Source of the DNA: Tenrec ecaudatus
Taxonomy: Eukaryota; Chordata; Mammalia; Afrosoricida; Tenrecidae
NCBI RefSeq assembly: GCF_050624435.1
Contig: NC_134538.1
Location: forward strand, 123,920,937-123,984,936
Direction of reading: 5' to 3'
DNA length: 64,000 nucleotides
This document shows, one piece after another, positions 1 through 64,000 of the stretch. A model generated the notes under the pieces. That model was not told the DNA's origin, ran no database searches, and saw nothing but the letters and a program-made list of their open reading frames with translations. Within the stretch, counting starts at the first letter, position 1; each line of letters begins with the position of its first letter. A program made the position numbers and the translations under genes.

Positions 1-496
1 GGAGTGTGAAAGGGCTGTGAATTCCATTCTTCATTCAATCCCTTCAGCTTCCCTGTACTTTCTAAACGGTCAGCATCTCACTGTATGGAGTTTCAAGGGT
101 TTAAAGATTATTTTAGAAAGCACAGTCCATAAGGCAAGAATGATGCTCAATCAAAAAAAGCAGCCGTTGTGTCTAACACTGGCGCCAAGAGGAAGTTGCT
201 ACGTTCATCTTAGAGAAATAGGGTGCCCTCCTAGAGGATTTTCCTGGGCGAATACTTTTTGCCTGGCCCACTAACTTTAGACCACAACACGCTCATTAAA
301 GAGAGGGAAAGAGTGAAGAGAAGAGAGACTGAGTCGCGAGTTCAAAGTTCAATACTTTTTCACTGACCAGGACTATGCCTTCCTTTGCTTAAGTGAGAAT
401 ACAGTTGTTTTCTCCCCTACTGCCTCATTTCACATTGAAGTCCGAGAGAAATGCACTACATAAGCAACTGAGACATGTGATCCTTCATAGATAAGG
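1..496. other. No recognisable feature
   Basis: I see no gene, exon or repeat family in this stretch. The short open frames are without recognisable domains. Confidence 0.4.
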
Positions 497-983
497 GTGA
501 CCACTGCCTCGGTCTAGGGGATATTAAGAGTGAAGGGGTGGAGTCTAGCCTGTCAATCAGATCACAGCCAGATGCCTCTTTGTAGGTGTGGACTTCTCAT
601 AAGGATTCTGGGAACTTCCTCTCTTCCTCTCTGGAGGCAGGGCACACTCTCTCTCTGCCGAGTCTTCCTGTTGACAAGCCACTTAGAGCCATGCTGATGG
701 AAGCCAGAGCCCTGAGATGCTTCCACTGCCACTGGACCCACAAGGCTTTTCACCCCTGGCCTGTGATCTTCCTGCATTTTGCATCATTGCATATGCTGCA
801 TGGGCCTAACGAGGAATTCATAGACTAGTATCAGACATATGTTCTAATATCAGACATATGGACTTGACCTGGATTGGGCGGGGATGTTTTCTCCATATGC
901 AATTGTTCCTTGATATAAGGTTCTCTCTTAAACACATATGAGGGTCTCTGGATTTGCTTCTCTAGCGAACCCGGATTAACACA
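497..983 (-). mobile_element. TGTGTTAGTC repeat, copy A
   Basis: On the minus strand this begins TGTGTTAATCCGGGTT at 983 and runs to about 497, ending GTGGTCAC. It shares its head, the block CTTGTGGGTCCAGTGGCAGT and the GATTGACAGGCTAGACTCCA block with the copies at 29972-30469 and 54975-55475. It has no poly(A) tail and no coding capacity. The class (LTR, DNA transposon or other) is not resolved, and I see no convincing target-site duplication. Confidence 0.75.
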
Positions 984-3433
984 GGAAGAAATGGAGAGAA
1001 GGCAGAAGCAAAATTAATGGAATGACACGGTTTCTGACTTCCTACCCTCTACCCAGCTAACTCAGAGCCAGATGTTGGCTCCCCTATTTTAGGCATTGAT
1101 GACGCCCTTCCATTGCCCGCTACATCTGTATGCACCTTACAATGCGTTTGGATTTCTTAGAGTAGTCGAAAAGCTGAGAAAAAATTACCTAAAATAGCCA
1201 TCCATTCCTAAACGGCCTTTCCTTCCGTTGTAAGGCGTCGACTTTGATCATTACAAATACAGCAGGTCCAGGCCTGGACTCAGGTGGCTCTGGCTGCCTT
1301 AGATGCTCTTCAGGAAATTTTCTTTCCATGTGCATCTACTTACTCAACAGAAGAGTGGAGCATGTCTCAAGACTCTTTTGTTACTATGAAGATAAATGTG
1401 GGTCCTCACTGTTTTAAAAGAGCTTTCTTCCCTCTCTGCTAGACTTAGACAATGAAGGCACTACATTAGCATTAGATATAGTAAATTTTGCCAACAAGTA
1501 AGTTTATCTCTGGCTTTCTGAATTTCCTGATTTTTTATCACGTTACGTTTCTCTATTCAAAACTGCCTTGCAAGATGAGCGGAAAGCTGGCGATGACATG
1601 TTGCTGTGTGGTGTAAACTGTATGCACCATGTGCACCCACCAGGGCTTTGCACTGGTTGCTGCCAAATGCAATTCCAAGTGTTGGAACTCGTCCTGAAGA
1701 TTTAAATTATTTGGATCTTTATAGCCTGTACTTCTGTTCACCACCCAAGGCAATTCTCCCCCACAAATTCCTAAATCTCCTTGTGGATAACTAAAATCAA
1801 GATATTTCTGGCGTTGCCTGGCTGCTCTCTGGGACAAGTTCATGTAGGCCCTGCCTCCTGTTTTGGACACTTTCTCCAGTATTGTCTGTTCTCTCTGAAA
1901 TTTGTGTGCACTTATTTATTAATATTATTATTTTTTTTTTCCATCAATTTTTACAGCTTCTTGGCTATGCCTAAGTGTTAGGGCTATCCTACTCAACCCT
2001 ACTGTAAACCGACCTTGGCCAGCATCACCGCCCAGGTTCTTTTTGAAGAGCCTGAAAGAGATCAGGATACATCTTAGTAAAAATAGATGGCAAAATAAGT
2101 CAGCACCTACGCCTGGCCACTTTATGTTCTCGTTCACCAGAATGAAACGCGGCCTGGCCCTGCACGCTCTTCATCGTTGGTAGGTTTCACCCGCAGCTCC
2201 ACTAGGGGGCTCATCTTCCAGCCCGTGGAGTTGAAGAACGCATGGGCAGCACTCTGCTGTGATCCATCGGTTGTTACTGGTTGGGTTTGGGAATCAGATC
2301 TCCAGACTGCTTAGTTTGGACTCCACTGAGCCCTGTCTACTGTGTATGGCGTGACTGGTGTTTGAATTCCTAGCGATATGGCCTCTAGCAACATGCAAGC
2401 CCCTACAGTGTAACAAACTGAAAAACAGGTGGTATTTGGATGTTCTAGAATTCATGCCCTACTAGTGGCTAGACCAGGTTCCTAGTTATTCATGACTTTG
2501 AATAAGGCACATCGCCTTTTCAAGCTTCATTTTCCTTGTATGCAACTTGAGCATATACTCTTCTGGGCCCTGGGTTCAAATAAGGATCAAAGACCCCAAA
2601 AGAAGTCGTTTGTAGCTATAAAATGCAACTCAAATGTATAGTTTTCCCACTCAGTCCTTTGGTTGGCATTGGATGAAATAGCATGGATAGAGAATCTTGA
2701 GCATTCTCAGAGCTGTTCCACAAGTATCAGTCTTCAGCATTGTCTTTCTACAATGAATATCATAGGAAGGTATTTCCACAGACTGCTCCTTCCCTTCACG
2801 CATCTTACTGGTGTTACTGGAACTGTCGAGGGTGCTGGTTCCTCACCCATATGCCTCTCCACCGTTGGATGGGCTCCTTTGAGTAGACAGGGGTGTGACT
2901 GTCTCAGACTCCCTTGGCTTCAAGGAAACGCTCGGATTGCTCACAAAACAAGCACAAAAGTACAAAGGAGAGTTCGAGTGTCTGGGAACCGAGCCTGTGG
3001 GCAACATTGCTATTGACTGGGCTAATTCTGGCATAATTAAAAAGAGTTTCATTAATTACAAATTTAAGTATAGAGAAAGGGTTTCTTACATTCTGGGCGA
3101 AGTTACTAGTCCCCTACCAGCGCCCTATTTGTCTTTCGCTTCACTGGCCCTCAGTATTTTTAGCCTCTAACCGCCTGATCTCTGTATCTCAGGGGTCTGC
3201 CCACCCCTCAGCCTGCGCCTCTGGATCTATTGACGCATGGCTGGCAATGCCTGCCTTGTCCATCATTGGTGGGAATCTCAACTTGCGGAGGCTTTCTGCC
3301 AGTTTCACCAATAGAAGAAAACGGAGATTGATTCTGAGTATCCAGAGTCCACAAGAGATACACATCCGACTTGATTGCGAATCAAATGTCTCCAGAAGTA
3401 CAGGGCCTTCGTAGTCTTTAATTTCGAGGTAAT
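984..3433. other. Unrecognised, apparently unique sequence
   Basis: No exon with convincing frame or domain. A weak MIR-like stretch lies near 2440-2590, with the typical 'ttcattttcct' and late-MIR wording, but it is too diverged to call separately. The rest is ordinary mammalian sequence. Confidence 0.35.
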
Positions 3434-3562
3434 TGTGCCTGATGGTGTAGTGGGGCTGTGCATTGGGTTGCTAACCACAAAGTCAGTCGTTCAAACCCAG
3501 CCACTGCTCAGAAGAAAGATGAGGCTTCCTGTTTCCATAAAGATTCACTGCTTCAGAGGAGT
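3434..3562 (+). mobile_element. AfroSINE-type tRNA-derived SINE, 5' part
   Basis: It contains the SINE head: an A-box-like segment, the 'gctaaccacaaagtcag' core, a B-box-like GTCAGTCGTTCAAACCC, then the 'agaaagatgaggctt' body. It is abutted on the right by an L1 fragment in the same orientation. A further SINE-like body follows at 3868-4055, so the L1 piece may have landed in or beside a SINE cluster. Confidence 0.8.
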
Positions 3563-3566
3563 CGAG

Positions 3567-3842
3567 GGGAGGAGATGAGTCAGTCAGGGTGCGATGAAGC
3601 ACCGATGAAGAATACAGCTTTCCTCCAGTTCCTAAATGCTTCCTCCCCCCCCGCCCCCCCAACTACCATGATCCGAATTCTACCTTGCAAGTCTGGATAG
3701 AGCAGAGGATGCACACTGGTCAGCAGATAGGCGCCGGAGGCACAGGGAGTCCAGGGCGGATGATCCCTTCAGGACCAGGGGTGTGAGGAGCGATACTGGG
3801 AGGGTAGAGGGTGAGTGGGTTGGAAAGAGGGAACTGATAAGG
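3567..3842 (+). mobile_element. L1 3' UTR fragment
   Basis: It matches the reverse complement of 62640-62870 over its length: the gatgagtcagtcag/caccgatgaa block, 'ctttcctccagttcctaaatg', a C-run, 'accatgatccgaattctacc' and 'gatactgggagggtagaggg'. It lacks the poly(A) end and everything 5' of this segment, so it is an internal relic. Confidence 0.85.
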
Positions 3843-3867
3843 TGGGTTATGTCTAGACTCAAGAACC

Positions 3868-4055
3868 CTGGTGATAATAGTTACCCTCGGAACTACAAGC
3901 TGCTCCACGGGAGAAGAGTGTGGCAGTCTGCTTCAGGAAAGATGTGCAGCCTGTGAAACCCTGTGAATCAGTTTAACTCTCTCTCTAGGGTCACTCTGAT
4001 TTGGAAGCAGCTCAGTGGCAATTGGTTTGGGCTTGGTGATTTTTGTTGGTCTCCT
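3868..4055 (+). mobile_element. Diverged AfroSINE-type SINE
   Basis: Starts 'gaaccctggtgataatag' and has a SINE-like body with 'gggtcactctgatttgg' and 'ctcagtggcaattggtttggg' in the 3' part, the normal SINE end wording. The middle is diverged. Confidence 0.65.
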
Positions 4056-7000
4056 CTGTTTTGTTCCAGTTGGAATCTTGACTGACCTGCCTGTCAAAGC
4101 AGGACACCCCCTGTAATCACAGTCAGTTCTTCAGGGGGATTTTGTCTCGTCTTTCCTTCCTTGAGCTATTATGTTCTCAGGGGCAGCACACCCTGGGGAG
4201 TAGAGAGATACTGGGTCTTAAAGAAGTGCAGGAGAGCGAGCTGCCAATACCAGCTTCCAATGGAAAGTCAAAGGCATCGTTTTGCCATTGGTGTTAGCCC
4301 TTTGTTCTTCCTCACCACTCCCCTTTCCCCACCCCATGTGGCAGCCTAGATAAAAAGAAGAAGAAGAAGAAAATTGAACACAAACCCCTCTCTGTCCAGC
4401 TGCGACTGGCCTGGCAGTCACAAGTTTCCATCCCACTTGAACCCCAAACTGCTAGAATCCCTGTGAGTCTAAACTTTATTGTAGATGAAGTAGTCATCTC
4501 CATCGCAGAAACCTATTTCCACTTACTTTGACGTTGTCCACGGCTCGATCACTTTTTCCACCACTAGTTCTTCCAGTTCCTGGAGATGGGGTGTCCAAGG
4601 CATTCATTCTGCTGCATTGGAGGCAGAAGGCCTGTGGCTGAATAAAAAGCCTGCAAGTTCCTAGACCCTCTAGTTGTCACACCTGTTGCTTTATCCCTTC
4701 GCTTACTAGACAAGGAAAAGGAAGCTGGGTCCCCCACCCCTGTTCCGTGACGTAGAGAGCAGGAGGTGAGATGATCCACAACGATGCCAAGATTTTGGAT
4801 GGCTAGGGGTGGACCCAACCCTGCAGCCCCTGACAAACTTCTCTGGAACGTATCTGACTATGCCGACAGGCACATGGGACCACACGATGCAAATCGCCCA
4901 CATGCGGAGGGAGCTGACCATGCGTCTGCATCTGACACTGCTAGTCGCTGGCATTTGTCAGATGCGGTCCCAAGTTCACCACACCAGTGGCTGGAAAAGA
5001 AAGTGAGTGACTGTCTATCACTTCCCGAAGGGAGAGCCGGGGCAGGGGTGCGGAGGCAGAAGAGAAATGGGAAATGTTTTTAATAGAAAAACTAAGTGTA
5101 TAAAGAAAAATGAAAACAAAACCAGTAAAGGTAGCACCACATTGGAAGAAACGAGACATGGAAAGTGGTTCTTTGCTGCGAAGAAGTTTAGAAAGCGGTC
5201 CACTGATACTTCTGTCTCTGAATCCATTAAGATGTCAGTGGTGAAAGCAATATCGCCGAGGATAGTGCTATGTCAGGGTGAAATCAATAGCAGCCACGGG
5301 AAGGTAATAAATTCTTCTGAAGAATGGAGTGAACTCACACTTACAGAATTATAACTGTCATCAGGATGAGCTAGCAGCAGCGAGCTGGACCCGCACCCAC
5401 CCCAGACAGACCAGGAACTGGCTTGGGCTGGCATTTGGGTTTAACCACTTAACTCCAGGGGAGCCGCCTTCCCCTCGACTGGTGAAGATAACAGAGCTGC
5501 CAACTGGAAGATGACATGACTTTCCAAAATAGAACTCGGTGCTCCTGCCCTGTCTCACTGTGAACCTGCAGAACCCCTTGGGATTATTGCCCTTAGGAGC
5601 ATGGGGTGTCTGGAGACCGCAGTGGAGGGAAGACCGCCGATGGAAAGGCTCTGGGGTCTATTCATAAACAGCCCCAAGGTGGGCAAAAGGAATGACTGCA
5701 AAGCATCAGACGTCAGGTGGGAGTACCTTTAGAGGGGCATGGGAGAGTGGGAAGGGGGCATAAAGGCAGTGTTCTCTCGCTTGAGCTGGGTGCTAGTGGC
5801 ACAGGCGTGTCTCCTTGGGGCAGTCATTGAACTTTCCCAGATGATCTGCAGACTCTTTGTATAGCCGACAGAAACACAATGCATGCTGTGCGTTGGTGAA
5901 ACCCTTGCCTGGGACATTCTTGGCATGCTCTTTCCAACTCTGCTCTAAACAGTCAGCAGATTTTGGGTTGGTCACTTGATCCACAGTTTCGTCTACAAAA
6001 TGAGGAGGACCAGATGATTTGGATCCTTAATGCCTCCCGGTGCCGTCACCATTGGCAAGTGACGAATGGCTTGCATCGGTGTTCCTGCCATTAGTGACTC
6101 GCGTAATAATCCGAACATGGAGAGGCGATGAGCTGGAGGTTGTGTAAATTTTCTGTTTGGAGAACGATGTAGAGTGATTGGAGCTGCGTCCTGTTGACAG
6201 CGAAGAGGGAGAGTGAGGGTGGTTGTCAGCGGCGGCCCCCACTTTAAAAGCAGATGTTCATCGCAAACCTAGTGATGTGTGTGCGATCACATGCAATTCA
6301 GGAGCCTAGGTTTCTCTCGCAGCTTCTTCTCAAAAATTGCTGGTGGAAATTAGGGTTCTGTGAACTATGCTGCAGAATCCTTCCGCCGGTCCTGCAGTGC
6401 GGCGTCTCGACAGCTTGCGTTCCCTTTTGTGTTTAATAGAAAGTGGACTGAAAGGTGACCTGCACAGGGACTGATTGGCAGCTTGGGAAAATCGGTGTCT
6501 CTCTATCTCCAGGAAGCTGCTGCCAATCACATCTCACAATGGGTGGGAAAAGACCAGCGCCTGCACTAGCGGGTCTCTGCCAGACTGATAGGAGAAATCG
6601 CCGTGACCTCCATTTGATAAAAAAATGAACACTTGCCATCTCCCCTTGGGCTTTTCCTCCAACCCCAGTCTCTTGGAAGCCAGAAGATGTTCACGAGGAG
6701 GCAGAAGAGAAAATGAATGATTTTGATCGTGGGCTGCACAGGCTGGGCAGTCAGTGCCTAGAGAATAGCTCCACGGGACCTTCTTGAAATCTTAACCGTC
6801 TGTTTTGTCTGGAGTCCCCTAGACACCGGTCACTTGACCCGATTAAGCCGCCTGCCTTCAACTCTCTGAAAGCCGTTCTGGAAAGCCAGGCCAGACATGC
6901 GCTCCGGTGGCCGTCCTCTCCTGAATCCCAAGAACCAGCCTGCCGTACAAACATAGAAGTGTATTATTTAGTCTTCCATTAAACACGAGGGGAAACAAGG

Positions 7001-7451
7001 AAATGAAAGAAATGCAAAGCATGAGCTGCCACATCAGAGCCTAATTACCATCATTTGACCCATTCTTCTTCCCACGGCCGCAAAATCAGCCTTGGGTGAG
7101 AGAGCCTCGCCAGCAGATAGCAGCCTTCCGTTCTCACTCCCTACTCCTCGCCTCCTTTCCTCCTTCCTTCCTTCCTCTCTTCCACAAATGACGCTCAGTA
7201 AGACAATGGTTCTTCTAACCGTTTGTAAGCTTCGTGTATATCAGTGAGAGCTTCGCATGACTTGATATAATGAACTAAGAGAAAGGAAAAGGGCGGACGG
7301 AGGGGGAAGACCCATGTTGTCTCCTTATTCTCCAAAGCAACTGTTAGTCTAAGAATAGTTTCCTAGAACCTGCCAGAAATCTCACTGGCATCATCCCTAT
7401 TGGGTGCATGGACAGTGTGATTTCATCAGTAGCAGTATTAGTAATTCAGAG
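4056..7451. other. Unrecognised sequence, a few low-complexity patches
   Basis: No exon or gene recognised. Small features are a GAA-rich patch at 4350-4372, a MIR-like stretch at about 5955-6040 (cagtttcgtctacaaaatga), and a pyrimidine-rich stretch at 7137-7190. The segment 7020-7130 reads like non-repetitive, possibly constrained DNA. Confidence 0.35.
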
Positions 7452-7640
7452 GAGTCCTGGTGGTACTGTTGAGGAAACATGGCCCTGCTAACCACAAGGT
7501 TGACCATTTAAACCCACCAGCAGCCCCAAGGGAGAAAGATGAGGCTGTCTGTTCCCCCCAAAAATTGACAAGGCCTCAGAAACCCTGCATAACATCGCTA
7601 AGAATTGAACTCCACTCGGTGGCGATGTGTGTGTGTGTTA
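7452..7640 (+). mobile_element. AfroSINE-type SINE
   Basis: Contains 'gagtcctggtggtac', 'cctgctaaccacaaggttg', 'accatttaaacccaccagc', 'gagaaagatgaggctgtct' and a 3' 'ggcgatgtgtgtg' tail. All segments are in the order of the family consensus. Confidence 0.85.
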
Positions 7641-9124
7641 CTGTTTAATTTTGGTTCATAATTCAGAAAAGGGCCAATTCAAACTCTACGTGTCCAGTCA
7701 CCACAGTAGTAGCCCGCCTCTCAGCCCCTAAGAGATGTTTTTGCGGGGTTTTGTTTTGTACCTCTAGTTTCTCATAGCTTTGTCTTCTGTCTGACTTCCC
7801 CCAAGCTACGTGAGCTAAGTTAAGTTGGCAGGGCTTCGCACACTTATGGATGATAGTGAATGAGCTGGGCAGCCAACCTGCAAAAAGTGTTAACTTCATC
7901 CTTATTAGAATTCACCCAAAATCTGATTCTAATAAGCTCTCCCGGCCCACATTAGTGCCAGAACTTTTGTCCTTTGCCGTAACTGATGTCAGAGGAATGC
8001 GTCTACTGTCACCCTTTGGCTCATGTATGAGATGTGAGGAGATGTTTCGATGGCAGCTTTGAAGCAAGCTGCACAGGCCTGACCAGCATCGCCCCAATTT
8101 AGGACTCAAGCAAACAACTCAGTAAATCACAAAGTTTGAAGCGTGTGCCTCTGGCTCGGCAGGCAGAGGGGCTATCCACCTGACCTTGTGTAGTTCACAG
8201 CATCGGGCATGGGGACTGTGTCAGTTTCAACCAGTACGCAAATGAAAAACAAGTTAGCAATATGGGTGGCCTTGAAAAGCCCCCTTCCTGGAGGGGAGGG
8301 CCGCCTTGCACAGTGGTCCAGGGAGTTAGAGGAACATGGCAGAGGGGCAGCACGAGCAGGCCCGATTTGCAAGTCATGGAGTCAGCAGGCAAAAGGAGGA
8401 AATCATATTCTGGGGGGTCTGAGGCAAGTCCATATCTGCAGCCAAGTGAACTGTGACCAAAGGAAAAAGGCATGGAGTAAACGATGACTAATGATGCCAA
8501 GTTGGAGTCCGGAGTTCCAAATCAAGCAGGAAGAGCTTGACGGCAAATCTGGGTAAGCAGGTGTATCATGCACGGATGCAAGTAACAGAACACTCACAGT
8601 GGTCTGAATCATTAAAGGCTTGGATTTAAGTATGGCAAGTGGAAGTCCAAAGGTGAGGCAGGCTGTAGGTTTAGGTGATCCAGTCAGTTTCCCAAGGAGC
8701 CAGGTTTTCCTGGCTCCCTGCTGTCCCGTGCCTTTGGTCAGCGCGTTCTCCTAGCATGTGAGTCTCCATGTGTTTCCCAACACTTCCAACCAGGGACTGA
8801 ACTCCTAGAAGCTATCCCAGGAGAAGGAGCAGGAACTCTCATCAACGCTCCTGCCAACTCCCACAGCATCGTACTCATCTGAACTATTGCTCCGGTTCTT
8901 TTCTGAGCCAATCACAAGCCGGAGAAGACTATTTTGTCAGTTCAGATGCATCAACGCCTGTCTTCGGAACAGGAAATAGGGCTGTCTTTGTCTAAACTCA
9001 TGGGCAGCCCGGAAAAGACTTTACGAACTGGTCAAAGTTCACGATCTCCCAGGAAGGAGGATAAAGAGGTGATCCCTCATTCTGCACTTCACTGAGAACG
9101 TCGGACTCTCATCTTCCCGGCCGG
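7641..9124. other. Mostly unrecognised; probable ancient repeat at 8540-9060
   Basis: The stretch from about 8540 to 9060 (ggtaagcaggtg ... agtaacagaacactcac ... attaaaggcttgga ... gggactgaactc ... ctgagccaatcac) follows the word order of an old eutherian interspersed repeat that I cannot name with confidence. The rest is unassigned. Confidence 0.35.
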
Positions 9125-9330
9125 GAGCCCTGATGGCCAGTGGCCACGCCTCCGGCTGCCCACCACAAAGTCAGCACTGGATCCACCCGCCACTCCGAGG
9201 GAGAGCGACGGGACTCCCTCCTCCTGTCCAGCATGACCGTCTTGGGAACCCAATGGGGCAGTTCTGTGCTTTCCTACAGGATCACGATGAGTCTGCATGA
9301 ACTCAATGGCTGTGAGTTTGTTATGGCCGT
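9125..9330 (+). mobile_element. AfroSINE-type SINE
   Basis: Begins 'gagccctgatggccagtgg', with 'cccaccacaaagtcagcac', 'gaacccaatggggcagttct' and 'cacgatgagtctgcatg' in order. It is CpG-rich relative to its surroundings. Confidence 0.85.
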
Positions 9331-9739
9331 GAGGCCTGTTTATTGGAGTCACTGAGTAAAAAGAAGAGTCCCCAGTCAATCCATGATAGGGAGGAGCGAG
9401 AGCTAAACCTTTGCTGTGAAATCCACTAAGTTTTGTTTGTTTGCTTGTTTGTTTTTTCATGTACTACAGTCTAGCCTGACTGGTGCAGATATTAACAATA
9501 GCTGTGGACGCAGCTAGTATTAGACCTTAGTGGTATGGTTGGCAAATAAAGGATAAAAAATCAGCCTACTCTCCATTGAGCTCTTAAAATTAATCAATGA
9601 TTCAAAAGATTTACCCAGATGGATAAAATCTGAATATTATATAAGTATTTCAGATCATATATGTATTCATGGGGTGGGGGGTGGGGAATAGGAACCATAA
9701 ATGTTAGGTATCACATTTATTAAAATAGATGGGGTAAAG

Positions 9740-9987
9740 TTCCCCAACAAAATTCTCATAAGGCTCTCCCTGGTCTCTCCTCCCCTCTCTCCTTGGCTCC
9801 CTCTCCTCCTCTGTTTCCCTTTCCCCTTGTCCCCCTTCCCTTCCCCTCTCTCCACGTGGGCCACCAAGCGGGGCTGAGGTGAGCAATGTGGCTGTGTATT
9901 GTGCTTGAATCCACGATTGTAATATCTCTTTATCTCTCATGCTCTCGATGACTTTAATATAATATATATACATCTCAAAAAATCCTC
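9740..9987 (+). mobile_element. LTR fragment (U5 side), same family as 22.7-23.4 kb
   Basis: The stretch 'ccacgtgggccaccaag', 'ggggctgaggtgagcaat', 'tctctcatgctctcgatga' and the AT-rich end match the reverse complement of about 22740-22880. Only the 3' (U5) part is present. Just 3' of it, after about 60 bp, lies a short L1 in the same orientation. Confidence 0.75.
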
Positions 9988-10050
9988 ATAGGATTGCCTT
10001 CTCTAGCCAAAAAGAATGAGCAGGTGTATTGTTGGGATGTAAAACAAAAC

Positions 10051-10290
10051 TTCCACATCGGACAGTGTAAGATATGACAAAATAATAATTTATAAAGTAT
10101 CGTGTTCATGAGGGAAGGGGGAGCCAGGGAGGGTGGGGAATGAGGAGCTGATACCAAGAGCTTAAGTAGAAAGCAAATGTTTTGAGAATAATGATGGCAA
10201 CAGTACTTGATGATGTACAATGTGCTTGACACAATAGATGGATGTATAGATTGTGTTAAGAGCTGTACAAGCCCCAATAAAATGATTTTT
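10051..10290 (+). mobile_element. 5'-truncated young L1, 3' end only
   Basis: Runs from 'ttccacatcggacag' to 'gccccaataaaatgattttt' and then an A-run. It contains the family 3' UTR words 'ataataatttataaagt' and 'gcttgacacaatagatgg'. An A-rich word near 10041-10050 is repeated after the tail at about 10294-10304, a possible but low-complexity target-site duplication. Confidence 0.85.
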
Positions 10291-11040
10291 AAAAAAACAA
10301 AAACCCTTCCTCAGCACAGCTTCTCTGGCCTGTCTCTCACCAATGCAGTTTTCTGACTTTTGTGAAAATAATAAGCCCCTGAGATCATCCTGCATCCTTC
10401 AGGAAATCTGTCAAGGCTGCTCCTGTGACTTAAACAACAATAGCAACAAGGTCTCCATAGCTTTCGAAACTGACCTCTTTGCCTTGAATTTAACTGACTC
10501 AGCAGGTCCCTTCACAGCCACTGCTTTGATTTGGCAGAGGTCTTTTTAGACTAAAACAAGTGTTATTACTGTGAGATTTTGTCTACCGCCATTGACTAAC
10601 CACAGAGACATATTTAAAACACATTTTGTTTGGAATGAACCTTTTTTTGTTTTTTTTTAATGACCTGGAAACCTATTAGCAATACTTTTTTGACTTCCGC
10701 TTATGTGGGAGTTTCTCTAACTACATCAGCGAGAATGCATTGTGTAGACGTCTTTGGCATAGCTGAGAGTAATTTGAAGCAAGTAGGGCGGTAAAGTTGT
10801 AAAATCTTCTTTCTCCCTATGGGTAATGTTTAAGATTCAGTAGGGTTTTTTCCCCCCCTCTTACAGGTAATTTTCATGACTCCGTTCTAAAACCATCCAC
10901 AACTCCCAGAGAAGATGCTGTGGGTGACTTTGATTAGGACATTATCCTCAAAACATGTTAAGATTGCACAGGGACAAGATAGCCCGTTGTTAGATGGTTT
11001 GCCCTATTATAAAACACGAGGCCAGAATCCTCGACTTGAG
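10291..11040. other. Unrecognised, AT-leaning sequence
   Basis: No exon, RNA gene or repeat family recognised, apart from a T-run near 10640-10660. Confidence 0.35.
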
Positions 11041-11420
11041 TAGCGTGTTAATTTCCCAGCGTTGCAGTTATACAACATTCGCACGTGGATGGCTTTACAG
11101 AACGGGGACTTATTGGGGCACAGCTCTTGAGGTGAACAAGCTAAATCAGGTCCTCATCGTATGAATCCCTCCTTCCTCCTGTCACTGAGTTCCTTGAATC
11201 TCTGGTAATGTGCACATGGCATCTGTCTTCCTTCCCCCGTGCGTGCCCCTGCGTCTGCTCTGGTCCTTTTATATCTCAGAAGTGATTGCGTTTAGGACTC
11301 ACCCTACACTGGCAACGATCTAGCCCACCTAACAGAATATAAACAAGGTAACATCCACAGATACAAGGGCCAGCTTTCAGCACCACTTCTGTGGGGGACA
11401 CAGCTCAATCCATAATAAGG
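11041..11420 (+). mobile_element. Ancient eutherian interspersed repeat
   Basis: The words 'ttcccagcgttgcagttata', 'gaacggggacttattgg', 'agtgattgcgtttaggactc' and 'ggggacacagctcaatcca' follow the consensus order of the common old element with '...ttagggcccacccta...ggggacacaattcaaccca'. A second probable member is at 17840-18245. I do not assign a Repbase name. Confidence 0.55.
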
Positions 11421-13989
11421 AATTCTACTATCTTCATTTTTGAGATGAAACTGTGGAGGCAGAGAAATTGTTATTAGGTTTTCTACGGCTCCTGTGGAAA
11501 GAGCATTGGTGTAGAAGCCAGGAGAGGTGGACTCTCAGTGGTGGTCCTGGCTGGCCGTTGCTCAGGTTACAAAGTCTGGATGGGAGCAGAGGTCTCAGAC
11601 CCGCACCAATGAGCAAGCATACAGCAGTTCTACCCAGGCAGCCCCACCAGTGCCTGTGATGAGATGCCCTTCCCTTTAACCAATGGCAAGATGGGTCTTT
11701 CTGCTGTACCCAGCAAAGCACCACCATTGGTCGCATCTCTCCTGGTCACTGGTCCAGAGGAAAGAAACCTGCAGAGGCCTTCGGTCCCTGGCTGCTTCCG
11801 GTTCCCAAAGCAGACGCTTCCAAGGTCACCCTTGGACACTGATAATCCTGGCACCCAGCCTGTCGGACCCCACCTCCTGAGTAGCAGCAGACAGTCTGCT
11901 GACAAAAGATCCTGCTGGGTGAGGGAGCCGCAGGCCTCTCTCCTAATGATTTCCATCACACTGTTGCTTCCCACACACTGTGCCCTGAAGCACCTCATTT
12001 TCCTGTTGCTTTTACCTTGATGAATGCCCTTCATAAGTTTGCCTTCCCGCGACTTCACCTTGGAGCCACTGCCCAGACAGAAACACAGCCATGGTGACTG
12101 GGGGCGCTGTGTTGTCGGGCCTTGCCTCCTTCCTCCTGACGCAGGGCCCTGAGTCTCGTGGCCTGCTGTCCCAGCTGCCCTTCTTTCTGCAAGCACAAGC
12201 TGCAGGGGAGAGGCTTTGTCCACGTTGCTGTTCGGTGGGTGAGTTTACATTCAAAATAGTTACAAAACTCACAGTACAGAGGGTTTGGAGTTTGTAAACC
12301 TCAGACTGATGCTCTCCCTTTGAAACATCTACCTCAAATCTGACCGAATCTACCTCTGAACTCCCGAATAAGCACCTCTCTTATCTTGAAAGGCAAAATG
12401 AACTCTAAGTATTGCTGCTTAAGGGGCCCTTTTGTGAGCTTCTCAAGAGCCTCCTCCCACCCCCCACTGTCTGGGACTCGCCTGTGCCCAGGCTCCAGCT
12501 GCAGTCCCTAGGGGGTATTGGGGTATTCCCCGCCTCCCTCTTCAATCGCTGCTGCCCAGACTCTTCCCAGCATCAGGCCTCACGCCACCTTCCTCTCTCC
12601 TTTTCCCACGTGCCCTCCTTCACTAAACTCATTAATTCTCCGTGTTTTAACCACCACCCATAACCAGTAACTGGGCTTCTTAGTTTCATCCCTACTTCCA
12701 ACTGCCAAATGTAGGACATCTGGAAACCATTCAACATGACAAAGTCAGCCTGTCCTACACGGAGCTCACTGTCCTTTCATCGCCTCCAGCCAAACCTTTG
12801 GCTTTCACCATCCAGCCAGGCACAGGGCATCTTCTTAAAATGTTTCCCAGGGAGCTGGTTTCTTCCTCACTAGCCAGAGAGAAGGCACTCCAAGGACTGT
12901 GGAAAGGAAGAGCTAGAGAAAGCTCCAGGAATAGAGATGCTGGGATGTCCACACACACCCACCTTGGAAGCCAAGTCCAGGTAAGGGGCAGAGTGTGATG
13001 GAAGTGCCTGTGCAGTCTGGAGGCCCTAAGCCAGGGCACGTTGGCCCTGTTTCCCATTATGACACCACCAGCCTCAAAAAGAAATATGCATCCATCTGAC
13101 CCCTGCACCACAGAGTAGAAATCCCTGAAAGAGGTGACAAGGAGTTGGCCCTGAGAGTTTCCCCAGCCTCACCTAAGGCCTGCAGGGGGCCCAGAAATTC
13201 CTGAGTTCCCCAGAGGGGACCAGAGAGGTACTGAGACCACCGTGGCCTAGTTGAACCCGGGGATTGAGATGAAGCAGTTGCAGAACAGGAGACTTAGAGC
13301 TGGAGAGTTAGGGTTGAAAACAATGAATGGGCGCAATCGGTAACCCTGAGGACTGAACTTGGCTCAGCAATACTGCAGGGCCACCAGGGGCCAGCCCAGA
13401 TCATGCCACATCCTCAGGAGAGGAACCGACCCAAAGCCAAGAGCAGACCAGAAGAGATGGCGTTAATCTGAAAAGACTCTCACAGAGATATCGATTCAGA
13501 GCCTTCTGCTTCTTCCTCTTTGGCCTTTGGGTTGAAAACTATTAAAAATGACTCACTATGTCATAAACAGTAAAATGCATTTTTTTCCTTCCACAATCTG
13601 AGTTGTAGTAGTAAAATTTTGACACGGACATTAAAAAATAATCATAAATCATTGTTAGCCTTTCTCCCTTCATCTAGCAGGAGACTACGGGCTGTGCTAC
13701 ATTTTCTGAACCATCTAACACATCTGTCTGTCTCTCCTCCCCCATTGCAATGCCAGGACTCAGGACTCAGACCCTAGGCAGCTCGTACATAGATGATGCG
13801 CCCCTCGGGGGCGTCTTGTCATCCTCCAGCTCTCCTTGTTCTAAGCAGACCCGTCCACATTGCTACAGCTGTTTCTCTCCAGGTTTGGAATCTGTGGTGA
13901 CGTCCCGTGAGCACCTCATGAGAGCTCTCAAACCCCACAGCTTGTCTCAGACATCGGTTCCTAGTCCCACCCACGACGGCTGCAGTGCT
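11421..13989. other. Unrecognised sequence
   Basis: A 197-codon open frame on the minus strand (11630-12223) lacks any recognisable domain. I see no convincing exon. The composition is moderately GC-rich, without a CpG island. Confidence 0.35.
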
Positions 13990-14240
13990 GTTGCTCCTCT
14001 GCCGGCTCCCCTCCCTTCCAAGTTTGCGCCCTAGCGGCCCTTCCGAGAAGGCACCCTGTGCTCTGTGCTTGCTGCTTCCCCGACGTGGGGTAACGTTTCT
14101 TCTCCTCTTACCAACTTGCAGTTCATCCTTCAAGACCCAGTCCAAATGTCGCCACATCTTTGACATCTTCTCTAATTCCTTTCATGTCCCTCAAGTCCAA
14201 TTCGGCATCCATTCCTTTGTTCCCTTTGTACAAACCTATG
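13990..14240 (+). mobile_element. L2-like LINE 3' end
   Basis: The segment 'catccttcaagacccagtcc', 'aatgtcgccacatct', 'cttctctaattcctt' follows the L2 3' consensus (cttcaagactcagctcaaatgtcacctcc...). It is old and diverged. Confidence 0.5.
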
Positions 14241-15099
14241 TCAACCAGAAAGCCACAAGCCCCGCTTTCCAATACGCGATCTCACTTACAGACTAGCTGG
14301 AGAAGTGTTTCTGGGCCACTTTCCTCAACTTAGCTTTCCAAGATTAGGATCATATGTCTCAGCACATTATCATCCTTTGTTGTATTGTACATCATGATCT
14401 TCAGGTTGCATATGTAACCCCGGATAAGAATTGAACTCCTAGGGGATGGAGCCCTATGGGTATTGATCATCATGACCACACCTCTCTCTACTATGCTCAC
14501 TCCTTCCACCCAACTCCTCTTCGCACAGGGACAAGTGACCTATTAGCAAAACAAAATTTTAAAAATCACCCCTCACCACCCCCCAGATGGTCCCAGTCCT
14601 ACACCCAGGCAAAGGCATAGCAAAGGAACTTGCTGTCAGTCTCCACTGACCCACCTGGCTCGGCGTCTCTGTGCAGTGCACACGCCGCTTCGTGTGCTGC
14701 AGCCCTTGGACCTCACGTGCCATAAGAACAAACTAGAATAGTGCTATTGAATGGACTTGCCTAGAAAGCGTTCCCCATCCTTGCCTCTTTAAAATCACAT
14801 GGACTGAAAGTGTCTGCGTATCATATTACATCCAATAACCAATTCTTCCTCCATGTGTCATTAATCAAAGAATATTGAGCCTACCCATAGAAAATTACCA
14901 TATGATGATATTTGCAACAGCATTAAAAGTTAATTATTGATATGCAGTCTGTAGAGTGCTCAGCACAAGTGCTCAATAGAGACTTATTAAATAAAGCTAA
15001 CATGAATATTTGAACTGTGTTACAGTTCTTTTAATAGTTGTAATCTAGCTGTTATCCCTACTTGAAATACTTACTGAAAATAAGTGAGCTATATTCACA
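14241..15099. other. Unrecognised sequence
   Basis: No gene or repeat recognised. AT-rich from about 14820 to 15060. Confidence 0.35.
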
Positions 15100-15605
15100 G
15101 ATTGGCTTCCCACCGCATGTTATCCCTGACCTTTTACAATCCCCTCCTCTTTAGTGTGGGTGGGATGTGAGACTTACTTCTAGCTAATAGAATGTATCAA
15201 AGATGAGGGGATATCGCTTCTATGGTTAGGCTATGGAAAATTGGGACTTCCATCTTGACGGCAGACTCTGTTACCTTCTCAGTTTCCATGCTCTGATAAA
15301 GCAAGCTGCCATGCTGGACAGGCCCACATGGCAGTGAACTCGATGAAGGTGGCCTCTGGCTAAGAAAGGAGACTCCACTTAACAGCGCTCAAGATACTAT
15401 AGTAACCAATAACCAAGTGAGATTGGAAGCATCTCCTTTCCCTGTCAAGCCTCCTGATGAGACCTCAACCCTGGCCGAAACATTGTTTTCAGCATGTCAG
15501 ACAGAAGACCCAGCTAAGCTACATCCAAACTCTTGACTTACTGAAAAATTGAGACCATAAATGTGTTGTTTTGAGCCATTCGGTTTCCGATAAGATTCTT
15601 ATACA
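15100..15605 (+). mobile_element. MLT1-type MaLR LTR
   Basis: The order of words is that of MLT1 LTRs: 'gtgtgggtgggatgtgagac', 'cttctagctaatagaat', 'ctctgataaagcaagctgcc', 'ggacaggcccacatggca', 'gatgagacctcaaccctggc', 'gaccataaatgtgttgtttt' and 'gagccattcggtttccg'. It is an old eutherian ERVL-MaLR relic with no internal region recognised beside it. Confidence 0.8.
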
Positions 15606-17839
15606 GAGGTAGATGATGAATTCACGCTCCTTCTACTCCCACATTCATCTCAGAACCTCTCCAAGGTTGGGTTGTTGGTTTCACCACCCAATGGTTAATG
15701 CCCATCTTGAGCAGCCAGAAGGCCGTCTTCAAGGTCCCGTGTAGGTTTATACACCCTGGAAAACCTTGCAGTTTCTACTCCCCTGAGTTTCCCTCCTTCC
15801 TTCGTGTACTCACCTCTGCTTATCAGAGAAAGAATTCCTCAGGTCTGAAAACAAAGGAAAAGGACTTTTATGGATAGTGTCTCACTGATGACGTCAGGAG
15901 TCTCTCTGGCATCTCTTAAGATTAACTGCAAAAGGGGACCCCAGCTCCGCCTGTAATGTGAAGTCCAGAGCTGAAAAGTAACGAAGCATTTAGACCACTA
16001 AACAGCTGCTCTTAGGGAGAGAAATGCCTCAAATGAAAATGTAGCCTCTGTTACTGGTAGGTCAAGGCCCCATAATAAAGTGGTATGTCCCTCGTCACTG
16101 TGTGGGAGGTCCTTTTCTATCTGGAAGTCTTCATGAGTGACCAGAGTTGACCTACATGGTCCCATACCTGCCTTCTTTCTGTCTTAAGCTCCTTGCTTTT
16201 CCCCTTCCCCTTTCACTCTGCCCGCCCCAGTGCTGCCACAGACGCCTCGCTGCAGATACTGCCGGGTCCTGCAGGAGCACTCATGGGCTCCACCATGTGT
16301 CCAGCCACCACAGCACAAAGCCTTGCTTGCCTTTAGCCGGCCTCTGGAGTCTTCAAGCATTTAAGGAACCGTAATGCCCCAGGTCCTGTCTCATAAGCAG
16401 CCTTATAGGAGGATCACACACACCCCTCTGCTGACACCCCTCTCCTTTCTGGCCCTATCCACTCGCCATACATACTAGTCGGGATCTCTGTGGCTTAACC
16501 CTGGACAACTAGGATTTTCCAGACTTACCTTACCCACGTATCTTTCCCTGAAACCTGGGCCGAATCTATCTGTGGATTCTGTTACCCTGCAACTCAGGGC
16601 AGTATTTCAGTCACATGGCACTGTAGACCATGATATGTTTCGTGATTAAGCAATAAAAAGATGCCAGCTGGTGCATTTGTGGGTAATTAAAGCCTGCCTC
16701 GGGCTGTGTTACAGTGCCCCAGACTGACAGTGCAGGAGTTACAAGGGCTCTGCCTGCCATCACAGGGCCATGCTACATGCACGTTTTTAGACAAAGAACT
16801 AGATTAGGTGGAGGGAGAGAGGGGAAGCGAGCCACGACGTGTTTTGTTTTTGTCTGTTTGTTTGTTTGGGTTGAAATTTAGATGGTAGTCATTTGTAGAT
16901 TCTGTTTGTCGTGTTTCGTTTTGTCCAGAGTTCTGATGCTATATGCTATCAAGATTAATGACCTCACTCACACTTTAAGTTTAAATTAGTCATTCATTGG
17001 CTGTTTAGAGATGCCTTACATCTTTTGAATTATTGATTCAAGATAAAACTCACTCTGGTGGGGACATTTTTCTGTAGCATTTTAGCCAAAGAATCCTCAA
17101 CGGGTTCTTGATCTCTATGGATTCCTAGACCAATAAAAGACTTGGATTGACCTCAATGTTTCTTTTGATTTGAATGTGAGTTCTGGATTCTGGGAGTCAA
17201 AGTTTGCCCATTTTCTTTTTGGAAATGATGCATCCTCTTTGGGAACTGTGAAGATATTTCTCCTGAGTGTTGACTGAATGGAAGAACCCTTCAGACCGTT
17301 CTAGGACGAGGGGCCAGGACCTTCTTAGAGCTGAACCGATATGAATGTCCTCGACATAGAAAAATACTAAGTAAGGTAATTAATCTAAATTCTGTTCCCC
17401 CCCCCCTCCTAGAATGATAATTGAGAGTCCATTTGTATGAGCAACTCCATTTTTCCTTCATTCATTTGGGGACAGAATTGTTCCAAAGGCTCAGAATGCT
17501 TATTGTGTAGAGAACAATGTGACCTGGGCCCACAGGACCAGTCCTGAGGACCTCTGGGGTCTGGGAGCCGCATCCAAGGGCACTGGGAAGGCATGGTGGA
17601 CATTTCTGGATCAGGCTTGTGGAGCAGAAAGGGTGGAACTCAGGTTGCAGAGGAGCCAGGCTAGAAGCTGGCATGGTCGACCACTGAGGTTAACCGCACA
17701 CAATATCCCAGGCTACAGGTGAGGTTTAGGAAAAACATAGTGGCAGGGAGCTCGAGAGGAAATGATTAGGTCCTAGAGAGGTTCCCAAGGGAGAATCCAC
17801 ATGTCTTGAGAAGGCGTGTCCCTCCTCTGCTTTTCTTTG
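15606..17839. other. Unrecognised sequence
   Basis: No exon or known repeat identified. The AT-rich stretch 16960-17160 is non-repetitive and could hold constrained noncoding DNA, but reading alone cannot show it. A poly-C run lies at about 17398-17406. Confidence 0.35.
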
Positions 17840-18245
17840 ACTTTCATACAACACAAATTGATTGTCTTACAGTTCCGGAGTCCAAAATGGGTTTCCCTGA
17901 GCTAAACTCAAGGTGCCAGGAGGGCTGGATTTCTTCCAGAAGTTCTAGGGTAGGATTTGTTCCTTTCTAGAAGCTGCCTGCATCCTTTGTCCTAGGATCC
18001 CTTTGCTATGACTTCAAAGCCAGCAGCATAGCCAATCAAGTCTCTCTCAGTTTCTCACTACCCTGACTTCCTCTTTCCATTGGGAGAATGCTAGTCATTA
18101 GCCTGAACCATATAATTCAAGGTGACCCCCTTAAATTGATCACATCTCCAAATCAGCCTCATGTTGTCTAGGGATTCGGATAAGAATATCTGGGGACTAT
18201 TGTTCTGCCTACCCCCACCAGACATGGAATAAGCTGTGCATATAC
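17840..18245 (+). mobile_element. Ancient eutherian interspersed repeat (second copy)
   Basis: The words 'gtcttacagttccggagtcc', 'ctagaagctgcctgcatcc', 'acttcaaagccagcagcata' and 'aaattgatcacatctccaaa' match the same old family as 11041-11420. It is about 400 bp and diverged. Confidence 0.6.
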
Positions 18246-18433
18246 AGGTCTGAGCATGAAGGGAAATTCTTGGCCAAGTTTTGCCACCAGGAAACCTGGT
18301 AAGGAAGTTGTTTCTTTCAAACTGCTCTGTGGTGTTTAACTAAGACACATGCTATGACTGCTGTCACTGCCGGTGCCAGAATAAACTGGCATCTAGGGAT
18401 TGTTGTTCTGTCTTTCCTTTATTTGTGTGTGTG

Positions 18434-18435
<2 letters not shown>

Positions 18436-18506
<71 letters not shown>
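18436..18506. repeat. (AT)n microsatellite, 71 bp
   Basis: An essentially perfect alternating A/T tract of about 35 units, preceded by a short GT run and followed by CTTTAAAAAAAAAC. Confidence 0.98.
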
Positions 18507-18507
<1 letters not shown>

Positions 18508-18511
18508 TTTA

Positions 18512-18710
18512 AAAAAAAACAGTTGCCTCAAGTCATTTCCAACCTCTGGTGATCCATGTGTGTCACAGTCCAGGCTTGCTCCCAAGAGTTTTCGGTGACT
18601 GATTTGGAGGCAGCGGATTCCCCAGGCCTTTCTTCCAAGCTGCCTCTAAGAAGACTCCTCCAATTTCCTGGTTAACGGTTGAGCAGCTAACTCTACTCTT
18701 CCCTTAGAGC
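18512..18710 (-). mobile_element. AfroSINE2-like SINE
   Basis: Plus-strand wording 'cagttgcctcaagtcatttc', 'gatccatgtgtgtcacagt', 'ccaggcctttcttccaagc' and 'ggttaacggttgagcagc' is the reverse complement of a SINE whose 5' end is to the right. The A-run at 18510-18519 lies at its 3' end. Confidence 0.75.
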
Positions 18711-19753
18711 ACATCTCACATCGGTGTGCTACACGTCCCCTATCGCTGGGTGTGGCCAGTGTCTAGCTTGAGCTTAGAATCAGGATGAAATCTAACAAGA
18801 GGCGGCCTACCTAAAGTCAGACTGCTCTTGAGGGTCCCCAAGAGAGAAAGGGTGGTTGAGCACATGTATCTATTCCATCCTGGGCTTGAAAAAAAAATGT
18901 TCAAAAAAGACACCTTCCTGACTCCAGATTAGTGGCATCATTTTCTATGCAGATGACAGTGTGTTGTTGCTGTGCTTGTTAGGATCATTGGCAATTATCA
19001 TTATTATTATCATGACAGATGCCACGCTGATGCGGAGCATCAGTCTTTGTCAATGCTAGCTTAAGTGAATGCATATATTAAAGTTCTTTCCACTGTTAGT
19101 TCATTCCCACTTTGAAGGCTAAACCTGAAACAGCATGAAGACATTTACCGCTGTCACCTACTAGCTGCTTAGACCATCGCAAGAGCGAGAGCTATTTTAA
19201 AAGATGCAGACAACAGTGAAGGATTTGTATAGAAAGTCTGCAGATTGAACATGCCCCACAAACAATAAAGGTTTAAATGATTTACTCAGGAGGTTGTTAA
19301 CCTGAATTCTTCGATGCAGAGCATTATCCTCAAAATGCTGCCAAAATTCCAGTAAGTGAGAATTCTCAATGTATGGCATGCAGATGCAGCGTCCAAGCCC
19401 TTACTTGCCCTTTCTACCTCCTTCCTTGGAACGTGGTCAGTAATGTTGGTTTCCAGCGTCTTCTCGCAAGCCTCCGTCTGATGTATAGTTAATTTTGTGA
19501 GAGGCCTGGCCAATGCCGACAGCGAGCCACTGCGGCTGAGAATGGTGATCTCCACATAGAAAAGGAAACCGCTCCAATGGCCATCGCAGTAGAATGGTTG
19601 CGTCATGGCCATCTAACGGAACACTACACTTCAAGGAGCTCCGTTGCTTTCACCAACGCGGGCGAACCTTACAACTCACAGGGTTGCGTGGATGAAAAGG
19701 AGGAGAAGGTGAAAGGCACAGAGTTGTACTCTAAGTTCAAAAATGGGCAAAAC
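18711..19753. other. Unrecognised sequence
   Basis: No gene or repeat family recognised. ATT-rich short repeats lie around 18995-19012. The stretch ends at the left target-site duplication of the next L1. Confidence 0.35.
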
Positions 19754-20552
19754 TCCGCTAGCAAAAGATATAGCGTCTGGGGTCTTAAAGGCTTGAAGAT
19801 AAACAAGTGGCCATCTAGCTGAGAAGCAACAAAGCCCACATGGAAGAAGCGTACCAGTCTTTGAGATCATGGGGTGGCCATAGGATCAGGTATCAAAGAC
19901 CCAGAACAAAAAATCATATCATTGTGAATGAGGAGGAGTGCAGAGTGGAGACCCAAAGCCCATCTGTAGACAATTGGACATCCCCTTACAGAAGAGTGAC
20001 AAGGAAGAGATGAGCCAGTCAGGTGCAGCATAGCACCAATGAAACACACAACTTTCCTCTAGCAATTTAATGTCTCCCCAATATCATGACCCCAATTCTA
20101 CCTCACAAATCCAGCTAGACCAGAGGATGTACACATGTACAGATAAGAGCTGGAAACTCAGGGAATTCAGGACAGACAAAGCCCTCAGGACCAAGATTGA
20201 GCTCGATACCAGGAGGGGAAGGGGAAGGTGAGGAGAGAGAGTGGGGACAGATGCCAATGATCTACATATAATCCCCTCCCAGGGGAAGGACAACAGAAAA
20301 GTGGGTGAAAGGATACATTGGTCAGTGTACGACATGAAAAATAATAATAATTTGCAAATTATCAAGAGTTCATGAGGGAGGGAGGGAAGGTGGGGAAAAT
20401 GAGAAGGTGATACCAAGGGTTCCAGTGGAAAGACAATGTTCTGAAAATGATGAGGGCAACATATGTACAAATGTGCCTGACACAATGGGTGGATGGATGG
20501 ATGGATGGATGGATTGTGATGAGTTGTACGAGCCCCCAATAAAATTTTTTTT
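19754..20552 (+). mobile_element. 5'-truncated young L1 with target-site duplication
   Basis: An insertion of about 800 bp of the young L1 3' UTR, ending AGCCCCCAATAAAATTTTTTTT. The 12 bp duplication AATGGGCAAAAC is at 19742-19753 and 20553-20564. The body has all the family words in sense orientation: 'tatagcgtctggggtctta', 'aagcaacaaagcccacatgg', 'atccagctagaccagagga'. A (GGAT)n run lies at 20488-20513 near the 3' end. The minus-strand 198-codon frame here is antisense to this UTR. Confidence 0.93.
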
Positions 20553-20564
20553 AATGGGCAAAAC

Positions 20565-22657
20565 CAAACCATGTTGTTGAGATGTTGAAACTTAGCAAAA
20601 AAAAAACAAAAACGCAAGGCTGTCATCGTCACGAAAATGTTAACCCCAGGGCTAGAGAGCTCTGATTGGGAAGAGCACACTGGAATTCCAGCAGGTTGGC
20701 AAGGTTCTATTTCTTGACCAGAAGGAGAGTTACATGGGTCTTCACTTTATCATTATGCATCTTCTGTACTTTCAAATATATATACTCTGTTGTAGAGTGG
20801 GGGTGGGGGGCGGGTAAGACCACTTTCTCAGTGATGTAGGAGAACCAAAATCTACAGGTTTTCAAGCTTTACTTATGATCTGCCGAAAAAGGACAATGAA
20901 TTCTTCCAGTTCTACCTTTTCCTCCCTTCCTCTTGAGCTCTTCCACAAGGCTACCTCCCTCAACAGATGGTCCTTTTTTAAAAATTCAGTTCAAACCCAC
21001 CCCCACCCCCTACCATAACTGTAGTCACATATCCAGTTCTCTCTTGGGTCTAGTTTATGTCACAAGGAGACATCTGTTCTTGGCAGGCTTCAGGTGTGAC
21101 TGTCAGGTGACATAGAAAACTATCAGTTCAGGGGAGGAGGGACACAACAGAGAGAACAACTTCTAGTACAACTTACAACATTCAGTGAGCCCCCTCTCCC
21201 CTCTTGAAGAACGAGCCATGCATATAAAGAACTGCTTTGCTCGTTCAGAATTGAGAAGCCAGCTACCTCAGCTGGCCACAGCATTCCAGAGAGACTAGCA
21301 GGCCCTTTTTCAAGGAGAATTAGCTCCCTTGTGAGCTTGCTATGACATGGTCTGGGACCATCTACAATCCCTGCACGAAAGAACAACTTGAGGAACAAAT
21401 CCATAATGGAAAGTTTTATTCTTAAGACTCCTCGGAAGGTTCTTCTTAGTATCCTTAGAGAAACCGCCTTTGCTAGTAGGTCCCAACCGTTGCCCCTGTT
21501 GGACCCAGCAGGGGCAACTAGAATCAGCAGTCTGAGTGAGAATCTTGTCTGAAATGTCACCTCTCCGGCAAACGCTTTTCTCCTTTTGGCCTAGCAGGAT
21601 TCCGTCCTGATCCACAGCACCGGGGAGTCTGCACACACTTCCCGCTCTCTGCCCCACTCCCCTGCCTCCAGGGCTTGCTGCATGAAAGGATGCATTTGCC
21701 CAAAACAACCAGCCAGTCAATACAAAGCAGAAATGTGAGCTCTAGCTTGAGCCTGTTCTGTTTCCTTGGATTTGAAATCATCACCTTTGATCTTAATCTA
21801 CGGTAACCATGGTTTCCGAATCCTTCTTTCAGTTACTATGAGCAGTTGCATAAAGGAGATGTTGAGTTTAATCTTTTAAACCCCGTCTGAAATCCTGCAC
21901 TGGTCTGGTGGCAGCTTACTTATACAATGAACTTGAGACCCTGCTTTCAAAGGTACCCAGTGCTGTCAGAGCTGAGCAGTTCCATTTTCAGGGCCCTCGA
22001 CTTGGAGAGGATCTCAGCCCCAACCAGCCTTTACCCAGGTGTGGAAACATCTCCTCCTACCCAGTTCCCACCTCCCGGCTGAGGCTCCCTCCCTCAAGCT
22101 ATTTTAACACGATCTCATCTGGCAGAATACATTTCCCAAGACCGCTCCATTTGTCTGGTCTCTTCCCACAGTCCTCCGAATCAAGAACCAAATTCTAACC
22201 TTGACAACCTCAACTTCCCAACAGGTACTTCCTGGAATCATTCTGCACCTCCTCTCTAAATTTTTTTGTTCCACTTTCCACCCAATCAAACCTTTCCAGG
22301 TCCAGCCCAAACCCCTTGGCACCATGGCCCCCCTGACCCTGGCCCATAGCTGTATCGTCCGGTTCTGACATTGAGTCCTCTGTGTCTCCCTCTCTAGGTA
22401 CCGAATGGAATCCTGCCTTGTCTTCCTATTTACCTTTGCTTAGTGGGGTGGGTTTGCCAATCCTTACTGTGGTTTCTCTGAGGGGAGAAGAGAACTCTAC
22501 TTTATACTTTTACCCACAAATGATGCCTATACTGTGTTCAATAAGCATGTGCTGGGTAAAAACTCGTTTGTACCCTCACCCCATAGTCTTCATGAAGCCT
22601 CCAAAGGCCTCCTCTTTTCTTCCCCACTTGATTTACCTGTAACCACTGTCTAAGAAG
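20565..22657. other. Mostly unrecognised; L2-like words at 22330-22560
   Basis: The stretch 22330-22560 has L2-3'-like phrases ('tgtgttcaataagcatgtgctggg' class wording), too diverged for a firm call. The rest shows no exon or repeat I recognise. Confidence 0.35.
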
Positions 22658-22700
22658 CCCTGGTGTCACTGTGTGGTTGGAAGGGGAACCAGCCCCCCCC
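22658..22700 (+). mobile_element. SINE head, interrupted by LTR
   Basis: 'aagccctggtgtcactgtgt' is the AfroSINE-type 5' end. The body resumes at about 23405 after the LTR insertion. Confidence 0.7.
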
Positions 22701-22719
22701 CCCCACTAATCACGGGTTC

Positions 22720-23403
22720 TATAGGCACAATTGTACGATTGAGATATATAAATATATTATAACAAAGTCAACGAGAGCATGAGAGATAGAAGAGAGATTG
22801 AAATAATGGAGTCAGACACATTTCATGGTAGCAATGCTCACCTCAGCCCCACTTGGTGGCCCACGTGGAGGGAAGGAGGACCAGGGGAAGGGAACAGGGG
22901 AATGATTAGAGGGGGGGCCGAGAGAGAGATCTTTATTGCTAATCCAGGCCTATATACTTTTGGGGGGAGTGCAAGCCCACCAATTACAGGTAAAGACATA
23001 CGTCACAGGAAGGGGTTGCACTGTCGGTTATACAGCAATGAGGTGGATGATCTAGAGAGATGCACCAATAGGAAGAGGAGGGATTGGGGTATACATGTGA
23101 CAAGATGGGCGGATCCTAGATTCAGGATGGGAGCCTAACTTTGGATGTCACAGAGCCGGTTTGACCTGTACCCTGGCACCTTTATCAGTAGGGTGTAAAC
23201 TCCACCTACAGGAACCAAATCCATGGCTTCAGGCCTCTGGAGAGAAATAACCTATTGTCCTTAACATCCGGGGAGGGGGGGCCTATAATTTCCTTCAGGG
23301 AGGATGTCTCTAAGCATCTGACCTCTCCCCAGATGCTAGCAAAAAGCCCCTAATGCTTGGCATGTCTTTGGGGGAGACAAAGCTGGGGGAAAGTCTCTTT
23401 ACA
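22720..23403 (-). mobile_element. Solo LTR (endogenous retrovirus-like) inside a SINE
   Basis: On the minus strand it starts TGTAAAGAGACTTTCCCCC at 23403. It carries a TATATA-type box near 22951 and an AATAAAG polyadenylation signal near 22932, followed by a CT-rich stretch and an AT-rich 3' end. This is the arrangement of U3, R and U5. Its 3' limit (22715-22735) is not clear. No retroviral coding region adjoins it. The U5 part matches 9740-9987. Confidence 0.75.
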
Positions 23404-23404
23404 A

Positions 23405-23620
23405 CCCCACACCACTGTGCTTAAATTCTAGTCCTCTAAGAAACCCACCAACTTCTCTATATGAAAAGGCTGTGGCAGTCAGCTTCCCTAACGATTTACA
23501 GCATTTGGAAGGGCAGTGGGCGGTTCTACTCTGTCCTGTAGTCACTATGAGTCTGAACCATCTGGATGACTATGGGTGGGGTTGTTTGGGCTTGGTCAGT
23601 TGGTTTTGATCACTGTCTGA
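23405..23620 (+). mobile_element. SINE body, continuation of the copy at 22658
   Basis: After the LTR the SINE resumes with 'aagaaacccaccaac', 'aaggctgtggcagtcagctt', 'ggttctactctgtcctgtag' and 'tcactatgagtctgaacc', and a GTTTGG-type tail. Confidence 0.8.
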
Positions 23621-23825
23621 CCCCAGGCAAACCCTACCAGAAAACATCATGATTTTCATATCCACTAGAGAAGGTTTGGGGGGTTTTCCATGCAAATGCC
23701 ACCTTTTTAACAATCTTACCTTCCAATGTAATCTCTGATGCCCATCCCTCTTCCAGGCTCTTAAATACTTACTTGCTTGTTTGGGGGTCAGTGCTATCTT
23801 ATACTAGAGGAGCCCAGAAAATGCA

Positions 23826-24025
23826 CTTCCCTCAAGTCAACTTCGCCTCATAGGGCAGAGTAGAGCTAGCGGCCCCTTGAGTTTCCCAGGTATCGATCTG
23901 TACAGGAGCAGAAAACCTCCTCACTCTACAGTGGAGTGGCCGGTGGGCTCAAGCTACTGACCTTGCAGATACAGGTAGAGGTACAGCCCAATGAGTAAGC
24001 CACCAAGCTACCAGGGCTCCGGGGG
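23826..24025 (-). mobile_element. AfroSINE-type SINE
   Basis: In reverse complement it reads from 'ccctggtagcttggtggctt' through 'ctgcaaggtcagtagcttga' to the 3' 'tgcctatgaggcgaagttg' region. It lies directly left of the GATA/GACA microsatellite. Confidence 0.75.
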
Positions 24026-24052
24026 CGGGGTGGGGGGAATCCCTGAGGGCAC

Positions 24053-24202
<150 letters not shown>

Positions 24203-24249
24203 AAATGGTGTTTCATTGGGTATCCCTGAGGGGCTCACATCCAGTATAA

Positions 24250-24330
24250 AATTTTTTAAACCACCTTACTGCCATCCAGTGTATTGTGACACATAGTGAC
24301 AGAAGTCTCCTCCCTCAGGAAGTACCGGTT
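24250..24330 (-). mobile_element. SINE 3' fragment
   Basis: 'cttactgccatccagtgtat' and 'gtgacacatagtgacag' are the reverse complement of the SINE 3' region only. Confidence 0.45.
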
Positions 24331-25835
<1,505 letters not shown>

Positions 25836-26320
25836 TGTGGGGGATTAGACCAGCTCTCCCGCATCAAGCTGCGTCTGAAATGAGGCGTGCGGATGAAATG
25901 AAAAGAAAGAGACATGTACAAAGCATGGGATTGGGAGGACGACAGTCTGATGGACTGAAGCACCCAGTACATTCAAAGCTTGGTTTTTATACTCTTCTTA
26001 CAAGGGATTGGTTACAATACAAGCATCAAGGAACTTAAGAAACATTCTTAAACTCTTATCTATGCAAAGGTTGCTTAACTAGTCACACTTTGTTAACATT
26101 AGAATAATAAAAACACTATGTTCTAAGACAAGCACACAGATATGCAAGATTCAAGAGAACCTGAAAGAGATCATAAATAACTGAGTTATCTCTCAATGTT
26201 TTTAGCAGCAAGGTCACAAATAACAGTCATTTTGCAATGCTTTTGTCTGCAAAGACACAGAGACACAGGGGAGTAATTGGTCAACCATCAGTACACCTTG
26301 ATCAGCTGATACTTCCTACA
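25836..26320 (-). mobile_element. Solo LTR (endogenous retrovirus-like)
   Basis: On the minus strand it runs TGTAGGAAGTATC ... CCCCCACA, 485 bp. A CCAAT box is at about 26006-26012 and a TATAAAAA box at about 25984-25993, spaced as in an LTR promoter. No retroviral coding sequence is seen on either side, and I find no exact target-site duplication, so it is probably an old solo LTR. Confidence 0.75.
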
Positions 26321-27574
26321 CTCTGTCGCTAGCTAACTTTATCTGTCTCTTAAAGAATTTATTCCTTTTGCCCATTTGGATGGAGTAGGGCCGGGGACTG
26401 TTCATTTGACAACTTGCATTCAGCCCTGCATGAGGGCCCCACCCCCCACCCCCCAACCCCATCATGATGACACATAAACCCCTCTGAGCCTTGCTTCCCA
26501 ACGACTTCTCCTGAGCCCAGTAGAAAGTCTTTGCAGTCGGAAATCGGTGCCTTTCTTCTTCCTGGCTCATACAAAAATGGACGCTGGACTCATCTCACTC
26601 CTGCAATGGCAAGTACGTGTGCCCCAAGCCCGGGCAACCCAATGGATCACTTTAAGTGCTGTTCCCAAGGAAGCCTTTGGCTCAAAGTCATCAGAACCGT
26701 TGGAGATGCCTGCGGCTTTATGTCGGAGCTTGCTGATATTTGCATACTCAATCACGGACCCCATGCCATGTTTACAAGGCAGTCGCTGCCCCCTGCGTCT
26801 GGGAAGGCACGGGTCAGTTTGTTAAGGACGGAGCCGTTTCAGAGATGACACACAATCAGAGACAACCACGGCTGCAGAGTGGCTGCTGCCCCGTGGGCTT
26901 CAGCCGTCCCAGGGTTCCTGAGGAATGGGGAACTGGGATCCTAGCAACGAACCGCAGGGGGCGACTGTGGCTTTTGGTTTATCGATCTGTGAATGTTTAA
27001 ACAAGAAAGAAAGCTTTGTCTCTGTTCTATTTCCTTGTGGGTGCCGCCCTTTGGACTCCCTATTTGCGTTATTGTACAATTCTCTCCAGGAAAATTGGGC
27101 TTCTCAGCCCGTTTGCACCTTCTCACTCATACACATCTGGACATGTTAGATTGAAAATTGGAAAATGCAAGAGCATTCACAGACCATGCAAAAATGAGAG
27201 TGGGAACCGCCAAGCCCATTTCTCATTCTCAGTGGGGGGCAGGGGGGGGTTGGAATCATACAGGCTGATTGGGGAATTGGTGTTTCCTGGGGAGTTTGCT
27301 GAGGCTCCCAAGCAACTCACTCTGCCCTCCGCTTTCTTCAGCACAGCAGCCAACCATGTGCAGAATTTGCAGTGCCAGCGTCCCCCCGTAATTACAGAAC
27401 CCTCTGATCAGGAAATAATGGCTTATGCCCCTTACTCTTCTTCCCACTGCTCCCCACCAGCACCACCCTCAAGGAGCACAGATTTGGAGAGACACCGTCA
27501 CTATCCCCCAGCCAAAGAACCAGAGCTGTTGTGGACCACTGCTTGGGGTTAAACCCTTACCAGAAACCCCAAAG
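26321..27574. other. Unrecognised sequence
   Basis: A 178-codon plus-strand frame (27016-27552) has no domain I recognise and no intron or start context to support it. A C-rich low-complexity patch lies at about 26434-26460. Confidence 0.35.
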
Positions 27575-27750
27575 CCACTGACAGAGAGTGGATTTCAGTT
27601 CATAGGGACCCTCTGTAGGCCTCTGGGGCTGTAAATCTGCGGAAGCAGTCAGCCTCATCTTTTTCCACTCAGTAGCTGGTGGGTTTGAACCACTGACCTT
27701 GCAGTAAACAATCCAGCGCTGATCCAACAGCACCACCAGGGTTTCCCAGA
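27575..27750 (-). mobile_element. AfroSINE-type SINE
   Basis: Plus-strand words 'gcagtcagcctcatctttt', 'gtgggtttgaaccactgacc', 'ttgcagtaaacaatccagcg' and 'caccaccagggtttcc' are the reverse complement of the SINE B box, A box and 5' end. Confidence 0.85.
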
Positions 27751-28559
27751 GGAGGAGGGGAATGCCTTTCATTCCTGCTCTGAAAGCCAGACACAGTTAA
27801 CTTCTCACCCAGGTTATGCTGACAGCCCTGTAGAGCAATGCCAAGATCTGACTCATAGAGGAGCCTGGAGAGGACCATCCCTCAGGCACCCCAAGGTCCC
27901 ATCTTCCCCCCCACCCGCACTCCCACCCCCACTTCAACCCCTGGGAACTGCGAATACCTTCCAGGACGTTAACCCTTGCCTGCCAAGTTACAAATTGGAA
28001 CATTCAAAGGCATTGCCACAGTCAGATTTATCTGTATTGCCTCATTTTTCTGCCCTTAAAAAAATACTGTTAAGTGGTGTTGAATCAGACATACTAAATG
28101 CGACAGGGAGTGCTGGCCAGAGAAAACCATACCTCCAGTTTCACAAGTGCCCTTCTGCTGGGCAGCTGTCCCACCCCCACCCCATGCTCCCCCTGGGCCC
28201 CACCACCTTGATCACTCAGGGCTCCTCGCTCAAAGCATCCTCCCTGCTGAGCAGGCCCCAGGGGAGGTGAATAGTTCTGGTTCAGAAGCACATGCAGCTG
28301 TGTCCAAGAGGCAGCTTAATGTAGATTCACTGTGAAGTGAGGGCTGAGGTGGGGAGATCTTCACTTGATTATGGAAGGAAATAATCAAGTCTCCCTCAAG
28401 CACATGTGGCTGTCCCTTGTACTCAAAACAGCCAAGCCTTCTCAATTCAGACCCTGTGGGCCCAAAGCTTCTGAAGGAAAACGGGGTGGATCCTTAAGAG
28501 GAAGTCCCATGGGATGTGAATGAATGGGGGCATTGAACTCAGGGTACCAGATTGTGTCT
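27751..28559. other. Unrecognised sequence
   Basis: No exon or repeat recognised; C-rich around 27905-27945 and 28170-28205. Confidence 0.35.
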
Positions 28560-28815
28560 CAGGATACCAGAGGCTCACGGTTGGTGTTGTTGTTCACTAC
28601 TCAACTGCTAAGCTAGCTGTTAGTGGTTCAGACTCGCCAAGCCTCTCCATGGGGAAAAACGATGAGGCATGACCACTGCACACAGGGCCTTGCTGTTCAA
28701 ATATGCTGGCGTAGCCTCAGTCCATCACGTTATGGAAAACCCTATGGGGCAGTTCTAATCTGTCCTGTAGGGTTGCGCTGAGTGCGGATTGACACATGGG
28801 AGTGGGTTTGGATTA
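28560..28815 (+). mobile_element. SINE with a distinctive internal block
   Basis: A tRNA-SINE body with 'atgctggcgtagcctcagtc' before the usual 'gaaaaccctatggggcagt' region. The internal block is absent from the other SINEs here except 29365-29510, so the two define a subfamily. Confidence 0.75.
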
Positions 28816-28876
28816 GGTTAGGGTGCTTCTCTCTCTGGGCTCCCCTACACCCCTGCTTTGCAATCCTGCGCGACCT

Positions 28877-28877
<1 letters not shown>

Positions 28878-28919
<42 letters not shown>
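28878..28919. repeat. (CAG)14 trinucleotide repeat
   Basis: Fourteen uninterrupted CAG units. It lies in a 101-codon frame that would give 14 alanines, but nothing else supports coding. Confidence 0.98.
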
Positions 28920-28920
<1 letters not shown>

Positions 28921-29364
28921 GTTCTGGAGTGAGAGAATAAGCGGCGTTCACCAAGAAATGGATGACAAACCAGTCCTCCCAGCTCCAGGGAAGCCTCCTG
29001 GAGACATAAGAAATGGCACCAGTGAGAGTACTCCCTGTGGAATCTCCCTGCGGAATAGGCATTCTATGCGAACAAGACTCAGGAGCTTAAATGGCACAGG
29101 GCCCCGAGTGGTGGCCTGCCTTCTTTGAATGCCTCATGTTCCATGTTCATGTGACTCATGTAGTGTCATGCTACAACAGTGACCTTGGAAGTTGTGGGTC
29201 CATGAGCTTGAGACTAAACAACATTTAGCCTCAATGGTTTATTCCAAGGAAGCGTGCATGCACATTAAGGCAGCAGGGCAGTAAAGGAATGAGGACCGAG
29301 GTTAGCAGGACAGGTATGCCAACCCTTCTCCGCTTGAGATGACATAGACAGAGTGGCTCAGAGA

Positions 29365-29510
29365 GACTCATCAAAACCCAGCCCACTCCTGTGGAGCCAA
29401 TCCCCACTCACTCCTACAGGACAGATTAGAACTGCCCCATAAGGTTTTCCATAGCTTGATGGGCTGAGGCTACGCCAGCATATTTGGACAGCAAGAACCT
29501 GTGTGCAATG
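29365..29510 (-). mobile_element. SINE of the same subfamily, inverted
   Basis: Its reverse complement matches 28660-28805, including 'atgctggcgtagcctcagcc' and 'cagttctaatctgtcctgta'. The two copies form an inverted pair enclosing the CAG repeat. Confidence 0.8.
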
Positions 29511-29544
29511 GATTTGTACCGAATTTGTCAGCACACATTAGTTG

Positions 29545-29750
29545 TTATGTGAAAAGATGTGAAAAGATCACGGGCTTGTAATCACACTCACCTGGGACCA
29601 ACTCTTTGTTCCATCACATTCTCAGTGTATGAACATGAGTTACTTAACCTTTCAGAGTTTCCATTTCCTTATCAATAAAATGATGTAATAAAAGCTATCC
29701 TTCAAGATTGGTGTGAGGATGAAACAAAGCAATGTACATGTTCCAGGATA
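29545..29750 (+). mobile_element. MIR
   Basis: 'atcacgggcttgtaatcaca', 'cacctgggaccaactc', 'gagttacttaacctttcag', 'tttccttatcaataaaatga' and 'gtgaggatgaaacaaag' follow the MIR consensus order. Confidence 0.85.
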
Positions 29751-29799
29751 TGGTTCAGCTGCATGTGGCAAAAACCGAAAGAGCAGGTTCCTTACCTAC

Positions 29800-29925
29800 C
29801 AGGTGATCTGCTCCTACAGAGAACAGCCAAGAGAAAGCCGGGAGCGGCAGTTCTGCTCCGTCTCCTGAAGTCACTGGGAGTCAGCACAAACTTGATGGTG
29901 CACGACAACAACAACCACACAAAAA
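29800..29925 (+). mobile_element. SINE 3' half
   Basis: 'ggcagttctgctccgtctcc', 'gtcactgggagtcagcac' and an 'acaacaacaaccacac' tail match the SINE 3' half ending in (ACA)n. Confidence 0.65.
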
Positions 29926-29971
29926 ACGAAGTTGATTTTCTTTCACATAATACAAAATCAAACATTCGTAG

Positions 29972-30469
29972 TGTGTTAGTCCAGGTTGACTAGAGAAACA
30001 GATCCAGAGATGCTTGTGTGTATAAGAGAGAACTTTATATATCAAAGAGCAATTGTACATTAAAAAAACATCCCAACCCAGTACAGATCAAGTCCATAAG
30101 TCCGACATTACCCCATATGTCCATACTAGCCCATACATTCCTCTTTAGACTCACACAACACATGGAATGACACTGAATTCAGGAAGAGCACAGGCCAGTG
30201 GGTGGAAAGTCTTGTGGATCCAGTGGTAGTGGAAGCATCTCAGCGCTGGCAGGGGTCTCCACGTGGCTCCTCCAGGTTCAGGGCTCTGGTTCCATTAGTG
30301 TAACTCCATGTGCCTTGTCAACAGGAAAATCAAGCAAAGAGTCTATCTGGCCTCCAGTGAGCTACTTATCTGCATCATGCCTCCAAATGAGGTCATCAAG
30401 CTGTAACCTGATTGACAGGCTAGACTCCACCCCTTTCTCAAGTTGACAGTAGATTATGTAACTGCCACA
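29972..30469 (+). mobile_element. TGTGTTAGTC repeat, copy B
   Basis: Runs from TGTGTTAGTCCAGGTTGACT to GTAACTGCCACA. It is closely similar along its whole length to copy D (54975-55475): 'tcaaagagcaattgtacatt', 'taccccatatgtccatact', 'gtggaaagtcttgtggatcc', 'ctgattgacaggctagactc'. There is no poly(A), no open frame and no clear target-site duplication. Confidence 0.9.
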
Positions 30470-31014
30470 AGTGCAGGGTAGCTCTGTATTCCAGACAAAA
30501 CTGTGCCATAAGATTACTGTGGATGTAATAGTTGGAGGTGACCCCTAAGCCTTTCTCCCACAGCACTGCTAGGCGGGCTCAGACGGCCGCACATCAGGTT
30601 CATAGTTGAACTCAAACCATTTGAGTCATTCAGGAGCCTTTTGCAGAACATAGAGAAGGTAGGTGGAGGGAAGGGGGAGCTTCCTTTTACACAGGATGGG
30701 TGTTTGATCTGCTTTACCTGGGACAGTCCCATTTACACCAGGTTGGACATAATTACCAAATGGCAAGCATTTTCACTCTAAAAAGCGACCTGATTGGACA
30801 GCAAGTGACTGATGACTCCACTTTGGAGAGAAACTGGAAAGAATTAAAAAATTTTTCCCTATAACTCACATATAATTTATAGCTGGAAGTTAATCTTTTC
30901 CATCTTTACACTGAAATATTACATTTTTATCCAAGTTAAGATATACTCAACAAACTACCATCAAGATATACTTTTATTCTTAATAATTTTTTTAAATTAC
31001 CTATTGTGATGGTT
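30470..31014. other. Unrecognised sequence
   Basis: AT-rich from about 30840 to 31005. No gene or repeat family recognised. Confidence 0.35.
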
Positions 31015-31245
31015 GGAGCCCCAGTGGCCTAGTGGTTACTATTTGGGCTGCTAACCCCAAGGTCAGCGGTTCAAAACCTTCAGCCACTCCTTGGTGGGGA
31101 AGTTGAGGCTTTTTATCTCCATAATGAGTTACAGTCTCCGGAAACTCAAGTGGAGAGCCTTCTACCCTATCCTGTAGGGTCACTATGAGTGCGTCTCCAC
31201 TCGATGGCAGTGAATCTGAGGTTTGGGGTTTTTGTTGTTTTGTTT
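31015..31245 (+). mobile_element. AfroSINE-type SINE
   Basis: Nearly full length: 'gagccccagtggcctagtgg', 'gggctgctaaccccaaggtc', 'agcggttcaaaacc', 'gggtcactatgagtgcgtc', 'cactcgatggcagtgaat' and a GTTTGGGG-type tail. Confidence 0.92.
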
Positions 31246-31606
31246 TATTGTGATGATTAAGGTGTATATCGAGTTGGTGAGGCCATGAGTCTCAGTGATT
31301 TGGCAGATGATGTGTTTTCATCTTCCATTTTGTGGTCTGATACGAATAGTCCATCAGTAGAAAGAGGAGTATCCTTGGGCGTGCCTGGTATCCAATATAT
31401 ATGGATGTTCTAGCAAAGCCTGTCCTCATCTGACCCCTGGTGCCTGGGACCTGAGCCAGCAGTCTGCTTCCTGAGCTGCCACTTTGGGGGACATCAGCCC
31501 CTGCAGCCATGTGAGTCAAGCTCAGCCTCCAGCTTGATATCTGACTCACGGATTGAGACTTTCCAGCTTCCACAATTACATATGCCATTTCCTTGAAATC
31601 TCTCTC

Positions 31607-31608
<2 letters not shown>

Positions 31609-31651
<43 letters not shown>

Positions 31652-31654
31652 CAC
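31609..31654. repeat. (GT)n(GC)n microsatellite
   Basis: About 18 GT units then GCGCGCGCACGC, touching the left arm of the palindromic element. Confidence 0.97.
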
Positions 31655-31825
31655 GCTTCAAAAAATTCATTAAAATTGTTCATTTTCTTCTAATTCCATT
31701 TTTTCAAGGAACTTGTAAAATTTCCCCCTCATGTTTGTTTGTTTGTACATAAACATGAGGAGGCTTTAAAAGTTCCTGGGGAAATGGAATTAAAAGATAA
31801 CATTTTTCCATGAACGTTTTGAAGC
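31655..31825. mobile_element. Palindromic mariner-like MITE
   Basis: Two arms of about 75 bp are imperfect reverse complements: 'gcttcaaaaaattcatt...aattccatttttt...cccctcatgttt' on the left, and 'aaacatgagg...atggaattaaaag...cgttttgaagc' on the right. The loop is short. The outer words 'cttcaaaa..gttcat' are those of a mammalian mariner-derived MITE. No coding sequence remains. Confidence 0.75.
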
Positions 31826-31842
31826 CCATAAATATATATTTT

Positions 31843-31867
31843 CACACACACACACACACACACACAC
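31843..31867. repeat. (CA)n microsatellite
   Basis: About 12 CA units. It is complementary to the GT tract on the other side of the palindromic element. Confidence 0.97.
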
Positions 31868-33009
31868 CTGTTTGCCCCCTCTAGAGAGCCCAGTCTAAGA
31901 CACTATGCATAACGGTGACACTGTATTATTAGCCAGAGAAGGTTTCAGTAGAAGTGCAGCCTCTGCAGTTCTTAGTCCCCTGATGGCTGGAAAAGTCCAC
32001 TGGGGCAGCTCCAACGTAAGTAAAGAGAGCTTTTAAAGGAGCAGAGTCGTGCTCCCAAAACCCTCCTGTACTCCAAAGTGCTTTTCCCTTCAGAAAAACA
32101 GAATTTTGTTTCTTTGAAGGAAATACAAAAATGCTTTCAAGGAACAGCACAGAGCAGCATTTGGAGCCCAGAGCTATTTGTCAAAATCTGTGCAACCCTG
32201 AAAACTTGGGGTGATGCACCCCAAGAAGGGAAAGCCAGCTGCAGGCTTCTCCCTTCCAGTAACCCTCTTGCTCCCCTTTCTCACACCCAGCCCCCAAGCC
32301 AGCCCCAGGCACCCCAGCCACTGGGCACCCCAATCACATTCCCAGCTTCTCTGAGCGCTTCCCTGCAGCACAGTTTGCTCATTTGAAAACTAAAGACTCG
32401 GTGGGGGATTTTCCTGCTTCACATCAAGATGGTGAAGGTTAATGAGGGAGCGCATCATAGTGCACCTTAAGCACAACAGGACAGAGAGGCTTTGAAATAC
32501 TGAAGGGAGACCAACCATGCTACATGGATGGACCGCGGTGGAATCCCCACCACCCCTGCACTATCACTTATTAGTTATGTGACTTTGGGCAAGTGGCTTA
32601 CACCTGCTCCCCTCACTGTCCTCTCCCAGAAAATGAAGATTAATAAGATCTGCCCTGCTAAGGGCATGGGAATGAAGTCAGTAAGTGTGCCCGTCCCAGA
32701 GGGGTTGCCCCCACCCACCCCACCCACCCCCTGTCAGCCTGCCCCCCCCCGCCTCCGTCCCTGATCTGAGGACTAAAGAGGTGCGTTCTATGTACATTAT
32801 CCCAGTCTCCTTGCTCCTCCTGTTTCCCTGTTTTGCTATTTCACTGCATGTTGGTGGACCACACAGTAAGCTGGAGCTAACCGTAAGAAAACCTAGACAT
32901 GAAATGAAATTCTTAGAGATCAGTATTGTCCTTTGCCATTTTCAGCTTATAGACGCATCGCAAGGAGCCCTCTTTGCACCGTACTTCAGCACTTGGCTCA
33001 AGTTAACCT
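31868..33009. other. Unrecognised sequence with a MIR-like patch at 32540-32665
   Basis: MIR words are present at 32560-32660 ('tgactttgggcaagtggctt', 'ccagaaaatgaagattaata'). C-rich low-complexity patches lie at about 32706-32760. No exon recognised. Confidence 0.4.
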
Positions 33010-33169
33010 AAAGGTTGGTGATTGACACGTCTGAGCCACTCCATGGGGCCAAGCTGTGGAGCAGCTGGTGGATTTGAACTGCTCCTCTTTGTGTTGGGGA
33101 CCCGATGGAACTGTTCTGCTCTGGCACATGGGGTCAGTATGAATGGGATGGCAGTGCGTTGGCACGTCG
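33010..33169 (-). mobile_element. Diverged SINE
   Basis: Words such as 'ggtggatttgaactgctcct' are in the reverse order of the SINE body. The boundaries are unclear. Confidence 0.45.
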
Positions 33170-33340
33170 TGAAGGCACACTGGTAGTGAAAGCACTGGTT
33201 CCTAACAAAAAGATGAGCAGTTCAAATCCCCCAGCTGCTCCCCAGGAGAAAGCGGTGATGGCCAGTTCCCCTAAAGATTACAGTCTTGGAAACCCTATGG
33301 GGCAGTGCTGTTGCTCCCTCTTATAGGCTCACGATGATTC
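33170..33340 (+). mobile_element. AfroSINE-type SINE
   Basis: 'agatgagcagttcaaatccc', 'cagctgctccccaggagaaa' and 'cttggaaaccctatggggca' are in family order. The 3' end is diverged. Confidence 0.75.
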
Positions 33341-34649
33341 AAGATCTACTTAACATTCCATAATTGCTTGTGGTCTTTTGTGGTAGCAAAGCTGAAATTG
33401 GCTGGCTTGTCCGTCATTCTTTCAGGCAATACTCACAACGATAGCATTACATGCCCATTGAATAAACAGAAAGCATTGGTCGAAGGACCAAATTCACTCC
33501 AACTATGCACTTGGCAACTGGGCTTGTTAGGGACTGAACGCACATATCTGAGGAGAGAATTTTCTCCATTCGCAATATTCCCTCTGTGCAAATGTGTCAC
33601 AGTATCCTACTCCCAGAAAGGGTATTTAACCCAGAAAATCAAATCCTAATGCATTTCTTCTCATCTGTAATTGCTCTTCTAAAGTTCTCTTTCATTGGCC
33701 TCAGGAAACCCTGCCCCTGCCACAGCTGCTGCTCTCTCTTAAGATCTCTCTGTCAGCATTCCTACCTGACAGAAAGGTCAGACCACATTGTCAGTCAGTG
33801 AATCTCAGGGAGGGCTTTCTCGTGTCATTGGATTTCATCTGGACCCACTGTCACGCTCCTTCTGCCCCCGACCCCCGTACCAGGCTCGACCGCTGGTTTC
33901 CAGGATGCTCTCAGGAATCTCCTAAGCATTTGCCTTGTGGTCTCAAATATTCTGTAGCATCATTTACTTCCTCAAATCACTTGTCTGGGACTAGATGTCA
34001 GTGGGATCTGACTGTGCAGAAAAGACCAAGATGGCAAGTCCAGCTGCTCGATACAGTGTAGCAGTTGCCACCGTCAAAGAGAGGCAGACATTTGCCTGAA
34101 GAAGAGAAGGATTTAGGACTACAACACGCACCATGGAGTGTGACAGCTACTGTTAGAAACTCAATATGTGAATGTTTCATGAATAAATAAATGTGGCTTA
34201 AATATTTACCCAGGCAGCCCCCTTTTTAGAAGCAATCCAGCTTTGCTACCTAGAAGGCTTGCCCAATCCCACTTTGTGCAGAGCTGCCTGGGAGGAAAGC
34301 CCCAGCAATCAGAACGTAACCTGCACGAGGACTTATGTACTTAACCTACGTGGCTTGAGCAATGGCTTTGCCGTTCTGGAATTAGGCTCACGCTCCCACC
34401 CGGTTTAGCAGTCTCCGGAGCAGCCGTTCTCGCCTGCAGGAATGGGTGGCAAAGACGCATTGGAACCACCTAAGGAAGTTCTCCAAACTGCAGAAGTTCC
34501 ACCTGCAGCACGCCCTCTTTCCAACAAATCCTGATCTGATCTGGATAGGAGAGGAACTATCTAGTTCTGCACAAGCTTTCAGATCCTCTGAATACATCTC
34601 TGCATGCACTTCCGTCCCTTCCACCCCATGTACACCTTTCCATAGAGAA
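33341..34649. other. Unrecognised sequence
   Basis: No exon, RNA gene or repeat recognised. It ends at the left target-site duplication of the L1. Confidence 0.35.
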
Positions 34650-34666
34650 GAACCAGCCCTTTTCTT

Positions 34667-36732
34667 TCTTTTTTTAAATTATTTTATTGGGGGCTCATAC
34701 AACTCTCATCACAATCCATGCATACATCCATTGTGTCAAGCAGATTTGTACATTTGTTGCCATCATCATTCTCAAAACATTTGCTTTAAAAAAATATTTG
34801 CTTTCTGCTTGAGCCCTTGTTATCAGCTCCTCATTTTCCTCTCCCTCCACACCCCCTGCTTCCTCATGAACCCTTGATAATTTATAAATTATTATTTTTT
34901 CATATCTTGCCCTGTCCGACATCTCCCTTCACCCGCTTTTCTGTTGTCCATTGCCCAGGGAGGAGGTCACATGTAGATCCTTGTAATCGGTTCCCCCTCT
35001 CTACCCCACCCTCTCTACACCCTCCAGTATCACCACTCTCAGCACTGGTCCTGAAGGGATCATCTGTCCTGGATTCCCTGTGTTTCCAGTCTCTATCTGT
35101 CCCAGTGTACATCCTCTGGTCTAGCCAGATTTGTAAAGTAGAATAGGGATCATGATAGTGGTGGGGAGGAAACATTTAGGAACTGAAGGAAAGTTGTATG
35201 TTTCATTGTTGCTACACTGCACCCAGACTAGCTTGTCTCCTCCCCATGACCCTTCTGTAAGGGAATGTCCAGTTGCCTACAGATGGGTCTTGGGTCCCCA
35301 ATCTGCACACACACACCCCTCATTCACAATGATTTGATTTTTTGTTCTGTGATGCCTGATCCCTTCGACATCTCATGACCACACAGGCTGGTATGCTTCT
35401 TCCATGTGGGCTTTGTTGCTTCTGAGCTAGATGGCCACTTGTTTACCTTCAAGCTTTTAAGACCTCAGACACTATATATTTTGATAGCCGGGCTCCATCA
35501 GCTTTCTTCGCCGCATTTGCTTATGCACCCGCTTTGTCTTCAGTGATCATGTTGGGAAGGTGAGCATCATGAAATGCCAGTTTAATAGAACAAAGTATTC
35601 TTGCATTGAGGGAGTACTTGAGTGGAGGCCCAATGTCCATCTGCTACCTTAATACTAACCCTCTAAATATATGCACATAGATCTATTTCCCCATCCTCAT
35701 ATATAAACATACTTACATGTGTACATGCCTTTATTTAGACCTCTATAAATGCCCATTTACCTCCTAGTCCGTTCCTCTATTTCCTTTTGCCTTTGTCTCA
35801 TCCCACTATCATGCTCAGCCTTCATTTGGGTTTCAGTAATTCCTCTTGGTTACATTACTTTTGATCATGCCCTACCAGGCCTCCTACACCCTCCTCACCA
35901 CATATTTGGATCACTTGTTGTTCCCTTGTCCCTGTGTTTTTTAACACCACTTCCTTTCCCCCACCTCCCCCTTTCCAATGTCCCCCTAAACCGTCGGTCC
36001 TGTTGTTTTCTCCTCCAGATTGTTCATCCAGCCTATCTTATTTATACAGACCTTCGAAGACAATAACTTGCACAAAACAAGACAGAGCAAAACAGAGTAA
36101 CAAAAGAAAACAAAACATGAACAACAACAAAAACTTAATGACAAAACAACAACAACAAAAAGGAAAAAAGCCTGTGGTTAGTTCAAGGACTATTTGTTGG
36201 CCTTTTGGGGTGTTTTCCAGTTGAGTTTGATGGGGTGCTAAGTCCTGACCCCAAAGTCTATTTTTGGGGACTTCATTGCTCTGTTCCCCTTGCTGTTCTG
36301 TTGCATGCCCTTAGTGTTTTGCCTCAGTGTGGTGGGATCAGATCAGGTGGAATTCCCACACTGTGTCTCCAGTGTTGTCCCCTGTAGGGCTATGGGTCAA
36401 TGAGGAATGTCATGTCTCATAGTGGGGCCAGCCATATGGTCTTCTCTGTGGATTGGCTGCTCTGAGTGGGAATATCATCCTCAAGGGTTGGTGGGCAAGA
36501 ATGTGCTCCATTCTCTCTTCCTCCCCCTTCATTTGCTCCCATGTGCTCTGATCAGACATGTCCCTCTCCCTGAGCTGTAGCTTCGGTGGTGTCCTCTGAA
36601 ATAAATTCTTCTGGGGGAAGGGACAGGTGTCCCCATAGTTGAGATTGAGGCCGGTCCCTAAGACCGCTCCACTGGTTCCATACTTCATGCTGCTATGTTG
36701 CATTCACATCTTGGAGCTCTGGGTTGAAGTCT
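34667..36732 (-). mobile_element. 5'-truncated young L1, about 2.07 kb of 3' UTR
   Basis: The longest copy of the family in the window. Its target-site duplication is GAACCAGCCCTTTTCTT (34650-34666) and GAACCAGCTCTTTTCAT (36733-36749). Reading the minus strand, the sequence starts upstream of the UTR parts seen in the other copies, includes an A/C-rich low-complexity stretch at 36065-36170, and ends at AGCCCCCAATAAAATAATTT. I recognise no ORF2 codons, so what is present is all 3' untranslated or the extreme 3' end of the LINE. Confidence 0.92.
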
Positions 36733-36749
36733 GAACCAGCTCTTTTCAT

Positions 36750-37009
36750 TGAAATAACAGCTGAATTTCCTAGACTCTACACTAACTGATGAGGTTTTGT
36801 GTGACTGACTTAAGCATAGAGGATACCAGAATCCAGTGGTATTATCTATTAAATAATTCTCTTCTGCACAGTACATAGTTTGCTTTCAAATTTCATTAAA
36901 ACATAATTAGCATGATAGGCCAGAATTCACCAGCAGAATTTGCTGTCATGATGGAACTATCTTACAAACCTGGACTTTTCCACTCAAGTATCCCCTAGAC
37001 ATATGTGGC
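36750..37009. other. Unrecognised spacer between L1 and RTE
   Basis: About 260 bp with no recognised element. Confidence 0.4.
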
Positions 37010-37090
37010 GTTGTTGTCATTGTCAGGTGCCATCGAGTTGGTTCTAGCGCAGTGTACGTGGACAGCAAAACAAAACACCATGAAATGTTC

Positions 37091-37330
37091 TCAAAGTCCC
37101 ATTCTTCTCAAAGCTATGCATAGTGTGTTGTGATTGACACAGTTGAATGCCTTAACACAGTCAATAAAGCACAAGTAAACATCTTCCTGGTGTTCTCTGC
37201 TATCAACCAAGATCCATCTGACATCAACAATGATAAATCCCTTTGTTCCATATCCTCTTCTAAATCCACCATGAATTCCTGGCAGCTCCCTGTCAATGTA
37301 CTGCAACCATTGTTGAATGATCTTCAGCAA
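37091..37330 (-). pseudogene. RTE reverse transcriptase fragment
   Basis: A 79-codon open stretch that carries the palm region: a 'WLQYIDRELPGIHGGFRRGY' segment, then CFIDCVKAFNCVNHN, the motif A region of RTE-class reverse transcriptases. The first aspartate of the DxxKAFD pattern is present, but the second is Asn. The YADD region lies in the deleted part. It is a relic within the larger element and is not a host gene. Confidence 0.88.
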
Positions 37331-38655
37331 AATTTCATTTGCGCGTCATAGTAATTATACTGTTCTATAGTTGTGCATTCTGTGGGGTTACCTTTCTTTG
37401 GAAAAGTACAAATATGGATCTCTTCCAGCCGGTTGGCTAAGTAGCTGTCTGCCATATTTCTTGGCATAGACAAGGGAGCACGTCTGGTGTTTCCTGAACT
37501 TATTGGAACTTTCAGTGCGTAGTCCACTCATGCCTAGAACCTTGTTTCAGCACAGCTTAGACTCCTTCCTTCAGTACCACTGGTTCTTGATTGTATGCTA
37601 CTGCTTGAATTGATTAAATATCAACTAATTCCTTTTGATACAGTGACACTAGGTTTTCCTTCATCTTCCTTGGATGCTACTTGTATTGTTCAATATTTTG
37701 CACATAGAATCTTTCAATATTGCAACCCAGGCTTGAATTTTTTCTTGAGTTTTTTCAGTTTAGGATATGCCAAACATATTCTTCCTTTGTGATTTTTTAA
37801 CTCTAGCCCTTTGCACATTTTGCTATACTATTTGACTCTGTCTTCTTGAGCTGTCCTTTGAAATTTTCTGTTTACCTCTTTGACTTTATTGTTTCTTCCA
37901 TTTGCCTTAGCTACTATATGATTAAGAGCAAGTTTCAGAGACTCTTCTGGCATACACTTTGATCTTTTCTTTCATTCCTGTCTTTTTAATGAACTTTTTG
38001 CTTTCTTTGTCTATGATATTCTTGATGTCATCCCACAGCTCATCAAGTCTTCCATCATCAGTGTTCATTGTATCAAATCTGCATTTCAGATAGTTTCAAA
38101 ATTCAAGTGGATTATACTCAAGGTCATATTTTGACTCTTGAGATTTATGTTAATTTTCTTCAGCTTCAACCTGAACTTACATATAAACAGTTGATATTCT
38201 GTACCACAGTTGGCCCCAAGCCTTGTTTCAGCTACTGATAATGAGTTTCTCCATCATTCTCTGCCCACAATATAGTCAATTTGATTTTTGTGTATTCCAT
38301 CTGGAGAAGAAGTCCAGATGAGAGTCGCCTTTTTTGTTTTTGCAATGAAGAAGTAGTTGGTCTTACAAAATCCTGTTATGCATTCTCCAGCCTCGTTTCT
38401 GTCACCAAGGCTATATATTCCAACTACTGTTCTTCCCTCTTAATTTCCAACACTTGCATTCCAATCACCAATAATTGTCAATGCATCTTGATTTTATGTT
38501 TCAGTCTGAAGACATCTGTAAAATTCTTCAATTTCTGCACCAATAACTTTAGTGGTTGGTGCATACATTTGAATAAATAGTTGTATTGACTGGATTTCCT
38601 TGTATGCAAATAAATACTCTATCACAGACAGCATTGTATTTCAAGGTAGATCTTT

Positions 38656-39179
38656 TTCTCTTTTTAATAATTTTATTGGGGGCGTATACAACTGTTATCA
38701 CAAGCCATCCATCCATTGTGTCAGACACATTTGTATATTTGTTGCCCACATCCTTCTCAAAACATTTGCTTTCTACTTGAGCCCTTGATATCAGCTCCTC
38801 ATTCCCGCCCCCCTCCCCGTCCCCTCTCTCACAAACCCTTGATAATTTATAAATTATTATTATTTTATCATGTTTTACACAGTCCAATGTCTCCTTTCAC
38901 CCACTTTTCTGTTGTTCGTCCCCCAGGGAGGGGGGTATATGTAGATTCCTGTGATGGGTTCCCCCTTTCTACCCCACCATCCCTCCTCCCTCCCAATATT
39001 GATACTCTCACCACTGATCCTGAAGGGTTCATCTGTCCTGGATTCTTGTGTTTTCGGTTACTATCTGTACCAGTGTATATCCTCTGGTCTAGCTGAATTT
39101 TTAAAATAGAATTGGGACTATGATAGTGAGGGGGTGGCGCATTTAAGAACTAGAGGAAAGTTGTATGTTTTGTCATTGC
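38656..39179 (-). mobile_element. 5'-truncated young L1 nested in the RTE
   Basis: A 0.52 kb insertion of L1 3' UTR with a target-site duplication: TCAAGGTAGATCTTT (38641-38655) and TCAAGATAGATCTTT (39180-39194). The duplication is RTE sequence, so the L1 is the younger element. Confidence 0.92.
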
Positions 39180-39193
39180 TCAAGATAGATCTT

Positions 39194-39727
39194 TGTGTTA
39201 GTCTGGGTAATTTAGAGAAACAAATCCACAGAAACCCATGTGTAAGAGAAAGTTTTACATAAAGGTTAAGTGCACATCAAGAAAACATCCCATCCCAGTG
39301 CTGCTCAAGTCCAACATTAGCCCATTAACCCATATGTCCAACACCAACCCACAAAGTCCTACTCCATCTCACAAAGCAGACCCATTGATGCCAACTGCAG
39401 GAGGAAAGCCGAATCAGTGAATGTGTAAGCATCTCAGCGCTGGCAGGGGTCTCCACACAGCTGCTCCAGCACCCAGTGCTGCATCAGAGTAGGTCCATGT
39501 GGCTTCTCTTCAGGGATGTCTTGCAGGAAGTGAGCCTTGCCAGCTTAAGCAGGGAACTGGCTAAGGCAGCTGCACCCTGATCTGACCATCAGAAAGAGAC
39601 CCGAGAACGAGAACTAGAGATCCAAGAACGAGAACTAGAAAGGCAAGGCTCGCCGAACCATTTATTTCTCCACCCTTCAATTAACTCCACATTGTGTTTA
39701 TCAGCCAGTTTGGCACAATAAACTAAC
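39194..39727 (+). mobile_element. TGTGTTAGTC repeat, copy C (variant 3' half)
   Basis: It begins TGTGTTAGTCTGGGTAATTT and shares the head and the 'gcatctcagcgctggcaggg' core with copies A, B and D. Its 3' half differs and ends GGCACAATAAACTAAC. Its ends show short complementarity (GTTAGT/ACTAAC). It sits within the RTE, next to the nested L1's right target-site duplication. Confidence 0.8.
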
Positions 39728-39810
39728 TGCCTCAATCTTGAAATGTCCTTTTTGACAATGAATGCAGTGTCATTCCTCTTGAATCTATCATTCCCAGCAT
39801 AGTAGATCAT
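39728..39810 (-). pseudogene. RTE endonuclease fragment
   Basis: The minus-strand frame gives IYYAGNDRFKRNDTAFIV, the 'YYCG...RRNGVALIV' region of RTE/BovB apurinic-type endonucleases. The frame then runs into repeat copy C. It is dead LINE coding sequence. Confidence 0.8.
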
Positions 39811-40315
39811 GTGACTACCTGTTTCAAGTAAACCAACACCAGTCCACTTCAGCCCACTCAGGATCCTAGGATATCAATATCATGAATTCCATTTCATTTT
39901 TGATTACTTCCAATGTGCCTAGTTGCATACTTCATACATTCCAAGTTCCAGTTATTAATAGATGTTTGTAGCTGTTTCTTCTCATTTTGAGTCATGTCAG
40001 TTCCTCCCCAGTCATATTTTGAGTGCCGTGCCGTCTGACCTGAGGGACTCATCTTCTGGCTCTGGCTCTCACAGTGTTCTGCTGCTATTGATTAGGCCTT
40101 CCGTATCTGACAATGTTTTCATGCTATCTATAATGTTTTCAGTGGCTAATTCCTGAGAAGTAGAGAGCCTATTCTGTTCTTATTCTGGAAGCTCTGCTGA
40201 ATCCTGTTCACTTTGGGTGTCTCAGCTGATATTTTCAATACCAGTGACATCCCTCCCAACCTCACAGTAACACACAAGCCTCCATAGTACAGTAAACTGA
40301 TAGACAAGTGGTGGT

Positions 40316-41179
40316 ATGTGACTTTAGACTCCTTGCTCCATTTAATCCATTTTATTTTAAGAGGCTACAGGTGGCTAGTGGTCATAATAGCACTGCACAT
40401 GGGGAGGGGGGGAATCTTTTTCTAACAAAATTATATAGAATGAGGATCCATCCCAATTATCAAGTTGCTTTTTATAAAACTCCAAAACAACACCCCTGTA
40501 CGAGCCAAGAAGGAATTCTAGAATGCTGACATTTCCACTGGGGAATGAATTCTTAGCAGAAAACTCAGTCTGACCCAGGCGTAGATGAAAGCAGACCTGC
40601 AGAGGAGAAACACTCACGAAGGGAGCTCCCCAGAACTCGCCTAGTAGTCTGTGAGAGCTGCGGAGAGAGAGGCTCCCCCAGAGGGAAATCTAAATGTGTT
40701 TTTAGCCACCTGTCACCCAGAGGGAGGACAGGAAGGCAATGCTAAGTTGCCGAGATTGTAGAACAAGGGGCTAACTATCATGCAAGGTCGCCTGAGGTGT
40801 GGGGAGCACCTTTGAGCTGGAAGAAACACCATGTCTGGGATCTGGAGGATGGCTGACGCTGCTTACGTGGCAGATAGAAAGCCCGCGCCTTCCAGCTGAC
40901 AGAGCTAGCATCTTCACTAAAAATATCCTTCTGCAAATTCAGGGCTGTGCTGACTCTCCCTTAAAGTTAAAGTCAGGAAAATCACACGCGTGATGCTGGC
41001 CTCAGACGGCGAAAGGCGACGGAGTAACAAAGTGTAGGACCCAGTATTCAACCACAAAAAAATGGAAATTCACAGCTTGTTTGATACGAGAAAAGTAACT
41101 ACTAATGGAGTGAGGTTGGAGGGGGACATACACCGAGGACACCTCCTTTAGTGGACCCAGAGGAGAGAACCAAGACCAA
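40316..41179. other. Unrecognised sequence
   Basis: No gene or repeat recognised. Confidence 0.35.
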
Positions 41180-41330
41180 AGCCATTGCTGCCGATTTGAT
41201 TCGGATTCACGGTGATCCCGAGAGTTCTGACTGCTCAGGGGGTTCGTGACTGTAGTGCTGATGGAAGTAGATTACTAGACCTTTCTCCCACAGTGTCACT
41301 GGCTAAACCTGGACCACCGAGATTAGTCAA
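41180..41330 (-). mobile_element. AfroSINE-like SINE, diverged
   Basis: 'gattcggattcacggtgatc' and 'gtagattactagacctttct' are SINE 3' and mid-body words in reverse complement. Confidence 0.6.
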
Positions 41331-41334
41331 GCTC

Positions 41335-41475
41335 CAAAAAGCAAACTCACCACCATCACATTGATGCTGACTCGTAGTGACCCTGTAGCACTGGGTTTCT
41401 GAGACTGTAACTCTCTATGGAAGTAGAAAGCCCCATCTTTCTAGTCAAGGGCAAACCATTAGTGCTATTCAGGGA
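41335..41475 (-). mobile_element. AfroSINE-type SINE, 3' half
   Basis: 'gcaaactcaccaccatcaca', 'gactcgtagtgaccctgtag' and 'agccccatctttctagtcaa' are in reverse-complement order. The 5' half is missing. Confidence 0.7.
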
Positions 41476-41550
41476 CCTTCAAAATAGAGGTTAGCGATGA
41501 ATTCAGAGCTAGGACGTTTCCCCACCGGGACTGAATGGCATATTCTAGGG

Positions 41551-41741
41551 TAGCGGTTCTCCAACTGTGGGTCACGACCCCTTTGGGGGTCGAACGACCC
41601 TTTCACAGGGGCCTCCCGATTCATAGCAGTAGCAAAATTACAGTTATGAAGTAGGAACGAAAATAATTTATGGTTGGGAGCCCCCACAACATGAGGAAAT
41701 GTATTAGAGGGTCACAGCATTAGGAAGGTTGAGAACCACTG
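41551..41741 (-). mobile_element. Non-autonomous SPIN-type hAT element
   Basis: A 191 bp element with hAT terminal inverted repeats: CAGTGGTTCTCAACC on the minus strand (end at 41741) and TAGCGGTTCTCCAAC at 41551. Internal words 'gggtcgaacgaccctttcac' and 'ataatttatggttggg' are those of SPIN_NA. It is flanked by an 8 bp target-site duplication, TTCTAGGG (41543-41550) and TTCTTGGG (41742-41749). There is no transposase, so it was mobilised in trans. Confidence 0.93.
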
Positions 41742-41749
41742 TTCTTGGG

Positions 41750-43112
41750 CATGTTTGGGTTCACAAAAAATATTTCTGTTCTGTGTGTTCTTGGTTTCCA
41801 ATTGAGAAAGATAAAGCTTGCCCTTTCTTCTCCCCCCACCCCAATGAGAATTCCAACTAAAGGCACATTCAAAGAACTTAAGTGAATGGTTTTTAAATGC
41901 TGATTAAGAAAATGTATCCAAAGTCTTGGAGAACTGTTCTTCTTTCAAGGACCCCGATCTCCCAGTTTGCAATCTGTAACCTAGGTGGTAGACATATCAT
42001 TTGATTCTGATTGGACTGGAAGGGCTAATGGTCCCTGCCCCCTCATTGGCTTTAGGAGGAGAGAAAACTTTCTAAAGCCACAATGCAGGCTGGCCGTGCT
42101 GAGATTATATTCCCCGATGAGTGGTGCCATTGCTTTGAAAGCTTTGTTCTAGTGGAAATGGGAAGCAGCATGTTGGGATGGTCCTGGATTGCAATTCAGG
42201 AAGTTGTCCTTGGAACCCCCAGGCTGTTGCTTTTCTCTAAGATGAGACAAGCCGACTAGGTTATTAATAACCAAGGTCACTTCAGCTCTAGATGTCTTTG
42301 ATTCGCACAATAAAGTACTGTGTCACCTCGGATATACTCTCTGAAAGGCGTCTCTACTCAAACTCATTTCATCCTTATTTCATCATTGCCATCCTCCGCC
42401 ACTGAGCACTAACGACCCAGAAGGGGATGCGTTTGATGGAAAAATCCGCCTATTATCTACTGCCGCCCAGGAAGCGGGAAATTAAACCACGGAGCCCCAA
42501 ACTCCCTAGGCTTCAAGCAAATCACGAATAGAATGGAAATGCTTACTCCAAGAGCCATGTTGGGGTTTTCTAAAGTTTTAAGGAAATGAGACACGTGCTT
42601 GCTCAAGTTTGAGTCAATCCACTGGAAGCATAAAGACTGTGTCTGTTTGCATGTTTCGAGTGTCATAGATACATTTATCTAAAGAACAAAATCACAGCTT
42701 GTTCCTAGATCCACCACAATAAGAACCATTCTTACAGTGGGCCCTCTGAATATTCAAGTGTTTTCCAGTATGAGAACTGGTGGTAAAAGGCCTTTCTGTG
42801 GACATAGACACATCAGTGCGAACCAACAAGCCGCGCTGCCTGTTCAGTGGAGCAAAGCTATGCCTTTTCTCTAAGAAATCATCTCCCATGGTGATGGGCA
42901 GTTAAGCATAAAGTACCTCCCATTGCCCGGCCCTTAATTGGAATATGGTAACTGTGGTCTCGGTGGACAGGGGAACCTAAACAAGTTTGCACTGAGGTCT
43001 CGCTGTAAGAGAGAAACTTCTGAAGTGTCCTGCATCGACATACTGCAGAAAGCCTGTCTGCAACTCATTTCCTCCAGCGTGGGGATGTGAATGAAGACAT
43101 TGCATCTTTGTG
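41750..43112. other. Unrecognised sequence
   Basis: No exon or repeat recognised. Confidence 0.35.
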
Positions 43113-43128
43113 GATGCCTTGTTTTTGT

Positions 43129-43974
43129 TTTTCAATCATTTTATTGGGGGCTCTTACAACACTTTAAAAAAAATAATTTTATTGGGGGCTCATACAACTC
43201 TTATCACACTTCATCCATCCATCCATCCACTTTGTCAAGCACATTTGTACATTTGTTGCCATCATTATTTTCAAAACATTTCTTTCTACTTGTGCCCTTG
43301 GTATCAGCTTCTCATATTTTACCCTCCCTATCCCCTCAATCATGAATAAATAATAATTTATAAATTATTATTTTGCCATGTCTTCCACTGACCAATGTCT
43401 CCCTTCATCCGCTTTTCTGTTGTCCATCCCCCAATGAGGAGGTTACATGTAGGTCATGGTGATCAGTTCCCCCTACCTCCCCCCAATACTGGTATGGCTA
43501 CTCTCAATATTGGCCCTGAGGGGTTTATCTGCCCTGGATTCCCTGTGTTTCCAGCTCTTATCTGTACCTGTACACATGCTATGGTCTAGCTAGATTTGTA
43601 AGGTAGAATTTGGATCATGATAATGGTGGGGGAGAAGCATTAAAGAATCAGAGGAAAGTTGTATGTTTCATCGGTGCTATACTGCACCCTGACTGGCTCG
43701 TCTCTTGGCTGAGACCCTTCTGTAAGATGATGTCCAGTTGCCTATAGATTGGCTTTGGGTCTCCACTCCGCTCTCCCCCTCATTCACAATGTTATGATAT
43801 TTTTGTTCTGGGTTTTTGATGCCTGATACCTTATCCTATTGACATCTCATGATCACACAGGCTGGTGTGCCTCTTCCATGTGGGCTTTACTACTTCTGAG
43901 CTAGGTGGCTGCTTGTTTATCTTCAAGCCTTTAAGACCTCGGAGGCTATATCTTTTGATCACTGGGCACCAGCT
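43129..43974 (-). mobile_element. 5'-truncated young L1 with doubled 3' end
   Basis: The target-site duplication is GATGCCTTGTTTTTGT (43113-43128) and GATGCCTTGTTTATGT (43975-43990). The 3' terminus occurs twice: CATTTTATTGGGGGCTC at about 43137-43153 and again from about 43172, separated by a T/A-rich stretch. The UTR runs 846 bp. Confidence 0.92.
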
Positions 43975-44008
43975 GATGCCTTGTTTATGTGAATGCATAC
44001 TCTACTGA

Positions 44009-44208
44009 AACTCACTGCCATTGAGTCGATTGTGACTCATAGAGACCCTATAGGACACAGTAAAACTGCCCCTATGAGTTCCCAAGGCTATCAGTCTTTT
44101 TAGAAGCAGAAGCCTCATCTTTCACCATTCAAGCGGTTAGTGGTGTTGAACTACTCATCTTGTCATTAGCAGTCCAACTCATAACCCACTAGACCACCAA
44201 GGCTCTGG
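44009..44208 (-). mobile_element. AfroSINE-type SINE
   Basis: Full-length reverse-complement order from 'actcactgccattgagtcga' to 'cactagaccaccaaggctc'. Confidence 0.9.
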
Positions 44209-44299
44209 AATACACAATAGAGGAATTTAAAAGAAAATTCTGACATATGGGATGTGACCAAACAATGTTACTGATTCATAAAGGTCAATGTATTATGAT

Positions 44300-44356
44300 A
44301 TAGTATATATATAAACATATATGTGTGTGTATATATACATATATATGTATATATCT
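44300..44356. repeat. AT/GT-rich low-complexity tract
   Basis: Imperfect (AT)n with TATGTGTGTG and ACATATAT blocks, between two SINEs. Confidence 0.85.
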
Positions 44357-44364
44357 CTTTAAAA

Positions 44365-44546
44365 ACACAACTCACTGCCATTGAGTCAATTCTGACTCAT
44401 AGCAAACATGTAGGACAGGGTAGAACTGGCTTCTAAGGCTATAAAATTTTATAGGTATAGAAGGCCTTATTTTTCTCCCTTGGAATTGATAGCTTAGAAT
44501 CTCTGACCTTGCAGTCCAACTCGAACCCACTAAACCACCAGGACCC
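44365..44546 (-). mobile_element. AfroSINE-type SINE
   Basis: 'caactcactgccattgagtc', 'gtaggacagggtagaactgg', 'ctgaccttgcagtccaactc' and 'accaccaggaccc' are in reverse-complement order. It is a near-tandem neighbour of the copy at 44009-44208. Confidence 0.9.
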
Positions 44547-45207
44547 GCCATGTCTATCCCTAGGTACTGCCCCTAGAGTGCTGCCCCTAAGACACCATAT
44601 GTCTCCTTTTCCGCGTATTTTCCATAGTCAGATCTCCTTCTTTTGTTTCTTCTTTTGCCTCTTCTGTGCCTCTCACGGCCTGCTGACTGTCTCTCCGCCG
44701 CGTCTCTCCTTTTCACAGTCACCCCTTCTCACTAGAAGAAAACAGACTAGGAGGCGCTTTCCAATCATCGTTTTCACGTAACAACTCAAATTTTACATTC
44801 CGTCTTATTAACTTGTAAACATTAAGTTGAGTGCTTATTATTCCCTCCAAGAATAACACTTTACTGATGCGGTCCTCCCCCACCCCCGTCGTCCCCCACC
44901 CCACACCGTCCCCCACTGTATCCTTAAAGGCTCATGAGATGAACAATTGTCACACCCCTGACACAAGGGAGAGACGAAAGAGGGCGAGTCGGGCCTCGTC
45001 GATCCTGTTGCACATCCTGCGTGAGAATCGCCCTGTCTGCCCACCCACAACTCACAGACTGCCCTTCTCCTTTCTCATGCGCCCTCCATCTCCACCTGGA
45101 CTAAATCTTCTCTCCTAGTGTGCTTTTAAAAGGATTCAAATCTGTGCCTTAACGTTCCCAATTACCAGCAGCCAACATGTCTTCTGGGATCATTCCCTAC
45201 CCTTTCC

Positions 45208-45208
<1 letters not shown>
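44547..45208. other. Unrecognised sequence
   Basis: No exon or repeat recognised. C-rich at 44870-44915. Confidence 0.35.

Positions 45209-45263
<55 letters not shown>
45209..45263. repeat. (AC)n microsatellite, 55 bp
   Basis: Perfect AC tract of about 27 units. Confidence 0.98.
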
Positions 45264-45270
<7 letters not shown>

Positions 45271-45295
45271 TTGAAAAACATTATGAGGCACTAAA

Positions 45296-45590
45296 GGAAC
45301 CCTGGTTGCTTGGTGGTGACGGTCAGAGACTCCGACCATCAGCTGCTCCGCAGGACAATAGGTATGACTGCCTACAGTTATAAAGACTACTGTTGGGTGC
45401 CCTGGAGTAGATTCCGTCTCCCAGGGACTCTGTGCACAAGAGAATGAAAGGCCGCCTGTCCCTGCACCATCCTTAAGATCACTACCATTGTTGCCATCAC
45501 TGGGCCAAGATTAGAGCCAATGGGGCAGTTCTAATCTGTCCTACAGGATCGGTTTGAGTCGCGCGGGCTCAACAGCACACGACAATTGAA
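45296..45590 (+). mobile_element. SINE interrupted by an RTE 3' fragment
   Basis: The SINE head at 45296-45390 and tail at 45505-45590 ('caatggggcagttctaatct', 'gtttgagtcgcgcgggctc') flank about 110 bp (45394-45505) that read as antisense RTE 3' UTR ('gggtgccctggagtagattc', 'ctgcaccatccttaagatca'). Confidence 0.75.
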
Positions 45591-46559
45591 CAAGAGACTC
45601 TGAGCACCAAGCATGCAAATGCTTGAAGGTTATCCAAGCACTAGTCCCTCATCTAATCATAGAAGCTTTCTTTTGGCCCTTTTCCTCTATGTGTCACCCA
45701 CTGAATTGTAATCTGATCAATTATACCTGGAGACTACATCTCACCTGCTCTGGGAGGGGAGCGGACCCTGGAACCAGAACGGACTGCAGAAACGTCTACT
45801 GCTGCGTGGTATCCCTCATTGAGGGACCCAGCCTTCCAGAGTGGCCCTGATCTCTTCCTTGTCCCTCCTGAAGACAAGGCATTGCTTGTCCCATCCACAA
45901 GGAAACATGATTGCCTCTGTCTCTTCTATCCAAATAATTACCTTCTTTGGGCAGGAGTGAAACCAAAGTCCTCCAGAGGAAAATAATGACTTATTAGAAA
46001 TCATTCCCTTTGAAATTATCTTGTATTTCCCATCCTAGTTATAATTTGGCTAATTGCTTAATAATTCTGTTTAAATGTCTCCATTTCTGCAAACATCAAT
46101 TCATTAGACCCGCATTTTTTCCGGTTGAAAACCCCCTGGCTTCCCTGGCTAGCCTCTGCACTCTCTCCGTGCCTGCGCGGTGTTCTTGTGACATAAATAG
46201 CATCCCTTCCAAAGTTGTGGAAGAGATCAATGTGTCTCTCTTTGTGCTCCAAAGCCCGAGCCCTGTAATCTGTACACTTGAAGCTTGCCGCCTCGGTGAG
46301 TGGCAAAGATCTAAGACTGCGTGTCTCAGAACCCAGTTTCCATGCCAGATCAATGATGCTATGATTCCTGGCAGTCCCAACCAGCCCTTGTGGAAGGGAT
46401 CTGGGGGGGGGGGCGGTATATTGCTGCATGGGGCAAAGTGGGAGACTGCCTGAGGAAGGAAAGCCCGGGGCCTCCAGGTGCCTCCCAGCCAATTCAGGGC
46501 TACAGGGCAGGATGAGAACCCAACTCCAGGCTCCATTTATATGGGGAAATATCCAGATT
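45591..46559. other. Non-repetitive; possible conserved noncoding block at 46005-46330
   Basis: No repeat words are seen, and TAATTG, TTAAT and CAATTCATTA sites cluster around 46045-46110. A 196-codon minus-strand frame (46058-46648) has no recognisable domain. Constraint cannot be shown from one sequence. Confidence 0.35.
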
Positions 46560-46890
46560 AAAACCCCACAGTTGTTGAGGGAGGGGAGACTATAAATAGG
46601 TGGAACACAGGGCATTTCTACACTGTGTGGTACAGTCATGGTGGCCACGTGGCATTACGCGTTCGTTAAAACCCATAGGACTATACAACATACACTGTAA
46701 ACCCTAATAGAAACCATAGATTGAGTTTCTAGTTGTGAGTCGATACTGGTTCATCAGTTGTGACACACGTACAACTTGAATGAAAGATGTTACTAGGAGA
46801 AAGGGTATTTAGCAGGGAGGAAGTATATGGAAACTTTCCGCACCTTTTTTCTGTAAATAAAAAACTGCTCTAAGAATAAAGCCTACTTAA
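46560..46890 (+). mobile_element. Old L1 (L1M-type) 3' end
   Basis: The word order is that of an ancient mammalian L1 3' UTR: 'aacatacactgtaaacccta', 'gttcatcagttgtgacaca', 'tactaggagaaagggtat', 'tgctctaagaataaagccta', with AATAAA near the end. Confidence 0.8.
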
Positions 46891-47230
46891 GAACTGAATA
46901 AACATAGTAAACTTGCTCAAAGCAGACACGGTTCCAGAGCACAGTGTGGGCACCATGGGTGCACGTGCACATCCCACATACCTTACTTCCTGTACAGCAC
47001 ATGCTCTCACGCACCGTCACCTCGGGGTGTGCGCACGCTCTTACCTGCTCTAGCTCAAAGCTGGGCATTGTGTCTGTGTTTCAGGAAATGAGCAGGTTGC
47101 CTGCAGAAGCAGCCTGTGACTCACCCCTTCTGGCACAGGCAGCTAGTCCAGGCTCCCAAATAGACTGCGTTGTGTTCCTTGCTGAGACCCTTCTGTATTT
47201 TAAACATACATCCCCCACCCCCACCCAAGA

Positions 47231-47510
47231 GCATCGGAGGTTCAGTGATAGAATTCTTGCCTTCCACCGGAAAACCCAGGGTCAAATTCTAGACAATGTA
47301 CTTCAGGTGCAGCTGCCACCACCTGTCAGTGTAGGCTTACCTGTTGCTATGGACAGGTTTCTGCAGAGCTTCCAGAATAAGACTAGGCAGATCGTCCTGG
47401 GGATCTGCTTCTGAAAGTCAACCCTATAGATCACAGGGACCCAGACCTGTCGTGCATGGAGCCGCCATGAATCAAGGCCAACTCCATCACATCTCAGAAC
47501 GACAGCAACG
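47231..47510 (+). mobile_element. tRNA-Gly-derived SINE
   Basis: The first 72 bp (47231-47302) are a decayed tRNA-Gly (GCC-type) body. GCATCGGAGGTTCAGTGATA fits GCATTGGTGGTTCAGTGGTA of the real gene, and GGGTCAAATTCTAGACAATG stands for the T arm and acceptor. A SINE body follows to 'cgacagcaacg'. The anticodon arm is scrambled, so this is not a functional tRNA gene. Confidence 0.85.
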
Positions 47511-47689
47511 TATTCTACCAGCTAGAATCTTCTAACGCTGCTTCTGATTTCTTCATTTGAAAGGATATCCCTGGTACCCAACTTTCCAATTGCTCACATC
47601 CTAAAGGGGATGCCACAATCCTTCATCCCATTTTTAAAAATGAGGAAGAGTCCGAGAGCCAGAGAGATGCTTCCATGGTCCATCTCGAG

Positions 47690-47979
47690 AGCCTCCTAGG
47701 GGCATTGACGAGGAAGAAGTGCCATGGCGATAAGATACTCATATGGAGCGTCTGGAGGAGACAAGCAAGAAGAGGGTCAAAGGGAGCAGGGGCAAGCGGG
47801 TGCAATGAGTCCAAAAGGGGCTCTAACGTTGACGGCGGTGACGACCGCACAACACTTTCTTATATATTCAAGCCATCGCATTATATCGTGTGTGAATTGT
47901 AGGTCAAGAAAACAGTTTTTAAAATGGTATAAAAATACATAAAGAAGATGAGTTGAAATGCAAAAAAAAAAAAAAAAAA
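47690..47979 (+). mobile_element. Poly(A)-ended retrotransposon relic, probably L1 3' end
   Basis: It ends in an 18 bp A-run (47962-47979), preceded by L1-like words: 'ggcggtgacgaccgcacaac', 'tgtgtgaattgtaggtcaag', 'gtttttaaaatggtataaa'. The left border is uncertain. Confidence 0.5.
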
Positions 47980-48197
47980 GGGTGCCAGCAAGTGGGGGAC
48001 TAAGGTAACAAGATTTGGACAAGCTGGAATCGGGTGTCCATGGGCAGAAGTAGAGGGTGCCCGTTTCCTTTGCCCGATAGAAGTCCCATGTCATTAAATA
48101 AGGCCTGTCTCAATGGGCCCATTTACAGGACAAGTGCCTCTCTGTCTAGTGAGGGCAGCCTCTGGGGGAGAAAGGAGAACTGGACACTCCCTTTCTC

Positions 48198-48375
48198 TAC
48201 CATTGAGTCGGTTCTGACACATAGGCACCCCGTCAGGACAGGGTAGAACCGTCCCTTAGGGTTTCTGCGCTTGGAAGTCTCCACAGGACTCATCTTTCTC
48301 CCTTGCAGCTGCTCCTGGTTTTAAACCACCAATGTCATGGTTAGTGGCCCAACGCACAGCCCACTGTGGGTCCTG
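48198..48375 (-). mobile_element. AfroSINE-type SINE
   Basis: 'accattgagtcggttctgac', 'gacagggtagaaccgtccct', 'ctcatctttctcccttgcag' and a 5' end at 'ccactgtgggtcctgg' in reverse complement. Confidence 0.88.
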
Positions 48376-48466
48376 GCTAAACAGAGGTTGGGAAGGTGGT
48401 TGGCAAAGACAGACTCATCCCAAGGTCATCCAGAGGTGAATTTAATTAGACTCCTTCTCAGTAAAG

Positions 48467-48470
<4 letters not shown>

Positions 48471-48517
<47 letters not shown>

Positions 48518-48523
48518 ACACAC
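48471..48523. repeat. (CA)n microsatellite, 53 bp
   Basis: Perfect except for one CAT interruption near 48511. Confidence 0.98.
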
Positions 48524-49179
48524 CCCACCGAGGGTCCTCTTCTATCATGTTTGCTTAGGTCAAGAGTGATGACACAGTCTGGGAATCAAATGAGGAAGGA
48601 TACTTGGCCTCCTGCCTAACTGGCCTGCTGGTGCTCACACACATACACAGCCCTGCCCTTGACCTTTCCACAATTCTCTGGGGTAGAAGCAACTTGGACC
48701 TTGTAAGGTGGCATCTCTCCAACAGCAACACGTGACACTGCACATGGACAGAAAGGGCCCCCGTGACCAGGCCTGGGGGTTACAAATTGATCTACGTTTG
48801 CAGCTTATTTCGATCGCCCATTCTTAAACAGTGACCCTGAATTCCTTTGGGGCAGGCTCTGAAATGGCGTCCTGCACAGGAGAATTGCAGCGCCCCATGG
48901 TTGCTCAGCGGGTGCATTTCCAACTGCCGTCTTCTCCTGAATGTTCTTTTTTCGTCTATTGCATTTCTTACTGAGCACCTTCAAAAAGCACTCTCTCTGA
49001 TCCCGGACTTCCCATAAAATGGTGCCTTCGTGTGTGTAGCACTGCCTAAGGGAACCAAAGCGGGGGTCAGAGGATGGGGGTGGTGGGAACAAACAGAAAT
49101 AGCTGTGGTTTCCAACACTTAGATCCTGCGTGGTGTCGAGTAAGGCTGTTCTAAATGCTCCCCATATTCCTTCACCCCA
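48524..49179. other. Unrecognised sequence
   Basis: No exon or repeat recognised. Confidence 0.35.
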
Positions 49180-49325
49180 TGAGGTAAGTGCCAGTCTCAG
49201 ACCACCCACCGTACAGATGAAGAAACCGAGCCACAGGAAGGCACAGCACTTTCCAAGGTCACGTTGCTAATACGCGGTCAGACCAAGATTGGAACCCAGG
49301 CAAGACTGGGCTCTCAATCCCTGCA
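49180..49325 (-). mobile_element. MIR
   Basis: 'gtacagatgaagaaaccgag', 'ttccaaggtcacgttgctaa' and 'attggaacccaggcaagac' follow the MIR consensus in reverse complement. Confidence 0.85.
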
Positions 49326-51109
49326 CGTGACCACACGGGAATGGGATTAGCATTATCTTTTCATCTTTAAAGAAAGTGTGGGCTCTTCATCAACTTTATC
49401 TTTAACCATATTCTGTTTTTCCCTCCCAAACTCTCAGAGGATGGAAATGCGTAAAGCAAACTAAGGTAGTGTGACACCAAACCATGTAAGTGTGAGCATG
49501 GCTCCGTGTGTGTCGCGCGCTTCTGCCTACCGCCCCGCATGTTTGCTCCGCTGCCCTCTGATGCCCGCTTCGGCGCTTGGCGCTTGGACCGCATGTAAGC
49601 CATCGGTCTTATGTCTTTGCTCCTGGTTTTTTTATGGTTGCGCCTCCCCCTCCCCAGTCCCCGGCACATGGGTAAGAGCCAAAGTCCTTGCTGCTGCCAG
49701 CCTGGCACCTCCCTGGGCAGGAGCTAGGGGCACCTGGGAAGTTGGGTTTGGGTACTTTCCTCCCACAGTGAGTTCTCCACTATCGGCTTTAGAATTCTAG
49801 GCATGCGGCCCCCTGCTCTCGCTGTAACCGGCTACTCCAAACTGTGGAAGCGGATGGGATGGGCTTCTCCACACAGGCCAGTGTCGCCCACTGTGCCCCT
49901 TGGACTTGCTGGGGTCCGTCCTTAAATGGACTTGTGTTCTGTGGGTCTTTGGGGGAGACGTTGCACTGGGGAAGTACACAGCCCTGTGGCAAGGAGCCGC
50001 AGTAAATGAGGTCAGGAGACGTGGTGACCTCCTTTACTGAGTAGCCTCCTGTGTACGGGGAGGCCTCAGGGGACAAGCATGCAAGCTTCCAAACGACGCG
50101 CAACCCAGAATGAAGAAGCAGCCGGGTCAAGACCATTATGTTCAAATGCTGTCATCACAGCAGATGAGCTGTACCGTGTGACGTGCATCAAAATGGCATT
50201 ACATTGTGCATTGTGTCAGAGAGGTTCTAGTGTGTCTGGAAGCATTTTTTAATGTTTTATGCATAGAAAGGTGCATTATATAGTAAAACAATCTGATGTT
50301 AGATGTGAACTGTACCTAACTGTGGTCCAAATTCAAGCTATTGACAGACTTAGAAATGGGACTCGTCCATCATCTGGGAACTGCCTGCACATCGGTCAAT
50401 GAGGGATACGTGCACATGGCCTGGACAAACCTGACGAGGAAGGGGACAAATAATGGCTGTATGTGAAGTGTGGCCTCCATTGGTCTTTCATGGCACACAC
50501 ACATTTCCTCCGGGTGTTCTTCAATTCTACATAAACTGTATTTCCATTTTGAGTTATTTCAGTGTGAGATAAACTTGATGTATACAATAAAGTAGGAAGG
50601 AAGTATTTTTCCTCCAGACGATACCAGGAACATTTACCATGCAATCTTATTTAGCTAGAAAGCCTTCCACAAGCTGTCCATGGTCTCAGGAGTGGGACTA
50701 CCTCTTGTTCTCTTGTTCTCAGGCTCCCTGGAGTCTTGGCTGTGCCTTGAATAAGAATCAGGGGAAGCTTTCAGGGTCGTTGTCAGAAATGACAAGCACG
50801 GAAAATCAAAGGGTTCTCAGAAGATGTGACTGAGCACTACCCAAGCCCCTGTAGGGGGAACCCAACCCATTATTTGGGGTCTGCTTCAGGATTCTGGAGC
50901 TGGAGGAATTTCAGAAGTGAATCATTCGCTCCACATCCCCAAACACTCAGAAGATGATTGAAGCTTAATGAGGGAAGTCTCTTACCCAAGCTGGATGAAA
51001 ACTCACTCCTTTGATTGAACGGTGTCCCAGCTCCTCTTGCCCCTGGAGATTGCCCTGGCAATGGCCAGAGGAGTTTGGGAGAGTGAATGAAAGGGGAGCA
51101 GCTTGCATC
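49326..51109. other. Unrecognised sequence
   Basis: A mildly CpG-containing patch at 49500-49600 is too short and weak to be a CpG island. AT-rich at 50180-50320. No exon recognised. Confidence 0.35.
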
Positions 51110-51245
51110 CTGACAAAGGACGGTGGGTCCCAGTCCTGCTCCGCCATGAAAAATCTGAATGAAGTTAGGAAAGTTTCTGGGCTTCCATGGACCTCCAGTT
51201 CTTCATCTGTAAACTGAGAAGAGCTGATTTCAAAAAGTACTTGAT
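51110..51245 (+). mobile_element. MIR
   Basis: 'ggtgggtcccagtcctgctc', 'agttcttcatctgtaaactg' and 'agaagagctgatttc' match the MIR 3' half. Confidence 0.7.
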
Positions 51246-51477
51246 GCTTAACTTGTGCATAACCTCTGACTGTGTTCACATGCTGTTTTCATTTCCCACT
51301 AGCAGATTGTGGGAAACAACACAGTCAAGCTGTGCAAAGGGGACCTGCCCACAGGAGAAGGCCCCTTGGGGCTCTCGGCGACTAACTGAAGAGTAAGGGC
51401 AGGGAAGAAAAAGTACAGATGGCAGAGAGGAACCTACCCCTCTTCCAAGAACCTACCAGACGCAGGTTTAGAAAGAA

Positions 51478-51640
51478 CAGTTGAGTCCGTTCTGGCCCAC
51501 GGGGGTCCTAGTAGAATCATGCTCCTTTGATGGCTGATCTCTTTGGAAGTGGGTTGCCAGACCTTTCTTTCTCAGTGCCTTGAGGTGAATCAAAACCTCC
51601 AACTTTCTTGTTAGCAGCCAAATGAATAATCGTGTGTAAG
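51478..51640 (-). mobile_element. AfroSINE2-like SINE
   Basis: 'agttgagtccgttctggccc', 'ctttgatggctgatctcttt', 'gccagacctttctttctcag' and 'ccaactttcttgttagcagc' are in the same order as the copy at 18512-18710. Confidence 0.75.
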
Positions 51641-52105
51641 GCCCAGGGCCAAATCTGCTGATTCTGGGGTTATGCATATGGAGAGGGCCTCTTCTTCCAG
51701 AGACCCCACTGATTAAAACTCCAACATGTAGGGAGACCCAGGAGGGGGCTGAGGCTGCATTTCCCCTTCCAAGCACATTGCTGCAGCTCTGAGACAGCTG
51801 GCGTAATTCGAAAGCCAATGAGGTAAGTTGCTAGCTTCCAGCACACTTGTTAAACATATCCTCTGGATGCATAAACACGCATGGAAACACACATGTTACC
51901 CAAATCCACAAGGTCCTTTCACCAGAGCTTCCTTTTCCCATGTAAACCCATGGCATTCTGAAGATGATGATGAATTGCTGAAAAGCAGAGAACCCTCATT
52001 GGACTTAACATGTTGGTTAACTGTGTTTTCTAAGTATAGTTTGCTTTAAAGCATAGATGTTTTAATGGATTTTTTTCCTCAATAACCCCATCTCTCTGGA
52101 GTGAA
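51641..52105. other. Unrecognised sequence
   Basis: No gene or repeat recognised. Confidence 0.35.
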
Positions 52106-52320
52106 GGAGTCCTTGTGGCCCAGTGGTTACACATTGGGCTGCTAACTGCAAGGTCATCAGTTCGAAACCACCAGCCGCTCTGGGGGAGAAGGATGGAGTT
52201 TTCTACTCCCTCAAAAAGTTATAGTTTTGGAAATTCACATGGGCAGTTCTACTCTGTCCTATAGAGTTACTATGAGTCAACATTGACTCCATGGTAGTGA
52301 ATGTGGGGGGTTTGGTTGGG
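52106..52320 (+). mobile_element. AfroSINE-type SINE, near full length
   Basis: The cleanest reference copy here. The Pol III A box TGGCCCAGTGG is at 52116-52126 and the B box GGTCATCAGTTCGAAACC at 52152-52169. The body ends 'gttactatgagtcaacattg', 'ccatggtagtgaatgtgg' and a GGTTTGGTTGGG tail. Confidence 0.95.
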
Positions 52321-53231
52321 TGGTCGATTTGGTGCCTGTGGCAGCCTACCCAGGAGCTGGTTCAAAGTTGGGTGGGAGGTGTAGGGCGAGTGGAGACTCC
52401 TCAGGGCATTTCTTAGGCTCTAAAGCTGCTGGATGAGAGTACAGTTTGCAAAGGCCTGTGGCCTCATGAGATGGACCTGGGGCGAGATTTCTAGTGCAGA
52501 AATTTTGCACAGGAGGGGCTCAGAGAGAACAAATCTGGCTGTCTGGGTTGTACCAGAGGACTCTTGAAGCTGCATTTGCATGTCATTTCACGGGAGCTGA
52601 AATGTCACATGACCATGACTGTGGGTGAGAGTGGCTGCTGGAGATGATGGTGGGTGGAGAGCCTACAGGCCTCTTCTCGGAAACCATCATTGCGTTGACG
52701 CGACAATTCCCTCCGTCTCTAGCAACAACTGTCTACTATTTGGAGAAGAAAATGGCATCCTCGGGCAACCACTCAAGAGCAGTCGTCTCGCTGAGGATCC
52801 TGGGGTGACAGTAAGGCAGGAGGGCAGGCAGTGGTCACCGTGCTTGTCACCTTGTCCAAGGTCCCAGTGAGCACGAGCCAAGCAGAAGGGGGATTTTTCA
52901 GACTTTGGTCGATTCTTGCTCTTCTCTCGATTCTTGCTCTTCTCTCTCACACACAACACACTCACGTGCATGCGTGCGTGCACATGTGTGTATGTGTAAA
53001 ATCGTTGTCCTGCTGAGACCTCTAGTGACCAGATTGGAAACTGCAAGTATCTGGGACCAGAATCTGAGATTCCCTGAGACTGTGACCCTTAGACACCTCT
53101 CAAACCTGGAACGGAACCCACTCTCTGGGTTCACCTTTCAGCCAAACAGTACATGGACCTCGGAACAATTCACCATATGACACCAACAGGCAACAGCACT
53201 TGCCCACAAATCAAAGCTCAGAGGCAGGAAG
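52321..53231. other. Unrecognised sequence
   Basis: A short purine/pyrimidine-alternating stretch lies at 52945-52998. No exon recognised. Confidence 0.35.
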
Positions 53232-53719
53232 TGTTAGGCAGATAGGGCAGGGATGGGACGTCCGTTGGGCCTTGCCCAGAGAGCCAGGCACGAAAACGAA
53301 GGGCGGCGCACTGCACATGCTCAGAGGCCCAGGGTCTCCTGCCGGTGGGCATGGGTGGGTGCTAAACCTGGATCGGCCCACCTGGACCAGGTGAATTCAA
53401 TTCAGCCAATGGGGTTGATCTGGGTCGTCCACCACGCCTTCCCGTGGAATCCTTGAAAAGGCAGGAGTCAAGAGTCGGGAGGAGGAGAACTTGGGAGAGA
53501 TCTAACATAGAGTCATAGGGAAAGAGATCTTTGCGTGACGCCGAGCAGTCTCTGCCAGGCTGCATGGTCGGGAGGAATCCTATGGGTGCCGTGTAAAACC
53601 TGAAACTTCTTCTAACTCTCATTAAACTCACTTGGATCACAAGCCAGGCTTCGGCGTGAATTCATTCTCGCGCGGAGCCAAGGACCGAGGTGCAACTCTA
53701 TTTCCAGAGAGATCTAACA
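53232..53719 (+). mobile_element. Solo LTR (endogenous retrovirus-like)
   Basis: A 488 bp element with short inverted ends TGTTAG ... CTAACA. CCAAT is at 53406-53410, an ATTAAA polyadenylation signal at 53621-53626, and a U5-like 'cattctcgcgcggagccaag' stretch follows. No internal retroviral sequence is seen beside it. Four-base flanks GAAG and GCAG differ at one place. Confidence 0.7.
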
Positions 53720-54974
53720 GCAGGGCCAGGAAAGAAGGACAGCAGCCCGGTGGGACAGTAGGGAGAGTACATGGAGAGGATTGCACCTAATGTGTATCAA
53801 TTATTGCATGGAAAACAAATGTGTTCTACAAACTTTCCCTTTGTCACAATAAAAGATCCAAATAAAACACTGGAAAAATCCCCCACAGGGTCTTATGGGC
53901 TCACCCTTCCCACCCCACCCTTGCCAGGACCACCAAAGACCACAGGGGTGGTGCTGGTCCCCTATGTCTGTTGCGTCTCACAGTGCCTGCGGCATCTCCC
54001 ATGATCCTGAGCAGCATCGCAGACCCCCATGATCCTGAGCAGCAGGCTTCTTGCTGAGACACTCAAAGAGCCTCACCCACATTTAACAGCTAGAAACCAT
54101 GTGCACCCAGCCAGTCAGAGAATGCCTCCTTAATTAACTGTAAAATACAATTAAAGATCAGACACCCCTCCTCCCTCCCACCCCCTGCCGAGACAGGGAA
54201 AGAAATGGGAAGCGAGGAATGGAAGCCCTGGGTGATGTCGACTTCTAACCTTGCTCTGTGTCCAGGACATGCTCAGCATCTGCCCCAGCGTCAGGATGGG
54301 GCCCTGGGCTGGAAACCCAGAGGTGGGGCCGGGGGAGAGAGGCGATGGTGCGTAGTAAAGGGAGAAGAAACAGCAGTGAGGTGAGAAGGGAGGTGGGACA
54401 ATCTGCTGTCCTGGAGAGAAGCCCTGGGTTAGGAAGCCTCCTGTCTCCAGTGGGGGATTTGCAGGAAGACCTGACTTTGGTCTCGCTTACTTGTGGGCGC
54501 CCAGAGCCAACTCCATGGGAGTGTGACCAGCGCAGTCACAGGGGGTCCTAGCCTCCATGGGAGTGTGACTGACCATTGCAGTCACACAGGGGCCCTAGTG
54601 ACCTCCTGAGTGACCCTGCTTAAAAGTGGCCATTTTCTCTTCGACATTGTGTTTTGAACGTGGAATCAGTGAGATGTGTTGGAGGCTTAGAGACTCTGCT
54701 CATGGTTCCTTCCCACCCCCTCCCAATTCCCACCTCCCTGTCTCCCTTGAGATACCTTCCCAGCCCCCTCTCCAGCCCTGACACCCCAGTAAGCCACTGT
54801 GACCCTCTGCCCCCGACTCAAGGTCAGTGCTGCCCATCCTGCAGTATCTTGGGCCATATCTGTGGCCACCCCCACCCTGGACTCACAGCAGTGCAGGGCA
54901 TCAGCTGGACAGTGGACAGGAGGCCACAGTCAGAAAGCGTTGGGCCCATATCCAGTACCGATTCAGTCACCGAG
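53720..54974. other. Unrecognised sequence with two short tandem duplications
   Basis: Tandem repeats: a unit of about 42-48 bp at 54511-54600 (CTCCATGGGAGTGTGAC start, twice), and a roughly 30 bp repeat at 53998-54045 (CCATGATCCTGAGCAGCA, twice). No exon recognised. Confidence 0.5.
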
Positions 54975-55475
54975 TGCGTTAGTCTGGGTTGACCAGAGAA
55001 ACAAACCCAGAGTTACTCATGTGTGTAAGAGAGAACTTTATATCAAAGAGCAATTGTACATTATGAAAACATCCCAGCTCAGTACAAATCAAGTTCATAA
55101 ATCTGATATTACCCCATATGTCCATACTAATCCATAAATTCCTCTTTAGACTCACGCAGCCATGCAATGACACCGAATCCAGGAAGATCACAGGTCAGTG
55201 GGTGGAAAGTCTTGTGGATCCAGTGGTGATGGAAGCACCTCAGCGCTGATGTGGGTCTCTATGTGGCTCCTCCAGCTCTAGGGCTCTGGCTCTATCAGCG
55301 TATTTCTGTGTGGCTTGTCAACAGAAATGTCTCTCAGGGAGTGAGTGTGTATCTGGCCTCGAGTGAGCTATTTATCTCTGTTGCACCTCCAAATGAGGTC
55401 GTCAAGCTGCAACCTGATTGACAGGCTAGACTCCACCCCTTCATACGTTGACAGGAGATTATGTAACTGTCACAC
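54975..55475 (+). mobile_element. TGTGTTAGTC repeat, copy D
   Basis: About 500 bp, from TGCGTTAGTCTGGGTTGACC to GTAACTGTCACAC. It matches copy B throughout and is better preserved at its 3' end. Confidence 0.9.
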
Positions 55476-56299
55476 CTAGTAAAGAGGTTGCAATAGGCCA
55501 TGAACTTGCAGTGAGTTGAAACTGTGGCTGGGGGGAAAGAAGGTTCCCCAGGGCCATTCACAGTCCCAGGAAAGGGGCTGGGGTGAGACCTGTCTTAGCG
55601 ACCATCAGACATGAACAAGCACGCGGGGCACCTGCTGAGGTCCCCAGGAAGCTCCGAGCCCTGCCTGCTCTCTGGAGCCAACTCTCTCTTCCTGGGGAGT
55701 CCTTTCTTCTCCCTTCCACATTCATTGTCTTCTGCCCCTCTCGCTCAAGACTTCTTCCAGGGACAGCTTGTGCACTATGAAATGTCAGCGAACCTGTGTT
55801 GTAAGCTCTGGTGTTTGTGTAGAAAACTGGCATGTGAGAGGAATGGGAAAATTCGCCCTAATTGTTTTCATTTTGATTGACTTTGAATGGTATCAAGTAG
55901 CAAATAAAGAATGCCATGGTGAGCCAAGCCGAGCAAGTGGCAACAGAAGAGAGTGGAAAGCGTTTTCTGTTTGGGGACCATCTGTGCCACTTTGCCTGCT
56001 CTTAAAACAAGGAATCCAAACGGCCCTCTGTTACTAGGCCCCACGGATGGTGTATCTGTCCCTGAGTGCACCTCGCAGCCCCACAGACTGGGAGACCATG
56101 GTGTCAGCAGTGAAAGTCTAATGGGGAGAGGACTCCAAATGTATTATTTCATTCTTATGATCCTCTCACCAACAGGTGAAAAAAAAAGAATAAAGTGCTC
56201 CTTACATGTAGCTAAGCGCCCATCATGCTTTCAGGTGAACTTGAGAGAAAGGGGATACTGTCTGCTCCCGGAAAGATGTACAGTCATGGGAAAAGGAGC
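55476..56299. other. Unrecognised sequence
   Basis: No gene or repeat recognised. Confidence 0.35.
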
Positions 56300-56495
56300 T
56301 GACCCCGGTAGTGGGTTGCAAGTCGGGCTGCTGACCACAAGGTCAGCAGTTTGAAACCACCAGCCACTCTGTGGGAGAAAAATCCCACCATCTACTCTCG
56401 TAAAGAGGTGACAGTCTTGGAAACCCAAAGGGACCATTCTACCCTGGCCTATAGGGTTGCTATAAGTCAGAATCAACTCGATGGTGGTGAGAGAG
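56300..56495 (+). mobile_element. AfroSINE-type SINE
   Basis: 'tcgggctgctgaccacaagg', 'tcagcagtttgaaaccacca', 'gggttgctataagtcagaat' and 'caactcgatggtggtgag' in order. The microsatellite-like tail follows at 56508-56556. Confidence 0.92.
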
Positions 56496-56507
56496 GAGTT
56501 GGAATCA

Positions 56508-56556
56508 ATGGCCATGGCCATGGCCATGGCCTTGGCTTGGCTTGGCTTGGCTTGGG
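56508..56556. repeat. (ATGGCC)4 and (CTTGG)5 tandem tails
   Basis: ATGGCC repeated four times, then CTTGG repeated. It lies where SINEs of this type have a GTTTGG tail, and so looks like an expanded SINE tail. Confidence 0.9.
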
Positions 56557-56741
56557 TCTTTGGGTCACATGCAAGGCCTTGATGAGGTCAACTCATTCAT
56601 TAGGAGAGAATCTAGCCTCCCACACTCCTCAGCTTGCCTATAGTTCCGGCATGTTGTAAATGGTGTCAGTCATTTATCACTTTCCTGCCTGTAGCCAGAC
56701 CTATGAAGAAGGTCAGTAGCAAGTTTATAGCTTCTCGTAAA

Positions 56742-56900
56742 TGAGCCCTGGTGACACAACAAGTAAGCACTCAGATGCTAGTGGAATCAAACCCTGCGGC
56801 TCCAGCTTGGTAGGAGAGAGCCGTGATGGTCTGCTCCTTTAAGGGCTACCGCCTAGGAAATCCTTTGGGCCACAATCAGTCCCAAACTGACTGTGATATC
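56742..56900 (+). mobile_element. Diverged AfroSINE-type SINE
   Basis: 'aaatgagccctggtgacaca', 'tggaatcaaaccctgcggct' and 'gagagagccgtgatggtctg' in family order. Confidence 0.7.
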
Positions 56901-56947
56901 TAACCACAGCTTCTCATAGCTTTAGTATGGAATAAAGGAATATGCCA

Positions 56948-57153
56948 AACCAAACTCACTGCCATCGAGTCAATACCGACTCAGAGCAACCCGATAGGAC
57001 GGGGTAGAACTGCCCCTGTGAGTTTCCCAGTCTGTAACCTCGTTACAGGAATAGACAGCCCCATCTTTCTCCAGGGGAGCGGCTGGTGGTTTCGAGCTGC
57101 TGACCTTGCGGGTAGCAGCCCAACATGTAACCACCACTCCACCAGGTCTCCCT
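56948..57153 (-). mobile_element. AfroSINE-type SINE, near full length
   Basis: 'aactcactgccatcgagtca', 'gggagcggctggtggtttcg' and 'cactccaccaggtctccct' in reverse-complement order. Confidence 0.93.
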
Positions 57154-57329
57154 GAACAAGGGAATAGAGCAGAACTAAATGCAGAAAAGATCGTTTTCTT
57201 AGCACCATTCGTCTAAGTAAACTTTGTGGGGCTACATTTAAATGAGGATTTTAAAGAGCGATCATAGAAACTTGGCCTCTCCTTGCAGATCAAGAAAACT
57301 TTATGTGCGCAGAGGAGGGAGGCCCACTC

Positions 57330-57440
57330 GTTGTCGCTCTTGTTTGGTGTCGCCAGGCTGATTCTGACCCACAGCGACCCCTGTGCCTGGTCCTGCACCA
57401 TGCTCACAAGCACTGCTCTATTTGAGTCCACTGCAGTTGT
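57330..57440 (-). mobile_element. RTE 3' UTR fragment
   Basis: 'ggtgtcgccaggctgattct', 'cctgcaccatgctcacaagc' and 'tttgagtccactgcagttg' are antisense RTE 3' end words, as at 59130-59260. Confidence 0.75.
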
Positions 57441-58074
57441 AACTTCCTTCTGCTGGCTCTCCCCTGAATAGTAACCTATCCACCCAAATACATCTTTCTC
57501 TGCTCCTGCTACTTCAGTAAGCTCTTTAGGCAGGCGTGGGAAGCTTAATGTATTTCCTGTGAAATCGTACCATTCTCCTTGATCAGCTTATCCCAGCTTT
57601 GCAAATTGAAAGAAATTTCATTCCTGGCACCAACAGCCTGTTAAATTGATTCTGATTAATAATTGAATCTTAAGACCCTTTCAAGGCAACGTTTACAACA
57701 ACAGATTAGTGGATGGTGATGGCATGCAGCTCTGAGTCATGATGAGGACAGACCGATGACCTCAACTGGGGGTGATGTGGTCAGAGTTCAGGAGTTCAGG
57801 CTCTAGTGAATCCCATTCCTTAGAAAATCCCACCCTAAAAATAACAGGAGCCTCTTTCTCCCCGGCAGCCCAGTGGGCCAGGCAATGGTTTCCCAGTTAT
57901 TACTTGTAAGGTGATTTAGACTCATTCTTCCTGGAGCTGGAGTGGGACGTCAGGACCACATGAAGCCCACTTGCATTTTGAATGGCTTACAATGGCATTT
58001 CAAGTGGTAGAGTCCGCTTAAAATGTCAGACTGTGAAAGAGATGGGCCCCTGGTCCCTTGGGAGGGTTTTCAGG
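57441..58074. other. Non-repetitive sequence; possibly constrained at 57540-57720
   Basis: 'ttgattctgattaataattg' and neighbours form an AT-rich, unique-looking stretch. There is no evidence of a gene. Confidence 0.3.
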
Positions 58075-58225
58075 CATGTTGTTGTGGTTGGGTGCCATCC
58101 AGTGGGTTCCCACGCCTAGTGACCCCATGTCTCAAGTCACTGGTCTCTCCTGTAGAACTGCTGGGTGGGTTCTTTCCAACGTGCACGGTCACTGCACTGG
58201 AGCTCCTTCTGAAACACCCAGGTAG
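58075..58225 (-). mobile_element. AfroSINE2-like or RTE-tail SINE
   Basis: 'gttgggtgccatccagtggg', 'tagtgaccccatgtctcaag' and 'agaactgctgggtgggttct' follow the SINE 3' end in reverse. The far end is diverged. Confidence 0.55.
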
Positions 58226-58444
58226 CTAGGCAACCCCAGATGTTGACGGCAAATCCTTTAAGTTTGTTTGTGCTCGTACAGCATCATAACCTGTCTGGGC
58301 CCAGAGTGTGTGTTATGTTTCCGTCCACAGGAGGAAAAAACAGAAAAAGGAGACCTAAGAGACCCAAGTGAGTCTTAAATTCAGATTTTCAAGTGCTCCC
58401 TAGAGCTGCCCAAAGACTTTAGGCCACGCTAGGTGTAGCCAGAA

Positions 58445-58630
58445 GAAAGCTGTTGGTATAGTTACTCACTGGGCTGCTCACTGCAAGATCGGCAGTTCGA
58501 AACCACCAGCCGCTCCTAGGGAAAAAAAGGCTACTCTGTGAAGAGTTAGTCTACAAAACTCACAGAGGCCAATCCCCCCTGTACCGAATGTTCACTCTGA
58601 GTCGGAATCCACTCAACGGCAGAGCGTGAG
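58445..58630 (+). mobile_element. AfroSINE-type SINE
   Basis: 'actgggctgctcactgcaag', 'atcggcagttcgaaaccacc', 'actctgagtcggaatccact' and 'caacggcagagcgtgagcg' in order. Confidence 0.92.
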
Positions 58631-58799
58631 CGAGAGTGAATGAAGGTGTGGCACCAGGACCACCTGGCGAGTTGATTTAAAATGCTGGTCCCAGCCTCTG
58701 CCCAGACCTACAGATGATGACTCCTCAGAGGTCTCTAAGTGCGAGGGAGTCAGTTGTCAGAGCACGGACCCCCAGAAGCTCATGAATATCAATGAATTG

Positions 58800-58963
58800 G
58801 GGTATTTGCTGTCAAGTCAATTCTTACCAGACAGGTTAAAATGGCCTCCAAAGCGTTTCCAAGGTCATCTGTAGGGCAGCAGACCGCATCTCTTCCAAGG
58901 AGCAGCTGGTGAGGTTGACATTTACCTGAGCGCTTTAACCGCAGCACCATCAGGGCTCCCCCA
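58800..58963 (-). mobile_element. AfroSINE2-like SINE
   Basis: 'tttgctgtcaagtcaattct', 'agaccgcatctcttccaagg' and 'gcgctttaaccgcagcacca' in reverse-complement order. Confidence 0.75.
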
Positions 58964-59124
58964 GACTCCACCGTGTAAGTGCGACTCTTCAAATCGTGTG
59001 CTTATGAAGACTGGCCGGTTGGTGTTTTTAATGCCCAGAAGTAAGAGAAAATCTTTTGCAACATCCATTTCTTCCAGGCACACTTGCTGAGTACATACTA
59101 CGAGCTGGGCACCAGGCTCAGCTG

Positions 59125-59645
59125 TGAGCTGCGCAGGTGCCATCAAGTTGGTTCCAACCCATCTGGGCCTGGTGCCCAGCAGAATGAAACCCTGCGGATC
59201 CTGCACCATCCTCACGATTGTCCTGACACTTGAGCCCAGCCAGCCAGCCACTGTGTCAATCCATTTTATTGACTGTCTTCCTCTGTACTTTAACAAGTGT
59301 GATGTCCTTCTCCAGAGACTGGTCTCTCCTGACCACATGTCCAAAATATGTAAGACGAAATCTCACCATCCTTGCTTCAAAGGAGCATTCTGGCTGTACA
59401 TCTCCGGAGACAGACTTACATATTCCTTTGGCAGAACTTTCAATAGTCTTTGCCGGTCTGTAATCCAAACGCAGTGAGTCTTCTTCAGTGTCTAACTTTC
59501 ACAGGCCTAGGAGGCCACTGAAAATGCCACGGCTTGGGTCAGGCTCACCTTAGACCTCAAAGTAACCTCCTCAGTTGTCAGCACTTTAAAAAGGCCTTGT
59601 CCCACTGATTGACCCAATGCAGTATATTGTTTGATCAGTTACCTT
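59125..59645 (-). mobile_element. RTE LINE 3' part
   Basis: The minus strand runs from the reverse transcriptase C-terminal region into the 3' end. Plus-strand words 'caggtgccatcaagttggtt', 'cctgcaccatcctcacgatt', 'agagactggtctctcctgac', 'ggcttgggtcaggctcacct' and 'gatgtccttctcc' match antisense RTE in order. It is 5'-truncated at about 59645. Confidence 0.9.
59256..59468 (-). pseudogene. RTE reverse transcriptase C-terminal fragment
   Basis: A 70-codon frame contains LTYFGHVVRRDQSLEKDI, the conserved C-terminal segment of RTE/BovB proteins just before the stop. It includes 'PECSFEARMVRFR' upstream. The catalytic domain is absent, so it is a dead LINE fragment. It complements the 37-40 kb copy, which lacks this region. 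Confidence 0.88.
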
Positions 59646-60864
59646 CAGGTCTCCGCTATGAGCCAGTGATGTATTAAAAATACATTAGACAATACACTAA
59701 TGTATCCGTAGGAAATCCTTGGCTACAAGAGGTAATTGAGAAGTGATTCTTTAAGAAGATTTTTAATTCATCAGTGTGGGTACGGAGGAAGCGGAAAGAG
59801 TCAGGAAAAGGTATAGGAGTGAGCAGCTAGGAGGTAGGAAGAGGCAGGAGTCTATCCACTCTGTGAAAACTGAGGTGGTTTGAGAAACCGGTGTGCAGAG
59901 TAGAGAGGTGTGAGGGATCAGGAGACGGTACCACTGGAGCCCAGGAAGAGGTGAGTGGGCCATCAGATATAGGGAGCAAAAAGGGTCTGGGGGGCAGGGG
60001 TGGAGTGAGGCCAAGAGAAGGCCCAGGAGTGAGGAGAGGTCACCCGGACCCCCCAGGTGAGGAGAAGATGAAAGAGCGAGGGAAACGAGGAATGTAGCAA
60101 TAGGCATGGAAACGTGTGAGGCTTCTGCTGTGTGCCCAGGCTTTGCATCTGTTCCCCCCTTTCGCCCTCTCAACAGCCTATGAATGAACAGGGAGGGAAT
60201 GCTCGTCTTACTGATGCGCACACCAGAGCTGAGCTCGCTGAGGCCTTTAGACTGTGAGCAGGAGAGCCGGCAATCTGCTTCCAGCGCCCAGGTTCTTATC
60301 CACCTCAAGTCCAACTAAGAAGGCCGAGCCAGGAGATGATGCTGTTGAATGTGAAAACTGCAACAGCATGTGGCCTCCTCTAGTCTAATGGCCATGTGCG
60401 CTTTTTTTCCTATGCAAAATACAACTGCTGTATCCTGAGCCTGGTGCCAGGCTCTGGAGATACTAAGTAAATACCATGTGCTTTCCCACTCAGTGAAGAC
60501 CACCTGTCACAGAGGCATCCAGAATTTACAATTCAGAGTCCCTGACTTTGTTGATCCATCCTGAGACCTATTGGCTTCATTCTTGCCCCCTTCCCCACCT
60601 CCAAGCACATGGCCACCTCTTTCTCCCGCCGTGTATTCGCTTCCACCATTTCCTTCCGCTGAACCCACCCTCCTCCCCACTAGCATCTTCCCCCCACCCC
60701 CAGTTACAACTTGCTTAGGACGATCGCCCCTACATCTGGGGCTTTGTTTTTCTTCTCACCATCGCAATTTCATTTAAAAAGTAATCTCTTCCCAACACTT
60801 GTACTGCCACACAACACACTCCCTCCCTGTTCGTTCTTTTTTAAAGGCAATTTATTGGGGGAGG
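59646..60864. other. Unrecognised; MIR-like words at 60195-60300
   Basis: A 183-codon minus-strand frame (59763-60314) has no domain I recognise, and its hydrophobic stretch is probably chance. The MIR-like region has 'ctgcttccagcgcccaggtt'. Confidence 0.35.
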
Positions 60865-61020
60865 GAGGGGGAAGAAATGGGGAGCTGAAATCAGGGGCTC
60901 AAGTGGGAAGAGAATGCTTTGAAAATGATGATGGCAGCATATGTGCAAATATGCTTGACACACTGGATGAATGTATGGATTGTGATAAGAGATGTAAGAG
61001 CCTCCAATAAAAGTATTTTG
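60865..61020 (+). mobile_element. 5'-truncated young L1 3' end
   Basis: 'aaatggggagctgaaatcag', 'gcatatgtgcaaatatgctt', 'gtatggattgtgataagaga' and 'gcctccaataaaagtatttt' are the family 3' terminus in sense orientation. Only about 155 bp remains. Confidence 0.85.
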
Positions 61021-61152
61021 GGGGAAATTGTATTATAAATGTTTCCCACATTCAGAAAGGCTAAATAATGATGTGATCAACACTTGATTAATCACCACTT
61101 GACTTAAGCATAAAACATTAACAATACCCCATTCAGAATTAACCTGGGATTA

Positions 61153-61157
<5 letters not shown>

Positions 61158-61233
<76 letters not shown>
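61158..61233. repeat. (CT)n microsatellite, about 75 bp
   Basis: Perfect CT tract of about 37 units. Confidence 0.98.
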
Positions 61234-61235
<2 letters not shown>

Positions 61236-61396
61236 GTCCTTCTCTGCAGCCTCACTCTATTGGCTCCTCTAATTAGGGCTCTCTTCCCTCTTGGCTACCA
61301 TAACCCTGGACACTTTACTGGTTCCTATCCTACCTATTTCGCTACTTCTTTTCTGCCTCTGCTAGCTCTTCTACCCCTTTCAAGTTTCTAAGACAA

Positions 61397-61398
<2 letters not shown>

Positions 61399-61460
<62 letters not shown>
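61399..61460. repeat. (TC)n microsatellite, 62 bp
   Basis: Perfect TC tract of 31 units, about 165 bp from the previous one and pyrimidine-rich on the same strand. Confidence 0.98.
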
Positions 61461-61462
<2 letters not shown>

Positions 61463-62094
61463 GTGTTGCTCTTTCTCTCCTTCATTCTTATTATCCACTT
61501 CTATTGTTTTAGCTTTCATCAGAAGGACCCCCAAATAGAACTCTTCTATCTATATAATCTACCTAAGCTCTCTTTCCAAACTTCTGTTTACATGATAGAT
61601 GTGACTAGGCCGTCCTGCTAGTTGCACAGATCAGTACGCCTCAGGGCTTTATTCCCAACCGCCTCGTCCCATCTGACATTCTTAGCAATAGCCCAGAGGG
61701 AAGTAGGAGTCTGTCAAATCTGTGAAGGAGTTAAAGCAGGGTGGCCTATTGCAAAGCTGAATAATAGCTCAAAGATCTTGAAAGGTTGACTTCATAGAGC
61801 AGGACTTGGCCAAGGTCAGTGTAAGAAACAGGCCATGCTTCTGAACACCCAACCACATAATTAGAAGGTCATGAGTCAGGAGCTGTATAGAGGAAAGGGC
61901 ACAAGAGTTTAATTAAATGGTAAGTCACTGGGCACCAACACTGTGGAAAAGATCATGGAAACTGAGTCTATGAAAGATAAAAAGCGCAAGGAAGCACACG
62001 TCCTCTTTAGTATAACAACATTTGATTGAGTCTACAGTGCTGGCTTCCTCTGAGCACAACATTCGAAGACGGTCTATGGAAAACTCGGTGGGCT
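61461..62094. other. Unrecognised sequence
   Basis: No gene or repeat recognised. Confidence 0.35.
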
Positions 62095-62270
62095 TGATGG
62101 TTCATTTTATGTGTCCTTTTGGCTAAGCGAGGGTGTCCGGTTGTTGGTCAGATGAGTGTAGGTGTTGTTATAAGTGTTTACATGTGATTAGCATTTAAAT
62201 AGATTGGCCATAAGAAAAACAAATGATCTTCCATAGCATGGCCTAATCACAAGAGACGATGGCCCAAAGA
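62095..62270 (+). mobile_element. Ancient eutherian repeat, broken by an L1
   Basis: 'gttcattttatgtgtccttt', 'tggctaagcgagggtgtccg', 'gtttacatgtgattagcatt' and 'taaatagattggccataaga' follow the consensus of a common old mammalian repeat that I do not name. It seems to continue after the L1 at about 63689. Confidence 0.55.
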
Positions 62271-62290
62271 ACACAAAGGGAGGTTTTCCT

Positions 62291-63668
62291 TTTTGTTTGT
62301 TTATTTGTTTCTTTGTTTAAATCATTTTATTGGGGGCTCAGACAACTCTTATCACAATCCATACATATACATATATCAATTGTGTCAAGCACACCTGCAC
62401 ATTCATTGCCCTCATCATTCTCAAAGCATCTGCTCTCTGCTTAAGCCCTTGGCTTCAGGTGCTCCCTTTCCCCTCCCTCCCCGCTCCCCCTCCCTCACGA
62501 GCCCTTGATAATTTATAAATTATTGTTTTGTCATATCTTTCCCTGTCCAACGTCTCCCTACACCCAGTTTTCTGTTGTCCGTCCCCCAGTGAGGAGGTCA
62601 CATGTAGGTCCTTGCAATCAGTTCCCTCTTTCCAACCCACTCTCCCTCTACCCTCCCAGTATCGCCCCTCACACTCCTGGTCCTGAAGGTATCATCGGCC
62701 CTGGATTCCCTGTGTTTCCAGTTCCTATCTGTACTAGTGTACATCCTCTGGTCTAGCCAGACTTGAAAGGTACAATTCGGATCATGATAGTGGGGGGGGG
62801 GGAGCATTTAGGAACTAGAGGAAAGTAGTATTTTTCATCGGTGCTACATCAAAACTTGACTGGCTCGTCTCCTCCACTAGACCCCTCTCTCTGCAAGGGG
62901 ATCTCCAGTGGCCAACAAATGGGCTTGGGTCTCCACTCTGCCCTACACCCCCCCCCCCCCCGCATTCACTATGGTAAGATTTTTTTGTTCTGATACCTGA
63001 TCCCTTCAACACCTCGTAATCTCACAGGCTGGTGTGCTTCTTCTATGTGGGCTTTGTTGCTTTTGAGCTAGATGGCCACTTGTTTACATTCAAGCCTTTA
63101 AGACCCCAGCCACTATATCTTTTGATAGCCGGGCACCATCAGCTTTCTTCACCACATTTGTTTATGCACCCATTTGTCCTCGGCAATCATATCATGGAGG
63201 TGAGCACCCAATGATATGAGTTTTTATTCTTTGATGCCTGATAACTGATCCCTTCGGCACCTCATGATCACGCAGGCTGGTGTGTTCTTACATGTGGGCT
63301 TTGTTGCTTCTGAGCTAGATGGCTGCTTGTTTACCCTCAAGCTTTTAAGACCCCAGACTCTATATCTTTTGATAGCCGGGCACCATCAGCTTTCTTCACC
63401 AAAATTGCTTATTCACCCACTTTGTCTTCAACGGTTGTGTCGGGAAGGTGAGCATCATAGAATGCCAATTTAATAGAAGAAAGTATTCTTGCATTGAGGG
63501 AGTACTTGAGTGGAGGCCCAATGTCCTTCTGCTACCTTAATACTAAAACTATACATATGAGCACATAGATCTATTTCCCATCCTCATATATAAATACATT
63601 TGCATGTGTACATGTATTTATCTAGACCTCTATAAATTCCCTCTGCCTCCCAGCTCTCTCCTCTATTT
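62291..63668 (-). mobile_element. 5'-truncated young L1 with a tandem-duplicated 3' UTR segment
   Basis: A 1,378 bp insertion. The 20 bp duplication is ACACAAAGGGAGRTTTTCCT at 62271-62290 and 63669-63688 (R = G then A). The UTR segment around 'gtgggctttgttgctt...gccgggcaccatcagctttc' occurs twice, at 63000-63213 and 63240-63460. The copy at 34667-36732 has it only once. Confidence 0.95.
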
Positions 63669-63688
63669 ACACAAAGGGAGATTTTCCT

Positions 63689-64000
63689 AGGGAGACGTTA
63701 CACCCAAACTATCTGTAGACACCTTGCTAGATTCCTCTTTCTCTCCCACCATCTGATATCCCCAAACGGAAGGATAGGTTAAAATGCATTGCTACAAAAA
63801 TCATAGAAATCTTTATGAAACAAATACAAAATTTGAAACCATTACTTCTCAACAGATCATCCAGGTTTATCCTCTAGGTTTATACACTTGTGAAGTTTAT
63901 GTTTTTAATCTCTCTAACTTTTCCTCCAAATAATTCTATGCTCTGTGGTTCACACCATGTCAAACAGCAGTTTTAAATATATTTTATGTGCCATATATAG
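63689..64000. other. Probable continuation of ancient repeat, then unrecognised
   Basis: The first part may be the rest of the element at 62095-62270. From about 63770 it is AT-rich and unassigned up to the window end. Confidence 0.35.

What the first reader, a model, noticed from the sequence alone, without database searches (positions are those of the whole stretch)
41543..41749. SPIN-type hAT element with an 8 bp target-site duplication
The sequence shows hAT-type terminal repeats (CAGTGGTTCTCAACC class), SPIN_NA internal words and flanks TTCTAGGG/TTCTTGGG. SPIN is known for repeated horizontal transfer among tetrapods, and tenrec is one of the mammals reported to carry it (Pace et al. 2008, from memory). 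This is the best evidence of lateral acquisition in the window and the strongest pointer to tenrec.
Basis: partly seen in the sequence, partly recalled or inferred. Interest (0 to 1): 0.75.

Follow-up and report, generated by a model that had tools for sequence, protein, structure and literature searches.

The report
A small decayed jumping gene (SPIN)
This is one dead copy of a short DNA transposon, most likely of the SPIN type, a family known to have jumped between animal species; it is genuine but ordinary, one of very many such copies in this tenrec-like mammal genome.

Summary
Window 41551-41741 is a 191-bp copy of a multi-copy, non-autonomous hAT (Buster-type) transposon, flanked by an 8-bp target-site duplication matching at 7 of 8. 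The source genome has 39 other scored near-full-length copies at 87-90% (40 of 5,267 candidates scored). Across 30 copies, this one included, 8-bp flanks match 83%, against 15-41% at other lengths, with Buster-type target nnnTAnnn. The 192-bp class equals a 486-bp class minus 294 internal bases. Of 44 joined insertion sites, 9 have an empty paralogous match, 6 of them ungapped. This copy is 6.6% from consensus, about 22 My at the published tenrec rate. The name SPIN rests on published host range and age, target type and recalled sequence; no SPIN consensus or transposase could be checked. Horizontal transfer is the literature's claim, not tested. Tenrec is likely from genome size and contig number, not proven. 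Orthologous sites in other afrotherians were not testable. An ordinary member of a known family.

The parts
41543..41550 (+). left target-site duplication TTCTAGGG (fits nnnTAnnn)
   Evidence: 7 of 8 with right copy
41551..41741 (+). SPIN-type hAT (Buster) non-autonomous element, 191 bp, of the 192-bp internal-deletion class
   Evidence: 93.7% to consensus of 29 other copies; 39 other scored genomic relatives; first 66 + last 126 bp of a 486-bp element
41551..41566 (+). 5' terminal inverted repeat, decayed (family CAGYGGTTCTCAACCT)
41616..41617 (+). internal deletion junction relative to the 486-bp element (294 bp missing; family columns 66|67)
41726..41741 (-). 3' terminal inverted repeat AGGTTGAGAACCACTG
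41742..41749 (+). right target-site duplication TTCTTGGG

Best explanation
A dead, non-autonomous copy of a SPIN-type hAT transposon of the Buster group. Its ancestor was a 486-bp internally deleted element that lost another 294 bp and was still recognised through its 16-bp ends. A transposase made elsewhere cut it out and pasted it at an nnnTAnnn target, leaving an 8-bp staggered-cut duplication. It then decayed neutrally. Shown: ends, duplication, multi-copy family, target preference, deletion junction, empty paralogous sites for some sister copies. Inferred: that the transposase was SPIN's, that the family entered this lineage horizontally, and the age (about 20-40 My).
For: 39 other scored near-full-length copies. 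TSD length and target signal, Buster consensus nnnTAnnn (PMC3517528 passages); SPIN placed in the Buster group (PMC3499496 passage). 486-bp class: 8 of 9 copies have TSD at 6-8 of 8, one at 3 of 8. Related empty sites: 9 of 44 joined sites have a spanning paralogous match, 6 of them ungapped over the junction. Divergence 6.6% for the window copy and a mean of 7.2% over the 30 selected copies; 7.7, 9.7 and 11.4% for three full-length copies met by chance, 3.3% for a 92-bp fragment met the same way. At 2.9173e-9 per site per year (PMC4079192 passage quoting Pace 2008) this is 22.5 My for this copy, 26-39 My for the three and 11.5 My for the fragment, against 15-46 My reported for SPIN transfers.
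Against: No published SPIN consensus could be read or searched. No SPIN transposase found: 7 of the 147 PF05699 matches were read and all seven belong to another hAT family. Related hAT families (OC1 is reported in tenrec) are excluded only by recalled sequence. 9 of 30 copies have TSDs below 7 of 8. Without CpG columns the 30 copies average 4.8%, which would give a younger age.
Confidence: 0.87

Rival explanations
1. A different Buster-type hAT family (OC1, ET, hAT1 or an unnamed one) with similar ends, moved by its own transposase.
For: OC1 is reported in tenrec, 6,837 copies at 8.1% (PMC3621081 table passage); the SPIN name rests partly on recall; the Buster target consensus is shared by the group.
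Confidence: 0.1
2. An old mammalian hAT-Charlie type repeat inherited vertically, so no lateral acquisition is involved.
For: hAT repeats are common in mammals (general knowledge); orthologous sites were not examined.
Against: Divergence 6.6% for this copy and 7.7-11.4% for three chance-met full-length copies corresponds to about 22-39 My at the tenrec rate, younger than the tenrec/golden mole split of 49.4 (45.1-53.6) Mya (PMC13063843 section 13).
Confidence: 0.06
3. Chance resemblance: no element at all.
For: None.
Against: 288 bits versus at most 30.1 in 40 resampled windows; 39 other genomic copies; family-wide TSD.
Confidence: 0.002

Closest known systems
SPIN_NA (SPACE INVADERS non-autonomous hAT elements), e.g. 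SPIN_NA_1_Et (name seen in PMC3183009 passage)
   Same: hAT of the Buster group, tenrec reported as host, age range; ends and internal words as recalled
   Different: no letter-by-letter comparison possible; whether the 192-bp deletion class has its own published name was not determined
OposCharlie1 (OC1)
   Same: horizontally transferred hAT, reported in tenrec
   Different: sequence not available here; difference rests on recall
Mar MITE of Drosophila willistoni (Buster)
   Same: MITE of the Buster group with TSD nnnTAnnn, thought to derive by internal deletion (PMC3517528 passages)
   Different: different family and host; sequences not compared here

Membership tests
hAT superfamily | 8-bp target-site duplication | tested here: met
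   83% identity at 8 bp versus 15-41% at 4-7 and 9-11 bp over 30 copies; 21 of 30 at 7 or 8 of 8
hAT superfamily | short terminal inverted repeats beginning CAG | tested here: met
   16-bp ends, 15 of 16 complementary in both consensuses; the window copy itself begins TAG
hAT, Buster group | target consensus nnnTAnnn | tested here: met
   T in 29 of 30 and A in 26 of 30 left flanks at positions 4-5; consensus from PMC3517528
hAT, Buster group | Buster-type transposase in an autonomous partner | tested here: inconclusive
   147 PF05699 matches among 150 scored of 1,024 candidates; 7 read, all of another hAT family; 140 not read
SPIN | close nucleotide identity to a published SPIN consensus | not testable with these tools
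   primary papers not held; exact patterns in viral and prokaryote genome contigs and blastn in plasmids gave no match, and these hold little vertebrate DNA
SPIN | patchy host range with young copies (15-46 My) including tenrec | tested here: inconclusive
   age broadly fits; host fits but the species is unproven; other hosts not searchable
MITE (non-autonomous) | no coding capacity, internal deletion of a longer element | tested here: met
   longest stop-free stretch 53 codons in the window copy, 43 in the 192-bp and 80 in the 486-bp consensus; first 66 + last 126 bp of the 486-bp class. An autonomous parent was not found.

The most novel reading that the evidence does not exclude
The genome is a tenrec other than Echinops telfairi, so SPIN, with several deletion classes (486, 192 and a single 220-bp copy seen), either dates the invasion to before the spiny-tenrec split or records a separate transfer into a second tenrec lineage.
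Probability: 0.3. Interest if true: 0.35.

Novelty: already known. Interest (0 to 1): 0.2.

Why it matters
SPIN is one of the best-known cases of DNA moving between vertebrate species. A dated set of copies in a chromosome-scale tenrec-like genome could serve as presence/absence markers to place the invasion relative to the tenrec radiation. This single copy adds little by itself.

Tried and rejected
Autonomous partner: seven PF05699 loci (L056-L062), picked for long open frames or odd match lengths and not at random, were read in the hope of a SPIN transposase. All seven belong to one other hAT family (ends ATAAGGTGACCAGA.../...TCTGGTCACCTTAT read in L056), so the idea that they mobilised this element was dropped. 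L060 carries a 486-type SPIN copy next to such a remnant; taken as coincidence.

Relatives elsewhere: exact-pattern scans of viral contigs and prokaryote genomes, a blastn of plasmids and a protein search with an incidental 43-aa reading gave nothing; these collections hold little vertebrate DNA, so this says little. A related-loci scan with an unrelated repeat frame of the window was off the question. Rfam and tRNA scans of the window gave nothing. Literature searches with sequence strings gave nothing usable; the underscore in one term was dropped and matched unrelated words.

Species: a mitochondrial 16S motif had no exact match; cytochrome b (PF00033) and COX1 (PF00115) searches did not complete.

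A first alignment of the 30 copies had minus-strand loci unturned and was replaced. Single-strand folding of the element: z -2.8; not used.

Full report
What is there. Positions 41551-41741 hold a 191-bp element with imperfect 16-bp terminal inverted repeats, flanked by TTCTAGGG and TTCTTGGG, 7 of 8 identical. It is the only copy found in the 64-kb window. The source genome (G000, 3,918,315,410 bases, 2,140 contigs) holds many more: 40 of 5,267 first-look candidates were scored, all 40 match over nearly the full length, and the 39 other than the window copy are at 87-90%. A consensus made without the window copy matches it at 93.7%, 288 bits, against at most 30.1 bits in 40 resampled windows.

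Mode of movement. In 30 fetched copies (the most similar 30, the window copy included, so not a random sample) the 8 bases on either side agree at 83% of positions; other assumed lengths give 15-41%. 21 of 30 match at 7 or 8 of 8 (20 of 29 without the window copy); the other nine match at 6 (3 copies), 5 (3), 4 (2) and 3 (1). Mismatched left and right flanks reach 7 or more in 37 of 870 pairings. The target consensus is nnnTAnnn (T 29 of 30, A 26 of 30, left flanks), which PMC3517528 gives as the Buster consensus (passages read); PMC3499496 places SPIN in the Buster group (passage read).

Empty sites. The flanks of 44 copies were joined and compared with the G000 letters then held (334 kb in 58 records, window included, some overlapping). 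Nine sites have a paralogous match spanning the junction. Six of these have no gap near it (L003, L015, L023, L028, L053, L054), with best-match identities of 68, 76, 69, 72, 70 and 81%; so three are weak, and L015 itself has a TSD of only 4 of 8. Three (L010, L012, L055) have gaps near the junction. The other 35 had no such match. One empty counterpart of L054 is in this window at 37811-37976. So some sister copies sit in pre-existing repeats as insertions. The window copy itself had no such match.

Anatomy. A longer relative was met by chance in a sampled stretch (L035 1131-1771, with a nested insert). Its middle part has 40 scored matches of 4,732 candidates. Nine full-length copies give a 486-bp consensus with the same ends; 8 of 9 have TSDs at 6-8 of 8 and one at 3 of 8; mean divergence 8.4%. 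Three of the twelve loci were left out of that count: L044 is the L035 copy again, and L046 and L050 had no full 5' end in the comparison. The 192-bp consensus matches positions 1-66 and 361-486 of it (63 of 66 and 123 of 126), so it lacks 294 internal bases. A single 220-bp copy (L025 682-901) has a different deletion (about 69|330) and a perfect 8-bp TSD. Longest stop-free stretches are 43 codons (192-bp consensus), 80 (486-bp consensus), 50 (the 220-bp copy) and 53 (window copy).

Age and number. The window copy is 6.6% from consensus; the 30 selected copies average 7.2%, or 4.8% without CpG columns. Copies met by chance: 7.7, 9.7 and 11.4% full length, 3.3% for a 92-bp fragment. With the tenrec rate 2.9173e-9 quoted from Pace 2008 in PMC4079192 (passage), the window copy is 22.5 My and the others 11.5-39 My. 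PMC5857283 (passage) gives 15-46 My for SPIN transfers into galago, murine rodents, opossum, tenrec and vesper bats. Seven further copies of any class, one of them a fragment, lie in roughly 317 kb of letters outside the copies that brought each stretch in (added up by hand): about 22 per Mb, or very roughly 35,000-180,000 in the genome. About 133 of the 317 kb flank copies of this family or other hAT remnants, so this is only an order of magnitude. In the 120 kb of sampled stretches alone there were 2 (L035, L038); an 18-20 bp end-only match in L037 was not counted.

Host. The genome size is near that of Tenrec ecaudatus (4.06 and 3.44 Gb haplotypes; PMC13063843 outline, section 12 and part 1 of section 13), though the contig number (2,140) and longest contig seen (322.6 Mb) differ from that paper's 5,663/3,611 and 294-295 Mb, so it is not that assembly as published. 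At least 19 contigs reach 60 Mb (coordinates), more than the 13-17 chromosomes of golden moles by the 2n = 26-34 that paper gives, if one contig stands for one chromosome. An AfroSINE-like stretch (recognised from memory; weak self-matches only) lies just upstream at about 41340-41465. Mitochondrial typing failed (no match; other searches unanswered). So a tenrec is likely, the species is open.

What is not shown. No SPIN consensus could be read (not held), so the family name rests on recall plus Buster-type features, host and age. Horizontal transfer is the literature's conclusion about the family; nothing here tests it. Seven hAT transposase loci read in this genome belong to another family; 140 of 147 were not read. 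Orthologous empty sites could not be tested, since no other mammal is held.

Verdict. The finding is an ordinary member of a well-described family in a host group already reported to carry it, hence low interest.

Noticed in passing
L056 1533-2932, L057, L058-L062 (genome G000): A second multi-copy hAT family with transposase remnants (PF05699), ends ATAAGGTGACCAGA.../...TCTGGTCACCTTAT read in L056, about 79-91% between the seven copies; no SPIN ends.
   Followed up: partly
window 9975-10310(-), 20084-20746(-), 34386-35146(+), 38671-39096(+): A repeat with a recurring reading like IHPLCQAHLYICC, seen in four stretches of the window; identity not determined.
   Followed up: no
window about 41340-41465: AfroSINE-like stretch (recalled) just upstream of the element, with weak self-matches elsewhere in the window.
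   Followed up: partly
L025 682-901: A 220-bp deletion variant of the same transposon with a perfect 8-bp duplication, 82-89% to the 486-bp consensus: possibly an older class; copy number not searched.
   Followed up: partly
L035 about 1544-1693: A 486-type copy split by a later insert with flanking direct repeats and an A-rich edge, suggesting retrotransposition into it.
   Followed up: no
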